From positions 2,976,001-3,040,000 of the forward strand of contig LR134390.1 of NCBI GenBank assembly GCA_900637705.1: DNA of 64,000 nucleotides. The letters run 5' to 3'. Source of the DNA: Fusobacterium varium. GTDB lineage: Bacteria > Fusobacteriota > Fusobacteriia > Fusobacteriales > Fusobacteriaceae. Every line of letters begins with the position of its first letter. Position 1 is the first letter of the stretch. Under the pieces are notes generated by a model. The model had not been told where the DNA came from. It worked only from the letters and a program-made list of their open reading frames with translations, and did not search any database. Below are positions 1 to 64,000 of this stretch, piece after piece. Position numbers and translations under genes: made by a program.

Positions 1-319
1 GTACCATATTAGAAGTAACATATCTATCTGTTACTATTATTCCATCTTCCTGATAAAATTTCTCCCAATCCATTTTATATGAAGCATATCTATCAATAGC
101 ATACATCATTGACACTGGATAAGGATTTACTTTCATTGCATCTTCTCCAAATTTTCCTGCTAGGTACATTTTTACAGGTTCACATGCAGGGCTGTCATAG
201 TTTGGAAATGATATTTTTTTTACATTATATTTTTCATTCAAAAGTCTTTCAAAAAGTTTTTTTGTCTGTGTTTCTTTTCCACTAGAATCTGTTCCTTCTA
301 TAACTATAAGTTTTCCCAT
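1..319 (-). CDS. tmk: Thymidylate kinase (dTMP kinase), 3' end outside window
   Basis: Phosphorylates dTMP to dTDP for DNA synthesis in the cytoplasm. The first 106 residues are visible; the rest lies left of the window. The protein starts MGKLIVIEGTDSSGK, where GTDSSGKET is the nucleotide-binding P-loop at about residues 9-17, and a DRY motif (TDRYVTSN) occurs near residue 98. The start ATG follows an AAAGGAG-type ribosome binding site and lies 16 bases after the dxr stop, so it is probably the next gene of the dxr transcript. The P-loop is slightly unusual (SSGKE where many enzymes have GAGKT), so a thymidylate-kinase-like paralogue remains possible. Confidence 0.82.
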   Translation of the reverse strand, partial: MGKLIVIEGTDSSGKETQTKKLFERLLNEKYNVKKISFPNYDSPACEPVKMYLAGKFGEDAMKVNPYPVSMMYAIDRYASYKMDWEKFYQEDGIIVTDRYVTSNMV

Positions 320-335
320 TCTCCTTTTCTCCTTC

Positions 336-1487
336 CTATTTTCCATATTCTGCATATACCCAGTTTCTTGTTTCTTTGTCTACATTTTTAACTGTTTCCA
401 CATTATTAATCTCTACTAGTTCATGTCTATCCATAGCCCTTTCTATTATTTCATAAATAGTAAGAAATCCTATTTTCCCTTTCATAAACAATTCTACTGC
501 TACTTCATTAGCTGCATTAAAGACAGCTGGCATAGTTTTCCCTGTCCTTCCTGCCCTATAAGCAAGTTCTACTCCCTTAAAAGTTTCGTTATCTACCTTT
601 TCAAATGTTAGAGTAGACATCTTCGTAAAATCAAGAGTTTCAAGTACAATATTAGCTTCTCTCTTAGGATAAGTAAAAGCGTATTGAATAGGAAGCTTCA
701 TATCTGGTGCTCCAAGCTGTGCTATTACAGCTTTATCTTTAAACTGTACCATTGAATGTATTACACTTTGAGGATGGACTAAAACATCTATATGATCATA
801 ATCAATCCCAAACAGTTCATGTGCTTCAATTACTTCAAGTCCTTTATTCACAAGAGAAGATGAATCAATAGTTATTTTTTTACCCATAGACCAGTTTGGG
901 TGCTTTAAAGCATCTTCAACTTTTACCCTTTTTAATTCTTCTTTTTTCTTTCCTCTAAAAGTTCCACCACTGGCAGTTATTATTATTTTTTCAACTTCAC
1001 TTTTCTTTCCACCTAACAAAGATTGAAATATAGCTGAATGTTCACTGTCTACAGGAATTATTTCAGATTTCGGATGTTCTGCAAGAAGACGATTTATATA
1101 TGCTCCAGCAGCTACCATAGTTTCTTTATTGGCAAGAGCTATTCTTTTATTATTCTTTATACCTTCAACAGTAGCTTCTATTCCTATAGCTCCACTTACA
1201 GCAGTAAGAAGTATATCATAATCCTTTAGCATTGCAAGTTCTTTCAGTCCTTCATCTCCTAAAAATACTTTCATATTTGGAAATTCTGCCTTTATCTCTT
1301 TATATCCTTCTTCTGTTCCTACTGCCACATATTCTGGAGTAAACTCTCTTATCTGTTCTAAAAGCAGTTTATGATTTTTATTCCCACTTAAAGCTACCAA
1401 CTTAAATTTTTTCTCTGCATTTCTTATAACTTCTAAAGCATTAGTTCCTATACTTCCAGTAGATCCCAATACAACTATTCTTTTCAC
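336..1487 (-). CDS. dxr: 1-deoxy-D-xylulose 5-phosphate reductoisomerase
   Basis: Second enzyme of the MEP isoprenoid pathway: converts DXP to MEP using NADPH. The N-terminus ([13 protein letters not shown]) carries the NADPH-binding GSTGSIG loop at residues 8-14. VDSEHSA, GGTFR and [13 protein letters not shown] form the metal and substrate site. I chose the GTG at 1487 (383 aa, normal family length) because AGGAGG lies 10 bases upstream; an upstream in-frame ATG at 1538 would add 17 residues with no family similarity. It lies in one leftward operon with cdsA and uppS, and the window also holds ispD of the same pathway. Confidence 0.95.
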
Positions 1488-1549
1488 TTTTTGAATTCCT
1501 CCTATGAAAAAATTGGGCGAACAGAAATATCCTTTCACCCAATGAGATA

Positions 1550-2374
1550 TTATAATACTATAAATTTTAAAAGATAATAAACAGTAGGTGCTACAAAAAG
1601 CATACTGTCAAATCTATCTAATATTCCTCCATGTCCTTTAAGAATACTTCCTGAATCTTTTACTTTAAATTCTCTTTTAAACATAGATTCTCCTAAATCA
1701 CCAATTTGAGCTATTATGCTTATAAATATTCCTATTATTATTATATTAGTCATTCCAAGTTCACCATTATTAAGTAGATGGAAATATTTTTCAAGACAAT
1801 ACAAAGAAACTATTGTAAATATTGTTCCTCCTATTGAACCTTCAATTGATTTTTTAGGACTTATACTGCTAAATCCTCTATTGAATATTTTTCTTCCTAT
1901 AGTCATTCCTGTAAAGTATGCAAAACTATCACATACCCAAACCATTATCTGGGCTGTTAAAAGCCACTTTCCTCCATTTGGAAGAAAACTTATCAATATT
2001 ACGTGAGAAAAAAGCACTGATATGTATAGTGCTCCTAAAATAGTTTCCCCTATATCAACACTTGCATTTTCTACCTTATTCTCTAATACTCTATACCCTA
2101 TTAAAAATATAACAAAAAAAGCTAATAACCCTGTTACATCTATTGATAAAGTCCCTAATTCATTAAAAAACAATACATTAGGAACAAGTAAAGCTCCTAT
2201 TATTCCTGCTACTTTATGAGGTTTTTTTCCTCCCATTTCTGCCATATTATAAAACTCATAAGCTCCCATACCTACAATTATATTTACAAAGAAAAGCAAG
2301 GGAAAGCCTCCATGGTATAATATGTAGATAAGCAGCGGTATCCCTACTATGGCTACCATTATTCTACTAAGCAT
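1550..2374 (-). CDS. cdsA: Phosphatidate cytidylyltransferase
   Basis: Makes CDP-diacylglycerol from phosphatidate and CTP, the branch point of phospholipid synthesis, in the inner membrane. The 274-residue protein is a series of hydrophobic segments. It ends with the family signature KRxxxxKD...[11 protein letters not shown] at about residues 233-258. It overlaps the end of uppS by 8 bases, so the two are translationally coupled. Length and order (uppS-cdsA-dxr) match the usual arrangement. Confidence 0.95.
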
Positions 2375-3059
2375 TTTTTACTCCTCCAAATCTTCTATCT
2401 CTCTCGTTGTAACTCTGTATAGCCTTATCCAATTCCTTTTCATCAAAGTCAGGCCATAATGCCTTTGTAATATATATTTCTGAATATGCTATCTGCCATA
2501 ATAAGAAGTTTGATATTCTAAACTCTCCACTTGTTCTTATCAGCAACTCTGGATCAGGTATATCATTATACAGATATTTTGAAAAATCTTCTTCATTTAT
2601 ATTATCTGCTCCAGATTTAAGAATAGAATTTACAGCATCTATTATCTCTGCCCTTCCTCCATAATTAAATGCTATATTTAATGTAAGACCTGTATTATCT
2701 CTACTTTTGTCTTCAAGCTTCTTTATAGCTTCTAGAAGTGAAGAACTTACTCCATTTTTTCTTCCTGATACTAAAAATCTTACATTATTTTTCATTATAT
2801 TTTTTTCTTCATTTTTTAAATATGTTTTAAAGAGAAACATCAAAGCATCAATTTCATCTTTGCTTCTTTTCCAATTTTCAGTTGAGAAAGCATAAACAGT
2901 AAGATATTTAACTCCAATCTTTCCTGCATAAGTTATTATCTTTCTTAGTGCATCAGCACCTTCTTTATGCCCAAATGTCCTAGGTAATCCTCTTTTTTCT
3001 GCCCATCTACCATTTCCATCCATGATTATTGCTATATGATTTGGAATTCTTGACCCCAC
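2367..3059 (-). CDS. uppS: Undecaprenyl diphosphate synthase (isoprenyl transferase)
   Basis: Condenses isopentenyl units onto farnesyl diphosphate to make the lipid carrier for peptidoglycan and lipopolysaccharide. The 230-residue protein has IAIIMDGNGRWA near the start (the catalytic Asp is in this motif), FSTENWKR, and the C-terminal RTSGEFRISNFLLWQ motif. Translation starts at GTG, preceded by GAGGTGATAGATA. It is somewhat shorter than the usual 240-250 residues. It is separated from frr by about 210 bases that contain an inverted-repeat element. Confidence 0.95.
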   Translation of the reverse strand: MGSRIPNHIAIIMDGNGRWAEKRGLPRTFGHKEGADALRKIITYAGKIGVKYLTVYAFSTENWKRSKDEIDALMFLFKTYLKNEEKNIMKNNVRFLVSGRKNGVSSSLLEAIKKLEDKSRDNTGLTLNIAFNYGGRAEIIDAVNSILKSGADNINEEDFSKYLYNDIPDPELLIRTSGEFRISNFLLWQIAYSEIYITKALWPDFDEKELDKAIQSYNERDRRFGGVKNA

Positions 3060-3130
3060 TATCTATCACCTCATTGATATATTCAGTAAATTTTACCATA
3101 TTTATTGAAATTTTTCTATACAATATAAAA

Positions 3131-3247
3131 AAGAGACTGAATAAAAAGATAGATTAAGATTTATGAATTTAAAAAGCAGAAGGTTTGATATAAGTCTTTC
3201 TACTGGAAAAATTCTAAAATATTATTCCTCTTATAAATCAGTCTCTT
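3131..3247. repeat. 117-bp element with 10-bp perfect terminal inverted repeats
   Basis: The arms AAGAGACTGA (3131-3140) and TCAGTCTCTT (3238-3247) are exact reverse complements. The inner sequence continues to pair imperfectly, so the whole segment can fold back on itself. Read on the minus strand the right-hand copy is followed by a T-run, so it may also act as a terminator between frr and uppS. It has the look of a small non-coding mobile (MITE-like) element, but no clear target duplication was found. Confidence 0.45.
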
Positions 3248-3271
3248 AATTTTAAATATCAGCTATAGTTA

Positions 3272-3838
3272 TTAAACAGTTGTAATTTCTTTTTCCTTTT
3301 TAGCAAAAAGATCATCTATCACTTTAATATGAGCATCAGTTATTTTTTGAATTTCAGCTTCTAAAGTTTTTACTTCATCTTCAGAAATTGGATTTTCTTT
3401 ATCTTTAGAAAGTTTTTTAAGATCATTATTTCCATCTTTTCTAATATTTCTTACAGCTACTTTTCCATTTTCAGCTTCTGTTTTAGCCATTTTTACATAC
3501 TCTTTTCTTCTTTCAGCAGTAAGTTCAGGCATTACAAGTCTAATAACTTTTCCATCATTATTTGGTGTAAGTCCTAGATTTGCAGCCATAATAGCTTTTT
3601 CTATTTTAGATATAAGAGATTTATCCCATGGATCAATAACTAATAATCTAGCCTCTGGAGCAGAAACTGATCCTACTTGATTTAAAGGCATCTCAGACCC
3701 ATATTGTTCAACTCTTACACTATCAAGCATAGAAACACTAGCTCTTCCTGCTCTGATAGAAGTAAATTTATGTTTTGTTGCTTCTATTGCTTTTCCCATT
3801 TTTTCATTACATAATTTAACTACATCTTGTCCTGTCAT
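3272..3838 (-). CDS. frr: Ribosome recycling factor
   Basis: Works with EF-G to split post-termination ribosomes. The 188-residue protein is the standard length and is rich in charged helices in domain I; the internal segment PLNQVGSVSAPEARLLVI is typical. It starts at ATG after GGAGGGAAAAGAT. It follows pyrH by 17 bases in the rpsB-tsf-pyrH-frr operon, the usual bacterial order. Confidence 0.96.
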   Translation of the reverse strand: MTGQDVVKLCNEKMGKAIEATKHKFTSIRAGRASVSMLDSVRVEQYGSEMPLNQVGSVSAPEARLLVIDPWDKSLISKIEKAIMAANLGLTPNNDGKVIRLVMPELTAERRKEYVKMAKTEAENGKVAVRNIRKDGNNDLKKLSKDKENPISEDEVKTLEAEIQKITDAHIKVIDDLFAKKEKEITTV

Positions 3839-3855
3839 ATCTTTTCCCTCCTGAT

Positions 3856-4590
<735 letters not shown>

Positions 4591-4601
4591 TTATGATTTT
4601 T

Positions 4602-4630
4602 TAAAAAAATGGGGATGCTGATGCATCCCC
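4602..4630 (-). terminator. Intrinsic terminator after tsf
   Basis: On the minus strand GGGGATGC-ATCA-GCATCCCC (4611-4630) forms a perfect 8-bp hairpin and is followed by ATTTTTTT. It sits between tsf and pyrH and should partly separate rpsB-tsf from the downstream pyrH-frr-uppS genes. Confidence 0.85.
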
Positions 4631-4647
4631 TTATGCTTTTGTTGATA

Positions 4648-5541
4648 TTATCCTTTGATTTGAGCTGCAACTTCTGCTGCGAAATCTTCTTCTTTTTTCT
4701 CGATTCCATCTCCAACTTTATATCTAGCAAAAGATACAACTTTAAGAGGTGCTGCAAATTTAGCAACAGTTTCTTTATTTTCTGCTCTTACATAGATTTG
4801 ATCTACTAAACAGTTTTCTTCATAGAATTTATTCATTTTTCCAACTAATATTTTTTCTATGATTTGAGCTGGTTTTCCTTCAGCTTCTAATTGTTTTCTT
4901 GCAATTTCTTTTTCATGCTCTAAATCTGTAGTTGTAACTTCAGATGAATCCAAATATTTAGGATCCATAGCTGCAGCATGCATAGCTATATCCTTAGCTT
5001 TAGCTAGATTTTCCTCAGTAGGCTCTCCAGTCATTTCAACAATAACTCCTAATTTTCCTCCTAAGTGACTATATGTTGCAACAAATCCATCTTTAGCTAT
5101 AGTTTCATGTATTCTTCTGATGTTCATATTTTCACCAATTTTAGCAATTAAATCAGTTACTGCTACAGCAACAGTTTTTCCTGGTGCAAACTCAGAAGCA
5201 TTTAGAGCTTCTACAGTAGTTGCTTTATTATCTATAGCTATTTGAGCTAATTTTTTACCAAATTCTTTAAATTCTACATTTTTAGCAACAAAGTCAGTTT
5301 CAGAGTTAAATTCGATTAATACTGCCATTTTGTGATCAGCTGATACACCATCAAATACTAATCCTTCTGCTGCAATTCTTCCTGCTTTTTTAACTGCTTT
5401 TGCAATTCCTTTTTCTCTTAAATAGTCTATGGCTTTATCCATATCCCCATTCATTTCCATTAGTGCTTTTTTACAATCCATCATTCCAGCACCAGTTCTC
5501 TCTCTTAGTTCTTTAACTAAGCTAGCTGTTATTTCTGCCAT
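4648..5541 (-). CDS. tsf: Elongation factor Ts
   Basis: Nucleotide exchange factor that regenerates EF-Tu-GTP. The 297-residue protein opens with the UBA-like N-domain and the [16 protein letters not shown] signature at residues 11-26; TDFVAKN near residue 81 is the EF-Tu-contacting motif. ATG follows GGAGGAAGAC. It lies 63 bases downstream of rpsB, the almost universal pairing. Confidence 0.97.
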
Positions 5542-5604
5542 GTCTTCCTCCTAATAAAAATAGTTTTTATTAAATCTTCTATAATTGTATCTCAGTTGAT
5601 GTAA

Positions 5605-6346
5605 TTACTCAGCTGATCCTTCTTCTACATTAATTTCATCAGAAGCTACTTCTTTAACTTCTTTACCTTGGTTTCCTTCAATAATTGCATTAGCAATAAC
5701 TGAAGAGATAAGTTTTACTGATCTTATAGCATCATCGTTAGCTGGAATTGGATAAGTTACTAAATCAGGATCTACATTTGTATCGATCATTGCGAATACA
5801 GGAATTCCTAAGTTAGCTGCTTCAACAATTGCTAAAGTTTCTTTTTTACAATCTACGATAAATATAGCTTGTGGAACCTCTTTCATATCTTTAATTCCAG
5901 AAAGATTTTTGAAAGTTTAACTAATTCTTTTCTGAAATTAGCTGCTTCTTTCTTAGTATAAGCAGTATCTAAAGTTCCATCTGCTTCCATTTTTTCTAAT
6001 TCTTTTAATCTCTCAATTCTTGTTTTGATAGTAGCGAAGTTAGTTAACATTCCTCCAAGCCATCTGTTGTTTACATAGTACATTCCAGATCTTTCAGCTT
6101 GTTCTTTTACAGCTTCTTGAGCTTGTTTTTAGTTCCTACAAATAGAACTTTTCCACCATTTTCAGCTATTTCTCTGATAACTGCATAAGCTTCCTCAATT
6201 TTCTTTAAAGATTTGTGTAAATCAATTACATGAATTCCATTTCTTTCAGTAAAGATGTATTTAGCCATTTTTGGATTCCATCTTTTTGCTTGGTGTCCAA
6301 AGTGAACTCCAGCTTCTAATAATTGTTTCATTGTTATTACTGCCAT
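5605..6346 (-). CDS. rpsB: 30S ribosomal protein S2 (interrupted by two single-base deletions)
   Basis: Ribosomal protein S2 of the small subunit. The reading frame is broken twice. At 6126-6130 the coding strand has five A where six are needed to continue GTKKQAQEAV, and at 5906-5910 five A where six are needed to continue [10 protein letters not shown]. Restoring one A at each place gives one 247-residue protein with the expected motifs ([37 protein letters not shown]). S2 is essential, so these are most likely sequencing errors. It is the first gene of its operon, with a promoter and structured leader upstream. Confidence 0.93.
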
Positions 6347-6377
6347 TTTTTCCTCCTAAATTTTGGTTTTTTTCTTC

Positions 6378-6433
6378 CACTAGTCTTAAAACTAAGCCAT
6401 CTCGTAAGACACCTTGCCTAGAAATAACTAGTG
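6378..6433 (-). promoter_or_regulatory. Structured 5' leader of rpsB, candidate S2 autoregulatory RNA
   Basis: Three nested helices can form in the rpsB leader RNA: CACUAGU/ACUAGUG (6433-6427 with 6384-6378), CUAGGC/GCUUAG inside it, and GUCU/AGAU around a UACG loop. The element lies between the mapped promoter and the rpsB start. Autoregulation of rpsB by S2 through a leader RNA is known in other bacteria; that this hairpin does it here is inference. Confidence 0.55.
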
Positions 6434-6454
6434 TGTGTATTTAAACAACGGTTT

Positions 6455-6483
6455 ATTTTATCACACTTTTTAATAAATGTCAA
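6455..6483 (-). promoter_or_regulatory. Sigma-70 promoter of the rpsB operon
   Basis: On the minus strand TTGACA (6483-6478), exactly 17 bases, then TAAAAT (6460-6455). The predicted transcript starts near 6448, giving a leader of about 100 nt before rpsB. Confidence 0.85.
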
Positions 6484-6600
6484 TATTTTCAAGGAGATTA
6501 AGGGGAAAAATAAGCTTTTTTATCAGTAAGTATTTTTCTGTTTATTTATCCTCTTCTTTATAATATAATATATTAAAGAATATCTTACAGGGGGAAGACA

Positions 6601-7215
6601 ATGAAAGCATTAATTTTAGTTGATATACAAAAAGACTTTTGTAAAAATGGAGCTTTAGAAGTCAAAGATGGAGATATGATCGTTCCAATTGCAAATAAAA
6701 TGATAGATTTTTTTAAAGAAAAAGGTGATATGGTAATCGGAACGAAAGATTGGCATCCATCTTCTCATAAAAGTTTTGCTGTAAACTCAAATGGAAAAAT
6801 AGGTGAAGTTGGTGAACTAAACGGACTTCCTCAAGTATGGTGGCCTGTTCATTGCGTTCAAAATGAAAATGGTTCCAAATTTCATTCTGAATTACATTCA
6901 ATAGAAAATGTAATATATAAAGGTGAAAATCCTGAAATTGATTCATACAGTGCTTTTTTTGATAATGGAAAAAGATATAAAACACCTTTAGACAATATTT
7001 TAAAAAATAATCATATTGATACTCTTTATATAATGGGGCTTGCTACTGATTATTGCGTAAAATTTACTGTATTAGATGCTCTTGAGCTTAACTATAAAGT
7101 ATATCTGATAGAAGATGGTTGCAGAGGAGTAAATATCTCCCCAGATGATTCTGAAAAAGCTATAAATGAAATGAAAAATAGAGGGGCTGTTATAATCAAC
7201 AGCAGTGATATATGA
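6601..7215 (+). CDS. pncA: Nicotinamidase / pyrazinamidase family hydrolase
   Basis: Hydrolyses nicotinamide to nicotinate for NAD salvage. The 204-residue protein has the isochorismatase-like fold signatures: LVDIQKDFC at residues 6-14 (catalytic Asp), the metal site around GTKDWHPSSH at 47-56, VIYKGENPE (catalytic Lys), and GLATDYCVKFT near residue 146 with the nucleophilic Cys. It starts at ATG after AGGGGGAAGAC. Its stop overlaps the ATG of the next gene (ATGA), so the two form an operon. The family also includes other amidases, but motif agreement with PncA is strong. Confidence 0.9.
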   Translation: MKALILVDIQKDFCKNGALEVKDGDMIVPIANKMIDFFKEKGDMVIGTKDWHPSSHKSFAVNSNGKIGEVGELNGLPQVWWPVHCVQNENGSKFHSELHSIENVIYKGENPEIDSYSAFFDNGKRYKTPLDNILKNNHIDTLYIMGLATDYCVKFTVLDALELNYKVYLIEDGCRGVNISPDDSEKAINEMKNRGAVIINSSDI

Positions 7216-8083
7216 AGAAAGATACAGTTATTTTTAAAATTTTTTCAGCATATCTGGAATTTTATCAGTGGTTATTGCTCATACAGTTTTTAGAGTACCT
7301 CTGGAAGCTGTTCTGTATACATTAATAGCATTTATATCATTTTTAATTTTAATAAAATTATGGAGGCCTCTATATACAGCCAATATAATAAGAAATATAC
7401 TTCCTATACTCAATGAACAGTGTGATCCTTATATATTTTTAGAAAAATCAACTGCTCTTTTAGCTAAACCTTTTTTAAAGAATACAAATGAATATTCTTT
7501 TGTTCTTCTTAATATAGCTGTTGGATATTTTGCCCAAGGAAATGTAAACAAAGCAGTAGAAATAGCAAAAGAAATATCTGAAGATGAAATAGAGAAAAAC
7601 CACTATCTAAAAATTGTTTATCTATACAATATGGCATCATTCTATATAAGTGAAGAACATTGGAATACAGCAGAAATTTTTGTCAATAGATTACAAAATT
7701 ATACAGAACTTCTCAAAAACTCCCCAGTCACTAAAAGTGGAAAAAATATAGCATTATATATCCCAGAAAAAAAACAATCTGAATATTTTCCTGTAAAAAA
7801 TATACATGAAATAGAAACTATGTTGGAAGAGCTTAATGTTCTTTTAGGAGTAAAAAATAAAAATTATTCTGAAGCTATTGAATTATATGAGAAAAAATTT
7901 AATAGAAATGACAACAAATATATAAAGGCATATTGCAAATATTATCAAGCTATATGGTATGAAGAGATTGGAGATATCGAAAATATGAAAAATTCTCTTG
8001 CTTATACAGCAGAAAATGGAAATAAACTTCATATAGCTGTAACAGCACGGGAAATTTTGAAAGAATATCATGATATTTTATAG
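7212..8083 (+). CDS. Membrane-anchored protein with helical (TPR-like) repeats, one frameshift
   Basis: Function unknown. The ATG at 7212 overlaps the pncA stop, but its frame closes early; one missing base in the A/T run at 7231-7245 would join it to the long downstream frame. The joined protein (290 aa) starts MKKDTVIFKNFFSISG, followed by about two hydrophobic segments (residues 10-60). The soluble part contains helical stretches such as LNIAVGYFAQGNVNKAVEIA and YYQAIWYEEIGDIENMKNSL, with TPR-like spacing. An alternative start is GTG at 7268. The hydrophobic start suggests the repeat domain is held at the membrane. Confidence 0.6.
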
Positions 8084-8120
8084 TTTTATTATTATTCATA
8101 TACATATTATTTAACTAAGA

Positions 8121-8153
8121 AAAAAAAGAGGCCTTTTAAAAGACCTCTTTTTT
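8121..8153. terminator. Bidirectional terminator between convergent genes
   Basis: AAAAAAGAGG and CCTCTTTTTT form a stem with an inner CTTTTAAAAG palindrome. Poly-A on the left and poly-T on the right let it stop transcription of both the plus-strand pncA operon and the minus-strand cold-shock gene. Confidence 0.85.
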
Positions 8154-8171
8154 CAGATCAATATTGATAGC

Positions 8172-8372
8172 CTACTTAGCAGAAACTTCTACTGCCATAG
8201 GTCCTTTTTTTCCTTCTGATACTTCAAAAGTTACTTCTTGACCTTCTTCTAAAGTTCTGAATCCCTCTCCAACGATTCCAGTGAAGTGTACAAAATAATC
8301 TGCTCCATCTTCACTTGTTAAAAATCCAAATCCTTTTTCTTTGTTAAACCATTTAACTGTACCTTTTAGCAT
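8172..8372 (-). CDS. Cold-shock domain RNA chaperone (Csp family)
   Basis: Single-stranded RNA/DNA-binding protein that melts mRNA structure. The 66 residues form one complete cold-shock domain: [15 protein letters not shown] holds RNP1 (KGFGF, residues 13-17) and DYFVHF holds RNP2 (near residue 26). The start ATG follows TTGGAGGTTATAAA. It is a single-gene unit with its own consensus promoter and a leader of about 100 nt, as is usual for csp genes, where the leader often controls translation. Which csp paralogue it is cannot be told. Confidence 0.93.
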
Positions 8373-8482
8373 TTTATAACCTCCAAAAAATCAAAAAATT
8401 CTCGTTCAGCGTTGAAGATATGAAAACTATAGAGAAGGCTCTACAATTTTTAAACAATCAGTAACCTTGAACAATTAATTAG

Positions 8483-8511
8483 ATTATACCCTACACCTCC
8501 AATATTATCAA
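8483..8511 (-). promoter_or_regulatory. Promoter of the cold-shock gene
   Basis: On the minus strand TTGATA (8511-8506), 17 bases, TATAAT (8488-8483). The transcript would begin near 8476 with a leader of about 104 nt that can form a UAGAG-CCUU-CUCUA hairpin. Confidence 0.8.
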
Positions 8512-8530
8512 GAACTTTTTATTTGTAAGC

Positions 8531-8559
8531 AAAAAGAGGAACCTAAAATAGTTCCTCTT
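8531..8559 (-). terminator. Terminator at the end of the alpha ribosomal operon
   Basis: On the minus strand AAGAGGAAC and GTTCCTCTT pair perfectly (9 bp) around an 8-base loop and are followed by a T-rich stretch, 28 bases past the rplQ stop. Confidence 0.8.
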
Positions 8560-8586
8560 ATTTCTATTAATCTAATAAATTGCTTA

Positions 8587-8937
8587 TTAAACTAATTCAA
8601 TTATAGCCATTTCAGCTGAGTCACCTTTTCTAACAGATGTTTTAATTATTCTAGTGTATCCACCATTTCTCTCAGCATATTTTGGAGCTAGTTCATTGAA
8701 TATTTTAGCAACAACTTCTTCATTTCTTAGGAAAGCAAAAGCATTTCTTCTAGAAGCTAAAGTATTTTTCTTACCAAAAGTTATCATTCTTTCAGCAAAT
8801 TTTCTTAATTCTTTTGCTCTAGTAACAGTAGTTTCTATCTTTTCAGCACTTAGTAAAGATATAGTTAAGTTTTTTAGCATAGCTTTTCTGTGGTCAGCTC
8901 TTCTTCCTAACTTTCTATATGACTTATTGTGATTCAT
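8587..8937 (-). CDS. rplQ: 50S ribosomal protein L17
   Basis: Large-subunit protein near the peptide exit tunnel. The 116-residue sequence begins [20 protein letters not shown], the conserved N-terminal signature, and is normal in length. It starts at ATG 26 bases after rpoA and is the last gene of the alpha operon, followed by a strong terminator. Confidence 0.97.
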
Positions 8938-8962
8938 TAGTTAGCTATCCTCCTTATCTTAA

Positions 8963-9940
8963 TTACTCAGGAGATCCATTCTGAGATAGATCATATCCTA
9001 ATTCTTTCATTTTCTCTAGGATCTCATCTAAAGACTTTCTTCCCAGATTTTTAATTTTTAGAAGTTCGTTAAGTGACAGTTTAGCCAATTGACTAACTTC
9101 CTCTATTCCAGCTTTCTTTAAACAGTTGAAAGATCTAACTGTTAAATCAAGTTCTTCTATCTTTGTATTAAGAATATTATCATCTTTTGCATGGCTTACA
9201 GGATTTTCTTCTTCCTCTTCAGCTTCTACTCTTAGATTTTCCATTTTGTTTCCTAATTCTAAGAATGGATCAAAATGTAACTTTAATAATTCTACTGCAT
9301 AAGATAGAGCATCTCTGATTTCAATACTTCCATCAGTTTCAATATCTAAAGTAAGTTTATCAAAATCAGTCATTCTTCCTACCATTGTATCTTGTACACT
9401 GTAAGAAACTTTTCTGATTGGAGTGTAGATAGCATCAACAGCTATATAATCTACAGCCCAGTCTTTTCTTTCTATTTCTTCTGATACTACAAATCCTTCT
9501 CCAGTATCAACTAAAAATTCCATGTCAAGTTCTCTATCTGTAGTTATTGTACAAATAACTTGCTCAGGATTTACTATTTCTATTCCTACATCAGGTATTA
9601 TATCAGCGGCTGTGACTATTTTTGGTCCTTTAACAGAAAGAGTCATCTTTCTTTCTCCAGTACTTTCAGCTTTAACAACTATTTCCTTGATATTAAGAAC
9701 TATTTCAGTTACAGCTTCTTTTATTCCTTCCATAACAGAAAATTCGCTTAAAACACCATCAATTCTTACTCCTTTAATAGCAGCTCCTGGGATAGAAGAA
9801 AGTAAAACTCTTCTCAAAGCATTACCAACAGTATGCCCATAGCCTCTGTATAAAGGTTCAACAATATATTGTCCTTTAAATTCACTCTCTTTTACTTCGG
9901 TAATATTAATACCCCTTGCATGTTTTTCAATTTTTAACAT
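8963..9940 (-). CDS. rpoA: DNA-directed RNA polymerase alpha subunit
   Basis: Assembles RNA polymerase and contacts promoter UP-elements and regulators. In the 325 residues, the N-terminal dimerization domain (1 to about 230; GYGHTVGNALRRVLLSSIPG near residue 34) is joined by an acidic linker (EEEEEN) to the C-terminal domain with two helix-hairpin-helix motifs, including IKNLGRKSLDEILEKM. It lies between rpsD and rplQ as in most bacteria. Confidence 0.97.
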   Translation of the reverse strand: MLKIEKHARGINITEVKESEFKGQYIVEPLYRGYGHTVGNALRRVLLSSIPGAAIKGVRIDGVLSEFSVMEGIKEAVTEIVLNIKEIVVKAESTGERKMTLSVKGPKIVTAADIIPDVGIEIVNPEQVICTITTDRELDMEFLVDTGEGFVVSEEIERKDWAVDYIAVDAIYTPIRKVSYSVQDTMVGRMTDFDKLTLDIETDGSIEIRDALSYAVELLKLHFDPFLELGNKMENLRVEAEEEEENPVSHAKDDNILNTKIEELDLTVRSFNCLKKAGIEEVSQLAKLSLNELLKIKNLGRKSLDEILEKMKELGYDLSQNGSPE

Positions 9941-9967
9941 TAAATCAACTCCTATTAAAAGGGCTTA

Positions 9968-10555
9968 TTATCTAGAGTAGAACTCAACTATCAATGATTC
10001 ATTTAGATCGAAATCTAAGTCATCTTTAGTTGGATTTTGAATAACTTTACCAGAGAATGCTGCTTTATCAAGTTCTAGCCAAGCTGGAACTCTTGATTCT
10101 TCAACAGCAGTTTTGATGATGTCTAAGTTTTTAGAATTTTCTATAACAGACACAACATCTCCTACTTTTACTCTGTAAGAAGCTATATTAACTCTTCTTC
10201 CATTTACAGCTACATGACCATGAGATACAACTTGTCTAGCTTGTCTTCTAGTTTTTGCAAACCCAAGTCTGTAAACTACATTTTCAAGTCTTCTTTCTAG
10301 ATATTCGATTAAAGTCAAACCAGTAACTCCAAGTTTTCTAGCTGCTTCCTCGTATATTTTTCTAAATTGTTTTTCCATTACATTATATATAAATTTAGCT
10401 TTTTGTTTTTCTCTTAATTGAATTGCGTACTCTGTAGGTTTTTTGTTAGCGTTTGGTCTTGGCCCTCTTTTAGAAGATTTATTAACTCCTAAAACTACTG
10501 GATCAATTCCTAGAGCTCTACATTTCTTCAATACAGGCTGTCTATTTCTTGCCAT
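9968..10555 (-). CDS. rpsD: 30S ribosomal protein S4
   Basis: Primary 16S rRNA-binding protein and, in many bacteria, the translational regulator of its operon. The 195 residues contain the S4 RNA-binding domain (LERRLENVVYRLGFAKTRRQ near residue 85). The N-terminal Cys cluster that binds zinc in some S4 proteins is absent: only a single Cys (KKCRAL) is seen, so this is the zinc-free form. Its position inside the alpha operon makes the leader before rpsM its likely target. Confidence 0.96.
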   Translation of the reverse strand: MARNRQPVLKKCRALGIDPVVLGVNKSSKRGPRPNANKKPTEYAIQLREKQKAKFIYNVMEKQFRKIYEEAARKLGVTGLTLIEYLERRLENVVYRLGFAKTRRQARQVVSHGHVAVNGRRVNIASYRVKVGDVVSVIENSKNLDIIKTAVEESRVPAWLELDKAAFSGKVIQNPTKDDLDFDLNESLIVEFYSR

Positions 10556-10618
10556 TTTTTAAATATTCCTCCTTTGTATTCAATTTGCCACGATACTTTT
10601 TTTCAAAATAAAGTGAGA

Positions 10619-11008
10619 CTACACTCTTCTTCTTTTTGGTGGTCTACAACCATTATGTGGAACTGGAGTAACATCAGTAATTTTTGTTACTTCTAATCCA
10701 GCTGCTTGTAAAGATCTGATACAAGCTTCTCTTCCAGAACCTGGACCTTTCACTTTAACTTCTACTTTTTTCATTCCATTTTCCATAGCTATATTTGCTG
10801 CTTGTTCAGCTGCAATTTGAGCTGCAAATGGAGTTCCTTTCTTAGTACCTTTGAAACCAGAAGTTCCTCCTGATCTCCAACTTACAACTTTCCCTTCTGC
10901 ATCAGTAATAGCAACTATTGTGTTGTTAAAAGTTGAATGTATATGGGCAACTCCGTTAGGAATATTTTTCAATTTCTTTTTAATCTTAGCTACTTTCTTT
11001 TTAGCCAA
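10619..11008 (-). CDS. rpsK: 30S ribosomal protein S11
   Basis: Platform protein of the small subunit that lines the mRNA exit path. The 129-residue protein has the conserved central block [14 protein letters not shown] and the C-terminal [10 protein letters not shown] tail. A lysine-rich N-terminus follows the ATG. Gene order rpsM-rpsK-rpsD-rpoA is conserved. Confidence 0.97.
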
Positions 11009-11071
11009 CTTAAGCTACCTCCCTTGCTAATAGATCATAAACTTAATCTATAAATTTCTAAAACGCTCTAA

Positions 11072-11428
11072 TTATCTTTTTATTGGTTTCTTAGGACCTT
11101 TAACAGTTCTTGCATTAGTTTTAGAACTTTGTCCTCTTACAGGTAGATTCATTTTGTGTCTTAACCCTCTGTAACATTTGATATCCATAAGTCTTTTAAT
11201 AGAAAGTCTTACGTCTTTTCTAAGATCTCCCTCTACCTTAACAGTTTCTATAATAGCTCTGATTTTATTTACTTCTTCTTCTGTTAAATCTTTCACTCTT
11301 GTGTCAAAGTTAACTCCAGCTTCAGTCAATACTCTTTGTGAAGTTGGTTTTCCAATTCCGTAAATGTAAGTTAGAGCTATCTCAACTCTCTTATTTCTTG
11401 GGATATCTACTCCTGCTATTCTAGCCAA
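11072..11428 (-). CDS. rpsM: 30S ribosomal protein S13, with a TTG start
   Basis: Small-subunit head protein contacting the large subunit and P-site tRNA. The 118 residues begin (M)[20 protein letters not shown] and end in a basic tail ([16 protein letters not shown]). The start codon is TTG, preceded by GAAGAGGAGGAAATAAT; no ATG exists near. A weak start on such a highly expressed gene, together with a structured leader just upstream, points to translational control. It is the first gene of the rpsM-rpsK-rpsD-rpoA-rplQ block. Confidence 0.96.
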
Positions 11429-11496
11429 AATTATTTCCTCCTCTTCCGAAAATTTATATATTTTGCTGGTATATTAACCAACTAAATACTTTCCTC

Positions 11497-11570
11497 GATA
11501 TGTCCCAATTCCTATTTTGGGGATGGCTCTACAGCTCACCATATCTTTACAGCACTCCATTATCAGTACT
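11497..11570 (-). promoter_or_regulatory. Structured leader before rpsM, candidate S4-type alpha-operon regulator
   Basis: The rpmJ-rpsM gap can fold into a hairpin AGUACU/AGUGCU (11570-11551). It is followed by a junction closed by GAUAUG/CAUAUC (11545-11540 with 11502-11497), which holds two arms, GGUG/CAUC and CCCAA/UUGGG. S4 represses the alpha operon by binding RNA before rpsM in enterobacteria. This fold is read by eye, and its ligand is inference. Confidence 0.5.
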
Positions 11571-11601
11571 TTTTTTAAACAAACTCTCTTAAATTACAAA
11601 A

Positions 11602-11715
11602 TTACCCTTGAACCTGTTTGTGTTTAGGATTATCACAAATCACTCTTACTTTTCCATGTCTTTTGATAACTTTGCACTTGTCACAAATAGGTTTAACTGA
11701 TACTCTTACTTTCAT
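11602..11715 (-). CDS. rpmJ: 50S ribosomal protein L36
   Basis: The smallest large-subunit protein, 37 residues: [21 protein letters not shown] and then [13 protein letters not shown]. The zinc-binding set C11-x2-C14...C27...H32 is intact, so this is the zinc-dependent (C+) form. It starts after GAAAGGAGGCAGATTA, 25 bases downstream of infA, the usual order infA-rpmJ-rpsM. Confidence 0.97.
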
Positions 11716-11739
11716 TAATCTGCCTCCTTTCGTGATTAA

Positions 11740-11961
11740 TTAATTTTTTTTCCTGTATACGATTCTACCCCTTGACAAGTCATAAGGAGAGATTTGTACA
11801 GTTACTCCATCTCCAGGTAAAATTTTAATATAGTTCATTCTCATCTTACCAGAAATGTGGCCTAAAATAGTATGCCCATTTTCTAATTCAACTTTAAACA
11901 TTGCATTTGGAAGGGCCTCTAAAATAGTACCTTCTAATTCGATAACATCTTTTTTCGACAT
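11740..11961 (-). CDS. infA: Translation initiation factor IF-1
   Basis: Binds the ribosomal A site during initiation. The 73-residue S1-like (OB-fold) protein begins [20 protein letters not shown] and includes [19 protein letters not shown] chose the ATG at 11961, preceded by AGGAGGAATT; a longer frame upstream adds nine residues unlike the family. It sits between map and rpmJ as in most Gram-positive-type alpha operons. Confidence 0.97.
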
Positions 11962-12041
11962 AATTCCTCCTATCGAACAGAACTTCAAATTATTATATCA
12001 CTAAAAATATAAAAAGTCTAGTATTTTCTTAGCTTTTTTTC

Positions 12042-12806
12042 CTAATCCAGCTCACTTAATATAATCGGTTTTCCATCAACGATTGCTACTGAGTGTTCGA
12101 AATGTGCAGACCTTTTTCCATCTTTAGTTACTATTGTCCATCCATCTTCTTTTATATTGATTTTATATGTACCTACATTAACCATTGGCTCTATTGCAAG
12201 AACCATTCCATTTTCAATTTTGATTCCTCTACCTTTTCTTCCAAAATTAGCAATTATAGGATCTTCATGCATAGCATGCCCAACTCCATGTCCTGCAAAA
12301 TCTCTTACTACTGTGAAACCATTTTTTTCGACATAACTTTGAACAGCATGTCCAATATCTCCTATTCTATTTCCAGCTACAGCCATTTCAATACCAATTT
12401 CTCTTGATTTTTCAGTAACTTCCAGCAACTTTTTAGATTCTTCATCTATCTCTCCCACTGGAAATGTTATTGCAGAATCTCCATAAAATCCATTTAGCTC
12501 AGTAACTGTGTCTATACTTACTATATCCCCTTCTTGAAGAATTCTATCTCCTGGTATTCCATGGACAACCTCTTCATTGACAGATATACATGTTCCTGCT
12601 GGAAATGGAGCATATAATCCTTCCACTCCAATACATGCTGGTCTTGCACCTTGTGATCTTATATAATCTTCTACTATCTCATTTATTTCTCTAGTAGATA
12701 TACCTGCTTTGATATATTTAGGCAGAACATCTCTATACAATCTTGCTATAATCTGATTGGATTTTTTTATCTGCTCTATATCTTCCAAACTTTTTATGAG
12801 TGACAT
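12042..12806 (-). CDS. map: Methionine aminopeptidase, type I
   Basis: Removes the initiator Met from nascent proteins. In the 254-residue enzyme the five metal ligands are visible in context: DTVTELNGFYGDSA (two Asp), GHGVGHAMHEDP (His), IEPMVN (Glu) and HFEHSVAI (Glu). The short N-terminus (MSLIKSLEDIEQIKKS) without an SH3-binding extension marks the simple type Ia form. It lies between adk and infA. Confidence 0.96.
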   Translation of the reverse strand: MSLIKSLEDIEQIKKSNQIIARLYRDVLPKYIKAGISTREINEIVEDYIRSQGARPACIGVEGLYAPFPAGTCISVNEEVVHGIPGDRILQEGDIVSIDTVTELNGFYGDSAITFPVGEIDEESKKLLEVTEKSREIGIEMAVAGNRIGDIGHAVQSYVEKNGFTVVRDFAGHGVGHAMHEDPIIANFGRKGRGIKIENGMVLAIEPMVNVGTYKINIKEDGWTIVTKDGKRSAHFEHSVAIVDGKPIILSELD

Positions 12807-12836
12807 CTCAACTTCCTTTCTAAAATAAAATAAATA

Positions 12837-13478
12837 CTATCCTAGAATATCAAATATCTCTTTTGTTATCTCTTCCATTTTTTTAGTTCCATCTATATCA
12901 ACAAGTACACCTCTTGATTGATAGAAATCAAATAATGGAGCAGTCTGAGAATGATATTCAGTCAGTCTTTTTGTTACAGTTTCTTCATTGTCATCTTTTC
13001 TTGTGATTAAATCTGCTCCACAAAGATCACATTTTCCTTCTACTTTTGGAGGATTGAATTTAATATGGAATGAAGCTCCACATACTGGACATACTTTTCT
13101 TCCAACAATTCTTCCAAGTATAAGTTCATCTGGTACATTTAGAGAAATGACTTTATCTAATTTAATTCCCATTTCCTTCATCAAAACTTCTAAAGCTTCA
13201 GCTTGAGCTAAAGTTCTTGGGAATCCATCAAGTATAAATCCTTTTTTACAGTCATCTTGTGATAATCTGTCTTTAATGATACCAATAATTGTTGAATCTG
13301 GAACTAATTTCCCTTCATCCATGAATTTTTTTGCTTCAAGTCCCATTGCAGTTCCTTCTTTTATAGCAGCTCTCAAAATATCTCCAGTAGAGATTTGAGG
13401 AATTCCATATTTTTCAATAAGGAATTTAGCCTGCGTTCCTTTTCCTGCACCTGGTGCTCCAAATAACATAATATTCAT
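12837..13478 (-). CDS. adk: Adenylate kinase
   Basis: Interconverts ATP, ADP and AMP. The 213 residues start [17 protein letters not shown] with the P-loop at residues 7-15. The lid domain has a CPVC...CDLC zinc site (CPVCGASF and KCDLCGAD near residues 130-153), the long zinc-lid form. The ATG at 13478 is chosen because AAGGAG lies upstream; a longer frame adds 16 atypical residues. Unusually, it is separated from secY by 2.7 kb. Confidence 0.96.
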
Positions 13479-13616
13479 ATACAACATCTCCTTAAAATAT
13501 TTTTTCATTACCTTATTATTATACAATAATTAAGCAAAAAATGCACTATTTTATAAAACAGATACCTCATTTTCTCTATACTATTAAAACATTTTATTTT
13601 TATCTGTTAATTATTC

Positions 13617-14096
13617 CTAATTTGTATCTCTTTCAGCTTTCTCGATTTTTGACAATGGCAATTTCTTTCCTATAGCTCTTACCAATTCCCCTATATTCTT
13701 TATTTCAAATCCTGATAATACTATTTCCTCTCCATCTTTACTTTTTATTGTAAATACATTATAAATTTTCTTTCCTATAGTCAAGTTCCCAATAACCACA
13801 GAAGATATTCTATCTTTTTTTATAATAATTTTCTTTCTTTTAAATAATACATGTGCTTGAATCCTTTCCTCATCTATTGCTATTTCTTGATACTTTTCTA
13901 AATATTTTATTAGTGGAATTAACCACCATATTACTAATATCACAAATAAAACCTTAGTTACTATTGAAATTTCTGCTTCCCATATTCTGCTTTTTATTCC
14001 AAATATCAAAAGCATTAGAGAACATCCCCCTAAGCACATTGTCCAGAAAAATCTAAATCTATTTATGCAGCTTCTTATTTCCTTCTTATTTTCCAT
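13617..14096 (-). CDS. Small two-helix membrane protein, function unknown
   Basis: Not recognised. The protein (about 159 residues from the ATG at 14096, which follows AAGGGAGAGATT) has two hydrophobic segments near residues 20-37 (FWTMCLGGCSLMLLIFG) and 48-65. The remaining soluble C-terminal domain, with beta-rich stretches such as RISSVVIGNLTIGKKIYNVF, resembles a bacterial PH-like domain in layout. It sits in the block of non-ribosomal genes between adk and secY. The plan (two helices, then a small beta domain) resembles its divergent neighbour at 14234. Confidence 0.55.
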   Translation of the reverse strand: MENKKEIRSCINRFRFFWTMCLGGCSLMLLIFGIKSRIWEAEISIVTKVLFVILVIWWLIPLIKYLEKYQEIAIDEERIQAHVLFKRKKIIIKKDRISSVVIGNLTIGKKIYNVFTIKSKDGEEIVLSGFEIKNIGELVRAIGKKLPLSKIEKAERDTN

Positions 14097-14233
14097 AATC
14101 TCTCCCTTTTCCACTTTTTTAAATTATATAGCAATTCTCCTTTAAATTCAATCTTCCATATTTTTATTATTATTCATATACATATTTTCATAATATGATA
14201 GCATATAACTATACCATATGAAAGGAGAAAATT

Positions 14234-14728
14234 ATGATACTTAGTTTTAAATATACAAGAAATGAATACATAAAATCTAGAAGAAATTATCTTTTTATGA
14301 ACAAAATAATAAAAAAAACAGATTTAATCTTAGTTGGACTTCTTGGTCTTTTTACTTTATATTTATTTTTGAACAATGGATTTTCTACGATGTTTATTAT
14401 TCTCTGTATACTTCTTTTTATTCTCTTGGCTATCTTTTCAGTATTGTATATTTTTCAACCTGGAATGTTCTATGATAAAATTGATAAGTTTAAACAGCAG
14501 TATTATCTTGAATTTAAAGATAATAAAATATTTTTTAGAACTGATGATATAAGTTCTGAGTTAGAATGGAATTTTTATGAAGCTTTATGGGAAAATGATG
14601 ATTTCTTTTATATAATTCATTCTAAGGAAATGTATACTTTAATTCCTAAGAGGGTTTTTAATAATGAGATGGAAATGATAGAATTCAAAGAACTATTTAT
14701 GAAATATAATGATAAAAAATATATATAA
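14234..14728 (+). CDS. YcxB-like membrane protein, function unknown
   Basis: The 164-residue protein has a short N-terminal segment (FKYTRNEYIKSRRNYL), two adjacent hydrophobic helices at about residues 32-49 and 52-75, and a C-terminal domain ending YTLIPKRVFNNEMEM. That layout is that of YcxB-like proteins, whose role is unknown. ATG follows GAAAGGAGAAAATT. It is the only plus-strand gene between rplQ and rpmB and is divergent from the membrane gene at 13617. Confidence 0.6.
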   Translation: MILSFKYTRNEYIKSRRNYLFMNKIIKKTDLILVGLLGLFTLYLFLNNGFSTMFIILCILLFILLAIFSVLYIFQPGMFYDKIDKFKQQYYLEFKDNKIFFRTDDISSELEWNFYEALWENDDFFYIIHSKEMYTLIPKRVFNNEMEMIEFKELFMKYNDKKYI

Positions 14729-14734
14729 AATTTA

Positions 14735-14776
14735 AGTAAAAAAAGCTCTGACAGTTTAATTTCACTGCTCAGAGCC
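14735..14776. terminator. Terminator between convergent genes
   Basis: GCTCTGA (14743-14749) pairs with TCAGAGC (14767-14773), extended by CAGT/ACTG. The A-run at its left makes it a terminator for the minus-strand dehydrogenase gene; it can also serve the plus-strand gene ending at 14728. Confidence 0.7.
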
Positions 14777-14799
14777 TCGCTAAAAATACTTTTAATTTT

Positions 14800-15801
14800 T
14801 TACTTCTCTACATACTTCACTTCATTTTCTAGAGGTTTTCCTTCTAGAAATCTTTTTATATTTTCCATTGTCACTCTAGTTATCTCTTCTACAGCTTCTT
14901 TTGTAAAAAATGCCTGATGTGATGTTACAAGCACATTATTGAACGAAAGAAGTCTTCCAAGAATATCATCTTCTATTACCATATTTGAATAATCTTCAAA
15001 AAAATAGTCTGCCTCTTCTTCATATACATCTAATGCAGCAGCTCCTATTTTTTTATCCTTTAATGCTTCTATCAAATCTACTGTGTCAATCAGCATTCCT
15101 CTTCCTGTATTCACTATCATAACTCCATCTTTCATCTTGTTCATAGAATTTCTGTTAATCATATATCTTGTTTCCTGAGTCAATGGACAGTTTAAAGATA
15201 TTATATCTGATTCTTTGTATAGAGTATCCAAATCAGTAAATTCAAATCCTAATTCTTTTGCTTTTTCATAATTAGGATATGGATCATATGCTATGACTTT
15301 CATTCCAAAACCTTTTAATATTTTTATTAATATCTGAGCTATTTTTCCTGCCCCTATTATTCCAGCTGTCTTTTTATGTAAATCATATCCCATAAGTCCT
15401 GTTATAGAAAAATTTCCTTCTCTGGTACGAATATATGCTTTATGAATCTTTCTGTTCAATGTCATTATCATTCCAACAGTATATTCTGCAATAGAATATG
15501 GAGAATAAGCTGGTACTCTCACTACCTTTATTCTTCCATCTATATCCTTTAAAGACACATTATTATATCCTGCACACCTCATAGCTATGAGCTTTACACC
15601 ACATTCTACAAGTATATCTATTACTTTTTTATTTACAGTATCATTGACAAAAACAGATATAACATCATATCCTTTTGCTAAATCAGCACTTTCTTCAGTT
15701 AATTTTCCAGTCAAATATTTTATATCAAATCCATAATCTTTATTATATTTATTAAAAAATTCTTTATCATATGGTTTTGTATCATAAAATAATATTTTCA
15801 T
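14800..15801 (-). CDS. D-2-hydroxyacid dehydrogenase, D-lactate dehydrogenase type
   Basis: NAD-dependent reduction of a 2-keto acid, most likely pyruvate to D-lactate as a fermentation sink. The 333-residue protein has the Rossmann motif GIIGAGKIAQ near residue 150. The catalytic Arg is in NTGRGMLIDT, Glu in ALDVYEEE and His in VTSHQAFFT. I took the ATG at 15801 because GGAGG lies 5 bases upstream. The 2-hydroxyacid family is broad; the overall layout (MKILFYDTKPYDKEFF start) fits D-LDH best, but 2-hydroxyisocaproate-type enzymes cannot be excluded. Confidence 0.85.
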   Translation of the reverse strand: MKILFYDTKPYDKEFFNKYNKDYGFDIKYLTGKLTEESADLAKGYDVISVFVNDTVNKKVIDILVECGVKLIAMRCAGYNNVSLKDIDGRIKVVRVPAYSPYSIAEYTVGMIMTLNRKIHKAYIRTREGNFSITGLMGYDLHKKTAGIIGAGKIAQILIKILKGFGMKVIAYDPYPNYEKAKELGFEFTDLDTLYKESDIISLNCPLTQETRYMINRNSMNKMKDGVMIVNTGRGMLIDTVDLIEALKDKKIGAAALDVYEEEADYFFEDYSNMVIEDDILGRLLSFNNVLVTSHQAFFTKEAVEEITRVTMENIKRFLEGKPLENEVKYVEK

Positions 15802-15911
15802 AACTACCTCCATAGTATTTATAGATTAATTATCATAATACATTTCCTTTTATGATATATTTCGGAGATAACTATTTATTTCTTTTTATTTATAATATTT
15901 TATAAAATTTC

Positions 15912-16136
15912 TTATTTTTCAAGTACTTCTCTATTATTATCATATATTCTTGTATAAGCTGATTGAGCTATTTCTCCTAGTTCTGTAAGTTCATATTCAT
16001 CATCATAACAGTAAGCTGCTATAAATTTAGCAATAGTTATAAGCACTCCTTCTACATCATACATATGAAGCATATCATAAGCTTCATCAAAATTTTCATT
16101 TATGAATTCCCTATCCTCATCTGTAAATTTTACCAT
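15912..16136 (-). CDS. Small acidic protein, function unknown
   Basis: Not recognised. The 74-residue protein is acidic and probably helical (DREFINENFDEAYDMLHMY, LTELGEIAQSAYTRIYDN), with no membrane segment or signal peptide. The ATG follows TGAGGTAAAAA. It stands alone between the dehydrogenase gene and the secY terminator. It is supported as real by its ribosome binding site, the biased codon use and the absence of another gene on either strand. Confidence 0.55.
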   Translation of the reverse strand: MVKFTDEDREFINENFDEAYDMLHMYDVEGVLITIAKFIAAYCYDDEYELTELGEIAQSAYTRIYDNNREVLEK

Positions 16137-16201
16137 TTTTTTACCTCACTTATAGATTTTTTCTATAAATTATATTTTAATTTTTTTCTTCTGTCAAACA
16201 T

Positions 16202-16233
16202 AAAAAAAAGACACAACTTTGAGTTGTGTCTTT
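16202..16233 (-). terminator. Terminator after secY, end of the S10-spc transcript
   Basis: On the minus strand GACACAAC and GTTGTGTC (16210-16230) form a stem extended by AAA/TTT and followed by eight T. It cleanly separates the S10-spc operon from the adk-alpha block. Confidence 0.88.
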
Positions 16234-16247
16234 ATTTATATAAAGCT

Positions 16248-17528
16248 TTATATAAACCCTTTGTATTCTCTCATAACAAGATGAGCATTAATTTGCTGAA
16301 CAGTATCTATTGCAACTCCAACTACAATTATTATCCCAGTTCCTCCAAAGAATACTGGAAGATTAAAGGCAGTAAATATTGTATATGGAAGTATAGATAT
16401 TATTGCTAAGAAGAAAGCTCCACCCCAAGTTATCCTTGTTACAACTCCTTCTAAATACTCAACTGTTTCATTTCCTGGTCTTATTCCAGGAATAGTTCCT
16501 CCACCCTGCTTTAAGTTATCAGCAACCTTTTCAGGATCGAAAACTATTGCTGTGTAGAAGAATGAGAAAAATATTATTACTATTGCATATATTATCATAT
16601 ATACTGGATGTTTTTGGCTGAATACCATTGCCAATGTAGTTTTGAAAGTATATTGTGAAGGTATTGCATTTATAATTACTGATGGTATCATCATAACTAC
16701 TGATGCAAAGATAACAGGCATTACTCCTGCACTGTTAAGTTTTAAAGGTATGTATGAGTTTTGACCCATACCTCCTTTTCCACTAAATCCTTTTCCTACA
16801 TAGTGAATAGGTATTTTTCTTTGTCCCAATTGGAAAATTACTATCCCTGCTACTGTAATTACTGCTGCTCCTGCTATAAGAATAAGCACAGGGATAAGGA
16901 ATTTACTTCCCTTCATTGTTTGAATTGTCTGAACAACGCTAGATGGTCCTCCAGATATTACATTCAAGAAGATAAGTAATGAAACTCCATTTCCTATTCC
17001 TTTTATTGATATCTGTTCCCCTATCCACATAAGAAAAACAGTACCTGCAGTCAAAGTAACTACTGTTGTCAAGAAGAACAATATTCCTGGTGTAGTAACC
17101 AGTCCTACAGACTGAAGCCACATACATACTCCAAAACCTTGAACTATAGCAATAGCTATTGTCAAGTATCTCGTCCATTGATTGATCTTGTTTCTTCCTG
17201 CTTCTCCATCTTTTTGAATTTCTTCAATTTTAGGAATGATTACAGCCAAAAGGCTGAAAACGATTGAAGCGTTAATATAAGGAACAATCCCTAGAGCAAA
17301 AATAGAAACTCTTTTAAAAGCTCCACCTGAAAACATGTTAATGTATCCCAATATGTCGCTTTGTGCTGTCATAGTTGCAAGTCTGTCTACATCTATGCCA
17401 GGAGCTGGAATATATGTTCCAACTCTAGCAACTAAGAACATTATCAAGGTGAAGATAATTCTATCTCTTAGCTCAGGAATTTTCCTAATACTACTTAATT
17501 TTGCATAAAATTTTTCCATCAAAGTCAA
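16248..17528 (-). CDS. secY: Protein translocase subunit SecY
   Basis: Central channel of the Sec translocon. The 426-residue protein has about ten hydrophobic segments. Family motifs include GGAFKRVSIFALGIVPYINA (plug and helix 2 region) and IPIHYVGKGFSGKGG in the cytosolic loop. The frame starts at TTG (17528), 8 bases after GAGGTG; an ATG three codons later (MEKFYAK) is the alternative. It follows rplO as usual but is not followed by adk. Confidence 0.95.
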   Translation of the reverse strand: MTLMEKFYAKLSSIRKIPELRDRIIFTLIMFLVARVGTYIPAPGIDVDRLATMTAQSDILGYINMFSGGAFKRVSIFALGIVPYINASIVFSLLAVIIPKIEEIQKDGEAGRNKINQWTRYLTIAIAIVQGFGVCMWLQSVGLVTTPGILFFLTTVVTLTAGTVFLMWIGEQISIKGIGNGVSLLIFLNVISGGPSSVVQTIQTMKGSKFLIPVLILIAGAAVITVAGIVIFQLGQRKIPIHYVGKGFSGKGGMGQNSYIPLKLNSAGVMPVIFASVVMMIPSVIINAIPSQYTFKTTLAMVFSQKHPVYMIIYAIVIIFFSFFYTAIVFDPEKVADNLKQGGGTIPGIRPGNETVEYLEGVVTRITWGGAFFLAIISILPYTIFTAFNLPVFFGGTGIIIVVGVAIDTVQQINAHLVMREYKGFI

Positions 17529-17565
17529 AACAACTTCACCTCGCTTCTCAAACTAACAATAAAAA

Positions 17566-18045
17566 TTATTTGTTGTTTCCAGCAACATCAGCAAATGTTT
17601 TAACTTCTAATATTTCTACAGATCCACCTTTTGCTTCAATAGCAGCTTTAGCTGATCCAGAAACTTTATGAGCTTTAACAGTTACTTTTTTATCAAGTGA
17701 TCCGTTTCCTAGCACTTTGATTCCATCTTTTAAATCTCTTACTAATCCACTTTCAAATAAAACTTCAGGAGTAACTACTGCTCCATCTTCAAATTTATTT
17801 AATAAATCCAAGCTTATTAAAGCATATTCTTTTTTGAATATAGCGTTTGAGAAACCTCTTTTTGGAACTCTTCTATAGATAGGCATTTGTCCACCTTCGA
17901 AGTAAGTTTTAACTCCTCCACCCGCTCTTGAGTTTTGTCCGTTACTTCCTTTTCCAGATGTTTTTCCTAATCCAGAAGATTCTCCTCTTCCAACTCTTTT
18001 TCTAGCTTTTCTAGGTACAGAAGGCATTAATTCATTTAATTTCAT
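17566..18045 (-). CDS. rplO: 50S ribosomal protein L15
   Basis: Late-assembling large-subunit protein. The 159 residues begin [33 protein letters not shown], with the Gly/Arg/Lys-rich N-terminal extension that penetrates 23S rRNA, followed by the globular domain. It lies one base past rpmD, so the two are probably translationally coupled. Confidence 0.96.
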
Positions 18046-18046
18046 C

Positions 18047-18232
18047 TTATGCTTGCACCTCCTCTACTTTAAGTAAGTAAGAAACTTGAGCTAGTTTTCC
18101 TTTTAACTCAGGAGTTTCTACATGCTCCACTACATCGTTCATCTTCTTAAGCCCTAGCGACTTTACAGTTGCTATGTGGTTAGGCTTTCTTCCGATTATG
18201 CTTTTCACAAGCTCTATTCTAAGCTTTACCAT
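18047..18232 (-). CDS. rpmD: 50S ribosomal protein L30
   Basis: The 61-residue protein ([32 protein letters not shown]) is the standard single-domain bacterial L30. It sits between rpsE and rplO, with the usual spacing of a few bases. ATG follows GGGAATTTAG, a weaker binding site than its neighbours, suggesting coupling to rpsE translation. Confidence 0.95.
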
Positions 18233-18244
18233 CTAAATTCCCTC

Positions 18245-18748
18245 CTAGCTTAAGATATCTTTAACTTCTTTTCCTCTTTGAGCTGCTATTTTTTCAGCTG
18301 TTCTTAACATTTTTAATGCTTCAACAGTAGCTCTTGCCACATTATGTTTATTTCTAGAACCTTTGATTTTAGTTAAAATATCATGAACTCCTACAAGCTC
18401 TAATATTTCTCTTGCTGCCGATCCAGCAATTACTCCAGTTCCTTCATATGCAGGTGCCATCCATAAAGTTGTTGCACCCCATTTTCCAGCGATTTCATGA
18501 GGAATAGTTTTTCCTTTTAAAGAAACCTCTACCATGTTCTTTTTAGCAGAAGCGATAGCTTTCTTTATAGCATCAGGTACACCATTTGCTTTCCCTAATC
18601 CTAATCCGATTTTTCCTTCTCCATCTCCAATTGCTGCTAAAACTGAGAAAGATATTGTTCTTCCTCCTTTAGTTGTCTTAGAAACTCTTGAAATTTTCAA
18701 TAATTTTTCTTGATATTGTTTTTCTTCTCTATTTGCTAACTTAGACAA
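18245..18748 (-). CDS. rpsE: 30S ribosomal protein S5
   Basis: Accuracy-determining protein at the mRNA entry side. In the 167 residues an N-terminal double-stranded-RNA-type domain (EKLLKISRVSKTTKGGRTISF) precedes the C-terminal domain with GSAAREILELVGVHDILTK. ATG follows AGAGAGGAGGATTTC. Confidence 0.97.
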   Translation of the reverse strand: MSKLANREEKQYQEKLLKISRVSKTTKGGRTISFSVLAAIGDGEGKIGLGLGKANGVPDAIKKAIASAKKNMVEVSLKGKTIPHEIAGKWGATTLWMAPAYEGTGVIAGSAAREILELVGVHDILTKIKGSRNKHNVARATVEALKMLRTAEKIAAQRGKEVKDILS

Positions 18749-18773
18749 GTGAAATCCTCCTCTCTCTAAAGAT

Positions 18774-19142
18774 TTAGAAGCTTAATCCTGCTTCTCTAGC
18801 TGCTTCTGCAAGAGCGGCTATTCTTCCTGTGTATTTATACCCAGATCTATCAAATACTATAGCTGTTATCCCTTTTCCTGTTGCTCTTTCTGCAAGTGCC
18901 TTACCAACAGTTTTTGCAGCTTCAACATTTCCACCATTTGCAATATTTGCTTTTAATTCTTTATCTATTGTAGATGCAGAAACTAATGTTACTCCATTCA
19001 CATCGTCGATTAATTGAGCAAAGATATTGTTGTTTGATCTATATACAGAAAGTCTTGGTCTATCAGCTGTACCAGAAATTTTACTTCTGATTGATAAATG
19101 CTTTCTTGTTCTTACAGCTTGTCTATCTACCTTCTTAAACAA
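18774..19142 (-). CDS. rplR: 50S ribosomal protein L18
   Basis: Binds 5S rRNA together with L5. The 122-residue sequence has a basic N-terminus and the [20 protein letters not shown] block, and ends [23 protein letters not shown], the conserved C-terminus. Order rplF-rplR-rpsE is conserved. Confidence 0.97.
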
Positions 19143-19171
19143 CTGTCTTACCTCCTTATAGTTAAGCTACC

Positions 19172-19729
19172 TTACGACTTTTTACCTTCTTTTCTTCTAA
19201 TAACTTCATCAGAATATTTAACACCTTTTCCTTTGTATGGCTCAGGTGGTCTTTTAGCTCTGATGTTAGCTGCTACTTGACCTACTACTTCTTTTTCGAT
19301 TCCTTCGATATGAATAGTAGTATTTTTTTCTACAGTGAATTTGATTCCAGGAACCTCATCAATGATTATAGGATGAGAAAATCCTAAAGATAATTCTAAT
19401 CCTTTTCCTTTTTCAGCAGCTCTGTATCCAACCCCTACTAGGTTTAAAGTTTTCTTAAATCCTTCTGAAACTCCAACTACCATGTTGTTTAATAGAGCTC
19501 TAGTTGTTCCATGTATAGCTCTAACTTCTGGTAAATCATTAGGTCTTTCAATAACGATTTCGTTCAAACTTTCATGATGCTTTTCTTCTTTTGTATGTTT
19601 TATTACTAATTCTTTGTTAAATTCTTTCTTTAAAGTACCTTTAGGACCTTTTACAGTAACTTCGTTTCCATTAACTGTAACTTCAACTCCAGAAGGCACA
19701 ACAATAGGTTTTTTACCTACTCTTGACAT
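19172..19729 (-). CDS. rplF: 50S ribosomal protein L6
   Basis: Two-domain protein near the GTPase-associated region. The 185 residues start [17 protein letters not shown] and end with [19 protein letters not shown], the L6 signature. An insert-like charged stretch ([15 protein letters not shown], residues 44-58) in the first domain makes it a few residues longer than the usual 175-180. Confidence 0.96.
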
Positions 19730-19754
19730 TTACTAGACACCTCCTAAGTTTTAA

Positions 19755-20150
19755 TTACCAAACAAATGCAAGTATTTCTCCACCTACGTTTTCTCTTCTA
19801 GCTACTCTGTCAGTAACGATTCCCTTAGAAGTGGATACGATTGCAATTCCTAGTCCTGATAAAACTCTTGGCATATCTTCAACTGAAGAATACACTCTTC
19901 TACCTGGTTTAGAAATTCTTTTGATTCCTTTGATAATTCTGTCTTTTCCATCATATTTTAAGTACACTCTTATACTTTTTTTGTTCCCATCAGTAACAAC
20001 TTTATAATTTGCAATGTAACCTTCTTCCTTAAGAATTTCAGCTATTTTGTCTTTTAAAGTTGAATGAGGTATATCTACTTTTTCATGCATTACTGCATTT
20101 GCATTTCTGATTCTTGTTAACATATCAGCGATTGGATCTGTTAAATACAT
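19755..20150 (-). CDS. rpsH: 30S ribosomal protein S8
   Basis: 16S rRNA central-domain binder, and the spc-operon translational repressor in enterobacteria. The 131-residue protein begins [17 protein letters not shown] and ends with [22 protein letters not shown]; the STSKGIVTD motif is conserved. No obvious S8-binding mimic was searched for in the rplE leader. Confidence 0.97.
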
Positions 20151-20176
20151 CTACGAAAATCCTCCTTCCTATCAAA

Positions 20177-20464
20177 TTACCAAGATGATTTCTTAACTCC
20201 TGGTATAACTCCAGCTCCTGCAAGCTGTCTGAATTTTACTCTTGAAATTCCAAATTCTCTCATGAATCCTCTTGGTCTTCCGTCTAACTGACATCTATTT
20301 CTTTTTCTAACTGCTGAAGAGTCTTTTGGAAGTTTATTTAATTCAAACATAGCTTCCATATCTCCCTCTGCAACTCTCTTTTTAAGTTCTGCTCTTTTTT
20401 CAGCATATTTATCACATAGTTCAGCTCTTTTCGCATCTCTAGCGATCATTGACTTCTTTGCCAT
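20177..20464 (-). CDS. rpsN: 30S ribosomal protein S14, zinc-independent form
   Basis: Head protein of the small subunit. The 95-residue length and the lack of the CxxC pairs of the short zinc form identify the long (C-) type; the conserved C-terminus [21 protein letters not shown] is present. It is located between rplE and rpsH as normal. Because the zinc-free form is the one in the operon, zinc starvation should not limit S14 here. Confidence 0.96.
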
Positions 20465-20486
20465 CTATTCCTTACCCTCCTCACTA

Positions 20487-21038
20487 TTACTTTTTGAAAG
20501 GCATTCCAAACGCCTTAAGTAAAGCTCTTCCTTCTTCGTCATCTTTTGCAGAAGAAACCATAGTGATAGACATTCCTAAAAGTTTATCAACTTTATCGAA
20601 TTCAATTTCAGGGAAAACTAATTGATCTCTTAATCCTAGAGAGTAGTTTCCTCTTCCATCAAATGCGTCAGCTGGAACTCCTTCGAAGTCTCTTACTCTT
20701 GGAAGAACTACATTCACTAATCTATCTAAAAAGTCGTACATTCTTTCTTTTCTTAAAGTAACTTTTGCTCCGATTGGCATTCCTTCTCTTAACTTAAATC
20801 CAGCTTCAGATTTTTTAGCTTTTCTTACTACTGGCTTTTGTCCAGAGATGATAGTTAAATCTCCCATAGCTGCATCTATTAATTTTACATTTTGAGTAGC
20901 TTCTCCTACTCCCATATTTACAACTATTTTTTCTAGCTTTGGACATTCCATAATGTTATTAATTCCTAAGTCTTTCATAAGAGCTGGAACTATAACATCG
21001 TTATACAATTTATGATATCTAGAAACGTATTTAGACAC
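20487..21038 (-). CDS. rplE: 50S ribosomal protein L5
   Basis: 5S rRNA-binding protein contacting the P-site tRNA. The 183 residues have the N-terminal [19 protein letters not shown] block and [15 protein letters not shown] near residue 36; the C-terminal [18 protein letters not shown] is typical. It sits between rplX and rpsN. Confidence 0.97.
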
Positions 21039-21056
21039 TTACGTTTTCCTCCCTTC

Positions 21057-21398
21057 TTATAGAACTTCTCCAGATACTTTAGAGTATCTTACTTTTTTAC
21101 CATCTACTACTTTATGACCAACTCTTGTAGGTTTTCCTGCTTTTTCATCAAAAAGCATAACTTTTGATGAGAATATAGCAGCTTCCTTAGTTACAACTCC
21201 ACCTTGTGGGTTTATTGGAGTTGGCTTCATATGTTTAGTAATCATGTTTATTCCTTCAACTACTACCTTCCCTTTTTTAGGGAATACTTTTAAAACTTTA
21301 CCTGTTTTACCTTTGTCTTTTCCAGAGATGACATATACTAAATCTCCAGTCTTTACATGTAATGATTCAGGTACAAATTTGATCTTAGGTTTAGCCAC
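21057..21398 (-). CDS. rplX: 50S ribosomal protein L24
   Basis: Assembly initiator protein with an N-terminal KOW motif ([21 protein letters not shown], residues 18-38). The 113-residue protein is standard in size. ATG follows AGAGAGGAGGCTAATAGTCG and lies 22 bases downstream of rplN. Confidence 0.97.
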
Positions 21399-21420
21399 GA
21401 CTATTAGCCTCCTCTCTTAA

Positions 21421-21789
21421 TTAGATTACTTCAGGAGCTAGAGATACTATTTTCATAAAGTTTTTTGCTCTTAGCTCTCTTGCAACTGGTCCAAATATTC
21501 TTGTTGCTTTTGGTTCATTGTTAGTATTGATTATAACTCCTGCGTTATCATCAAATTTTATATATGATCCATCTTCTCTTCTTAATTCTTTTCTTGTTCT
21601 TACTATTACAGCTTTTACTACGTCACCTTTTTTAACGTTTCCACCAGGTATTGCTTCCTTAACTGATGCGACAACGATGTCACCAATTCTTCCGAATCTT
21701 TTTTTAGATCCACCAAGAACTCTTATAATCATAAGTTTCTTAGCTCCAGAGTTGTCAGCAACATTAAGGATAGTTTGTTGTTGTACCAT
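21421..21789 (-). CDS. rplN: 50S ribosomal protein L14
   Basis: Interface protein forming an intersubunit bridge. The 122-residue sequence starts [27 protein letters not shown] and ends with [12 protein letters not shown], both characteristic. ATG follows AGAGGAGGATATTTTA. Spacing and order (rpsQ-rplN-rplX) are conserved. Confidence 0.97.
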
Positions 21790-21819
21790 TAAAATATCCT
21801 CCTCTCACAATAATTGGAA

Positions 21820-22071
21820 TTATCTAGCTTTTTCGACAATCTCTACTAGTCTCCATCTTTTATCTCTTGATAATGGTCTAGTTTCCATAATTCTTACTCT
21901 ATCTCCAGTTTGAGCTACATTATTTTCATCGTGAGCTTTAAACTTAGTAGTACTTTTTACTCTCTTTTTATAGATAGGATGTAAAGTCATTGTTTCTATT
22001 GCAATAACAATTGTTTTATCCATCTTGTCAGAAACAACTATTCCTTCTCTAACTTTTCTTTCGTTTCTCAA
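21820..22071 (-). CDS. rpsQ: 30S ribosomal protein S17
   Basis: 16S rRNA-binding OB-fold protein, 83 residues: [26 protein letters not shown], followed by [21 protein letters not shown], the typical S17 core. It lies 51 bases after rpmC, one of the wider gaps in this part of the operon. Confidence 0.97.
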
Positions 22072-22122
22072 GACATTAACCTCCTCTTCCTAAGAATCAA
22101 AACATCTATAAACTGAACGAGA

Positions 22123-22305
22123 TTATCTTTCATTTAAGATTGTGTTAATTCTAGCAATTTCTCTTCTAACTTCTCTAATTTTAGCAGTGTTAGTAAGTTG
22201 ACCTAATGAAAGTTGGAACTTTAGGTTGAATAATTCTTCCTTAAGCTCTTTACACTTAACAACTAAGTCTTCAGTAGACATTTCTCTTATTTCCTTAGCT
22301 CTCAT
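22123..22305 (-). CDS. rpmC: 50S ribosomal protein L29
   Basis: Two-helix protein at the tunnel exit where trigger factor docks. The 60 residues ([20 protein letters not shown]) are the usual length. The start ATG shares a base with the rplP stop (TAATG), indicating coupled translation. Confidence 0.96.
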
Positions 22306-22727
22306 TAGTTTTCACCACCATTCTCTTTCTTTACGATTTTACAACTAATTGGAAGTTTCATTGCAGCTTTTCTCAAAGCTACTAATGCTCTTTCTTCAGT
22401 TACTCCTGAAACTTCGAACATGATTCTTCCAGGTTTTACAACTGCTACCCAACCTTCAACATTTCCTTTACCTTTACCCATTCTCACTCCAGCTGGTCTT
22501 GCTGTGATTGGTTTGTCAGGAAATATTCTAATAAAAGTTTTTCCTTCTCTTTTAAAAGTTCTGTTGATAGCAACCCTGCATGATTCTATTTGTCTATTAG
22601 TAATCCAGTGTGGCTCAAGAGCTTGTAGTCCGTAATCTCCGAATGCTACAGTATTTCCTCTTTGAGCAGTACCTTTCATTCTACCTCTAAACATTTTTCT
22701 ATGTTTTGTTCTTTTTGGCATTAACAT
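22305..22727 (-). CDS. rplP: 50S ribosomal protein L16
   Basis: Large-subunit protein near the A-site tRNA elbow. The 140 residues begin [20 protein letters not shown] and contain [29 protein letters not shown] with the conserved Arg and Gly. The gene follows rpsC by two bases and overlaps rpmC by one. Confidence 0.97.
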
Positions 22728-22729
22728 GA

Positions 22730-23386
22730 CTACGCTTCTCCTCCTTCCCTTTTAGTTGGAAGAACTTCACCATGGAAAACCCATACTTTTATTCCTAGAG
22801 CTCCATAAGTAGTGTGAGCTGTTGCTACTGCATAATCAATATCAGCTCTTAGTGTATGTAAAGGAACTTTACCTTCAACTACCCATTCAGCTCTGGCAAT
22901 TTCTGCTCCATTTAGTCTTCCAGAAACCATAACTTTGATTCCTTTAGCTCCAGCTCTCATAGCTCTCATAATAGCTTGGCTTACAGCTCTTTTATATGCT
23001 ACCCTTTTTTCAATTGAAGTAGCTATATTTTCTGCAACAAGTACAGCATCTTTATTAAATTCTTTTACTTCTTGAACTTTAACTGTTACTTTTTTACCAG
23101 TTAATTTTTCAAGTAATACTCTAAGATTATCTATCTCAGCACCTTTTCTTCCTATGATTATACCTGCTTTTGCAGTATAAACAAGAACAACTACATTAGA
23201 AGGAGAAGTTCTTTCGATCTTTACCTTCGATATCCCTGCATGGAAGTAGTTCTTCTTGATAAGTTCTCTGATTTTTACATCTTCATGGAAGTACTTAGCG
23301 TATTCCTTCTTATCTGCATACCAGTTAGAATCCCAAGATCTTGTTATTCCTAATCTTAGTCCTCTAGGGTCTACTTTTTGTCCCAC
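22730..23386 (-). CDS. rpsC: 30S ribosomal protein S3
   Basis: Part of the mRNA entry gate with helicase activity. The 218 residues start [22 protein letters not shown]. The KH domain ([20 protein letters not shown], residues 69-88) and the C-terminal [20 protein letters not shown] block are intact. Confidence 0.97.
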
Positions 23387-23403
23387 AGTCTTACCTCCTT
23401 AAA

Positions 23404-23736
23404 CTACTTTTCAGAAACTGCCACTACAATGTGAGCTGTTGGTTTTCTGATTATATCCGCTCTTCCCATAGCTCTAGGCATTATTCTTTTAAGAGCTGGT
23501 CCGTCATTAATCATTATTGTTGAAACTACTAACTTATCTTCATCCATTTTGAAGTTGTTAGTTGCATTAGCAACAGCTGATGCTAATGTTTTCTTTATAA
23601 TTCTAGCTGCTTTTTTGTTTGTAAAATCTAGAATATCTAATGCTTCTAGCGCTGATTTTCCTCTTACTAAGTCAGCTACTAACCTAGCTTTTCTAGGAGA
23701 CAATCTTACGAATCTAGTTATTGCTCTAGCTTCCAC
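23404..23736 (-). CDS. rplV: 50S ribosomal protein L22
   Basis: Lines the peptide exit tunnel. From the GTG at 23736, with AAAGGAGG eight bases upstream, the protein is 110 residues and begins (M)EARAITRFVRLSPRKARLVAD as in the family; a longer frame from ATG at 23766 adds ten residues before the ribosome binding site and is rejected. The tunnel loop lies near IMPRAMGRADIIRK. Confidence 0.95.
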   Translation of the reverse strand: MEARAITRFVRLSPRKARLVADLVRGKSALEALDILDFTNKKAARIIKKTLASAVANATNNFKMDEDKLVVSTIMINDGPALKRIMPRAMGRADIIRKPTAHIVVAVSEK

Positions 23737-23788
23737 TAGTCCAACCTCCTTTATATCATACATCAATAAAATTTAGTATTTTATATTA

Positions 23789-24066
23789 TTATTTTTTCTT
23801 CTTTTTATCCACACCGTGTCCGTAGTAAGTTCTAGTTGGTGCAAACTCACCTAGTTTGTGTCCAACCATTTGCTCAGTTACGTGAACAGGTATGTGCTTT
23901 TTACCATTGTACACACCAAAAGTGATTCCAATGAAATTAGGGAATATAGTCGATCTTCTTGACCAAGTTTTAATTACTGCTTTTAAGTTTTCAGTTGCAA
24001 CTGCATCTTCAACTTTTTTCATTAAGTGGTGGTCACAGAAAGGTCCTTTTTTAATGATCTAGCCAT
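23789..24066 (-). CDS. rpsS: 30S ribosomal protein S19 (one single-base deletion)
   Basis: Head protein of the small subunit. The gene starts ATG GCT AGA TCA (MARSLKKGPF...) at 24066, but the coding strand has six A at 24052-24047 where seven are required, so the frame is lost after residue 6. Adding one A joins it to the downstream frame ([18 protein letters not shown]...) to give the normal 92-residue S19 with [10 protein letters not shown] and [14 protein letters not shown]19 is essential, so a sequencing error is most likely. Confidence 0.93.
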
Positions 24067-24090
24067 TACCTATTAGCCTCCTCTCGAAAA

Positions 24091-24921
24091 TTATTTATCG
24101 TTTCTTCTTCTTACGATAAATTTATCTGTAGTTTTCTTACCTCTAGTTTTAACACCCATTGCAGGTTTACCCCAAGGTGTTAAAGGAGCTTTTCTACCTA
24201 CTGGATTCTTACCTTCTCCTCCTCCATGAGGGTGATCAACAGGGTTCATTACAGATCCTCTTACATGAGGTCTTTTACCCATATTTCTGTTTCTTCCAGC
24301 TTTACCGATTTGAACTAAGCTATGTTCAGAATTTCCTACTTCTCCGATAGTTGCCATACATTCACCGTGAATTAATCTAAGTTCACCTGATGGTAACTCT
24401 ATGTGACAGTAAGTTCCTTCTTTAGCAACAAGTCTTGCTGCTGTTCCTGCGGATCTTACTAATTGTCCACCCTTTCCTCTTTGTAGTTCAATATTATGAA
24501 TTTGAACCCCTACTGGCATGTCTTTTATTTTTAGTGCGTTTCCTGGTTTAATCTCAGCTTGAGATCCTGCCATAACCATGTCGCCCTTTTTTAATCCTTT
24601 AGGTGCTAGTATGTATCTTTTCTCTCCATCTACATAGAATAGAAGAGCAATATTAGCAGTTCTATTTGGATCGTACTCGATAGATTCTACTCTAGCAGGT
24701 ACATCAAGTTTGTTTCTTTTGAAGTCGATAATTCTGTAAAGTCTTTTGTGTCCTTTTTGTCTGTCTCTACAAGTTCTGTGTCCATAGTTGTCTCTACCAT
24801 AAGCAGATTTTAAAGGTACAGTTAAAGACTTTTCAGGTCTTACATTATCTAAATCTTCATTGACTAATCTAGACATATGTCTTGTTCCATTAGTCATTGC
24901 TTTCATTTTTCTAATAGCCAT
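24091..24921 (-). CDS. rplB: 50S ribosomal protein L2
   Basis: Needed for subunit association and peptidyl transfer. In the 276 residues an OB-fold domain ([20 protein letters not shown]) is followed by an SH3-like domain. The conserved HPHGGGEG loop near residue 230 holds the functionally important His. ATG follows GGAGGTTAAGCAAAA. Gene order rplC-rplD-rplW-rplB-rpsS is standard. Confidence 0.97.
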
Positions 24922-24974
24922 TTTTGCTTAACCTCCGTTTAGACCTATATATATCTTTAGCCGTTTTACAGTAT

Positions 24975-25262
24975 TTATACTTCTTTAAAGTAAGTTATTG
25001 TATTTCCTTGAGCTAATTTAACGATTGCCTTCTTTTTAGCTTGAGTTTTGTAAAGTTTCATTCCGTGTCTTTTAGTAACAGGTTTGCTGTTAAGAGTTGA
25101 TACTGTTTCAACTTTTACATTAAATAATTCCTCAATTGCTTTTTTGATTTGAATCTTGTTAGCTTTTGGGCTCACTTCGAAAGTGTACTTGTTGTACTCT
25201 CTTCTAAGTGTTTCAGTTTTTTCAGTTATTACAGGTTTTTTTACTATATCATATGATGTCAT
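24975..25262 (-). CDS. rplW: 50S ribosomal protein L23
   Basis: Docking site for trigger factor and SRP at the tunnel exit. The 95-residue protein reads SYDIVKKPVITEKTETLRRE, then NKYTFEVSPKANKIQIKKAIE, the family signature. Its ATG overlaps the rplD stop by one base (TAATG). Confidence 0.97.
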   Translation of the reverse strand: MTSYDIVKKPVITEKTETLRREYNKYTFEVSPKANKIQIKKAIEELFNVKVETVSTLNSKPVTKRHGMKLYKTQAKKKAIVKLAQGNTITYFKEV

Positions 25263-25894
25263 TATCCAAGCACCTCCTCTATTGTAGTTAGTGCCTCTTT
25301 AGTAAGAATTACTTTTTCTTGTTTTAGAAGCCAGTATACACCAATTTCATTTGGTTGTAATACAACTGCATTTTCAAGGTTTCTTACTGATAAGTATAAG
25401 TTGTAATCTGCTTGTTCAGCAAGATCATTTACTACGAATAATTGCTTTGTAGTTGCATTTATTGCATTTGTTAAAGCTATTATTGTTTTTGTTTTTGGTG
25501 TATCAATTGTACCATCAAGTACAAGGATATCTCCATTAGCTACTTTAGCTGATAAAGCTGATCTTAGAGCTAGGTTTCTAACTTTTTTGTTAACTTTTTT
25601 CTCATATGATCTTGGGTGAGGACCAAATGTAACTCCTCCTCCTACCATATGTGGAGCTCTGATAGTACCTTGTCTTGCTCTACCAGTTCCTTTTTGTTTG
25701 AAAGGTTTTCTTCCCCCTCCTCTAACCATTGCTCTAGTCTTAGTAGCTGCAGTTCCTTGTCTAGCAGCTGCTAATTCTGCAGTCAATACTTCATGAAGTA
25801 CTGCTTGATTAGGTTCAATCCCAAACACTGTATCTTTAACTTCAACAGTTCCAGTTTGAGTTCCTGTCAAGTCATATATGTTTAAAACTGCCAT
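25262..25894 (-). CDS. rplD: 50S ribosomal protein L4
   Basis: Tunnel-lining protein and, in several bacteria, the S10-operon autoregulator. The 210 residues contain the extended loop [20 protein letters not shown] at about residues 60-79, which reaches the tunnel constriction. ATG follows AGGAGGAAAATA. It could be the ligand of the structured RNA found before rplC or rpsJ, by analogy only. Confidence 0.97.
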
Positions 25895-25924
25895 TATTTT
25901 CCTCCTTCCACATCTACTAACCTA

Positions 25925-26551
25925 TTATTTTTTTACTGCTGGTTTAACTACTATATAACTGTTTTTTGATCCAGGTACTGCACCTTTGATCAATAGTAGA
26001 TTGTTTTCAACATCTACTTTCACTACTTTTAAGTTTTGAACAGTTACAGTTGCATTCCCGTATTGTCCAGCCATTCTTTTACCTTTAAGAACTTTCCCTG
26101 GCCATGATGACATTCCGATAGAACCTCCAAGTCTGTGGTTTCTAGAAACCCCGTGAGATGCTCTGTTTCCACCGAAGTTATGTCTTTTCATAACCCCTGC
26201 TGTACCTTTACCTTTTGAAGTACCAGTAATATCTACATACTCTACTTCAGCTAAGACATCAGCTTTGATTTCTTGACCAAGTTCAAAACCTTCTACAGAA
26301 TCTACTCTTAATTCTTTTACGAATCTTTGAGGGTTAACTCCTGCTTTTTTGAAGATTCCCATAATTGGTTTAGTAGTGTTTTTTTCCTTTTTCTCATCAA
26401 ATCCTAATTGTAGAGCTGTATATCCATCATTTTCTACAGTCTTCTTTTGAAGAACATAGTTAGGACCAGCTTCAACAACTGTTACTGGAATGAATTTTCC
26501 ATCCTCAAATATTTGAGTCATTCCAATTTTCTTTGCTAAAATTCCTGACAT
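25925..26551 (-). CDS. rplC: 50S ribosomal protein L3
   Basis: Early-assembly protein near the peptidyl transferase centre. I start it at the ATG of MSGILAKKIGMTQIFEDGK (26551), which follows GATGGAGGTAAAAACA, giving 208 residues; an upstream frame adds 27 residues that run back into the structured leader. The loop GTAGVMKRHNFGGNRASHG is present. It is separated from rpsJ by an unusually long 189-base gap. Confidence 0.96.
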   Translation of the reverse strand: MSGILAKKIGMTQIFEDGKFIPVTVVEAGPNYVLQKKTVENDGYTALQLGFDEKKEKNTTKPIMGIFKKAGVNPQRFVKELRVDSVEGFELGQEIKADVLAEVEYVDITGTSKGKGTAGVMKRHNFGGNRASHGVSRNHRLGGSIGMSSWPGKVLKGKRMAGQYGNATVTVQNLKVVKVDVENNLLLIKGAVPGSKNSYIVVKPAVKK

Positions 26552-26580
26552 TGTTTTTACCTCCATCAAATAATATATTG

Positions 26581-26633
26581 GTTGACAACTTGACCTCGTG
26601 GTTCTACTGTCTAGCTTTAAAAAAAGCGTCAAC
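26581..26633 (-). promoter_or_regulatory. Three-way-junction RNA candidate just upstream of rplC
   Basis: On the minus strand GUUGAC (26633-26628) and GUCAAC (26586-26581) close a junction that holds two hairpins, GCUUU-UUUU-AAAGC and GA(A)CC-ACGA-GGUC. It lies 30-82 bases upstream of the rplC start. I do not recognise it as a named motif; a ribosomal-protein leader is the obvious guess. Confidence 0.45.
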
Positions 26634-26649
26634 TTGTATTATTCTGTAA

Positions 26650-26699
26650 GGATAATTTGGATTTCGATAACCATCTTATCAAGCACAATCAAATTACCC
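26650..26699 (-). promoter_or_regulatory. Long hairpin in the rpsJ-rplC gap
   Basis: GGGUAAUUUG and CAAAUUAUCC pair over 10 bp (one G-U), extended by AUU/AAU after a bulged C. The tip is a second helix, UUGAUAA-GAUGG-UUAUCGA. It is far more stable than expected for an AT-rich spacer and probably works with the adjoining junction at 26581-26633. Confidence 0.5.
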
Positions 26700-26740
26700 G
26701 AATTAAAACCGTGAGTGCTTTTTGAAGAAACCATCAATCA

Positions 26741-27052
26741 TTAGATTTGTTTGATTTCTATCCCGACACCAGCTGGCAAGTTAACTGCTGTTAACGAAGC
26801 GATTGTCTTTTGTGTAGAATTATTAATTTCTACCATTCTTCTGTGTACTCTCATTTCAAATTGTTCTCTTGAATCCTTGTTTACATGCACTGATCTTAAA
26901 ACAGTGTACTTTTTAATTTTAGTAGGTAATGGCATAGGTCCTGCAATCTCTGCTCCAGACTTTTTAGCAACCTCTGCTATTCTTTTAGCTGATTGATCTA
27001 ATAAAGTGTGGTCATAAGCCTTTAAGTAGATTCTTAATTTGTTAGAAGCCAT
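26741..27052 (-). CDS. rpsJ: 30S ribosomal protein S10
   Basis: Head protein of the small subunit, also the NusE partner of NusB in antitermination. The 103 residues begin [21 protein letters not shown] and include [20 protein letters not shown] and [17 protein letters not shown] follows GAAGGAGGTGTAAAGAATAG. It is the first gene of the S10 operon. Confidence 0.97.
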
Positions 27053-27064
27053 CTATTCTTTACA

Positions 27065-27114
27065 CCTCCTTCAAAATCATCTTTAAGGATCAAATATCCT
27101 TATACACTCTAAGG
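27065..27114 (-). promoter_or_regulatory. rpsJ leader with mutually exclusive CCUU/AAGG pairings
   Basis: The leader RNA has four complementary blocks in a row: CCUUA (27114 side), UAAGGAU, AUCCUU and the ribosome binding site AAGGAGG. Blocks 1-2, 2-3 and 3-4 can each pair, so freeing or hiding the ribosome binding site could be switched. The blocks are only 5-6 bp, so this may be fortuitous. Confidence 0.35.
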
Positions 27115-27143
27115 ATTATATCACAGTTATAAGAAAAAGCAAA
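27115..27143 (-). promoter_or_regulatory. Extended -10 promoter of the S10 operon
   Basis: On the minus strand TGATATAAT gives a TG-N-TATAAT extended -10 (27120-27115 for TATAAT). The -35 region (TTTGCT, 17 bases upstream) is weak, which the extended -10 would offset. Confidence 0.6.
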
Positions 27144-27295
27144 GCTTTTTTTAATTTTTCAGATATTTTTTCACCTTTTTCTTAATATAAGTTAAATTCT
27201 TACTTTTATAAGAATTTTCTTGGATTTTTTTCTTTTAAAAATATCTTTTTTGAAATTTTTTTCATATTTTTTTATATACTTTTTAATATCATGTA

Positions 27296-27670
27296 TTAAA
27301 TTTCTGTAAAATATTTTCTTATACTCTTTATAGCATATAGCAATATAAAAAGTACTGTAAAAACTATCATCTCCTCTACAGTTATTATCATTCCTGGAAG
27401 CAGAGTCACAACAAAGGAAAACAGTATACTAAAAAGAAATATTTCTCTGGCCCTTTTTCTTCCTTGAATTAAAAATATTCCTGCCATAATATACAGAATA
27501 CTTCCTAATATATATTCAGCTGAAAATACTAGTCTTCCATATAAATTTATTTCTGGAATATCTTCTAATTTTAAAGGAAACAGTATAATTGTTATTCCTG
27601 CCAAAAGTTTTAAAGCTGCTGCTACTACAATTATCAATCCAATACTTCTCATTAAAAATGGTTTTTTCAT
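27296..27670 (-). CDS. Small four-helix membrane protein, function unknown
   Basis: Not recognised. The 124-residue protein has four hydrophobic segments at about residues 8-30, 44-68, 74-92 and 97-114, with short loops, and a KxxK tail (IKSIRKYFTEI). ATG follows a TGGGGGAAAAAT ribosome binding site. It is a single gene between the S10 promoter and the kinase-like gene. A perfect 11-bp inverted repeat (27729-27756) overlaps its promoter region. Confidence 0.6.
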   Translation of the reverse strand: MKKPFLMRSIGLIIVVAAALKLLAGITIILFPLKLEDIPEINLYGRLVFSAEYILGSILYIMAGIFLIQGRKRAREIFLFSILFSFVVTLLPGMIITVEEMIVFTVLFILLYAIKSIRKYFTEI

Positions 27671-27728
27671 ATTTTTCCCCCAATGTTCATATTTTCCCAG
27701 TACCTTTATTGTATCATATCAAATTACT

Positions 27729-27756
27729 AAAATATTATTCTAATAAATAATATTTT
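27729..27756. repeat. Perfect 11-bp inverted repeat upstream of the four-helix membrane gene
   Basis: AAAATATTATT (27729-27739) and AATAATATTTT (27746-27756) around CTAATA. It covers the -35 position relative to a TACAAT -10 (minus strand, 27713-27708). It may be an operator; the AT-only composition makes a chance palindrome more likely than usual. The rest of the 331-base gap 27671-28001 holds only a weak hairpin at 27834-27875 with a T-rich tail, a possible terminator of the kinase-like gene. Confidence 0.35.
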
Positions 27757-28001
27757 AAAGTTTTTTACCTAAAAATTATTTTTTATTCTTAAAATTTAAT
27801 TTTTACACTATATCTTTTTTTTAGAAAAACAAAAAGAGAAATCTATCAGAAAATAAATTCTAATTTCTTTCTCTTATCATTATTTTATATTTTTTCTTTA
27901 AGATATTAATTTCTACTATTATAACTCCTTTTATTACTCCCATGATAATAAAAGTAAATAGTTTATATTCTTTTTCTACATCAAATTTTACCTCTATCTT
28001 T

Positions 28002-28742
28002 TTAAGCTATTGCTTCAAAATGTTTTTTTAGAGAAATTTTGCCTTTAATTTTTTTGACCATTCTTAATAGAGGATATCCTTTTAATACCCATAATTTTCT
28101 TATTTCTTTAAAGCTATCAAGAAATTTTCTTCTTTTTTCATCAAGTGGTTCTGAACATCTATTTTCCCAGCATTTATATACCCCTGATATATCCACTTTT
28201 TTTAAAATCTTTTTTAATTTTTTAGGCACATACTTTGTAGATATACATGATTGAAAATCTATTATGTAAGGATATCCATTTTCTCCCATTATTATATTTC
28301 CCAAATTTCTAAGATCAAGATGCACTATCTCTTTTTCATGCATATCTCTCACATTTCTTTCCAGAGTAATAAAAAAGTCCTTTTTAATATTGTCACATTG
28401 TTTTAAAGATTTTCCTTTTATATAGGCAAAAGACAAAGTATATGGTGAAAGAAATTTCACTTGTTTAGTTACTGACATATTTCCTTCAAGCTTTTTTAAA
28501 GTTTTTCCTTCAACATTAACAGCAAATCTTCCAAAAATATTTTTTATTAACCATGGGGAACCTGAAAAATCTTTTATAGTGAGATCAATTTTTTCATCAC
28601 AATATCTAAATACTGTAGCATTTGCAAATTTCCCTTTATTCAGTAAAATAAGTTTTTCTTTCTTTATCTCTGAATTCCTATATTTTTTCTTTAAAAGACT
28701 TATTACTTTATTTTTTACTTCGTCTATATTTTTATCCAACAT
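28002..28742 (-). CDS. Kinase-fold protein of the lipopolysaccharide (Kdo/heptose) kinase type
   Basis: Probably phosphorylates a lipopolysaccharide core sugar or a related target. The 246-residue protein has the catalytic loop HLDLRNLGN near residue 144 (HxDxxxxN) and the metal-binding YIIDFQ at about residue 163, as in KdkA/WaaP-like kinases and small eukaryotic-type kinases. The N-lobe Lys is probably in LTIKDFSGSPW. There is no signal peptide. Its promoter carries two palindromic operators, so it is likely induced on demand. The exact substrate cannot be read from sequence. Confidence 0.7.
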   Translation of the reverse strand: MLDKNIDEVKNKVISLLKKKYRNSEIKKEKLILLNKGKFANATVFRYCDEKIDLTIKDFSGSPWLIKNIFGRFAVNVEGKTLKKLEGNMSVTKQVKFLSPYTLSFAYIKGKSLKQCDNIKKDFFITLERNVRDMHEKEIVHLDLRNLGNIIMGENGYPYIIDFQSCISTKYVPKKLKKILKKVDISGVYKCWENRCSEPLDEKRRKFLDSFKEIRKLWVLKGYPLLRMVKKIKGKISLKKHFEAIA

Positions 28743-28780
28743 ATTTTTACCTCTATTTACGACATTTCCTATAATTCTTT

Positions 28781-28832
28781 ATTATACTCTTCTTTGACTA
28801 TCCAGTCAATGTTTTTTTGACTACATAGTCAG
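28781..28832 (-). promoter_or_regulatory. Promoter with two tandem TTGACT-N4-AGTCAA operators
   Basis: On the minus strand TTGACT (28809-28804), 17 bases, TATAAT (28786-28781) form a near-consensus promoter. The 16-bp perfect palindrome TTGACTATCCAGTCAA (28794-28809) covers the -35. A second copy (28817-28832, one mismatch) lies 23 bp further upstream centre to centre. The layout fits a dimeric repressor of TetR type. Confidence 0.75.
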
Positions 28833-28852
28833 ATTTAAAAAATTTTATGAGG

Positions 28853-28884
28853 ATAAAAAAAGAAACCAGCATAAAGCTGGTTTC
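28853..28884 (-). terminator. Terminator after tuf
   Basis: GAAACCAGC (28862-28870) pairs perfectly with GCTGGTTTC (28876-28884); on the minus strand it is followed by a run of T. It is 32 bases past the tuf stop. Confidence 0.88.
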
Positions 28885-28916
28885 AATATTTTGATTTTTG
28901 GATTTAGCTAGTTAAA

Positions 28917-30101
28917 TTATTTAGTAATTTCAGCAACTACACCAGAAGCTACTGTTCTTCCACCTTCTCTGATTGCGAATCTTAATCCTGTTTCCATTGC
29001 TATTGGGTGGATTAATTCTACTCTCATTTCAATGTTATCTCCTGGCATTACCATTTCTACTCCCTCTGGTAATGTTACTGCTCCTGTTATATCTGTAGTT
29101 CTGAAGTAAAATTGTGGTCTATATCCTGAGAAGAATGGTGTATGTCTTCCTCCCTCTTCTTTAGTTAGTACATATACCTCTGATCTGAATCCTGTATGTG
29201 GTAGGATTGTTCCTGGTTTTGCTAGTACTTGTCCTCTTTCTACATCTTCTTTTTTTGTTCCTCTTAATAGAGCTCCTATGTTATCTCCTGCTTGTCCTTG
29301 GTCAAGTAGTTTTCTAAACATTTCTACTCCTGTACATGTTGTCTTTGCTGTAGGTTTGATTCCTATTATTTCTAATTCTTCTCCTACTTTTACTATTCCT
29401 CTTTCTACTCTTCCTGTTACAACTGTTCCTCTTCCTGTTATTGTGAACACGTCTTCTATCGGCATCAAGAATGGTTGATCTACTGCTCTTTCTGGAGTTG
29501 GGATATACTCATCTACTGCGTTCATTAGCGCCATTATTTGATCTACCCATTTTTGCTCTCCATTTAGTGCTCCTAAAGATGATCCTGTTATTACTGGAAT
29601 ATCATCTCCTGGGAATCCATACTCAGTTAATAATTCTCTTACTTCCATTTCTACTAGTTCTAGTAATTCTGGATCGTCTACCATATCTGCTTTATTTAAG
29701 TATACTACGATATAAGGAACTCCAACCTGTCTTGATAGTAGGATGTGTTCTCTTGTTTGAGGCATTGGTCCATCTGCTGCTGATACAACTAGGATAGCTC
29801 CATCCATTTGCGCTGCTCCTGTAATCATGTTTTTTACATAGTCAGCATGTCCTGGACAGTCAACGTGAGCATAGTGTCTTTTTTCTGTTTCATACTCAAT
29901 ATGAGCTGTATTAATAGTGATTCCTCTTTCTCTTTCTTCTGGAGCTACGTCAATTTTATCAAAATCAACTTTTTTAGCTAGTCCTAAATCTGATAAAACT
30001 TTAGAAATAGCTGCTGTTGTAGTTGTTTTTCCGTGGTCAACGTGTCCAATTGTTCCAATGTTTACATGGGGTTTGCTTCTTTCGAATTTCTCTTTAGCCA
30101 T
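28917..30101 (-). CDS. tuf: Elongation factor Tu
   Basis: Delivers aminoacyl-tRNA to the ribosome. The 394-residue protein contains GHVDHGKTT at residues 19-27, DCPGHADY near 80 and NKADMVDD near 135, followed by domains II and III ending [16 protein letters not shown]. It is not next to fusA but lies downstream of a Thr-Glu-Tyr tRNA cluster. A terminator hairpin lies between tRNA-Tyr and the gene. The other partner of translation elongation, tsf, is 24 kb away. Confidence 0.98.
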
Positions 30102-30161
30102 TCTTTCTTACCTCCGAAATATCTCATTTATTATTTTAAGTTTATATTGCCTTACTTATTT

Positions 30162-30201
30162 AAAAAAAATCCACACAATATGCTTCTGCATTCTAGTGTA
30201 G
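30162..30201 (-). terminator. Intrinsic terminator or attenuator between tRNA-Tyr and tuf
   Basis: On the minus strand CUACAC...GUGUGG (30201-30196 with 30176-30171) plus inner AUGC-AGAA-GCAU is followed by AUUUUUUUU. It starts only 7 bases after the tRNA-Tyr 3' end. Either the cluster stops here and tuf has its own promoter, or tuf is reached by partial read-through. Confidence 0.75.
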
Positions 30202-30207
30202 TAATAA

Positions 30208-30292
30208 TGGTGGTGAGGGAAGGATTCGAACCTTCGAAGGCAGAGCCGTCAGATTTACAGTCTGATCCCTTTGGCCACTCGGGAACCTCACC
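30208..30292 (-). tRNA. tRNA-Tyr (GTA)
   Basis: 85 nt including the encoded CCA. The acceptor stem is GGTGAGG/CCTCACC, the anticodon loop CTGTAAA reads GTA, and the long variable arm typical of bacterial tRNA-Tyr is present. Confidence 0.95.
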
Positions 30293-30311
30293 GATTATTA
30301 TATTGTTGTAG

Positions 30312-30386
30312 TGGTACCCCGTAGGGGAATCGAACCCCTGTTGCCAGAGTGAAAATCTGATGTCCTTACCACTGAACGAACGGGGC
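30312..30386 (-). tRNA. tRNA-Glu (TTC)
   Basis: 75 nt with encoded CCA. Acceptor GCCCCGT/ACGGGGT, anticodon loop TTTTCAC gives TTC, and T-loop GTTCGATTC. It is the middle tRNA of the Thr-Glu-Tyr cluster. Confidence 0.95.
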
Positions 30387-30394
30387 ATCATATA

Positions 30395-30470
<76 letters not shown>

Positions 30471-30519
30471 ATTTCATATCGTTGTTTTGGTGTCCTTCTT
30501 GTTCTCTCGGACATTTGTT

Positions 30520-30548
30520 ATATTACAATATTTTTCATTTTTTGTCAA
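30520..30548 (-). promoter_or_regulatory. Promoter of the tRNA(Thr,Glu,Tyr)-tuf unit
   Basis: On the minus strand TTGACA (30548-30543), 17 bases, TAATAT (30525-30520). A small hairpin (UGUCC/GGACA) lies in the leader between it and tRNA-Thr. Confidence 0.8.
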
Positions 30549-30605
30549 ACTTTTTTTTCTTATTTTTTTCAAATATTTTCATCACCAGCTACAACCTTAA
30601 TATTT

Positions 30606-31454
30606 TCAATGCTTTTCAGTATTTTTGATTTTAAAAATTTTTTTCATTTCCTCTTCACTATATTCTCTTATTGATTTCATATTTTCTATTAAATCTTCTT
30701 CCATTTCAATTTTTTCTTTTCTTTCTGAAAGCTCTTTTACTATTTCTACATTATTAATTCCATTTTCTATAAATATTTTTTTCACACTATTCAAAACTTT
30801 AATAGAAGCAGGCTTTACCCATCTTTCTGCTCCTTTTCTAGCTAATGAATTAAGTTGTATTTTAGTAAATTTTATAGTTTTTAAAAATTCTGCCATTTTT
30901 TTTATATGTTCTTCTCCATCATTCAAGCCTTCTATTATAAAAGTTTCCAGATAAATTTTTCCATTATATACAGCTGACAGCTTTTGCAATCCAGACATGA
31001 CCATAGATATATGTATATCCTTTGAAGGTCTGTTTATTTTATGAAATATTTCATCATCTACACTATTCAATGTAGGTATTATAAGATCTGCCCTTAATAC
31101 TTCATTTATAACTTCATCATCATTTAAAAGAAGACTATTAGTTATCAGACATACATTTGCATCTGTATTATCTTTTATCCAGTTGATAATTTCTCCTAAA
31201 TCTTTACTAAGAGTAGGTTCACCACTTCCTGAAAATGTTATATAATCTGGTTTTACATCTTTTAATACTGATTTTATTTCGCTTTCAACTTCTTTTATAT
31301 CTTTAAAATGCTCTCTTTTGTCTGCTAGTTTTGGAGTTGCTCCACACTCACAAAATACACAGTTCATATTACAGCTTTTAGGTTTTACTAAATCTACACC
31401 CAAAGAGATTCCTAATCTCCTAGATGGAACTGGTCCAAAAACATGTTTATACAT
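30606..31454 (-). CDS. Radical SAM protein (COG0731-like)
   Basis: Iron-sulphur radical SAM enzyme of unknown substrate. From the ATG at 31454 (GGGAGGAATTTT upstream) the protein is 282 residues. It begins MYKHVFGPVPSRRLGISLG, followed by the cluster motif CNMNCVFC near residue 29 and the SAM-binding SGSGEPTLSKD near residue 75. The PVPSRRLG start is typical of a family distantly related to wybutosine-type tRNA enzymes. It overlaps the end of yvcK by 8 bases, so the two form an operon. No confident function can be given. Confidence 0.8.
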   Translation of the reverse strand: MYKHVFGPVPSRRLGISLGVDLVKPKSCNMNCVFCECGATPKLADKREHFKDIKEVESEIKSVLKDVKPDYITFSGSGEPTLSKDLGEIINWIKDNTDANVCLITNSLLLNDDEVINEVLRADLIIPTLNSVDDEIFHKINRPSKDIHISMVMSGLQKLSAVYNGKIYLETFIIEGLNDGEEHIKKMAEFLKTIKFTKIQLNSLARKGAERWVKPASIKVLNSVKKIFIENGINNVEIVKELSERKEKIEMEEDLIENMKSIREYSEEEMKKIFKIKNTEKH

Positions 31455-32418
31455 AAAATTCCTCCCAATTTTCAATTAGAGAATAAATAGTTGCTGCAAG
31501 TTTATAAGGATGATGCCTTACCAATCCTTTTGAATCTATTTCTAGAATATCTCTATCTATAATTTTTATTCTGCATTCCTCCAGTTTTTCTCTGTCTAAC
31601 ATTACTCTGTCACTATTCATCATTCTGTATTTTTGAAGAATTTCCTTTGGAATTTCTCTAGAATCTACAATAACTTCATCAATTATCCCTTCTTCAACAT
31701 TTTTATTTATTGCATTTATATGATCTGATACTGTATATCCTTCTGTTTCTCCTGGCTGCTGCATTGCATTGCATATATATACTCTTTTCCCTCTGCATTT
31801 TTTCAAACTATCTTTTATTCCATCTAAAAGTAAATTAGGTATTATGCTAGTATAAAGACTTCCTATTCCAAATATTATAAGATCAGCTTCCTCTAAAGCT
31901 TTAAGATTTTCTTCTGGTGCCTCCACTGACTCTTTATAGAATATTCTCCTTATCTTTTCTCCTACTACAGGAATATTTGATTCTCCCTCTATTATTTTTC
32001 CATTTTCCTTCTCAGCCATAAGAATAACTTTTTCGCTTGTTGCTGGAAGTATTCTCCCTTTTATATTGAATAATTTTCTAAGATTATCTACTGCACTCCT
32101 TATATCCCCAGTCAATTCTTTCATTGCTATTATTAGAAGATTGCCTAACGGATGCCCCTCTAAAAAACTATCTTTTTTAAATCTATATTGAAAAACCTCT
32201 TCTATTAGAGGCTCTACATCACTTAATGCTACCATTACATTTCTAAGATCTCCAGGAGCAGGAACATCAAATTCTTTTCTTAAAAGCCCACTGCTTCCAC
32301 CATCATCTGCCACAGTCACTATCGCTGTCAAATCTATTGGAAGATACTTCAATCCTCTCAACACAACTGAAATTCCACTTCCTCCACCTATCACAACAAC
32401 TTTGGGTTTTTTATCCAT
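31447..32418 (-). CDS. yvcK: YvcK-family UDP-sugar-binding regulator (CofD-like)
   Basis: In Bacillus the homologue binds UDP-GlcNAc and is needed for growth on gluconeogenic carbon and for envelope homeostasis. The 323-residue protein starts with the Rossmann-like VVIGGGSGISVVLRGLKYLP. Further conserved blocks are TVADDGGSSGLLRKEFDVPAPGD and PLGNLLI. ATG follows GGAGGTACTCGAA. Proximity to mreB here is only regional; it is cotranscribed with the radical SAM gene. Confidence 0.9.
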   Translation of the reverse strand: MDKKPKVVVIGGGSGISVVLRGLKYLPIDLTAIVTVADDGGSSGLLRKEFDVPAPGDLRNVMVALSDVEPLIEEVFQYRFKKDSFLEGHPLGNLLIIAMKELTGDIRSAVDNLRKLFNIKGRILPATSEKVILMAEKENGKIIEGESNIPVVGEKIRRIFYKESVEAPEENLKALEEADLIIFGIGSLYTSIIPNLLLDGIKDSLKKCRGKRVYICNAMQQPGETEGYTVSDHINAINKNVEEGIIDEVIVDSREIPKEILQKYRMMNSDRVMLDREKLEECRIKIIDRDILEIDSKGLVRHHPYKLAATIYSLIENWEEFYV

Positions 32419-32460
32419 TTCGAGTACCTCCTACTGCTTCTTAACTAAATTATCCCTCGA

Positions 32461-32494
32461 AAATAAAAAAAAAGCAACCTAAATTTAGATTGCT
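32461..32494 (-). terminator. Terminator after the Val-Asp-Phe-Cys tRNA cluster
   Basis: The palindrome AGCAATCTAAATTTAGGTTGCT (32494-32473, one G-U pair) is followed by T9 on the minus strand, 11 bases after tRNA-Cys. Confidence 0.8.
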
Positions 32495-32505
32495 TTATCC
32501 TCACT

Positions 32506-32579
32506 TGGAGGCGACGACCAGATTTGAACTGGTGATGGAGATTTTGCAGACCTCTGCCTTACCGCTTGGCGACGTCGCC
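32506..32579 (-). tRNA. tRNA-Cys (GCA)
   Basis: 74 nt with encoded CCA. Acceptor GGCGACG/CGTCGCC with discriminator T, anticodon loop CTGCAAA gives GCA. Confidence 0.95.
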
Positions 32580-32594
32580 ACTATATATTTTTAG

Positions 32595-32670
32595 TGGTGC
32601 CCAGAGGCGGAATCGAACCACCGACACGGGGATTTTCAGTCCCCTGCTCTACCGACTGAGCTATCTGGGC
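32595..32670 (-). tRNA. tRNA-Phe (GAA)
   Basis: 76 nt with encoded CCA. Acceptor GCCCAGA/TCTGGGC, anticodon loop CTGAAAA gives GAA. Confidence 0.95.
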
Positions 32671-32695
32671 ATTAACAGTCAGCAAGAAATAAAAA

Positions 32696-32772
32696 TGGCG
32701 GGAGTGACGAGGGTCGAACTCGCGACCTCCTGCGTGACAGGCAGGCGCTCTAACCAACTGAGCTACACCCCC
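32696..32772 (-). tRNA. tRNA-Asp (GTC)
   Basis: 77 nt with encoded CCA. Acceptor GGGGGTG/CACTCCC with a G-U pair and discriminator G, anticodon loop CTGTCAC gives GTC. Confidence 0.95.
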
Positions 32773-32779
32773 AGCATAA

Positions 32780-32855
32780 TGGTGGTCACAATAGGACTTG
32801 AACCTATGACCCCCTGCTTGTAAGGCAGGTGCTCTCCCAACTGAGCTATGCGACC
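32780..32855 (-). tRNA. tRNA-Val (TAC)
   Basis: 76 nt with encoded CCA. Acceptor GGTCGCA/TGTGACC, anticodon loop CTTACAA gives TAC. It is the first gene of the Val-Asp-Phe-Cys cluster; a TATAAT -10 lies 20 bases upstream (32880-32875). Confidence 0.95.
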
Positions 32856-33049
32856 ATTTCTTTAACTGTGCTTAATTATAATACCTTATTTTACCTAATA
32901 AAGCAATTTGAGTTATTGTTGTTTATATTTGATTATATTAAATTATTTTGTTATTTATATAAATTTCTTCCATTATCTTCATTTTACAAAAAAAATATAT
33001 TTTTTCTTCTGAATTTATCTATAATTTGGAAATTTTTAAACTAATCCTT

Positions 33050-33112
33050 GATATCACTACCTTTAGAAGTGATATCAAAAACAGCATAACCAATATCAGT
33101 TATGCTGTTTTT
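33050..33112 (-). terminator. Tandem hairpins after the sensor-GGDEF gene
   Basis: Two perfect stems stand side by side: AAAAACAGCATAAC/GTTATGCTGTTTTT (33077-33112, 14 bp) directly after the stop, then GATATCACT/AGTGATATC (33050-33076, 9 bp). The first has T-runs on both strands and is a strong bidirectional terminator. The remaining gap to tRNA-Val (32856-33049) shows only AT-rich sequence and the tRNA promoter. Confidence 0.8.
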
Positions 33113-33114
33113 GC

Positions 33115-34999
33115 TTAATATTCTTCTTCATATATATAAATACTATTTCCATTTCTTCCTTTTTGTTTTACAATATAGAGCTCTTTATCAGCCTTTTCAA
33201 ACATCTCTTCATATGAAGCCATCATTTTAGGATATACAGCAGCTCCTATACTTACTGAGATTCTACATATTTTCCCTTCTGCCTCTATGTCTTCTGTCAA
33301 AATTTCATTTAATCCATTCAATTTCTCCTTCAGCCATTCTATAGAATAGAAATCCTGAAGAAATACTAAAAATTCATCACCACCAAAACGTCCAATAATA
33401 TCTGTACTTCTAAAATATTTCTTTAGTTTCTCAGTTATTTTCAAAAGTAATTTATCTCCAAAAGAGTGTCCCCAATAATCATTTGCCAATTTAAATTGAT
33501 CTACATCAATAATTATAAATACACACTTATCATTAATATCTTTCTCACTTTCTAAAATTTTTCAATAAAATTCTCTACTGTTTTCTTATTATAAAGCCCT
33601 GTCAACATATCCATTTTTGCTGCAAATTCCATTTTCTTTCTTTTGTCAATATTTTCTCTAAAAATAAGCATACGCACAGAATCATCATACTTCCAATAAA
33701 AAATACGTGTTGAAATTCTGAGCCAATAGTAACTTTTCCCATTAGAAGTAATCATAAAGTCATAAGACAAATTATTAATTCCACTCTCAAATGTCTTTAA
33801 AATATTTTAGAATTAAAAGTATCTATATACCCTTGAATAAATTCTTTTTTTACTTGTTGTTTAGCAATTTCCTGCATAGCTTCATCATATGGTGTATCTT
33901 CTGAAAGTCCAAGTCGTTTAAAGTATTTTTTCGTTTCCTCACTACCTGCACAGTTATGCGTTATATCAATTTCGTATATATTTTCATATAAGCCCTGTGT
34001 TGCATCTATCATGAATTTTTGATATTCATGAACTCTCTTCATATTTTCATTTTTATTTAATATTATTTCAGATTTCTTTCTATAAAAATATAACATAGAC
34101 AATGATAAATAAAGTAATATTATACAGGCTGCTATAAAAATTATATACCAATATTTCAATGCAAAATCTTCAATCCCAATTAATTCTATATAATGCCCTA
34201 ACCATTTATTTGATAATTCTTCAATAACTCCACTATGCATCATTTCTCTTAAGCTTTTATTGATCTCAGTAATTGAAATTGAACTTTTTTTGCTAACTCC
34301 AATACACATAGATGTATTTGTCATTTTTGGTCCTACTGCATATATAGATTTAATTTTTTGTTTTGCCAATATACGTCTACCTACTGAGTACCTTGCAACT
34401 CCATAATCGTTTTCTCCTGATATAACTGACTGAAAAACCTCTGTATAAGTTTCATATTCTTTTGTATTTTTTATTAACTCATATGGTTCTAAAAATTCTG
34501 ATCGACATCCACTATTTTCAAGTGCTGCAAGTTTTTTCCCATGAAGTTCATGTACTGATTTATACTGCTTTCTCCCAAAACAAACAAAAGGATCACTTGA
34601 TATGGCACTTGACAAAAATAATTCACTGAACTCTTTAGGTTTATAGTCCAATCCTAAAATCACATCAGCTTTTCCAGTTATTGCTGTTTCAATACAATCT
34701 TTCCACTTCATTAATCTAATGTCTAAATTATATTTCATTTTATTTGCAATAGCACTTATCAGCTCTATATCATGTCCAGCTGGTTCTCCTTTTTCATTTA
34801 TAAAGGAATAAGGCTCATAATCAATATCAGCAACAACTATCATTGTCCTATTAAAATTATTTTTAGCCGTTATTTCATTATCCACATTCTTTTTTAAAAT
34901 AAATATTTTTATTGAAGTAAAAGCCAATGTAAATAATATAATAAAGATTGGAATAAGCCAAAAAAATAGTTTCTTTTTCAAAAACTTTATCCTATTCAT
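33115..34999 (-). CDS. Membrane sensor diguanylate cyclase: solute-binding domain plus GGDEF (two single-base deletions)
   Basis: Probably makes cyclic di-GMP in response to an external ligand. With one A restored at 33805-33808 (TCTAAAAATATT) and one at 33558-33562 (GAAAAAATTTTA) the gene encodes 628 residues. An N-terminal membrane segment (FFWLIPIFIILFTLAF) precedes a family-3 solute-binding domain (about 50-265, including PYSFINEKGEPAGHDIELI). Then come a second membrane helix (about 282-302), a linker or PAS-like region, and a GGDEF domain with GRFGGDEF. RSTD five residues before GGDEF is an intact RxxD inhibitory site. It is monocistronic with its own promoter. Both lesions are homopolymer losses, so the gene is probably intact in the organism. 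Confidence 0.8.
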
Positions 35000-35139
35000 A
35001 GTACTTCCCCCATAATTATTGTATGCTTTTCCCTATTAACACCTTTGTTGAAAATAAGATTTTAAAACCTCTTTACATCAATTCCTATATTCCTAACACA
35101 CTATACTTTCAATTAAGTTCTTTAAAACATAATATTATA

Positions 35140-35168
35140 ATTATAGTATAACAAATGAAGAGTTGCAA
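35140..35168 (-). promoter_or_regulatory. Promoter of the sensor-GGDEF gene
   Basis: On the minus strand TTGCAA (35168-35163), 17 bases, TATAAT (35145-35140), giving a leader of about 130 nt with no fold I could name. Confidence 0.7.
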
Positions 35169-35207
35169 GTTTTTTTATTTGAAATACTTTTAAAATAACT
35201 TAAATAT

Positions 35208-35252
35208 AAAAAAACTGTGTGAGTCAGCAATAAAAATTGCCAATCCACACAG
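35208..35252 (-). terminator. Terminator after holB
   Basis: CTGTGTG (35215-35221) pairs with CACACAG (35246-35252) and inner GCAAT with ATTGC. On the minus strand a T-run follows. It ends the mutS2-to-holB operon. Confidence 0.78.
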
Positions 35253-35262
35253 CTTTACTTTT

Positions 35263-36174
35263 TTATACTTTTAAAAACAATTCTAAAAGCACAAGCTTCA
35301 TATTAATAGGATATCTAAGCATTCCTTTCAAAATAAGTCTTTTTTCCAGACCCTGCATATCTCCTAATACATAAATTGTGTACTCTATAATTTTTCTATA
35401 TATTTCTTTGTCTGAAGTTCCCCTCAGTATTTCCTCAACAAAGAATATCTTTTCCTGAGGAGAAATATAATATCTTCCTTTAATAAAATCTCTGATACAT
35501 TTGTATATCCCTGTTTTATATTCCAATTCTTTAGTTTCGGTATATTTTTTGAGAAAATTCCCTATATTTCCATAAAATTCAGATTCATTCAAATTAATAT
35601 TTGAATTTTTAAATCCATTTATATCTTCACTATTTCCCATATAGAATGTATAAGTAAAATCATCTACATCTAATTCTTCAGCATTTCTCTTTTTTATTTT
35701 TACTAGTATACTTCTTGATTTTATTGTAGGAAGTATATTTAAGCTACTACTTAAAAGAATAAAAAAACTTCCTTCATTGGGCTCTTCTATAAGTTTTAAA
35801 AGAGAATTCCCTGCTTCTTTTTTCATCTTATGAATATCTTTTAATATGAATATTCTTTTTCCACCTTCATATGAGCTAGATGAAGATTTATATGCAAGTT
35901 CTCTAACAGCATCTACTTTTATCCCATTAGGGTCATCTAATACTTCTAAATCACTATAGATAAGTTTATCTATCTTTTTGCACACACTGCAAGTATCACA
36001 AAAATCATCTTCCATAGTTTCACAGCATAATCCTTTGGCAAAATAAAGAGCAAATTCCATAAGCTGATCTGTGTCACTTCCATAAAAAAGATAAGTTCCT
36101 GATTTTTTAGCAGCTTTTAATTCATTCCTAAAAAAAGTCTTAATCTCTTCATTAGAAACGATATCTTTTATCAT
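35263..36174 (-). CDS. holB: DNA polymerase III delta' subunit
   Basis: Clamp-loader subunit. The 303 residues include an AAA+ type region with a Cys cluster (CCETMEDDFCDTCSVCKK, near residues 50-67) and the SLLKLIEEPNEGSFFILL block (near 125-142) found in delta'/tau-gamma proteins. The P-loop position (YGSDTDQLME) lacks the GKT residues, as expected for delta', which does not hydrolyse ATP. It overlaps mreB by one base and ends the operon. Confidence 0.88.
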   Translation of the reverse strand: MIKDIVSNEEIKTFFRNELKAAKKSGTYLFYGSDTDQLMEFALYFAKGLCCETMEDDFCDTCSVCKKIDKLIYSDLEVLDDPNGIKVDAVRELAYKSSSSSYEGGKRIFILKDIHKMKKEAGNSLLKLIEEPNEGSFFILLSSSLNILPTIKSRSILVKIKKRNAEELDVDDFTYTFYMGNSEDINGFKNSNINLNESEFYGNIGNFLKKYTETKELEYKTGIYKCIRDFIKGRYYISPQEKIFFVEEILRGTSDKEIYRKIIEYTIYVLGDMQGLEKRLILKGMLRYPINMKLVLLELFLKV

Positions 36175-37208
36175 TATCTTTCAGCCTTCTCTATTTTTCT
36201 AAGGATATTAAGCTGATCAAGAGCCAATCCAGCACCTTTTACCACACTTTCAAGAGGATTTTCAGCAAGTCTTACATTAAGGTTGGTAAATTTAGCTATC
36301 ATCTCTGGGAAGTTTCTGATAAGAGACCCTCCTCCAGCCATTACTATTCCTTTATCTACAATATCAGCTGCAAGTTCAGGTGGCGTTCTTTCAAGAACAT
36401 ATTTTACACAATCTACAACTTCCATAAGGGAATCATTTATAGCTTCTCTTACTTCTTCAGAAGTTATTTCCACTGTTTTAGGAAGTCCAATAATCAAATC
36501 TCTACCTTTAATAGTCATTTTTTCTTCCTCTTCCAAAGGTAAAGCAGTTCCTATTCTTATTTTTATCTCTTCTGCTGTCTTATCTCCTATAAGAAGATTG
36601 TGAGTTTTCTTTACATATTTGATGATATCATTATCAAAATTATTTCCAGCTGTTCTTATAGTTTTACTTACTACTGTTCCACCCAAAGAAATAACAGCCA
36701 CATCAGTTGATCCTCCACCGATATCTATTATCATATTTCCTTCAGGTACAGATATATCAAGTCCTGATCCAAGAGCAGCAGCTCTTGCCTCTTCTATCAA
36801 ATATGCTCTCTTTGCTCCAGCAGATATTGCAGCTTCTAGTACAGCTCTTTTTTCTACTCCAGTTACATCAATAGGAACACATATCATAATTTCAGGCATA
36901 ATAAAATTGTATGATCCAAAAACTTTTTTTATAAAGTATTTTATCATAGCTTCTGTTATATCATAGTCAGCTATAACTCCTTCACTAAGAGGTTTTACAG
37001 CTACAATGGTATCTGGAGTTTTTCCAAGCATTTCTTTAGCTTCATTTCCTACTGCCAATACTTTTCTACTTTCTCTTTCTACTGCTACTACTGATGGTTC
37101 ATTTAAAACTATTTTTTTATGTTTTTTACTGTAAACCAGTGTATTTGCTGTTCCTAAATCTATTCCTATACTTCTGTTTAATCTAAAACTTGGGAATAAT
37201 CTCATCAC
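36174..37208 (-). CDS. mreB: Rod-shape-determining actin homologue MreB
   Basis: Forms membrane-bound filaments that organise lateral cell-wall synthesis. The 344 residues have the actin phosphate-1 loop RSIGIDLGTANTLVY at about residues 13-27 and the phosphate-2 loop MIIDIGGGSTDVAVISLGG near 157. It is not accompanied by mreC and mreD; instead it lies between mrnC and holB. It overlaps mrnC by 4 bases. Confidence 0.96.
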   Translation of the reverse strand: MMRLFPSFRLNRSIGIDLGTANTLVYSKKHKKIVLNEPSVVAVERESRKVLAVGNEAKEMLGKTPDTIVAVKPLSEGVIADYDITEAMIKYFIKKVFGSYNFIMPEIMICVPIDVTGVEKRAVLEAAISAGAKRAYLIEEARAAALGSGLDISVPEGNMIIDIGGGSTDVAVISLGGTVVSKTIRTAGNNFDNDIIKYVKKTHNLLIGDKTAEEIKIRIGTALPLEEEEKMTIKGRDLIIGLPKTVEITSEEVREAINDSLMEVVDCVKYVLERTPPELAADIVDKGIVMAGGGSLIRNFPEMIAKFTNLNVRLAENPLESVVKGAGLALDQLNILRKIEKAER

Positions 37209-37585
37209 TTTTCACCCTCTATACATTTTTTTATTGCTAATTCAATTAAATCTTCTCTTCCATCAACGTAAAATCCAGCTATAAGTGCTTCAAAAGCTGT
37301 TGCCTCTTTATACTCCAAAACTGAGCATGATTTGGGAAAAGTTTTTATATTCCCATTTTTTGCTCTATTTCCCAGCATTTGATATTTTTCCTCTAAAAGA
37401 GGAACTATTTCCTTGTACAATACACTCTGTTTCTTGGCATTGACACACTCCTTAACTCTTTTATTGAGATTCTGAAGATTCAGTCCTTTACTTATCCAAT
37501 ACTTTCTTATACAGAGCTCCCAGACAGCATCTCCAAGGTATGCCAGTACTACCCCACTTGTTTCCTTCAAATCTACATGCTCCAT
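37205..37585 (-). CDS. mrnC: Mini-ribonuclease III
   Basis: RNase III-like enzyme lacking the double-stranded-RNA-binding domain; matures 23S rRNA ends in Bacillus. The 126-residue protein starts MEHVDLKETSGVVLAYLGDAVWELCIRKY, holding the catalytic DAVWE motif. The middle EYKEATAFEALIAGFYV contains the second acidic set. It overlaps cysS by 13 bases, the common cysS-mrnC pairing. Confidence 0.92.
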   Translation of the reverse strand: MEHVDLKETSGVVLAYLGDAVWELCIRKYWISKGLNLQNLNKRVKECVNAKKQSVLYKEIVPLLEEKYQMLGNRAKNGNIKTFPKSCSVLEYKEATAFEALIAGFYVDGREDLIELAIKKCIEGEK

Positions 37586-38994
37586 GTAGTTGTATCCTTT
37601 CCATCTTTGATTTTTATACCCATTTCTGCCAATCTATCTCTAATTTTATCAGACATAGCCCAATTCTTGTCAGCTCTTGCTTCTCTTCTCATTTCAAGAA
37701 TAAATTCAACAAGCTCAGAAGTCAAATTTCCAACTTCATTATCGAGTTTAAGTATAACACCTAAAACTTCCTGCATTATATTAACTACATAGTCTACAGT
37801 TTCTTTTACAGTTTCTTTTCCTTTTGCACTTAGTTTATCTCCCTCAAGAGCCTTGTTCAATTCTTTAATAAGTTCAAATATAGCTCCAAGTCCTTGTGCA
37901 GTATTAAAGTCATCATCCATAGCAGTTACAAATTTTTCACTTGAAGATTTAAGTACTTCTGCCAGTTCAGCACAATCTGCTCCACCTTCTTTCGTATCTG
38001 CTGCCAATGCATCTTTAGCTCTTAACAAAGCATTTTCTATTCTTTCTAATGATGATTTTGCCTGATTCAATTCATAATTGGAAAAATCCATAGGTTTTCT
38101 GTAATGAGCTCCCAGTATAAATAATCTTATTACTCTTCCTTCAAATTGTTCCAGAACCTGTCTAAGAAGCATAAATGTTCCTGATTTAGACATCTTTTCT
38201 CCATTGATATTGATATATCCATTATGCATCCAATATCTTGCAAACTCTCCACCACAAGAACATTTAGACTGTGCTATTTCATTTTCATGATGTGGAAATA
38301 TTAAATCCTGTCCTCCACCATGTATATCAAATGTATCTCCAAGATATCTGTGCGACATTGCTGAACATTCAATATGCCAACCTGGCCTTCCTTTACCCCA
38401 AGGAGAATCCCAGCTTGGCTCCCCTTCTTTTGCTGCTTTCCAAAGAGCAAAATCTACAGGAGATTTTTTTATATCTGCAACTTCTATTCTTGCACCACTT
38501 TTAAGATCCTCTACATTTTGTTTAGAAAGAGCTCCATATCCATCTTTGTATTTTTCTACATTGAAGTATACATCTCCTTCTGCCTCATAAGCATATCCTT
38601 TTTCTATAAGGTTCTGGATTATTTCTATCATATCTCCAATATGCTCAGTTGCTTTGGGTCTTATCATTCCAGCTTCTTTAAGATTTACTTTTGAAGTATC
38701 CTCAAAATATGCTTTTATATATTTTTCAGCTATATCTTTAAGGGAAACACCTTCTTCATTAGCTCTTCTTATCATCTTATCATCTACATCTGTAAAGTTT
38801 TGTACATATTTTACTTTATATCCTCTATATTCAAAATATCTTCTTACTGTATCGAAGAATATAGCTGGTCTTGCATTTCCAATATGAATATAGTTATATA
38901 CTGTAGGCCCACAGACATACATTGACACTTCCCCTTCTTTTACAGGTTTAAATTCGTCAATTTTTCCACTGAGGGTATTGTATATCTTTATCAT
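37573..38994 (-). CDS. cysS: Cysteinyl-tRNA synthetase
   Basis: Charges tRNA-Cys. The 473 residues show the class I signatures YIHIGNARP (HIGH) near residue 35 and KMSKSG near 265, and zinc ligands from CGPTVYN, WHIECSAMS and FPHHENEIAQS. ATG begins MIKIYNTLSGKIDEFKPV. Its substrate tRNA-Cys is encoded at 32506. Confidence 0.97.
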   Translation of the reverse strand: MIKIYNTLSGKIDEFKPVKEGEVSMYVCGPTVYNYIHIGNARPAIFFDTVRRYFEYRGYKVKYVQNFTDVDDKMIRRANEEGVSLKDIAEKYIKAYFEDTSKVNLKEAGMIRPKATEHIGDMIEIIQNLIEKGYAYEAEGDVYFNVEKYKDGYGALSKQNVEDLKSGARIEVADIKKSPVDFALWKAAKEGEPSWDSPWGKGRPGWHIECSAMSHRYLGDTFDIHGGGQDLIFPHHENEIAQSKCSCGGEFARYWMHNGYININGEKMSKSGTFMLLRQVLEQFEGRVIRLFILGAHYRKPMDFSNYELNQAKSSLERIENALLRAKDALAADTKEGGADCAELAEVLKSSSEKFVTAMDDDFNTAQGLGAIFELIKELNKALEGDKLSAKGKETVKETVDYVVNIMQEVLGVILKLDNEVGNLTSELVEFILEMRREARADKNWAMSDKIRDRLAEMGIKIKDGKDTTTWSM

Positions 38995-40235
38995 TTTATC
39001 CTCCTTAATAGTTTTTCTATATTTTTAGAATCAGCTTCTGCTTCAAAAGTTATTTCATTACCAATTCCTATTATTTTTAAATCTGTTCCTTTTAACTCTT
39101 CTACACCAAAGTTGCTGTAAATATCTAAAGAACCATATAAAAACTGACCTCTTGCCAACGTTGCTGAAGAAGCATTCTCACTAAAGCTATCCTTTCCATA
39201 AATAAGTATATTCTCATCTTTAAAGAATAATCTTCCTCTCTTTGAAATACGATATCCATCTTCTGTCTTAAACATAGTCAAAGCTTTTTTTATTTTATCA
39301 ACATCTTTTAAAGGTATCATTATAGTTGCATTATTAGTATCAGCTATTATTTCTCCATCTATTTCTTTGAGAAGTTCTGATGGATTTGCTCCTATAAATC
39401 CCTGCCACATAGCAAGTATCAAATCTTTATTATTTCCAAGTGTATATGAATTGAAAATAAGCTTTTCAAGTTTTGAAAAATCTTTCATTGAAAGATATAA
39501 AGTATTTTTACCTGCATATTTTAATATCCTTCTTTCTTCTGGCTGATTATTAAATGCAGCAAATACATCTTTATCTCCAATAATCTTTCCTTGTAATTTT
39601 ACTACATTTTTATCTACAGTTCCAGTAAGAGATATAACCTCTATACCAAGATCTTTAGTTTTAGTATTATTATATATAAGAACTCCAAGAAGATTATCCC
39701 TTGTTTCATCTATTATATTTTCTATTTTAGCATTATAAATTCCTTTTTTGTTAATTATTTTTTTTAAAACTGATTTATTTTCAGAAAAAATTATTAATCC
39801 TCTATGGAAAAGCATATATATCTCTTTTTCAAGTCCATATTTTTTCATATATTTACTTTTTAATCTATAGAATTCTCCATCTTTATCAAAGTACTTCATA
39901 CTATCTTTCAAAATAAAAAAATACCAATAACCTGTATCTACAACTACTGCTGTTTTTATTTCTCTGTTATAAAAATCAGAATCAGAAAAAGCATATACTT
40001 TTGAAATATATTTTTTTGTTTCTTCAAATTTGCCATAATCTGTGTCTTTTCCAACTACATTTATTAAAGGCATTATTTCTCTAAAATCTTTATCTGCTAT
40101 TCCTTCATTTGCATATATTATCTTTGTATCTTCTGTTATAAATTCTCTCGGAGATACTTTATATAAAAATCTATATCCAGCTAGAAAACCAATAAAAACA
40201 ACTATAACAAAAAGCAGTATATATCTTTTTTTCAT
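38991..40235 (-). CDS. Membrane-anchored protein of unknown function
   Basis: Not recognised. The 414-residue protein has one N-terminal membrane anchor (residues 5-22, ILLFVIVVFIGFLAGYRF) and a large extracytoplasmic part with many beta-prone stretches and no obvious catalytic motif. No Cys follows the anchor, so it is not a lipoprotein. It overlaps cysS by 4 bases and follows the nitrilase gene by 12 bases, so it is expressed with the operon. Its position suggests an envelope role, which is inference. Confidence 0.7.
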   Translation of the reverse strand: MKKRYILLFVIVVFIGFLAGYRFLYKVSPREFITEDTKIIYANEGIADKDFREIMPLINVVGKDTDYGKFEETKKYISKVYAFSDSDFYNREIKTAVVVDTGYWYFFILKDSMKYFDKDGEFYRLKSKYMKKYGLEKEIYMLFHRGLIIFSENKSVLKKIINKKGIYNAKIENIIDETRDNLLGVLIYNNTKTKDLGIEVISLTGTVDKNVVKLQGKIIGDKDVFAAFNNQPEERRILKYAGKNTLYLSMKDFSKLEKLIFNSYTLGNNKDLILAMWQGFIGANPSELLKEIDGEIIADTNNATIMIPLKDVDKIKKALTMFKTEDGYRISKRGRLFFKDENILIYGKDSFSENASSATLARGQFLYGSLDIYSNFGVEELKGTDLKIIGIGNEITFEAEADSKNIEKLLRRIK

Positions 40236-40247
40236 ACACTATTCTCC

Positions 40248-41078
40248 TTATTCAAATCTATTTTTTTGTATTCTCTTCAATTCTCTAATAGTCAAATCTA
40301 TCTTTTCTGATTTAAATACAGGGGCACTTATTCTTGCTCTTCTTATACTGCTCGAATCTATACAGCAACACAAAGTGTCTTCTTTAAAGTAATCAGCTTC
40401 TTTTACTACCTCTCCACATGGATCTATTACCATAGAGTTTCCAAAAAATGTCACTCCATCTTCTACTCCTGCTCTGTTAGTCATTATATTAAAAACCCCA
40501 TTAGATATAGAACTGCTCTTTAATAAAGTTTTCCATGTTGCTGATACAGAAGATTTATTTACTCCAAGTCTAGCAGGAGCATTAGCTATGGAAAATATGT
40601 ACTTAGCTCCATCTTGTGAAAGAATATAATGAGCTGATTGATGCCAAGCATCTTCACATATAAGCATTCCCATTCTTCCAAATTTTGTATCAAATGCCCT
40701 TATTTTCTCTCCAGTTCCAAAATATCTTCCCTCAAAAAACATTCCATAATCAGGAAGATATACTTTTCTATGTTTATGTACAACTTTTCCATCTTCAAGA
40801 TAATAGGCTGTGTTATATGGATATTCATCTTCTCCCATTTCTGCCATGCCAAATATTATACTTATTTCCTTACTTTTTTCTAACAACACATCTGGAATTT
40901 TCTTCATAGCTGTTTCAAAAACTGTATCTTCCAGCATATACCCATTTAATGCCAATTCAGGAAATACTATAATATCATCTCCTGCTTCTATTCCTTTTTC
41001 TATTGATTCCAACATTTTTAATAAATTCTGCTCTGTATTTCCCAATACAGGTTTCATCTGCTCTATACGAATATTCAT
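40248..41078 (-). CDS. Carbon-nitrogen hydrolase (nitrilase superfamily)
   Basis: Hydrolyses an amide or nitrile of unknown identity. The 276-residue protein shows the Glu-Lys-Cys triad: PELALNGYMLED (Glu about residue 41), HRKVYLPDYGMFFEGRYF (Lys about 106) and MLICEDAWHQ (Cys about 141). Similarity of layout to the amidase half of glutamine-dependent NAD synthetases and to omega-amidase makes those the nearest options. It lies between ispD and the unknown membrane gene with 8-12-base gaps. Confidence 0.85.
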   Translation of the reverse strand: MNIRIEQMKPVLGNTEQNLLKMLESIEKGIEAGDDIIVFPELALNGYMLEDTVFETAMKKIPDVLLEKSKEISIIFGMAEMGEDEYPYNTAYYLEDGKVVHKHRKVYLPDYGMFFEGRYFGTGEKIRAFDTKFGRMGMLICEDAWHQSAHYILSQDGAKYIFSIANAPARLGVNKSSVSATWKTLLKSSSISNGVFNIMTNRAGVEDGVTFFGNSMVIDPCGEVVKEADYFKEDTLCCCIDSSSIRRARISAPVFKSEKIDLTIRELKRIQKNRFE

Positions 41079-41086
41079 AGCTCCCC

Positions 41087-41787
41087 CTATTTAAGAGATA
41101 ACAAATCTTCTAATGTAGTTATCTTTATATTATCATAATCTCCTGTAATAATTTTTACCTTTTCTCCTATTCTCTCTACAAGAGAGGAATCGTCTGTTCC
41201 AAGAAATTTTTCAGCTTCTGCTTTTTTATATGCTTTCTTAAGTATATCCCCTCTAAAAGTCTGTGGTGTATGAACTGCAACCAATCCTGCTCTATTTGGA
41301 GTAGCAAGTATTTCTCCATCTAACCCAACTACTTTTATAGTATCTTTTACAGGTACTCCTATCACTGCTCCAGCAAGGCTTTTATCCCTATCAAGTGCTG
41401 CACAGGTCATTTCTATATATTTTTCTTTCATAAAAGGTCTTACTCCATCTTGCACCAATATGTAAGTGCTTCCCTCATCTTCTTTCAAAGCATTATAAAT
41501 AGAATCCTGACGTTCTTTTCCTCCTGCAAGAATTTTTTTACTTTTTTTATATTATATTTATTACATTGTTTTTCCACTAAGTCAATATTATTTTCATTAG
41601 TTACAATAATTATTTCATCTATCAAAGAAGATTTTTCTGCTATTTCCAACGGAAAAATAAATAATGGTTTTCCATTATGCTCAAAAAACTGTTTTGGATA
41701 ATCTAATCCCATTCTTTTTCCAATTCCAGCAGCAGCTAGTATAAGAGTTATTTTTCTTTTTTTTATTTCAGAGTCACTACTGTACAT
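41087..41787 (-). CDS. ispD: 2-C-methyl-D-erythritol 4-phosphate cytidylyltransferase (one single-base deletion)
   Basis: Third step of the MEP isoprenoid pathway. The N-terminal half has LILAAAGIGKRMGLDYPKQF, the CTP-binding signature; the C-terminal half continues EDEGSTYILVQDGVRPF with the DGVRPF motif. The frame breaks at 41533-41539, where seven A stand in place of eight on the coding strand. With the base restored, KKILAGGKERQDSIYNAL joins both halves into a 233-residue enzyme. It overlaps the end of mutS2 by 25 bases. Confidence 0.92.
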
Positions 41788-44099
41788 CCTAATCCTCCCT
41801 CTCCATGTCCTCCTATTCTATATTCTTTTACATAAGGACATTTTTTCAGGTAATTAAGTATTCCCTCTCTAAGTGCTCCAGTACCCTTTCCATGTATTAC
41901 ATAAACCTCATTATATGAATTCATAATAGCTCTATCAAGATAAGTTTCAAGCTCATAAACTGCTTCATCTACCATTTTTCCTCTTAAATCTATTTCGCTT
42001 CTTACAGCTGTTTTCTTATGAGAGAATGAATTATATACTTTCTGCTTCTTTTCTTCTACTACTTTTACATCATCTAGAGATACTTCCAGTTTTAATATTC
42101 CTGCCTGTACCTGTGTTGTTTCTTTAGAAAGATTTATTTTAAGTACATTAGCAAACTGATTAAGACTGTTGACAAACACTCTTTCTCCCACTTTAAAATC
42201 TACTTTTCTTGCAACTTTTGGCTTTTCTATTACAGTTTTACTCTTATCAGACTGTAACGCTGATCTAAGCATATTCAGACTTTTTTGAACATTTTTAATA
42301 TCTTCTTTCTTATTATCTTCTTTTTGTATTTTCTCTACTAGAGCTGCTGCTTTAGACTGCATCTCCTTCATCATTCTGTCTGCTTTTTCATATGCTTCTT
42401 TCAATATATCATTTTTTTCTTTTTCCAAAATTCTAAGCTTTTCTTCAAAAGCCTCTTTATCTCTTTGAGCAGCTTCTTTCAGAAATTCCACCTGTTTTTT
42501 CATAACATCAAGTTCATCAGCTTTGTCCTTAATATTACTTATCATTTTTTCTATTTTTTTATTATCATCACTTATATAGCTCTTTGCTTTGTTGATTACC
42601 TCTTCTGATACTCCAAGTCTTCTGGCAATAGTAAGTGCATTACTTTCTCCAGGTATTCCTATTAAAAGCCTATATGTAGGAGAAAGAGTTTCCACATTAA
42701 ATTCCATTGATGCTGTTTCTATTCCCTCTTCATTATATCCATGAGCTTTTACTTCACTATAGTGAGTAGTTATTATCGATTTACATTTTTTATCCTTTAA
42801 ATAATCTATAACAGCCATAGCAAAAGCTGATCCCTCAGTAGGGTCTGTCCCTGATCCTAATTCATCTAAAAGCACAAGTGAAGCTTTTGTCACATTTTCA
42901 AGTATCTCCTGAACATTTTTTAAATGAGCAGAAAAGGAAGATAATGATTGCTCTATACTCTGTTCATCACCAATATCTGCATAGACTCCTGTAAAAAATC
43001 CAATGCTTGAATGTTCATGTGCTGGAATAGGTATTCCACTCAAAGCCATCAATGTCAAAAGTCCAGCTGTTTTCAATGCAACTGTCTTTCCCCCTGTATT
43101 TGGTCCAGTGATAAGAAGAGTGTTGTAGTCTTTTCCTATTTCAAATGTAAGAGGTACAACTGATGAAATAGGTATAAATGGGTGTCTTGCCTCTATCAAT
43201 GTCAAAATTTCTCTGTTATTTATATTAGGTACTACACATTTTTTTTCTATTCCATACATAGCTCTGGCATTAAGTATATCCAGAGTAATAATTGCTTCTC
43301 CCACTTTATCTATATCATCTTTATTGTTTCTTATATAATCAGTTATTCTAAGAAGTATTTTTCTTATTTCCTCTTTTTCTTTTATCTCCAGTTCTCTATT
43401 TTTATTATTTAGAGCAACTATTGACAAAGGCTCAATAAATACTGTCTGCCCACTTGATGACCTGTCATGTTCAATACCTTTTATCTGACCTTTAAAGTCT
43501 GCTTTTACAGGAACTACACTTCTTCCATCTCTTTCAGTGATTATTTTTTCCTGAAATACTTTGGCAAACTGAGGCTCATTAAAAAGTTCATCAAACTTTC
43601 TCTTGATATTCATTGCAAGAGTTTTTTTATGGATTCTGATATCTCTTAAATCAAGAGAAGCATCATCTTTAATCTCTTTATTATTATCAATAGCTTTATT
43701 AATAATATCTTCTACTCCTCTTAAAATAGGTACATCATTAAACTTATCTCTTAAATCTTTATATTTATTCAAATCATCTAGTCTATTTTTAAATACTCTA
43801 AAAAGTCTTAGATTATGGTTGATATCCCATAAGTCTTCCACATCAAGATATGTTCCTATCAATTGTGATTTCTTTGTCATTTTACAAATATCTTTCATTC
43901 CAGCAGTTTCCAATCCACCATCAAATTTCAAAAAATCTGTAAAATCTCTCAATATATCAAGCTCTCTATTTAAAGAGCTGAAATCCTTGAAAGGTTCAAG
44001 CCCCAATATTTTATAATGGTTCTCTTCTATAGCACTATAATTTGAAATTTCTTCTCTCAGCTTGTCAAATTCCAAAACTGTATAACTATGTCTATTCAT
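41763..44099 (-). CDS. mutS2: Endonuclease MutS2
   Basis: MutS-family ATPase with an Smr nuclease domain, linked to anti-recombination and ribosome-collision rescue. The 778 residues lack the mismatch-reading N-terminal domain of MutS. Walker A is ITGPNTGGKTVALKT near residue 330 and Walker B VLLDELGSGTDPTEGSA near 410. A long coiled coil (about 520-625) leads to the C-terminal Smr domain with DLRGKMVDEA and VIHGKGTGALREGI. I chose the ATG at 44099 after AAGGTGGTAGAA; a GTG three codons earlier is possible. It is the first gene of the operon. Confidence 0.95.
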   Translation of the reverse strand: MNRHSYTVLEFDKLREEISNYSAIEENHYKILGLEPFKDFSSLNRELDILRDFTDFLKFDGGLETAGMKDICKMTKKSQLIGTYLDVEDLWDINHNLRLFRVFKNRLDDLNKYKDLRDKFNDVPILRGVEDIINKAIDNNKEIKDDASLDLRDIRIHKKTLAMNIKRKFDELFNEPQFAKVFQEKIITERDGRSVVPVKADFKGQIKGIEHDRSSSGQTVFIEPLSIVALNNKNRELEIKEKEEIRKILLRITDYIRNNKDDIDKVGEAIITLDILNARAMYGIEKKCVVPNINNREILTLIEARHPFIPISSVVPLTFEIGKDYNTLLITGPNTGGKTVALKTAGLLTLMALSGIPIPAHEHSSIGFFTGVYADIGDEQSIEQSLSSFSAHLKNVQEILENVTKASLVLLDELGSGTDPTEGSAFAMAVIDYLKDKKCKSIITTHYSEVKAHGYNEEGIETASMEFNVETLSPTYRLLIGIPGESNALTIARRLGVSEEVINKAKSYISDDNKKIEKMISNIKDKADELDVMKKQVEFLKEAAQRDKEAFEEKLRILEKEKNDILKEAYEKADRMMKEMQSKAAALVEKIQKEDNKKEDIKNVQKSLNMLRSALQSDKSKTVIEKPKVARKVDFKVGERVFVNSLNQFANVLKINLSKETTQVQAGILKLEVSLDDVKVVEEKKQKVYNSFSHKKTAVRSEIDLRGKMVDEAVYELETYLDRAIMNSYNEVYVIHGKGTGALREGILNYLKKCPYVKEYRIGGHGEGGLGCTVVTLK

Positions 44100-44189
44100 T
44101 TCTACCACCTTGTTATATATTTACGTTCATTTTATTATATCACAAATCTCTATTTTTCTTAAAGAAAGTTAAAGAAATTTAAAAAAAAC

Positions 44190-44218
44190 TTGATATTTTC
44201 TTTATTTAATGATACAAT
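44190..44218 (+). promoter_or_regulatory. Promoter of rpmB
   Basis: TTGATA (44190-44195), exactly 17 bases, TACAAT (44213-44218). The start would be near 44225, within the palindrome described next. Confidence 0.78.
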
Positions 44219-44221
44219 TAT

Positions 44222-44245
44222 TTGCAATTGTGTGTTCAATTGCAA
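44222..44245. promoter_or_regulatory. Perfect 9-bp palindrome at the rpmB transcription start
   Basis: TTGCAATTG (44222-44230) and CAATTGCAA (44237-44245) around TGTGTT. It may be an operator at +1 or the first hairpin of the mRNA leader, just ahead of the AAAGAGGTGA ribosome binding site. Confidence 0.5.
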
Positions 44246-44265
44246 TTAGGAAAGAGGTGACAAAG

Positions 44266-44523
44266 ATGCAAAGATGTGAAATCACAGGAACTGGAATTAT
44301 CAGTGGTAACCAAATTTCTCACTCTCATAGACTTACTAGAAGAGTATGGAAACCAAATTTACAAGTTACTACTATCGTTGTAAACGGATCTCCAGTTAAA
44401 GTTAAAGTTTGTTCAAGAACTTTAAAAACTTTAAGAGGTGCCAGTGAAGTTGAAGTAATGAATATTTTAAAAGCTAATGCTTCTACTTTAAGTGCTAGAC
44501 TTGCTAAATTCTTAAGCAAATAG
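44266..44523 (+). CDS. rpmB: 50S ribosomal protein L28
   Basis: Large-subunit protein of 85 residues: [33 protein letters not shown], the L28 signature with an internal extension. A longer upstream frame is rejected because AAAGAGGTGA precedes this ATG and the promoter lies in between. Only one of the usual zinc Cys residues is near the N-terminus. It is a single-gene unit divergent from mutS2, followed by a terminator. Confidence 0.95.
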
Positions 44524-44548
44524 TCTTAACAATTAGGATACCTTTAAT

Positions 44549-44584
44549 AAAAAAGACAGCTTAAAAAAAGCATGTCTTTTTTTT
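44549..44584 (+). terminator. Terminator after rpmB
   Basis: AAAAGACA (44551-44558) pairs with TGTCTTTT (44573-44580), with GCTT/AAGC inside, followed by further T. Confidence 0.75.
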
Positions 44585-44665
44585 ATATCTTTTTTCTTTC
44601 AATACTGACAAACTACAACAACAGCAAACAGGAAATTATTTTTCTTTTGATATATACTTTAATCT

Positions 44666-44800
44666 ATGTGGGAAAAAATATTCGGTGAATTTTTACCAGC
44701 TTCTTCTTATAAAATGATTGAACAGGCTGACTTAGAATATTATTACAAAAATAATAAGAATATATTTTGTGAACTATGGGTGCCTGTTGAAAGAAAGTAA
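44666..44800 (+). pseudogene. Remnant of a GyrI-like / AraC effector-binding domain gene
   Basis: A 44-codon frame (MWEKIFGEFLPASSYKMIEQ, ending FCELWVPVERK) matches the C-terminal end of GyrI-like small-molecule-binding domains, which close with a W-I-x-L/I-P element. Everything upstream of it is missing and an in-frame stop lies three bases before the ATG. It is probably the tail of a deleted gene and is unlikely to be functional. The remaining part of the 337-base gap 44524-44860 holds only two terminators. Confidence 0.55.
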
Positions 44801-44810
44801 ATATATTTTA

Positions 44811-44847
44811 AAAAGACTAGTTGTGGTAAATTTTCAACTAGTCTTTT
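44811..44847. terminator. Bidirectional terminator after brnQ
   Basis: AAAAGACTAGTTG (44811-44823) and CAACTAGTCTTTT (44835-44847) form a perfect 13-bp stem with A-run and T-run flanks. Confidence 0.85.
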
Positions 44848-44860
44848 CTTGTTTTTTATT

Positions 44861-46156
44861 CTATTCTTCTACATCTGGAACTTTTGTTTTTATTATAAAT
44901 GCTCCTATTATCATTCCAATTATTGATGGTACCAGCCATGCAAATCCATATTCAGATAAAGGCATTTTACTTAAAATCATTTTAAATGCAGAAATATTCA
45001 TTCCACCATTTACTAAAGTTTCCATCAGACTGAAAAGAAATGCCATTAAAATCCCACCTTTAAAAGGCCCATCATTTGGAAGAAATTTCTTTATCAATCC
45101 TAAAAAAGTTAATACTATACACATTGGATAAATTACAGCAAACATAAAAGATGCATATCCAACTATTCTATTAACTCCTAAAATTCCCAAACATCCTCCT
45201 ACTATACATATAACTACCAGCCATGTTGTATATTTTATTCTTCCCTTTGTAAATTCCTCTACAAATTCTCCTCCAATAGTTGCTATCCCTACTCCAGTAG
45301 TTAAACAAGCAAGCATAACAATAATTGCCAAAACTCCTGACCCTGCTTTTCCAAGAAGCTGCTCTACAAGAACTATCAGCATTGTTGCCATTGACATATC
45401 TACTGTTACATATCCATCTCCTGTGGCACCTAAATACAGCAGACCTATATAAATAACTGTTAATCCTACAATAGCAACTAGAGCTGTAATATATATACCT
45501 GTATTTATCTGACTCTTCTTTATTTCTCCATCTCTCAAAGCATTAAAAAACAGAGAGGCACACATCAAACCTAAAGTCAAATCACCAGTATTATATCCAG
45601 TTATAAGGGCATCTACAAAAGGTTTTTTTATTCCTGTAGGAACAGGTGTTCCTATTGGTTTAATGACTGCTGCTGCAACTATTATCAATAATGCAATCAA
45701 AAGTGCTGGTGTCAGATATTTTCCGATTTTATCTACTACAGAACTGGCATCTTTGGCTATAAAAAATATAATTAAAAAGAAAACCAATATTGTCACTGGC
45801 ATTGGTACTTTATCAGTTAATGCTTTGATTCCCATTTCATGAGTTGTTGCCGCTAATTTCGGCATAGTTGAAGTAGTAGCAAGCATTAATACCATTATCA
45901 GATAAAAAAAGTTATAAAACCAAGGAGCAACAGGATTCAAAATATTTTTAACATCTCCTCCAGAATTATTCACTGCAATTACAGCAATTACTGGAAGCAA
46001 TATTCCTGAACAAAATAATCCTAAAGCTCCTGATATCCATTCCGTCCCACTTGCTACTCCTATTCCAGGTGGAAATATCAAATTTCCTGCTCCAAAAAAA
46101 GTTGAAAAAAGAGCAAATCCAACTATTATTCCTTTCTTAATCACTTTACTATCCAT
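44861..46156 (-). CDS. brnQ: Branched-chain amino acid carrier (LIVCS family)
   Basis: Sodium- or proton-coupled uptake of leucine, isoleucine or valine across the inner membrane. The 431 residues form about twelve hydrophobic segments. The start KKGIIVGFALFSTFFGAGNLIFPPGIG carries the family signature FGAGNLIFP at about residues 21-29. It lies 36 bases downstream of the amidohydrolase gene in the same direction, so both probably share the sigma-54 promoter at 47840-47856. Other neutral amino acids as substrate cannot be excluded. Confidence 0.9.
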   Translation of the reverse strand: MDSKVIKKGIIVGFALFSTFFGAGNLIFPPGIGVASGTEWISGALGLFCSGILLPVIAVIAVNNSGGDVKNILNPVAPWFYNFFYLIMVLMLATTSTMPKLAATTHEMGIKALTDKVPMPVTILVFFLIIFFIAKDASSVVDKIGKYLTPALLIALLIIVAAAVIKPIGTPVPTGIKKPFVDALITGYNTGDLTLGLMCASLFFNALRDGEIKKSQINTGIYITALVAIVGLTVIYIGLLYLGATGDGYVTVDMSMATMLIVLVEQLLGKAGSGVLAIIVMLACLTTGVGIATIGGEFVEEFTKGRIKYTTWLVVICIVGGCLGILGVNRIVGYASFMFAVIYPMCIVLTFLGLIKKFLPNDGPFKGGILMAFLFSLMETLVNGGMNISAFKMILSKMPLSEYGFAWLVPSIIGMIIGAFIIKTKVPDVEE

Positions 46157-46192
46157 AAATTTTCCCTCTCCTCTTTTTATTTATTTTATACC

Positions 46193-47803
46193 CTAATTTT
46201 TCTGATACACTATTTTTCCATTTACCATTGTAAAACTTACTTTTACATCTTTTATCTCATCTTCTGGAATGTTATAAATATTTCTTTCAAGCCCTACTAT
46301 ATCTGCATATTTCCCAATTTCCAATGTTCCTTTTATATTTTCTTCCAATGACTGATAAGCAGCATTTATTGTAAATAATCTCACTGCTTCATCTACAGTT
46401 AATTTTTGTGATGGCATCCATCCACCTTCTGGAAAACCTTTTATATTTTTACTTGTCACTGCAAAATAAATATTCTCCAAAATATTAAAACTTACTACTG
46501 GAGCATCTGAGCCCCCTGAAATATGCAATCCTTCATCTAGCATTGTCTTCCATGCATATGATGAAAATGTTCTTTCTTTTCCTAATCTTTCTTCTGCTAT
46601 CTCCATATCACTATCTATAAAAACTGGCTGTATATAAGCTGTTATATTTCCTTTTACCATTTTATCAATAATTCTCTTGTTTGTTATCTGAGCATGAACT
46701 ATTCCATCTCTCATAGGATTTGAAAGGTTATCCTTATTCACCTCATTTAAAATGTCAGCTGCTATCTCTATAGCCCCATCACCTATTCCATGTACTGCTA
46801 TCTGCATATTATTCTCTTTAGCTTTTTTAAAGAACTTTCTCAACTGATTTTCATCTAAAATCTGTATTCCACGAGTTTCAGGATTATCTGTATAAGGTTC
46901 ATTCAAATAAGCAGTTCTAGCTCCCAATGAGCCATCTGAAATAACTTTTAAAGGTCCTATTTTAAAGTATTCTCCCCCTTGTCCTGTTCTATAACCTTTT
47001 TCTATAAATTCTTCAAAATTTTCATAAATAAAAAACATACATTGTTCATAAGTTCTAACTTTCAATTTTCCTTCTTTTTCAAGCTCAGTATAAGCTGTTA
47101 TGACTTTTTCCCAATCTTCTTCAGGAACTGCTGAAAAATAATCAGCACTATGTACTTGAGTTATTCCCTCTTTTAGAAAATCTTCTTGTGCAGAAAGTAT
47201 CATTTCTTTAATATATTCAATAGTTGGTTTTGCCAAAGCTTTTCTATACACTATTATTGAAGATTCTCTTAAAATTCCCTTTTCAATATCTATATATTCC
47301 ATAGCTTCTTTTGTAATTTCATTTTTTAATATCAATTCCATAGCTTTAGAATTGACTACAGCAACATGAGCACACACTCTCAATAAAATTATAGGATATT
47401 CAGTAGATATTTTATCTAAATCTTCTTTATAAATAAAATCATTTCCATCTTTAAACTCTGATTGATTCCAACCCCAACCTATAAGCCACTCTTGACTTAA
47501 ACCATTTTTTTTATAGTGCTCTTTGCTTCTTTCGATGACTTCATCAACAGATTCTGAGCCATTGAGTTTTATAAATTTTTTTGTTTCTGCATAATCTAAA
47601 GCATGTAAATGAGTATCTACAAATCCTGGTAGAACCAATTTTCCTTGCATATCAATTTTTTGCTTAGCATTTACTTTTTGAACATCTATATCTTTTCCAA
47701 GAAAAGATATTTTCCCATCTTTTATTCCCAATGCTTCATATACAGAATTATCCTTATCCATTGAGTGAAATTCTCCATTATACAATAACGTGTCTATAGT
47801 CAT
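46193..47803 (-). CDS. Metal-dependent amidohydrolase (YtcJ / amidohydrolase_3 family)
   Basis: Hydrolyses an unknown amide or cyclic amide. The 536-residue protein has the metal-binding FVDTHLHALD (HxH near residues 65-67), an HGIGDGAIE segment and HAQ in the barrel, and SGGSDAP with the catalytic Asp near residue 448, then the C-terminal composite domain (GTLEIGKYADIV). There is no signal peptide. With brnQ next to it, a substrate that releases or resembles a branched-chain amino acid is plausible but unproven. ATG follows AAGGAGGGGGCAAA. Confidence 0.85.
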   Translation of the reverse strand: MTIDTLLYNGEFHSMDKDNSVYEALGIKDGKISFLGKDIDVQKVNAKQKIDMQGKLVLPGFVDTHLHALDYAETKKFIKLNGSESVDEVIERSKEHYKKNGLSQEWLIGWGWNQSEFKDGNDFIYKEDLDKISTEYPIILLRVCAHVAVVNSKAMELILKNEITKEAMEYIDIEKGILRESSIIVYRKALAKPTIEYIKEMILSAQEDFLKEGITQVHSADYFSAVPEEDWEKVITAYTELEKEGKLKVRTYEQCMFFIYENFEEFIEKGYRTGQGGEYFKIGPLKVISDGSLGARTAYLNEPYTDNPETRGIQILDENQLRKFFKKAKENNMQIAVHGIGDGAIEIAADILNEVNKDNLSNPMRDGIVHAQITNKRIIDKMVKGNITAYIQPVFIDSDMEIAEERLGKERTFSSYAWKTMLDEGLHISGGSDAPVVSFNILENIYFAVTSKNIKGFPEGGWMPSQKLTVDEAVRLFTINAAYQSLEENIKGTLEIGKYADIVGLERNIYNIPEDEIKDVKVSFTMVNGKIVYQKN

Positions 47804-47839
47804 TTTGCCCCCTCCTTAAGTTTAGATGTTTTAATTAAA

Positions 47840-47856
47840 AGCAATTTTTATGCCAA
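47840..47856 (-). promoter_or_regulatory. Sigma-54 (-24/-12) promoter of the amidohydrolase-brnQ operon
   Basis: On the minus strand TTGGCATAAAAATTGCT matches the consensus TTGGCAYRNNNNTTGCW at every defined position. The -12 GC is at 47842-47841, so transcription would begin near 47829, 26 bases before the ATG. The divergent gene encodes a sigma-54-type activator. Confidence 0.85.
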
Positions 47857-47931
47857 TAATCATATTTGCCTAACTTTATCTAAAATATATAATCTTTATC
47901 TTTTTATTATTTCTTATTTATTCAAGAAATC

Positions 47932-47945
47932 GTAAAAAATTTTAC
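47932..47945. promoter_or_regulatory. Possible activator-binding palindrome between the divergent genes
   Basis: GTAAAA-AA-TTTTAC, with a further TTTTAC half-site at 47961-47966. It lies about 80-90 bases upstream of the -24 element, a suitable distance for an enhancer. It is AT-rich, so chance cannot be excluded. Confidence 0.35.
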
Positions 47946-48009
47946 TGTTTTTAAAAAATATTTTACAAAACTATTCTAAGATATGTTAAAATAATTAAGG
48001 GGGGATAAA

Positions 48010-49407
48010 ATGCTTGAAAGCTATATTGAATTAATAAAAATGATAGATAATTCCTTTGATGGAGTAATGGTTGTAGATGAAAATTTAATAATAAGGTATT
48101 GTAAATACTTTTCTGCTTCTGGACTTGGAAGTGTTGATGTAAAAACAGCTATTGGAAAAACTCCATTTGATATTTTTGCTAATATTACAAAAGAAACTTC
48201 TACCTTCTATAGAGCAGTAAAATATGGAGAAACTTTTCTTAATAATACACAGGTAATTCTTTACAGCAATGGAAAAAAAGAACCAATAATTGATAGCACT
48301 ATTCCTATCATTATAAATGGTAAAATCATAGGAGCTGTAAACACAGTACGATTTGTCAGCAATTTTAAAAAAAATAACTTCACAAATCATTCAAATATAA
48401 TAGCTCCATGTTTTAACGATCTTTACACAATTGATGATATAATTGGAACTTCTGAAGAAATACTTTCTTTAAAAAATAAGATATCTAAAGTTTCAAAGAC
48501 AGATTCAAATGTATTTATCTATGGAGAAACTGGAACAGGAAAAGAGATGGTAGCCCAGTCTATTCATAGCAACAGCGATAGAAAAAATAAAATATTTATT
48601 TCACAAAATTGCGCTGCTATACCTGATAACCTTTTAGAAAGTATTCTTTTTGGAACTACAAAGGGAAGCTATACAGATGCAATCAATAGACCTGGAATTT
48701 TTGAAATGGCACATGGAGGTACAATTTTCCTTGATGAAATAAATTCTATGAATCTTAATATGCAGGCAAAGCTATTAAGAATAATAGAAGACAAAAAAAT
48801 AACAAGAATAGGTGGAATAGAAACAAAGGAAGTTGATGTACGTATTATTGCTGCAATCAATGAAATTCCTGAAATTTCTATGACCGAAAAAAGAATTCGT
48901 CCAGATCTTTTTTACAGATTATCCAGTGTGCAGATAAAAACACCTTCATTAGCTGAAAGAAATGAAGATATTGAAGAGCTCGCTCAATTTTTCATTGAAT
49001 TTTATAACAAAAAAATGAATAAAGATATTAAAAATATTTCAAAAGATGTTTTAAAAATTTTCTATGGTTATACATGGCCTGGAAATGTGAGAGAACTAAA
49101 AAATGTTATTGAAACTGCTTTTAATTTTTCTATTTCCAAAACTATTGAGCTTTCTGATATTCCAGAATATATAAAAAATTACAAAAAGGAAAATAATCAT
49201 TTCAAATGCTCTATTTCTAATAATGAATATCCATATAAAGATATATCTCTCAGTATAGCACTTGAAAACTTTGAAAAAGATTATATATTGAAAGCTTCAA
49301 AAAATACACTATCTTTTTCTGAACTAGCTGATGCTCTCAAAATATCAAAACAACTTCTAAACCATAAAATTAAGAAATATGATTTGAGAAAATATATTAA
49401 TTATTAA
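48010..49407 (+). CDS. Sigma-54-dependent transcriptional activator with PAS sensor domain
   Basis: Bacterial enhancer-binding protein. In the 465 residues a PAS-like sensor domain (about 1-120), an AAA+ domain (about 145-375) with Walker A GETGTGKE (172-179) and Walker B GGTIFLDE (236-243), and a Fis-type helix-turn-helix (about 415-465, FSELADALKISKQLLNHKI) are clear. The sigma-54-contacting GAFTGA loop reads GSYTDA (219-224). ATG follows AAGGGGGGATAAA. It is divergent from the amidohydrolase-brnQ operon and is the natural candidate to activate its -24/-12 promoter. Confidence 0.92.
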   Translation: MLESYIELIKMIDNSFDGVMVVDENLIIRYCKYFSASGLGSVDVKTAIGKTPFDIFANITKETSTFYRAVKYGETFLNNTQVILYSNGKKEPIIDSTIPIIINGKIIGAVNTVRFVSNFKKNNFTNHSNIIAPCFNDLYTIDDIIGTSEEILSLKNKISKVSKTDSNVFIYGETGTGKEMVAQSIHSNSDRKNKIFISQNCAAIPDNLLESILFGTTKGSYTDAINRPGIFEMAHGGTIFLDEINSMNLNMQAKLLRIIEDKKITRIGGIETKEVDVRIIAAINEIPEISMTEKRIRPDLFYRLSSVQIKTPSLAERNEDIEELAQFFIEFYNKKMNKDIKNISKDVLKIFYGYTWPGNVRELKNVIETAFNFSISKTIELSDIPEYIKNYKKENNHFKCSISNNEYPYKDISLSIALENFEKDYILKASKNTLSFSELADALKISKQLLNHKIKKYDLRKYINY

Positions 49408-49415
49408 CAATCAAA

Positions 49416-49461
49416 AGAGGATAACCTATGAGCATTTAATTATGCTCTTTAGCTATCCTCT
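49416..49461. terminator. Bidirectional terminator between activator and outer-membrane protein genes
   Basis: Nested perfect stems AGAGGATA/TATCCTCT (49416-49423, 49454-49461) and GAGCAT/ATGCTC (49430-49435, 49442-49447), with T-rich sequence on the right. Confidence 0.75.
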
Positions 49462-49490
49462 CTATTTTTATTTGTATTCCTTTATATTAA

Positions 49491-50186
49491 TTAAAAATTA
49501 AATCTATACCCTACTGAAAGTGTTATTCTTGAATAATCTAAATCTTTTTTAATTCTTTTTCCATCTACCTCAGCTTTCATTTCAGCTCTATTTACTTTAT
49601 ACATTAAATCTACTACAAAGTTATTATACTCTGCTCCTGCACCAATTCCATAATATAATCCATTTTTCATTTTTACAGAAATTTTCTTATCTTCAAAATA
49701 ATCATATGTTGCATCTGAACCCCTAAAAGTATATTTAGCATCTCCATTATCACTATTAAAAGAATATCCTAAATCAGCTTTTAAATATGGCTTAATATTT
49801 CCTTCTACTGGAAAGTTATACTTAGCTGTTACATATAGAGGAACAGATTTAAAACCTGGAATTTCATATTTTTCATATCCTGTGCCAACAGCACCTCCAT
49901 CTCCTTCAAATTCTCCACTTTTTTTTATAGACTTTGGATCCCCATGATCTTGGTAAGATAATCCAAGTCCCAATTCAAAATTAGGATAAACTTCTCTCAT
50001 TACTTCCACTGTCAGTTCATAACCAAAGTCATCTCCATCATCCTTATTTAATTTTTTTCCTGCATATTTTACTTCATCAAATCTTTGAAGCATATCTGCC
50101 CCTGTTTTTAAATATACATTTGTTCCCTCTGCTGCCAAACTTACACATGATAATGCTGCTAGTCCTAATAAAACTTTTTTAAACAT
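49491..50186 (-). CDS. Outer-membrane beta-barrel protein
   Basis: Secreted porin-like or adhesion-type protein. The 231 residues begin with a signal peptide (MFKKVLLGLAALSCVSLAAEG, cleavage likely after residue 19). Alternating amphipathic strands follow (NFELGLGLSYQDHG, YNFPVEGNIKPYLKADLGYSF, YYGIGAGAEYNNFVVDLMYKV) and the chain ends VGYRFNF with a C-terminal Phe, the barrel-assembly signal. Size suggests an 8-10-stranded barrel. It has its own transcript; an inverted repeat lies 75-290 bases upstream. Ligand unknown. Confidence 0.88.
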   Translation of the reverse strand: MFKKVLLGLAALSCVSLAAEGTNVYLKTGADMLQRFDEVKYAGKKLNKDDGDDFGYELTVEVMREVYPNFELGLGLSYQDHGDPKSIKKSGEFEGDGGAVGTGYEKYEIPGFKSVPLYVTAKYNFPVEGNIKPYLKADLGYSFNSDNGDAKYTFRGSDATYDYFEDKKISVKMKNGLYYGIGAGAEYNNFVVDLMYKVNRAEMKAEVDGKRIKKDLDYSRITLSVGYRFNF

Positions 50187-50261
50187 AAATATCTCTCCTT
50201 TAGTATATTTTTATTATAGGATATAAATATTTTATAGCTTCTTTTTCCAAAACTAAAAACT

Positions 50262-50475
50262 GTTCTCTTTTATGTATAAATGCGAACATTTTGATCTTTA
50301 TTTTCTTCTATAAAATATAGAATTAAAGATATATATAAAGAATTTTAAAATAAAACAATTATAAATTCAAATTGATTTATTGAAGATTTTATGATATAAG
50401 TAAGTGTAGGATTAGATGAGATTTTAGTGGATTTTTTTCATAAAGTTCTGTTCGCATTTATACATAAACAAGAAC
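50262..50475. repeat. Inverted pair of 26-bp palindromic sites upstream of the outer-membrane protein gene
   Basis: TTTATGTATAAATGCGAACA (50269-50288) recurs exactly as its reverse complement at 50449-50468. Each copy belongs to a 26-bp imperfect palindrome, GTTC...TTTATGTATAAA...GAAC (50262-50287 and 50450-50475), 188 bp apart centre to centre. They could be two operators for one regulator or the ends of an invertible DNA segment. Outside them, the 520-base gap 50187-50706 holds two hairpins (50516-50538, 50572-50616) and the rpsR terminator, but no gene. Confidence 0.7.
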
Positions 50476-50515
50476 TCTTAATATTTTTTTCAATTATATA
50501 ATTTAATAAAAAAAG

Positions 50516-50538
50516 ACCAACTGGTAGCTTCAGTTGGT
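50516..50538. terminator. Orphan terminator-like hairpin
   Basis: ACCAACTG (50516-50523) pairs with CAGTTGGT (50531-50538); A-run at left, T-rich at right. No gene ends here, so it may stop stray transcription or belong to an unrecognised small RNA. Confidence 0.6.
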
Positions 50539-50674
50539 TTTAATTTTATATATTATTTTATTTTTATATAAAATATAGTTTTATTTTTATTTTTTACTCA
50601 TTTATAAAACTATATTAGTTGAGCAATAAGAATGTTGAATTTTATTATTTCTCCTTATCTAAGTAAAAGAAAAA

Positions 50675-50698
50675 AGACTGAACTTATATGTCCAGTCT
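50675..50698 (-). terminator. Terminator after rpsR
   Basis: On the minus strand AGACTG (50698-50693) and CAGTCT (50680-50675), followed by TTTTTT, nine bases past the rpsR stop. Confidence 0.75.
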
Positions 50699-50706
50699 GT
50701 AAGAAA

Positions 50707-50925
50707 CTATTTTTCAATTCTTGTATAAGGAATTAAAGCAATATTTCTAGCTCTTTTAATAGCTTTAGCTATTCTTCTTTGTAACTTAGCATTAGCTCCA
50801 GTTACTCTAGAAGGGTTGATTTTTCCTTTATCAGATACAAATCTTTTTAAAAGGTCTACATTTTTATAATCAATTTCTTCAGCTTTAACTCTTAATTTAG
50901 CTCTTCTTCTTCTGAATTCTGCCAT
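50707..50925 (-). CDS. rpsR: 30S ribosomal protein S18
   Basis: Binds 16S rRNA as a dimer with S6. From the ATG at 50925 (GGAGG eight bases upstream; the ATG two codons earlier is too close to it) the protein is 72 residues: [20 protein letters not shown], then [20 protein letters not shown] and [16 protein letters not shown], all typical. It directly follows rpsF; the ssb gene that often sits between them is absent. Confidence 0.96.
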
Positions 50926-50966
50926 TTTCATAACCTCCTCTTGATTTTAACTACATTCTAAAATAA

Positions 50967-51251
50967 TTAGTCTTGCTTAACAATGATATATCTCATTACT
51001 TCTTCAGTAATGTTAAGCTTTCCTTCAACTGCTGATAATTGAGTTCCATCAATATCAAAAGTTGCTAGTACATAGAATCCAGTTTTTTTCTTATCAATAG
51101 GATAAGCTAATTTTCTTTCTCCCCATTTTTCACTTTTAGCTACTGTAGCTCCAGCTGCAGTTAAAATTCCTGTTACTTTTTCAACTACTGCATCTCTACC
51201 TTCTTCTAAAATTGTTGGGTTGATGATGTACATAATTTCATATTTTTTCAT
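50967..51251 (-). CDS. rpsF: 30S ribosomal protein S6
   Basis: Partner of S18 on the platform. The 94-residue protein starts MKKYEIMYIINPTILEEGRD and contains WGERKLAYPIDKKKTGFYVL, the family core. It starts after a GGGAGGAGGTTAAAAA ribosome binding site and has its own promoter, so it does not depend on the ftsZ transcript. Confidence 0.96.
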   Translation of the reverse strand: MKKYEIMYIINPTILEEGRDAVVEKVTGILTAAGATVAKSEKWGERKLAYPIDKKKTGFYVLATFDIDGTQLSAVEGKLNITEEVMRYIIVKQD

Positions 51252-51275
51252 TTTTTAACCTCCTCCCTATGGTTT

Positions 51276-51310
51276 TAGCCCAAAACACATTGATTTTGAG
51301 CAGGGCACTA
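51276..51310 (-). promoter_or_regulatory. Hairpin in the rpsF leader
   Basis: The RNA can pair UAG..CCC with GGGCUA and CAAAA with UUUUG. S6-S18 leaders are known in many bacteria, but the conserved CCGA-type bulge of that motif is not seen, so the assignment is weak. Confidence 0.3.
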
Positions 51311-51313
51311 AAT

Positions 51314-51342
51314 ACTATACCATTTTTTTATAATTTTTTCAA
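51314..51342 (-). promoter_or_regulatory. Promoter of rpsF-rpsR
   Basis: On the minus strand TTGAAA (51342-51337), 17 bases, TATAGT (51319-51314), between the ftsZ stop and rpsF. Confidence 0.72.
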
Positions 51343-51350
51343 GTATTTAT

Positions 51351-52427
51351 TTATGATTTTTTAGAACTTCTTATCCAAGGCGGAAGATCAAGTTCAGATC
51401 TTTTCACATCTGCTTCTTCAGGAGTAACAACTGTTACAGGTTTCTTAGCATCTACATTGATAAATGGCTCACTTTTTTCCTGCTCATTTACAAAATTATT
51501 AGCTATTATAGTAACCTGTACTCTATCTCCAACTTCTGGGTCAATAACAAGTCCGAACATTACATCATCAGCAGTTTTTCCAGCTGCATCTCTAATCATA
51601 TCAGAAATAGTCTGAGCTTCCATAAGAGTTATATCTGGTGCTCCAGTTATATTAATAAGTATTTTGCTTGCTCCAAGTATAGACTTTTCAAGTAATGGTG
51701 ATAGTAAAGCTTTTTCTGTAGCTTTTACAGCTCTATTCTCCCCTTCTCCTTCTCCAAATCCAAGTACAGCTACACCTGAATTCATCATTGTAGCTTTAAT
51801 ATCAGCAAAGTCTAAATTGATAAGTCCATTACCAATCATTAAATCAGCTACTCCTCTGATACCTATTTTCAAAATATTATTTGCTTCTTTAAATGCATTT
51901 TGTAAAGTTATTGTTTTGTCTGGTAGTTCAAAAAGTTTGTCATTTGGTATTATTACTAAAGCATCTACAGCTTTTTTAAGATTTTCAACACCTATATCAG
52001 CATTATTTTTTCTTTTCTTTCCTTCAAATGAAAATGGTCTTGTTACAACTGCTACAGTTAATACTCCAAGTTCTTTTGCTACTTTAGCAATTACTGGGGC
52101 AGCTCCTGTTCCAGTTCCTCCTCCCATTCCTGCTGTTATAAATAACATATCCGTTTCTTCCAAAAGATTTTTAATTTTTTCTACATCTTCTTCTGCTGCC
52201 TGTCTTCCTATTTCAGGATCAGCTCCAGCTCCAAGACCTCTTGTTAATTTTTCTCCAAGTTGAATTCTTATATCAGCCAGAGATTTATTTAAATCTTGAG
52301 CATCTGTATTTGCAGCAATGTATTCTACTCCTCCTACTCCAGATTCAATCATATCATTGATTGCATTTCCTCCAGCTCCTCCAGCTCCTAATACCTTTAT
52401 CTTAACTAAATCTTGATCTATCAACAT
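51351..52427 (-). CDS. ftsZ: Cell division protein FtsZ
   Basis: Tubulin-like GTPase that forms the division ring. The 358 residues from the ATG at 52427 (AAGGGGGTATT upstream) have the nucleotide-binding GAGGAGGNAINDMI near residue 12 and the tubulin signature GGGTGTGAAPV near 100. The C-terminal conserved peptide LDLPPWIRSSKKS is intact and would bind FtsA. It is the last gene of the wall/division cluster. Confidence 0.97.
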   Translation of the reverse strand: MLIDQDLVKIKVLGAGGAGGNAINDMIESGVGGVEYIAANTDAQDLNKSLADIRIQLGEKLTRGLGAGADPEIGRQAAEEDVEKIKNLLEETDMLFITAGMGGGTGTGAAPVIAKVAKELGVLTVAVVTRPFSFEGKKRKNNADIGVENLKKAVDALVIIPNDKLFELPDKTITLQNAFKEANNILKIGIRGVADLMIGNGLINLDFADIKATMMNSGVAVLGFGEGEGENRAVKATEKALLSPLLEKSILGASKILINITGAPDITLMEAQTISDMIRDAAGKTADDVMFGLVIDPEVGDRVQVTIIANNFVNEQEKSEPFINVDAKKPVTVVTPEEADVKRSELDLPPWIRSSKKS

Positions 52428-52457
52428 AATACCCCCTTTTATCATTTCCTTCTGAAT

Positions 52458-53759
52458 TTAAATAAAATTAGAAAACCAGTTTTTTATACTGCTGAGTGTT
52501 CCACTTTTCTTTTTGCTGCTATTTTTCTCATCTTCTAGTAATTTATCCAAGTCGTCCTCTTCAGCCTCTTCTGTTACAATTTTTGAAGGGTCTTCAGATT
52601 CATTCTGCTGTGAATAAAACCCTGACTGCATTTTGTTGTATTCCTCTTCCATTATTTCACTGAAGATTCCTATAACTGTAGCCATACTGGCATCTACATC
52701 CTCCAGACCTCGAAAAGCATGAGGAAGCACCTTTCTCACAACATATCCTGTTTTTTTATTTATTTTTTCAAGAAGACCATCAATAACAATGGCTCCTCCT
52801 GTTAATACCAAACCTTTTCCAAGGTATCCGTTAAATCCAGATTCCTCAATAGTTTGAGTAATAAAGCTGATTATGTCTTCTGTTCTTGCATCTATTATAT
52901 TTTTTATATCTGCTACTGATACTTTTTTGGTATCCCCACAGAATATGTGATCTTCATGTATATCTTTATCTTTCAACTTTGATAATATTTCAAAAGCTTC
53001 CTGTTTAGATATCTGGAACAGATAACTTATATCATTTACATAATGCATTCCTCCAAGAGGAAGCGATTTTGAATAGATAAGTTTATCATTTTTAAATAAA
53101 ATTATATCTGTTGAACCCTCACCAATATCGATTAGAGCAACTCCCATTCTTCTATCTTCATCATCAAGGGAAGCTTTAGCTGATGCATAAGCATTTAAAA
53201 GAACATGTTCTGCTTCCAGTCCTATTCTATTTACTACTTCTACAAGCTTTTCAGCTTCTGCTTCATCTATATATATAAGATGAACATCTCCCTGCATTTC
53301 CTTTCCAGTTACACCTATTGGATTCTTAATTATCCCTGAATTATTTACTCTGATATTATATATTTCTCTTTTTAATACCCTTTCTTTTCCTGTGAGAAGT
53401 TCATGTTCGGCCATTCTAATCAATGTATCCACTTCTTTTTCTCCAATTTCTTTTTCATCAAAAGAATACCTAACATTAGTAGTTCTCGATTTAATAGCTT
53501 CTCCACTTATTCCAATAGATATTTTTTCAATAGAAATACCAGTTTGTTCTCTCAATTGTCCTAAGGCATAAGCCAAGCAATGACTTAATTCCTCTGGATT
53601 TTCTACAACTGACTTTTTCATTCCACGACTTGGAACTTCTACATATCCTAATATTTTTAAATTTTCACCATCAGCAGATAATTCTCCAGTGACAGCTTTT
53701 ATCTTCATATTTCCCATATCTACTGCTGTTTTTATTATACTATCTCTATTATCTGTCAT
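52458..53759 (-). CDS. ftsA: Cell division protein FtsA
   Basis: Actin-like tether of FtsZ. The 433 residues have phosphate loops TAVDMGNMKIKAVTGE near the start and ALIDIGEGSTDIILF near 206, and end with an amphipathic helix (SSIKNWFSNFI) after an acidic linker, the membrane-targeting tail. Its ATG overlaps the true end of ftsQ by 11 bases (GATGACAGATAA), indicating coupled translation. Confidence 0.96.
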   Translation of the reverse strand: MTDNRDSIIKTAVDMGNMKIKAVTGELSADGENLKILGYVEVPSRGMKKSVVENPEELSHCLAYALGQLREQTGISIEKISIGISGEAIKSRTTNVRYSFDEKEIGEKEVDTLIRMAEHELLTGKERVLKREIYNIRVNNSGIIKNPIGVTGKEMQGDVHLIYIDEAEAEKLVEVVNRIGLEAEHVLLNAYASAKASLDDEDRRMGVALIDIGEGSTDIILFKNDKLIYSKSLPLGGMHYVNDISYLFQISKQEAFEILSKLKDKDIHEDHIFCGDTKKVSVADIKNIIDARTEDIISFITQTIEESGFNGYLGKGLVLTGGAIVIDGLLEKINKKTGYVVRKVLPHAFRGLEDVDASMATVIGIFSEIMEEEYNKMQSGFYSQQNESEDPSKIVTEEAEEDDLDKLLEDEKNSSKKKSGTLSSIKNWFSNFI

Positions 53760-54443
53760 CGCTTTTATCCCCCAAACTTTTTACTATAAAGTCATTGAAT
53801 CTCAAATCTATATATTCTACTTTTTTGCTTTTGATTAATTCCGAATATAAAGTCTCTACAATTTTATATTTTTCTCTTTTATCTCTTTATTGGTTTTTAT
53901 TATTGTACCATCTACAAGGATTATTTCAATGCAATTTTTATTTTTTATGTAAATTTGAGATACTAACTCTTTCAATAAATAATCGTCCATTAAAACTAAA
54001 ACATTCAGCAGACTCTTTATCTCATCTTTCTCTTTTACTGAAATAAGAGGAATATCCTTTTTTTCTTTTTCATTAAAAGTTCCAAAAACTTCTCCTTCTG
54101 AATCTACAAGATATATTTTATCTTTAATCTGGGCATAGTAAAATAGCTCTTTTTCTTCTATATTTATAGTGAGTTCTCCCAATGCATTATTTTCTACACT
54201 GGCATTTTTTACTCTGACATCTTTTTTTAGTGTATCTTCTATACTCTTAAAATCTAAGTCCCATATGTTCTTATTATATGTTGTTTTCCCTAGTTCTGTC
54301 AATTCCCTTAATAATAAATTTGGCTCACCTTTTATATTAACCCTCTTTATTTTAAAAAAATCTAGCTTCAAGAATTTTGAAGGAATAGAGAAAATTAAAA
54401 AACTTATTCCTAATATTGTGAAAAGTCTTATTACAAATTTCAA
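53749..54443 (-). CDS. ftsQ: Cell division protein FtsQ/DivIB (one single-base deletion)
   Basis: Membrane-anchored divisome assembly protein. A membrane segment (residues 4-22, VIRLFTILGISFLIFSIPS) is followed by a POTRA domain (FKIKRVNIKGEPNLLLREL) and a beta domain. As read, the frame closes at 53856 after an A-run at 53873-53869 (five, six needed). With one base restored it continues KYKIVETLYSELIKSKKVEYIDLRF, the typical FtsQ end, giving 231 residues and an overlap with ftsA. Confidence 0.9.
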
Positions 54444-54470
54444 AAAAATCTCCTCACTTTTAAATTTGAC

Positions 54471-55337
54471 CTACTTTTTAAATGTTTCCACCATTATCCT
54501 TACAACATCATCATAAGTATACCCTTTTAAAGTTGCCAAATCTGGAATAAGACTTGTTTTTGTCATTCCAGGAAGTGTATTTACTTCAAGGAAATATACT
54601 TTATCATCTTTAAGAATGAAATCACTTCTTGATATTCCTGCAAGTCCAAGCACATTATGTACCTTTACAGCATTTTCAAGAGCTTCATCATATGCTTTTT
54701 TATCTATTTTAGCAGGATACTCATGTATTGAGCCTCCTTCAGCATACTTTGATTCATAGTCATAAAATTCATTTTTAGGAATTATTCTAAGTACTCCTAT
54801 TCCTTCTCCGTTGATAACTCCAACTGTAAGTTCTTCTCCAGTTATCATCTCTTCTATGACAATTTTTTTCCCTTTGAGTTCTGCTACTGCCTTTTCAGCC
54901 TCTTCTCTGTTATAGCAGAAAAATATCTCTACACTTGACCCTTCCAAAGCTGGTTTAATTACAACAGGATAAGAATCTATATCTGCTACCTTATCATAAT
55001 TTTTTGCAATTCGTACTCCTACACTTTCAGCAAGTTTTTTAGTAATAATTTTATCCATAGCTATTCCACTTGCCTCTGCTCCTGAGCCAGTATATGGTTT
55101 TCCAAGCATATCAAGAAGCCCCTGTACTCTTCCATCTTCTCCAAATCCACCATGAAATGCAAGATATGCAAAATCATATTCATTTTCAATAAAAGCTGAA
55201 ACAAGATTTTCTTTTGTAACATCAATTCCATATGCATCATAGCCTTGTTTTAAAAGACTTTCTAAAATTGCTTTTCCACTATTTAAAGAAACTTCTCTTT
55301 CAGAAGAAATTCCTCCCATAAATACAGCTATCTTCAA
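54471..55337 (-). CDS. ddl: D-alanine-D-alanine ligase
   Basis: Makes the D-Ala-D-Ala dipeptide for peptidoglycan. The 288-residue ATP-grasp protein starts MKIAVFMGGISSEREVSLNSG. It has PVVIKPALEGSSVEIF (ATP-binding Lys) near residue 128 and the metal-binding LEVNTLPGMT near 254. It sits between murB and ftsQ. Confidence 0.96.
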   Translation of the reverse strand: MKIAVFMGGISSEREVSLNSGKAILESLLKQGYDAYGIDVTKENLVSAFIENEYDFAYLAFHGGFGEDGRVQGLLDMLGKPYTGSGAEASGIAMDKIITKKLAESVGVRIAKNYDKVADIDSYPVVIKPALEGSSVEIFFCYNREEAEKAVAELKGKKIVIEEMITGEELTVGVINGEGIGVLRIIPKNEFYDYESKYAEGGSIHEYPAKIDKKAYDEALENAVKVHNVLGLAGISRSDFILKDDKVYFLEVNTLPGMTKTSLIPDLATLKGYTYDDVVRIMVETFKK

Positions 55338-55348
55338 AACTACTCCTC

Positions 55349-56200
55349 CTACTTATCCGAATTCTTAATAATTATTATTTCTTCTTCAAGGTTTATTCCA
55401 TATTTTTCACTTATAGTATTTTTTACCAATTTCAGTATTTCAGAAATATCTTCAAATGTTGCAGTACCCCTGTTAACTATAAAATTCGGATGTTTTTCTG
55501 ATATTTGAGCTCCACCTATGACAGTTCCTTTTAAACCAGCTTCTGATATAAGCCTTGCTGAAAAATCTCCAGCTGGATTTTTAAAAGTACTTCCAAGATT
55601 AGGAAGATCCAAAGGCTGCTTGCTTTCTCTCAAAGCTTGTATCTCTATTACCTTTTGCAAATCAAATCCGTCTTTAAACTTAAATACAGCACTTATTATT
55701 ATCCATTTTTTACTTTGTATTTCTGTTCTTCTATATGAAAAATCTAAATCCTCTTTCTTTATTCTTCTTATTACATGATTTTCATCAAATATTTCTATTT
55801 CACTTATACAGTCAAATATTTCACTCCCATAGGCTCCACCATTCATGTAGACAAGTCCTCCTACACTTCCTGGTATTCCTGCAAGATTTTCAAGTCCACT
55901 ATAATTATTTTTATTCATATAAGCAATAAGTTTATTGAAATCCAGTCCAGCTTCTACCTCTACCAGACCTCTTTCTAATTCTCTTATGTTATCCATTTTT
56001 TTTAGGGAAACAAAAGTAATATTTAAATTTCCCTCATCTATCAGGGTATTAGTCCCATTTCCAATAAGAAAAATATTGCTGTTATTTTCAAATATCTCTT
56101 TAAGTTCATTTTTATCTTCTACAGTTATAAATCTTTTAGCTATTCCTCCAACTTTCATATTAGAATGTAGTTTCATTTCATGATTTTCAAGTATCTTCAT
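55349..56200 (-). CDS. murB: UDP-N-acetylenolpyruvoylglucosamine reductase
   Basis: Reduces UDP-GlcNAc-enolpyruvate to UDP-MurNAc with FAD and NADPH. The 283 residues contain the FAD-binding FLIGNGTNTLI near residue 45, NLAGIPGSVGGLVYMNGGAYGSE near 104 and NLGSTFKNPAGDFSARLI near 203 (the catalytic Ser is in this GSTFKNP motif, type II murB). It overlaps murC by one base. Confidence 0.96.
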   Translation of the reverse strand: MKILENHEMKLHSNMKVGGIAKRFITVEDKNELKEIFENNSNIFLIGNGTNTLIDEGNLNITFVSLKKMDNIRELERGLVEVEAGLDFNKLIAYMNKNNYSGLENLAGIPGSVGGLVYMNGGAYGSEIFDCISEIEIFDENHVIRRIKKEDLDFSYRRTEIQSKKWIIISAVFKFKDGFDLQKVIEIQALRESKQPLDLPNLGSTFKNPAGDFSARLISEAGLKGTVIGGAQISEKHPNFIVNRGTATFEDISEILKLVKNTISEKYGINLEEEIIIIKNSDK

Positions 56201-57555
56201 TATCTGTTTTTCCCTTCCAATTTATCAGCTATCCTGTGAGCTACTTTTGAAATATCTCCTGCTCCCATAAACATAAATACTTCATGTCCCTGACAGTTTA
56301 GTACTCTCTCATCTATTTTTTCACTATTTTTTTCAATTATCACTTTTTTATTTTTTAATACATTTCCAAGATCTTCTACAGTTACTCCAAATTCATCTTT
56401 CTCTCCAGCACTGTATATAGGTAGAATCAATACTTCTTCTGCCCCCTCAAAAGCATCAGTAAAGTTCTGAAGAAGAAATTTTACCCTGCTGTAACGATGA
56501 GGCTGGAATATTATAGTAAGCTTCTCATGTTCTATAGATTTTGCCCCTTGAAGAGTGGCTCTAATCTCAGTTGGGTGATGTGCATAGTCATCTATAATTT
56601 TTATCCCTTTATCCTCATTACAGTAAAGAACATCATATCTTCTTTTTGATCCTTTAAAATTTTCTAGAGCTTTTTTCAAAAACTCCTCATCTACTCCAAA
56701 TTTTTTAGCATAGTAGATAACAGGCAGAGAATTTAGAATGTTATGATGTCCAGGAATAGATATAGTATATCTTCCTACATCTTTTCCTTTTATTGCCACA
56801 TTATAGCTTGTTTTTCCATTTTCTACATTAATGTCATAAGCAAATATATCTGCTTCTTTATCATTTATACTGTAAGTTACTATCTTTTCTTTTTCTTTTT
56901 TTTCAACTAATTTTTTTAGATTTTCACAATCTATACATACTACTACTTCATTTTTAGTCTGATCAATAAATTGAGAAAATGACTTATTTATATTTTCAAG
57001 ACATCCATGAGTATCCAGATGATCTTCCTCTATATTAGTTATCACAGCATATGATGGTTTCATATATAAAAATGAATTATCACTTTCATCTGCTTCTGCT
57101 ACAAAATATTCTGATTTTCCAGGCTTTGCATTTGAGCCAATCTCTGGAAGTATTCCTCCTACTACAATTGTAGGATCAAGATTGAGCATAACTGACGACA
57201 TCATAGAACTAGTAGTAGTTTTACCATGTGTTCCTGCTACTGCGATTCCAGTTTCATCATTTAGAAGCATAGCTAAAAGCTCTCCTCTTTTTACTATTTT
57301 TATTCCATTTTCTACTGCATACTTATATTCAGGATTATCATATTTTATAGCACTTGAAGCTATTACCATATCACAACCCTTTACATGTTCCCCTTCATGA
57401 GTATTGTAGACAGTTATCCCCATATTTTCCAATTCCTCTGTTACATACCCTCTGTTCAGATCAGCTCCATTTACATCATATCCTTTTGTTTTCATTATTT
57501 TTGCTAATCCACTCATTCCTATTCCGTTTATACCAATAAAGTAAATTTTTTTCAT
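56200..57555 (-). CDS. murC: UDP-N-acetylmuramate-L-alanine ligase
   Basis: Adds the first amino acid of the peptidoglycan stem. The 451-residue protein has IYFIGINGIGMSGLA near the start, the P-loop AGTHGKTTTSSM near residue 107, and DDYAHHPTEI near 320. I place the start at the ATG at 57555, nine bases after GGAGG; a TTG just before is possible. It directly follows murG. Confidence 0.96.
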   Translation of the reverse strand: MKKIYFIGINGIGMSGLAKIMKTKGYDVNGADLNRGYVTEELENMGITVYNTHEGEHVKGCDMVIASSAIKYDNPEYKYAVENGIKIVKRGELLAMLLNDETGIAVAGTHGKTTTSSMMSSVMLNLDPTIVVGGILPEIGSNAKPGKSEYFVAEADESDNSFLYMKPSYAVITNIEEDHLDTHGCLENINKSFSQFIDQTKNEVVVCIDCENLKKLVEKKEKEKIVTYSINDKEADIFAYDINVENGKTSYNVAIKGKDVGRYTISIPGHHNILNSLPVIYYAKKFGVDEEFLKKALENFKGSKRRYDVLYCNEDKGIKIIDDYAHHPTEIRATLQGAKSIEHEKLTIIFQPHRYSRVKFLLQNFTDAFEGAEEVLILPIYSAGEKDEFGVTVEDLGNVLKNKKVIIEKNSEKIDERVLNCQGHEVFMFMGAGDISKVAHRIADKLEGKNR

Positions 57556-57558
57556 CAA

Positions 57559-58635
57559 TTAATTCCTCCAAATATCCAAATCATTTATAATTTTTTCCAC
57601 AGCATTAGATTTTTTTAAGGATCTTATCCTTACTCTCATAGATTTTAATGCTTCTTCATTCTTTATTAACTCAAGAGCCTTTTCAATTGCACTATCTGCC
57701 TCTGTATTGGTATATACAAGAGCAGAATTATTTTCTTCTAATATCTTCGCATTGTCATATTGCCCAACTTTTAAAGAATTATATGGAATAATAATTGATG
57801 GTTTCTCCAGTTCTATTATTTCAGAAATCGTCAAAGCTCCTGCACGACATATTATTAAGTCAGCAGCAGCCATAATATTTATGATATTGTTAAAATATGG
57901 TTTTACTGTATCAGACATCTTTGTTTTTAATATCCTTTTACCAATTTCTTCAAAGTTGTTCTCACCAGTTGCCCAGTAAACTCTCAACTTTTTATCTTCA
58001 AGAAATTTATTCCAATTTTTTATTACTGCCTCATTTATATCCTTTGCTCCCAGACTTCCTCCTGTTATTAAAATAACTTTTTCATCTTCTTCCAGTTTTA
58101 GTCTTTCTCTCTCTTCATTTTCATTTACATAATTAATTTCTTCCCTCAAAGGATTTCCTGTTACATCAAATCTCTTTTGATATTTTAATGGAATATCATC
58201 ATATGTTTTATCAAATGCAAGAAATGTTTTTTCTGCAAATTTGTACAATACTTTATTTGTCCAGCCTAGATTAGCATTCTGTTCTTGGAGATAAACTTTT
58301 TTTCTCAATAGAATTCCTCCAATTATAGCAGGAACAGAAATATAATTTCCAAATCCTATTATTGCATCAGGTTTTTCCTTTGCAACTATCTTTATTCCTT
58401 GCCAGACTCCCTTTATATATTTAAGTATACTCTTTATATTTTTAGGAGGCTTTATGTCTAGACCAATAAATCTAAATCCTGCTTCGGGAACAATATCTTT
58501 TTCCATTCTAATACTTGTCCCTACAAAAAGGACATCTATATTTTTTAATTTAAGACCTTCAGCTACAGCTAAAGCAGGATAAATATGCCCTCCTGTTCCT
58601 CCAGTCGTTAAAATAATTTTTTTCAAATTTCTCAC
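57559..58635 (-). CDS. murG: Lipid II synthase: UDP-GlcNAc:undecaprenyl-PP-MurNAc-pentapeptide transferase
   Basis: Converts lipid I to lipid II on the inner face of the membrane. The 358 residues have the N-terminal glycine-rich TGGTGGHIYPALAVAEGL, LITGGSLGAKDINEA near 187 and the acceptor-domain ICRAGALTISEI near 262. It overlaps murD by 4 bases; the ftsW gene that commonly lies between murD and murG is absent. Confidence 0.97.
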   Translation of the reverse strand: MRNLKKIILTTGGTGGHIYPALAVAEGLKLKNIDVLFVGTSIRMEKDIVPEAGFRFIGLDIKPPKNIKSILKYIKGVWQGIKIVAKEKPDAIIGFGNYISVPAIIGGILLRKKVYLQEQNANLGWTNKVLYKFAEKTFLAFDKTYDDIPLKYQKRFDVTGNPLREEINYVNENEERERLKLEEDEKVILITGGSLGAKDINEAVIKNWNKFLEDKKLRVYWATGENNFEEIGKRILKTKMSDTVKPYFNNIINIMAAADLIICRAGALTISEIIELEKPSIIIPYNSLKVGQYDNAKILEENNSALVYTNTEADSAIEKALELIKNEEALKSMRVRIRSLKKSNAVEKIINDLDIWRN

Positions 58636-59938
58636 CTACCAAAGATTTCTCTTACTAATTCCTTAAATACTTCTCCTCTATGTTCATAGCTGTTGAATTG
58701 ATCAAAGCTGGAAGTTGCTGGAGAAAGAAGTATTACCTGAGCTTTCTCAGGATTGAGCCTTTCTTTCATATTCAAAAGACAGCTTCTTAAATCTCTAAGC
58801 AAAAATATTTTACTGCTGTCATATCCTTTTTCTAAAAGTATTCTGTTAATTTCATCAGCAGTTTCTCCAATAAGATAAGTTTCTTTTGCATGAATCTTTA
58901 TCAGCTCTGCCAAAGGAGACCAATCAAGTTTTTTGTCAAATCCACCACAAATAAGCACACATTGGTCAAAAGCTTCCACTGCAAATTTTGTTGAATCTAT
59001 ATTAGTACCCTTAGAATCATTTATAAATTTTATTTTTCCATAATTAAAAAAATCTTCCATTCTATGCTCAATAGTTCCTGTATTATATAAAAACTCTCTT
59101 ATTTTTTCATTTTGTATCCCTATTATTTTAGCTGTTGCTACAATAAAAAGTATATTTTCAAGATTATGCTTCCCTTTCAATGAAAGTTTTCCACATTCTA
59201 AAATTTCTCCATCTTTTCCATAGAGCTTCCCATTTTCTACCCAAAAATCACACTCTTTAGTTATATTTTGAGATATTTTTATCTTCTTTCCAAATATAAA
59301 CTTCTCTCTCTCAACTACTTCTTTAGAATCAAGATTAAAAATAAAATAATCCTTTTCAGTCTGATTTTTACCTATATTAAACTTTGTTTTATAATAATCT
59401 TCTGTATCCTTATACCTAGAAAGATGGTCAGGAGTAAGATTTATTACCATAGTTATCCATGGTTTAAAATCAAGAAGATTTTCAAGTTGATATGAACTTA
59501 ATTCTAAAACAATATAATCTAAATCTTTATATTTTAAAAGCACTTCAGCAAATGAAACTCCTATATTTCCAGCATACTCAGCTTTAAATCCAGCATATTG
59601 AAGAAGTTCTGTAATCTTAGAAGTAGTAGTAGTTTTTCCATTTGTTCCTGTCACAGCAATTATTTTACTTTTTATTTCATATTGTAACATATATTCATAA
59701 CTTAATTCAATTTCATCTATCAATTTTATTTTTTTTCTTTAACTTTCATAACAAGTTCATTATAAGGTACTCCTGGACTTTTAACAAAAATCTCTATTTC
59801 GTCCAAATACTCCATTCCATCTTTAGAAGATATTCCTTTTTTATCATCAACAAGTATTACTTCATACCCCATATTTTCTAGTAAATGCTCAGCTCCAAGA
59901 CCACTTACACCAGCACCGAAAACCATTGCTTTTTTCAT
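58632..59938 (-). CDS. murD: UDP-N-acetylmuramoylalanine-D-glutamate ligase (one single-base deletion)
   Basis: Adds D-glutamate to the stem peptide. The N-terminal domain (MKKAMVFGAGVSGLGAEHLL) and the catalytic part (AVTGTNGKTTTTSK, then HLSRYKDTEDYYKTK) are in different frames as read. The junction at 59729-59736 has eight A on the coding strand where nine keep the frame (VKEKKIKLIDEIELSYEY). The restored protein is 435 residues. ATG 59938 follows AAGGGATATATC. Confidence 0.92.
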
Positions 59939-59980
59939 GATATATCCCTTCCTTTTTTTCTGTTTCCAATATAGACGGAA

Positions 59981-60001
59981 AACCACGGGGTTTCCGTGGT
60001 T
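59981..60001 (-). other. Stable GC-rich hairpin between mraY and murD
   Basis: AACCACGG and CCGTGGTT form an 8-bp stem with a 5-base loop, beginning seven bases after the mraY stop. On the minus strand it is followed only by TTTTCC, so it is a weak terminator at best; a processing site or mRNA-stabilising element is equally likely. Confidence 0.55.
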
Positions 60002-60007
60002 CGTTTA

Positions 60008-61096
60008 TTAGAGAATTCCTCTTAATCTTATTATTCCAAGTGCTACCATTCCAAATATCAAAGTCGTTATCCAGAATCTCATCGTCACCTTAGTTTCAGC
60101 TAAACCACTGAGTTCAAAGTGATGATGAATAGGTGCCATTTTGAATATTCTTTTTCCTCTCAGTTTGAAAGATCCTACTTGAAGTATAACTGAAAGAGCT
60201 TCCATTACAAACACTCCTCCTATTATTGGAAGAATAAGTTCCTGCTTCAAAAGAATAGCAACTACTCCTAATACTCCTCCCAGTGTAAGAGAACCAGTAT
60301 CTCCCATAAATATCTGAGCTGGATAGAAGTTATACCATAGAAACCCAAGTCCTGAACCACAAATAGTTGCTAGGAATACAGACATCTCTCCTGAACCTGG
60401 TATATAAAAAAGTTTCAAGTGTTCACTCATGTTTACATTTCCTGTAAAATAAGAAATTGCTCCTAATATAGTAGAACATATTATCATTGGCATTATAGCC
60501 AGTCCATCTAATCCATCTGTTATATTTACAGCATTAGATGTCCCCATAAGAATTATAAGTATAAAAATCAACATACCTATGCTCCCTATATAAAGCATAC
60601 TTCCAGAAATTAATGGATTAATTATTGAGAGATCAAATGCTCTATCTCCTGTCAATCCTATCTGAGTTACAAAAAGCCATACAAGAACTGCTATTACAGC
60701 CTGTCCTAAAAGTTTTTTCTTTCCAGAAAGCCCTTTTTTATTCACAGTAAATTTTTTATAATCATCAATAAATCCTATAGATGCAAAGCCCATCATAGCC
60801 ACAAGAAGTACATCTATAAATGTATTAGATATATCTGATACCAAAAGGTTTGTTACCAGCATCACTATTACTATTAAAACTCCACCCATTGTAGGTGTTC
60901 CTTTTTTAGAAAGATGCGAAACAGGACCATCATCTCTGATTTTTTCACCAAACTTTTTAACTTTAAGATAGTTAATAAATGGTTTCCCCAAGATTAAAAC
61001 TAAAACAAAAGACAATGTAAAACTTATAAATCCTCTTAAATACATAGACTTTAAAAAAGCTAGACTTTCAAAGTACTCCCCTATTATATATAACAT
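60008..61096 (-). CDS. mraY: Phospho-N-acetylmuramoyl-pentapeptide transferase
   Basis: Makes lipid I from UDP-MurNAc-pentapeptide and undecaprenyl phosphate. The 362-residue protein has about ten membrane segments, SKKGTPTMGGVLIVI near residue 64, the catalytic NITDGLDGLA near 190 and PIHHHFELSG near 321. The 53-base gap to murF holds no clear promoter. Confidence 0.97.
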   Translation of the reverse strand: MLYIIGEYFESLAFLKSMYLRGFISFTLSFVLVLILGKPFINYLKVKKFGEKIRDDGPVSHLSKKGTPTMGGVLIVIVMLVTNLLVSDISNTFIDVLLVAMMGFASIGFIDDYKKFTVNKKGLSGKKKLLGQAVIAVLVWLFVTQIGLTGDRAFDLSIINPLISGSMLYIGSIGMLIFILIILMGTSNAVNITDGLDGLAIMPMIICSTILGAISYFTGNVNMSEHLKLFYIPGSGEMSVFLATICGSGLGFLWYNFYPAQIFMGDTGSLTLGGVLGVVAILLKQELILPIIGGVFVMEALSVILQVGSFKLRGKRIFKMAPIHHHFELSGLAETKVTMRFWITTLIFGMVALGIIRLRGIL

Positions 61097-61149
61097 TCTA
61101 TTATTAATCTCCTCACAATATTTTTTCTGATTTTCTTATTTATCCAAAA

Positions 61150-62436
61150 TTATTCTATTATCTCTTCAAGCTTCATTCCACGAGATCCTTTTAATAAAAC
61201 AGAAATTTTTCTCTGCTCTTTCAAAATAGCTTTTTTTATCTCTTCTTTTTCTGTGAAATGAGTTATTTTTTCTCTGTTTTCTTTTATATATTCCAAAGCT
61301 TTTCTCATTCTCTCGCCATATAAATATATCTTGTCAGTATGAATATTCAAAGCTTTGTCTAAAATATTTTTATGATACTCTATCTCATTTTCTCCAAGTT
61401 CCAACATATCTCCAAGAACAACTATTTTTAAAGTATCATTGTACAGCTTATCAAAAGTTTCAAGTGAGAAGCTTACTGATATAGGGCTGGCATTGTATGC
61501 ATCATTTATATATACAATGTTTTCTTTTTCTATCTTTTGAAACCTCATTGGAGTAAGTTCAAGATTTTTCAATCCTGCTTTTATTTCCTCATAAGGTATT
61601 CCCATTTTCTTTCCTATTACCACAGCCATAGCTGCATTCAGACAGTTATGTTTCCCATTTAGAGCTACTTCATATTTATTTTCATCTAATTCAAATGAAA
61701 GTCCTTTATCACTGTCCATAAAATTTTTAATTTGATAATTATTATTATCACCATATCCAACTTTTATTCCATCTAGTATTTTTAGAAATGGATCATCACC
61801 AAAAATAATAAGATTTTCTTTTGTAATATATTTTATAAGCTCTGTTTTTGCTTTAAAAACATTTTCTCTGGTTTTTAAAAATTCCAAATGAGAATCGCCT
61901 ATATTGGTTATGACTCCAATATCTGGTTTAGCTATGTTAGATAATAAATCTATCTCTCCAAAGCCACTCATGCCTAATTCAAGCACTGCTACTTCATATT
62001 TACTATCCAATTGTAAGATTGTAAAGGGAACTCCTATATGATTATTGAGATTTCCCATGGTTTTAGCTGTCACATATTTTTGTGACAGTACAGAATACAT
62101 CATATCTTTTGTTGTAGTCTTACCATTACTTCCTGTTATAGCAATAATTTTTATATCAAGAGCCTCTCTATATTTTTGAGCCAGTTTCTGCATGGATTCT
62201 ACAGTATTTTCTACTTTAATTACCCTTTTATCATTTCCTTTATAATTATCAGCCACTACTAAGGCTGCTCCTTTATTAAGCACATCCTCTATATAGTTGT
62301 TTCCATTATTTATAGCAAAAAACAGGTCTCCTTTTTGAACTTTTCTACTGTCCATAACAACATGACCTATTTCATTTGTTTCAACTACACTCTTTATTCC
62401 AAATATTTCATCTAGAATATTAAAAAGTATTTTCAT
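61150..62436 (-). CDS. murF: UDP-N-acetylmuramoyl-tripeptide-D-alanyl-D-alanine ligase
   Basis: Completes the pentapeptide by adding D-Ala-D-Ala. The 428 residues from the ATG at 62436 (AAAAGGAATGATAAA upstream) contain VVMDSRKVQKGDLFFA near residue 29, the P-loop AITGSNGKTTTKDM near 100 and INDAYNASPIS near 311. A longer upstream frame adds 20 basic residues without a ribosome binding site. Confidence 0.95.
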   Translation of the reverse strand: MKILFNILDEIFGIKSVVETNEIGHVVMDSRKVQKGDLFFAINNGNNYIEDVLNKGAALVVADNYKGNDKRVIKVENTVESMQKLAQKYREALDIKIIAITGSNGKTTTKDMMYSVLSQKYVTAKTMGNLNNHIGVPFTILQLDSKYEVAVLELGMSGFGEIDLLSNIAKPDIGVITNIGDSHLEFLKTRENVFKAKTELIKYITKENLIIFGDDPFLKILDGIKVGYGDNNNYQIKNFMDSDKGLSFELDENKYEVALNGKHNCLNAAMAVVIGKKMGIPYEEIKAGLKNLELTPMRFQKIEKENIVYINDAYNASPISVSFSLETFDKLYNDTLKIVVLGDMLELGENEIEYHKNILDKALNIHTDKIYLYGERMRKALEYIKENREKITHFTEKEEIKKAILKEQRKISVLLKGSRGMKLEEIIE

Positions 62437-62508
62437 TTTATCATTCCTTTTCCTTTTAAATACCTTTATTTTATCATTAAAAACTTTTGTATACAAGAAT
62501 TTTCACAA

Positions 62509-63057
62509 TTATTTCAAACTTAATGCAAAATCATAAAGAGAATCAAAAATATCTATTTTTCTATTTCCCATTTTCTCCAATGTTTCTATTCCATGTCCTG
62601 TTTTTACAAGAATAGGAGTCAATCCTGCTCTGCTTCCTGCATCTATATCTGCAATAGTATCTCCCACCATAAAAGAAACTGTTCTATCAATGTCAAATTC
62701 CTCTATTGCTGCTTCTAACATTCCTGTATTTGGTTTTCTGCACATACAATCAGTTTTATATTTTCCTATGCCTTTTTCTGGGTGATGGGGACAATAATAA
62801 AATTTCTCTATTATAATTCCATGCTTTTCCAGTTCTCTTTTTATATATTCATTTAATTTCTGAAGATCATCTTCTGTATAATATCCTCTTGCTATTCCCG
62901 ATTGATTAGTTACAACTGCCATTGTATATCCTAAATCTGAAAATATTTTCAAAGCTTCTACTACATTTTTCTCAAATTCAAAATCTTCAATCTTATGAAG
63001 ATAGTCTTTTTCAACATTTATAGTTCCATCTCTATCTAGTAAAATTGCTTTTTTCAT
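62509..63057 (-). CDS. gmhB: D-glycero-D-manno-heptose-1,7-bisphosphate 7-phosphatase
   Basis: HAD-superfamily phosphatase for ADP-heptose of the lipopolysaccharide core. The 182 residues have the nucleophile motif LLDRDGTINVEKDYL, VVTNQSGIARGYY near residue 49, the zinc-binding YYCPHHPEKG...DCMCRKP near 88-108, and MVGDTIADIDAG. It is the first gene after the rRNA operon and precedes murF by 72 bases. It supports a lipopolysaccharide-bearing envelope. Confidence 0.93.
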   Translation of the reverse strand: MKKAILLDRDGTINVEKDYLHKIEDFEFEKNVVEALKIFSDLGYTMAVVTNQSGIARGYYTEDDLQKLNEYIKRELEKHGIIIEKFYYCPHHPEKGIGKYKTDCMCRKPNTGMLEAAIEEFDIDRTVSFMVGDTIADIDAGSRAGLTPILVKTGHGIETLEKMGNRKIDIFDSLYDFALSLK

Positions 63058-63187
63058 TTATAACTTCCTTTATTTCAATATATTTTATATTTTTCTAAGT
63101 GTTTTATTTTCATTAAAAAAACAACCACTTAAAATGATACATTATATTTTATTGTTTGTATATAATTTTTTTCAAAAAATAAAAAAA

Positions 63188-63306
63188 AGCTTGGCAAGTT
63201 CCTATCCTCCCGGGAGGCTTCCCTCCAAGTACTTTCAGCGTTTACGGGCTTAACTTCTGGGTTCGGAATGGGACCAGGTGTACCCCCGCAGCTATTCTTA
63301 CCAAGC
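63188..63306 (-). rRNA. rrf: 5S ribosomal RNA
   Basis: About 119 nt; the ends GCTTGG (5') and CCAAGC (3') close helix I. The internal CCATTCCGAACCCAGAAGTTAAG is the conserved 5S loop region. On the minus strand it is followed directly by T8, so the closing helix may double as a terminator. Ends are accurate to a few bases. Confidence 0.95.
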
Positions 63307-63371
63307 TGTGTCTTTTTCTTTTCCAATAGACACTTGAAACTATATAGTAGCTTACGCCTTCGCGCTTTTCA

Positions 63372-64000
<629 letters not shown>

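Follow-up and report, generated by a model that had tools for sequence, protein, structure and literature searches.

Putative invertible promoters with a shared site family upstream of autotransporter and outer-membrane protein genes in Fusobacterium varium

Invertible promoters, switches acting at multiple loci and control of an autotransporter by tyrosine recombinases (UpaE, PMC6083910) are already known kinds of system. The Mpi recombinase of Bacteroides fragilis has been cited as a global switch (PMC7241687, PMC11868660). This enzyme belongs to the serine recombinases, and its targets are capsule promoters. In Clostridioides difficile, the Cdi2 element measures 174 bp and has 19-bp imperfect repeats, some elements are flipped by one recombinase, and the reference genome is OFF at pdcB (PMC9286219, PMC7446863). 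No report of such inversion in Fusobacterium was found in the open-licence literature searched; the survey of Jiang et al. (2019) lay outside this search, and a prior listing of some elements is not excluded. The text of a study of Akkermansia invertons (PMC11892184) does not mention Fusobacterium.

F. varium and F. ulcerans possess about 32–44 autotransporters (PMC5720691), and the regulation of so many of them has lacked a clear explanation. The paper describing F. varium Fv113-g1 reports 44 autotransporters, two of them significantly raised in D-MEM and six with relatively high expression; its text mentions neither inversion nor promoters.

The window analyzed here is a 64,000-nucleotide stretch of F. 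varium DNA located within one 3.30-Mb contig (genome G000); the relatives compared are G008, G009 and G010. An earlier sequence-only reading had described a perfect 20-bp inverted repeat, with copies about 160 bp apart, upstream of an outer-membrane protein gene at 49491–50186, each copy being a 26-bp imperfect palindrome, and had noted that the window encodes no recombinase. All of these claims held. The 20-bp sequence TTTATGTATAAATGCGAACA occupies 50269–50288 (+) and its exact inverted copy 50449–50468 (−), with 160 bp separating the two; the palindromes span 50262–50287 and 50450–50475; the gene product matches a Pfam outer-membrane family; and no recombinase gene lies in the window, the candidates being located in other parts of the genome. 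With up to three mismatches allowed, TTTATGTATAAATGCGAACA has only these two copies in the window, versus 0.01 expected by chance. The pair represents inverted sites bounding a short segment, as an inverton requires. The features of the locus, with their predicted roles, are as follows:

49491–50186, − strand: controlled gene, encoding a 231-aa beta-barrel outer-membrane protein (Pfam OMP_b-brl, PF13505, E=7e-11)
50262–50287, + strand: proximal recombination site (gene side), GTTCTCTTTT-ATGTAT-AAATGCGAAC, with a 14/14 match to the genome-wide site GTTCNNNTTTNNNNNNAAANNNGAAC
50272–50277, + strand: 6-bp core ATGTAT of the proximal site, the predicted crossover region
50288–50449, no strand assigned: 162-bp putative invertible segment between the sites; similar segments lie in opposite orientations at paralogous loci of G008 and G009
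50372–50400, + strand: sigma70-type promoter, TTGATT (50372–50377), 17 bp, extended −10 TGA-TATAAG (50392–50400); a sequence match, not measured
50450–50475, − strand: distal recombination site, reading GTTCTTGTTT-ATGTAT-AAATGCGAAC on the − strand
50460–50465, − strand: core of the distal site (6 bp), which reads ATGTAT on the − strand and is thus an inverted copy of the proximal core
50513–50541, + strand: bidirectional intrinsic terminator past the distal site (3 terminators found vs 0.0 in shuffles)

The outer-membrane protein gene is adjoined by a gene at 48010–49407 for a probable sigma-54-type activator (named by eye), which is convergent with it and divergent from amidohydrolase and transporter genes.

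Each site comprises 26 bp, with two palindromic arms of about 10 bp and a 6-bp core between them. When the two sites of a pair are compared in inverted orientation, positions 11–16 of the 26 agree fully in 74/75 pairs and in 33/33 sequence clusters; with partners shuffled, the number matched averaged 6.6 and peaked at 15 over 20,000 trials. Both the sites and this matching are shown directly by the sequences. The within-pair identity is limited to these six positions, the neighboring arm positions being at the background of unrelated loci. Taken as written, the distal sites show twelve distinct cores, and in this genome the cores match in 22 of the 23 pairs. At the outer-membrane protein locus, the core is ATGTAT in G000, GTGTAT and AGGTAT in G010, and GTATAT in both G008 and G009; these diverged cores match inside their own pair every time. 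Because the cores vary among loci yet match within pairs, we read the sites as tyrosine-recombinase crossover sites rather than operators. The criterion for such sites, inverted arms around a 6–8 bp overlap identical between partners, is met. Palindromic arms and a short core identical between partners are requirements of tyrosine recombinases; regulators and transposon ends have no such requirement.

A serine invertase had been suspected from the GT/CT centre of the 26-bp site and was dropped, since the matching covers 6 bp. Hin/Mpi-like sites would call for a 2-bp overlap and for a genome that encodes a small serine invertase, and neither applies: the sole serine recombinase of the genome is a large protein of 450 aa adjoining an antirepressor-like gene, and is probably of prophage type. 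The only pair with mismatched cores, C1:1564473/1564624 of G000, combines a GT-type with a CT-type core. It is predicted to be unable to flip and is likely a hybrid of neighboring loci.

The sequence-only reading had proposed looking for further copies of the palindrome in the genome; when searched for, the site was found to recur across it. With up to three mismatches, the arm has 37 matches in G000 (1 for a reversed control pattern), and the strict palindrome GTTCNNNTTTATNNATAAANNNGAAC occurs at 43 places, the control matching none. Most of the G000 sites pair in inverted orientation 142–196 bp apart; this genome has 23 such pairs, and 75 were collected across G000, G008, G009 and G010. Most pairs are located directly upstream of large genes whose products have a signal-peptide region in common and carry an autotransporter beta-domain; the other target genes encode the outer-membrane protein and HU/IHF-like, Wzz-like and MBOAT-like proteins, the last two identified by visual inspection of the sequence. 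Sites are present in 4/61 genomes of the family, and a plasmid search for further switch copies gave no match.

Pairs ahead of Wzz-like or MBOAT-like genes are found at C1:885563 in G000, at C1:165899, 271343 and 2372032 in G008, and at C1:1096384 in G010; given their position, polysaccharide modification might also be switched. Three solo sites of G000 (C1:595782, 1840157 and 2105540) have fused outer halves and no promoter segment, which looks as if it may have been deleted between paired sites.

As assembled, the window promoter is directed away from the outer-membrane protein gene and at the terminator, an OFF state; the promoter and its direction are shown at the level of sequence. A generic promoter scan missed it, as the scan demands T at the last −10 position. 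The stronger argument for this promoter is its conservation at the four loci of the relatives. Among the segments in general, 91% carry a near-consensus promoter scoring at least 10, versus 14% of shuffled segments; judged by sequence only, the segments thus fulfil the inverton criterion of an internal promoter able to face the gene. We infer that the terminator at 50513–50541 would halt both transcripts from the outward promoter and readthrough of the rpsF/rpsR operon. Outward terminators past the distal site occur in only 15/75 loci (0.2 expected) and are therefore no general part of the switches.

By the score rule, the promoter points away from the gene at 40/43 autotransporter loci, towards it at one, and is unclear at two. 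The gene side and class of each locus were taken from a simple script, and a few assignments may be wrong. All five outer-membrane protein loci (own genome, G008, G009 and two in G010) have the promoter directed away from the gene, so that the window locus has a single orientation across its five copies. In this genome, every scorable autotransporter and outer-membrane protein switch is OFF. The switch of the HU/IHF-like gene, unlike those of autotransporters, faces its gene in 4/4 cases (G000 C1:3056156, G008 1388331, G009 2467943 and G010 719361). HU/IHF-like proteins help inversion in other systems.

Inversion is shown between paralogues of the relatives. In G008, the interiors of loci 2279891 and 2099442 align with a score of 7 as found and 121 with one of them inverted, their flanks being colinear (scores 67 and 96); after inverting, the alignment is unbroken through both sites. 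In G009, the interiors of 1641174 and 958543 score −1.5 as found and 66.5 inverted, with a left flank of 29.5 and a right flank that is weak over the 120 bp used but shows homology when a longer region is compared. The evidence is weaker for a third locus, G009 3783353 (57 vs 88). Inverted interiors with colinear flanks indicate that the switch has been inverted at its sites in the course of evolution. Of these inverted loci, G008 2099442 is the sole autotransporter locus with its promoter towards the gene, and G009 958543 is unclear (promoter score 10 towards, 9.5 away). The 151-bp family of this genome has one orientation throughout; a reading in which no copy is ever inverted was overturned by the G008 and G009 paralogues. 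Both orientations thus occur between paralogues of G008 and G009, the window locus itself showing only one, and flipping within a culture is inferred from sequence without reads.

The candidate enzyme is a 198-aa tyrosine recombinase (type A) encoded intact at C1:358180–358773 of G000 (PF00589, E=4e-22). It possesses all of the catalytic residues (R, K, HxxR, H, Y) and corresponds to a FimB/FimE-like catalytic domain of about 200 aa. Recombinases of 198 aa number one in G000, two each in G008 and G009, and three chromosomal ones plus plasmid relatives in G010. Homologs at 75% identity or more (75–100%) occur in 4/61 genomes of the family, and these are precisely the site-bearing ones. This co-occurrence is shown; that the enzyme flips the sites is inferred from it and from the enzyme type. 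Its identity to FimB/FimE is about 20% over short stretches (E 0.004–0.005), and it is nearer to Xer models. Two types of recombinase, A and B, are distinguished; type B is intact in G008, G009 and G010. Within 10.5 kb around the candidate gene there is no site pair of its own, and the gene is not beside the window switch. Inverted repeats around this gene and around homologs of about 50% identity likewise included no switch-like pair.

The type B gene of G000 (C1:1140660–1141195) is broken by stops and frameshifts. Close homologs of the candidate also occur on plasmids, where they may have other roles. Recombinases about 50–57% identical to it are encoded in genomes G016, G017, G028, G047, G051 and G003 and on Fusobacterium/Cetobacterium plasmids, these genomes lacking the site. 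A homolog search of a wider genome contig collection gave one distant clostridial match, the genus being apparently absent from that collection. A conserved 189-aa recombinase (C1:1408158–1408616), which adjoins an HU gene and has related genes in most members of the genus, is unlikely to be the enzyme, as it occurs in members without sites.

We propose that the FimB/FimE-sized recombinase would bind the arms of 50262–50287 and 50450–50475 and recombine the two sites at their identical cores, flipping the 162-bp segment. In the assembled OFF state, the promoter would read into the terminator, away from the outer-membrane protein gene; after a flip, its −10 element would lie at 50337–50342 (−), leaving about 144 nt before the start codon and giving the ON state. 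The same site would work at 22 or more other loci here, mostly autotransporters, the window being one switch of a genome-wide system. The phase-variable invertible promoter suggested by the sequence-only reading is strongly supported by the matched cores, the internal promoter, the inverted paralogues and a matching recombinase. A multi-locus phase-variation system of invertible promoters is very likely (probability about 0.9), although flipping, the enzyme and the effect on expression are inferred from sequence alone.

The alternative offered by the sequence-only reading was that of paired operators, in which a dimeric regulator bound to two palindromes loops the DNA without any flip. Every site is a good palindrome, the spacing is conserved inside families (151 bp in many), and almost all copies share one orientation. 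However, a regulator has no need for a locus-varying 6-bp core to match in each pair, inverted paralogues with colinear flanks remain unexplained, and families differ in spacing (141–233 bp); we consider this alternative very unlikely without strictly excluding it. A terminal-repeat origin, with miniature transposons (MITEs) lying upstream of surface genes by chance, would account for multi-copy short elements bearing terminal inverted repeats. Nevertheless, in four genomes the elements occupy the same position at orthologous loci, with interiors 70–76% diverged, the interiors differ among gene families, the repeats are themselves palindromic with a pairwise matched core, and visual inspection of the window copy revealed no target duplication, which leaves this origin highly unlikely. 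Pairing of the repeats within RNA or single-stranded DNA (a transcript or cruciform structure) is suggested by the complementary cores of the two sites. It is highly unlikely as well: the outer arm positions 5–7 match at 0.36–0.64 among cluster representatives, versus 0.33–0.54 expected, no better than unrelated loci, and an inter-site stem would not need each site to be palindromic.

A different kind of objection is that these are old sites frozen OFF in this strain after loss of the relevant recombinase, which cannot be dismissed. The type B recombinase is broken here and intact in the three relatives, all scorable autotransporter and outer-membrane protein switches here are OFF, and three sites have no segment. 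Against this, the type A recombinase is intact with every catalytic residue, and the matching of cores in 22/23 pairs here suggests ongoing exchange.

If the invertible-promoter reading is true, shared and mostly OFF promoter switches would explain the apparent silence of most autotransporters in culture, and reference genomes and bulk RNA data would understate the surface proteins that a population can display. A candidate enzyme and a site are thereby named. In a bolder reading, for and against which we would give equal odds, one recombinase family is the master control of the autotransporter repertoire of the F. varium/F. ulcerans group; in each genome it would govern, through a single site type, more than 20 promoters of surface genes, with an inherent bias that holds nearly all of them OFF, so that few autotransporters are displayed at a time.

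Among known systems, E. coli fimS similarly has a promoter on a short invertible segment, tyrosine recombinases of about 198–200 aa consisting of the catalytic domain only (FimB/FimE), an OFF-biased orientation (here, in assemblies) and IHF/HU-like proteins, here encoded nearby. However, identity to FimB/FimE is barely detectable at about 20%, and fimS is one locus with its recombinase genes beside it, whereas one site type here serves more than 20 loci. In ipuS of the E. coli autotransporter UpaE (PMC6083910), tyrosine recombinases likewise invert a promoter that precedes an autotransporter gene, but at a single locus with ipuA/ipuB adjoining; here one site family is common to many autotransporters. 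The Mpi system resembles the proposed one in that one recombinase acts on many surface-gene promoters genome-wide, and differs in enzyme class, the matched 6-bp core of the present sites being consistent with a tyrosine recombinase. The RecV switches of C. difficile (PMC9286219, PMC7446863) are also several similar-sized invertible elements upstream of surface or signaling genes; R20291 has seven, compared with one common site family and more than 20 autotransporters here. Finally, as in inverton groups of gut bacteria such as Akkermansia (PMC11892184), one repeat motif is shared near surface genes.
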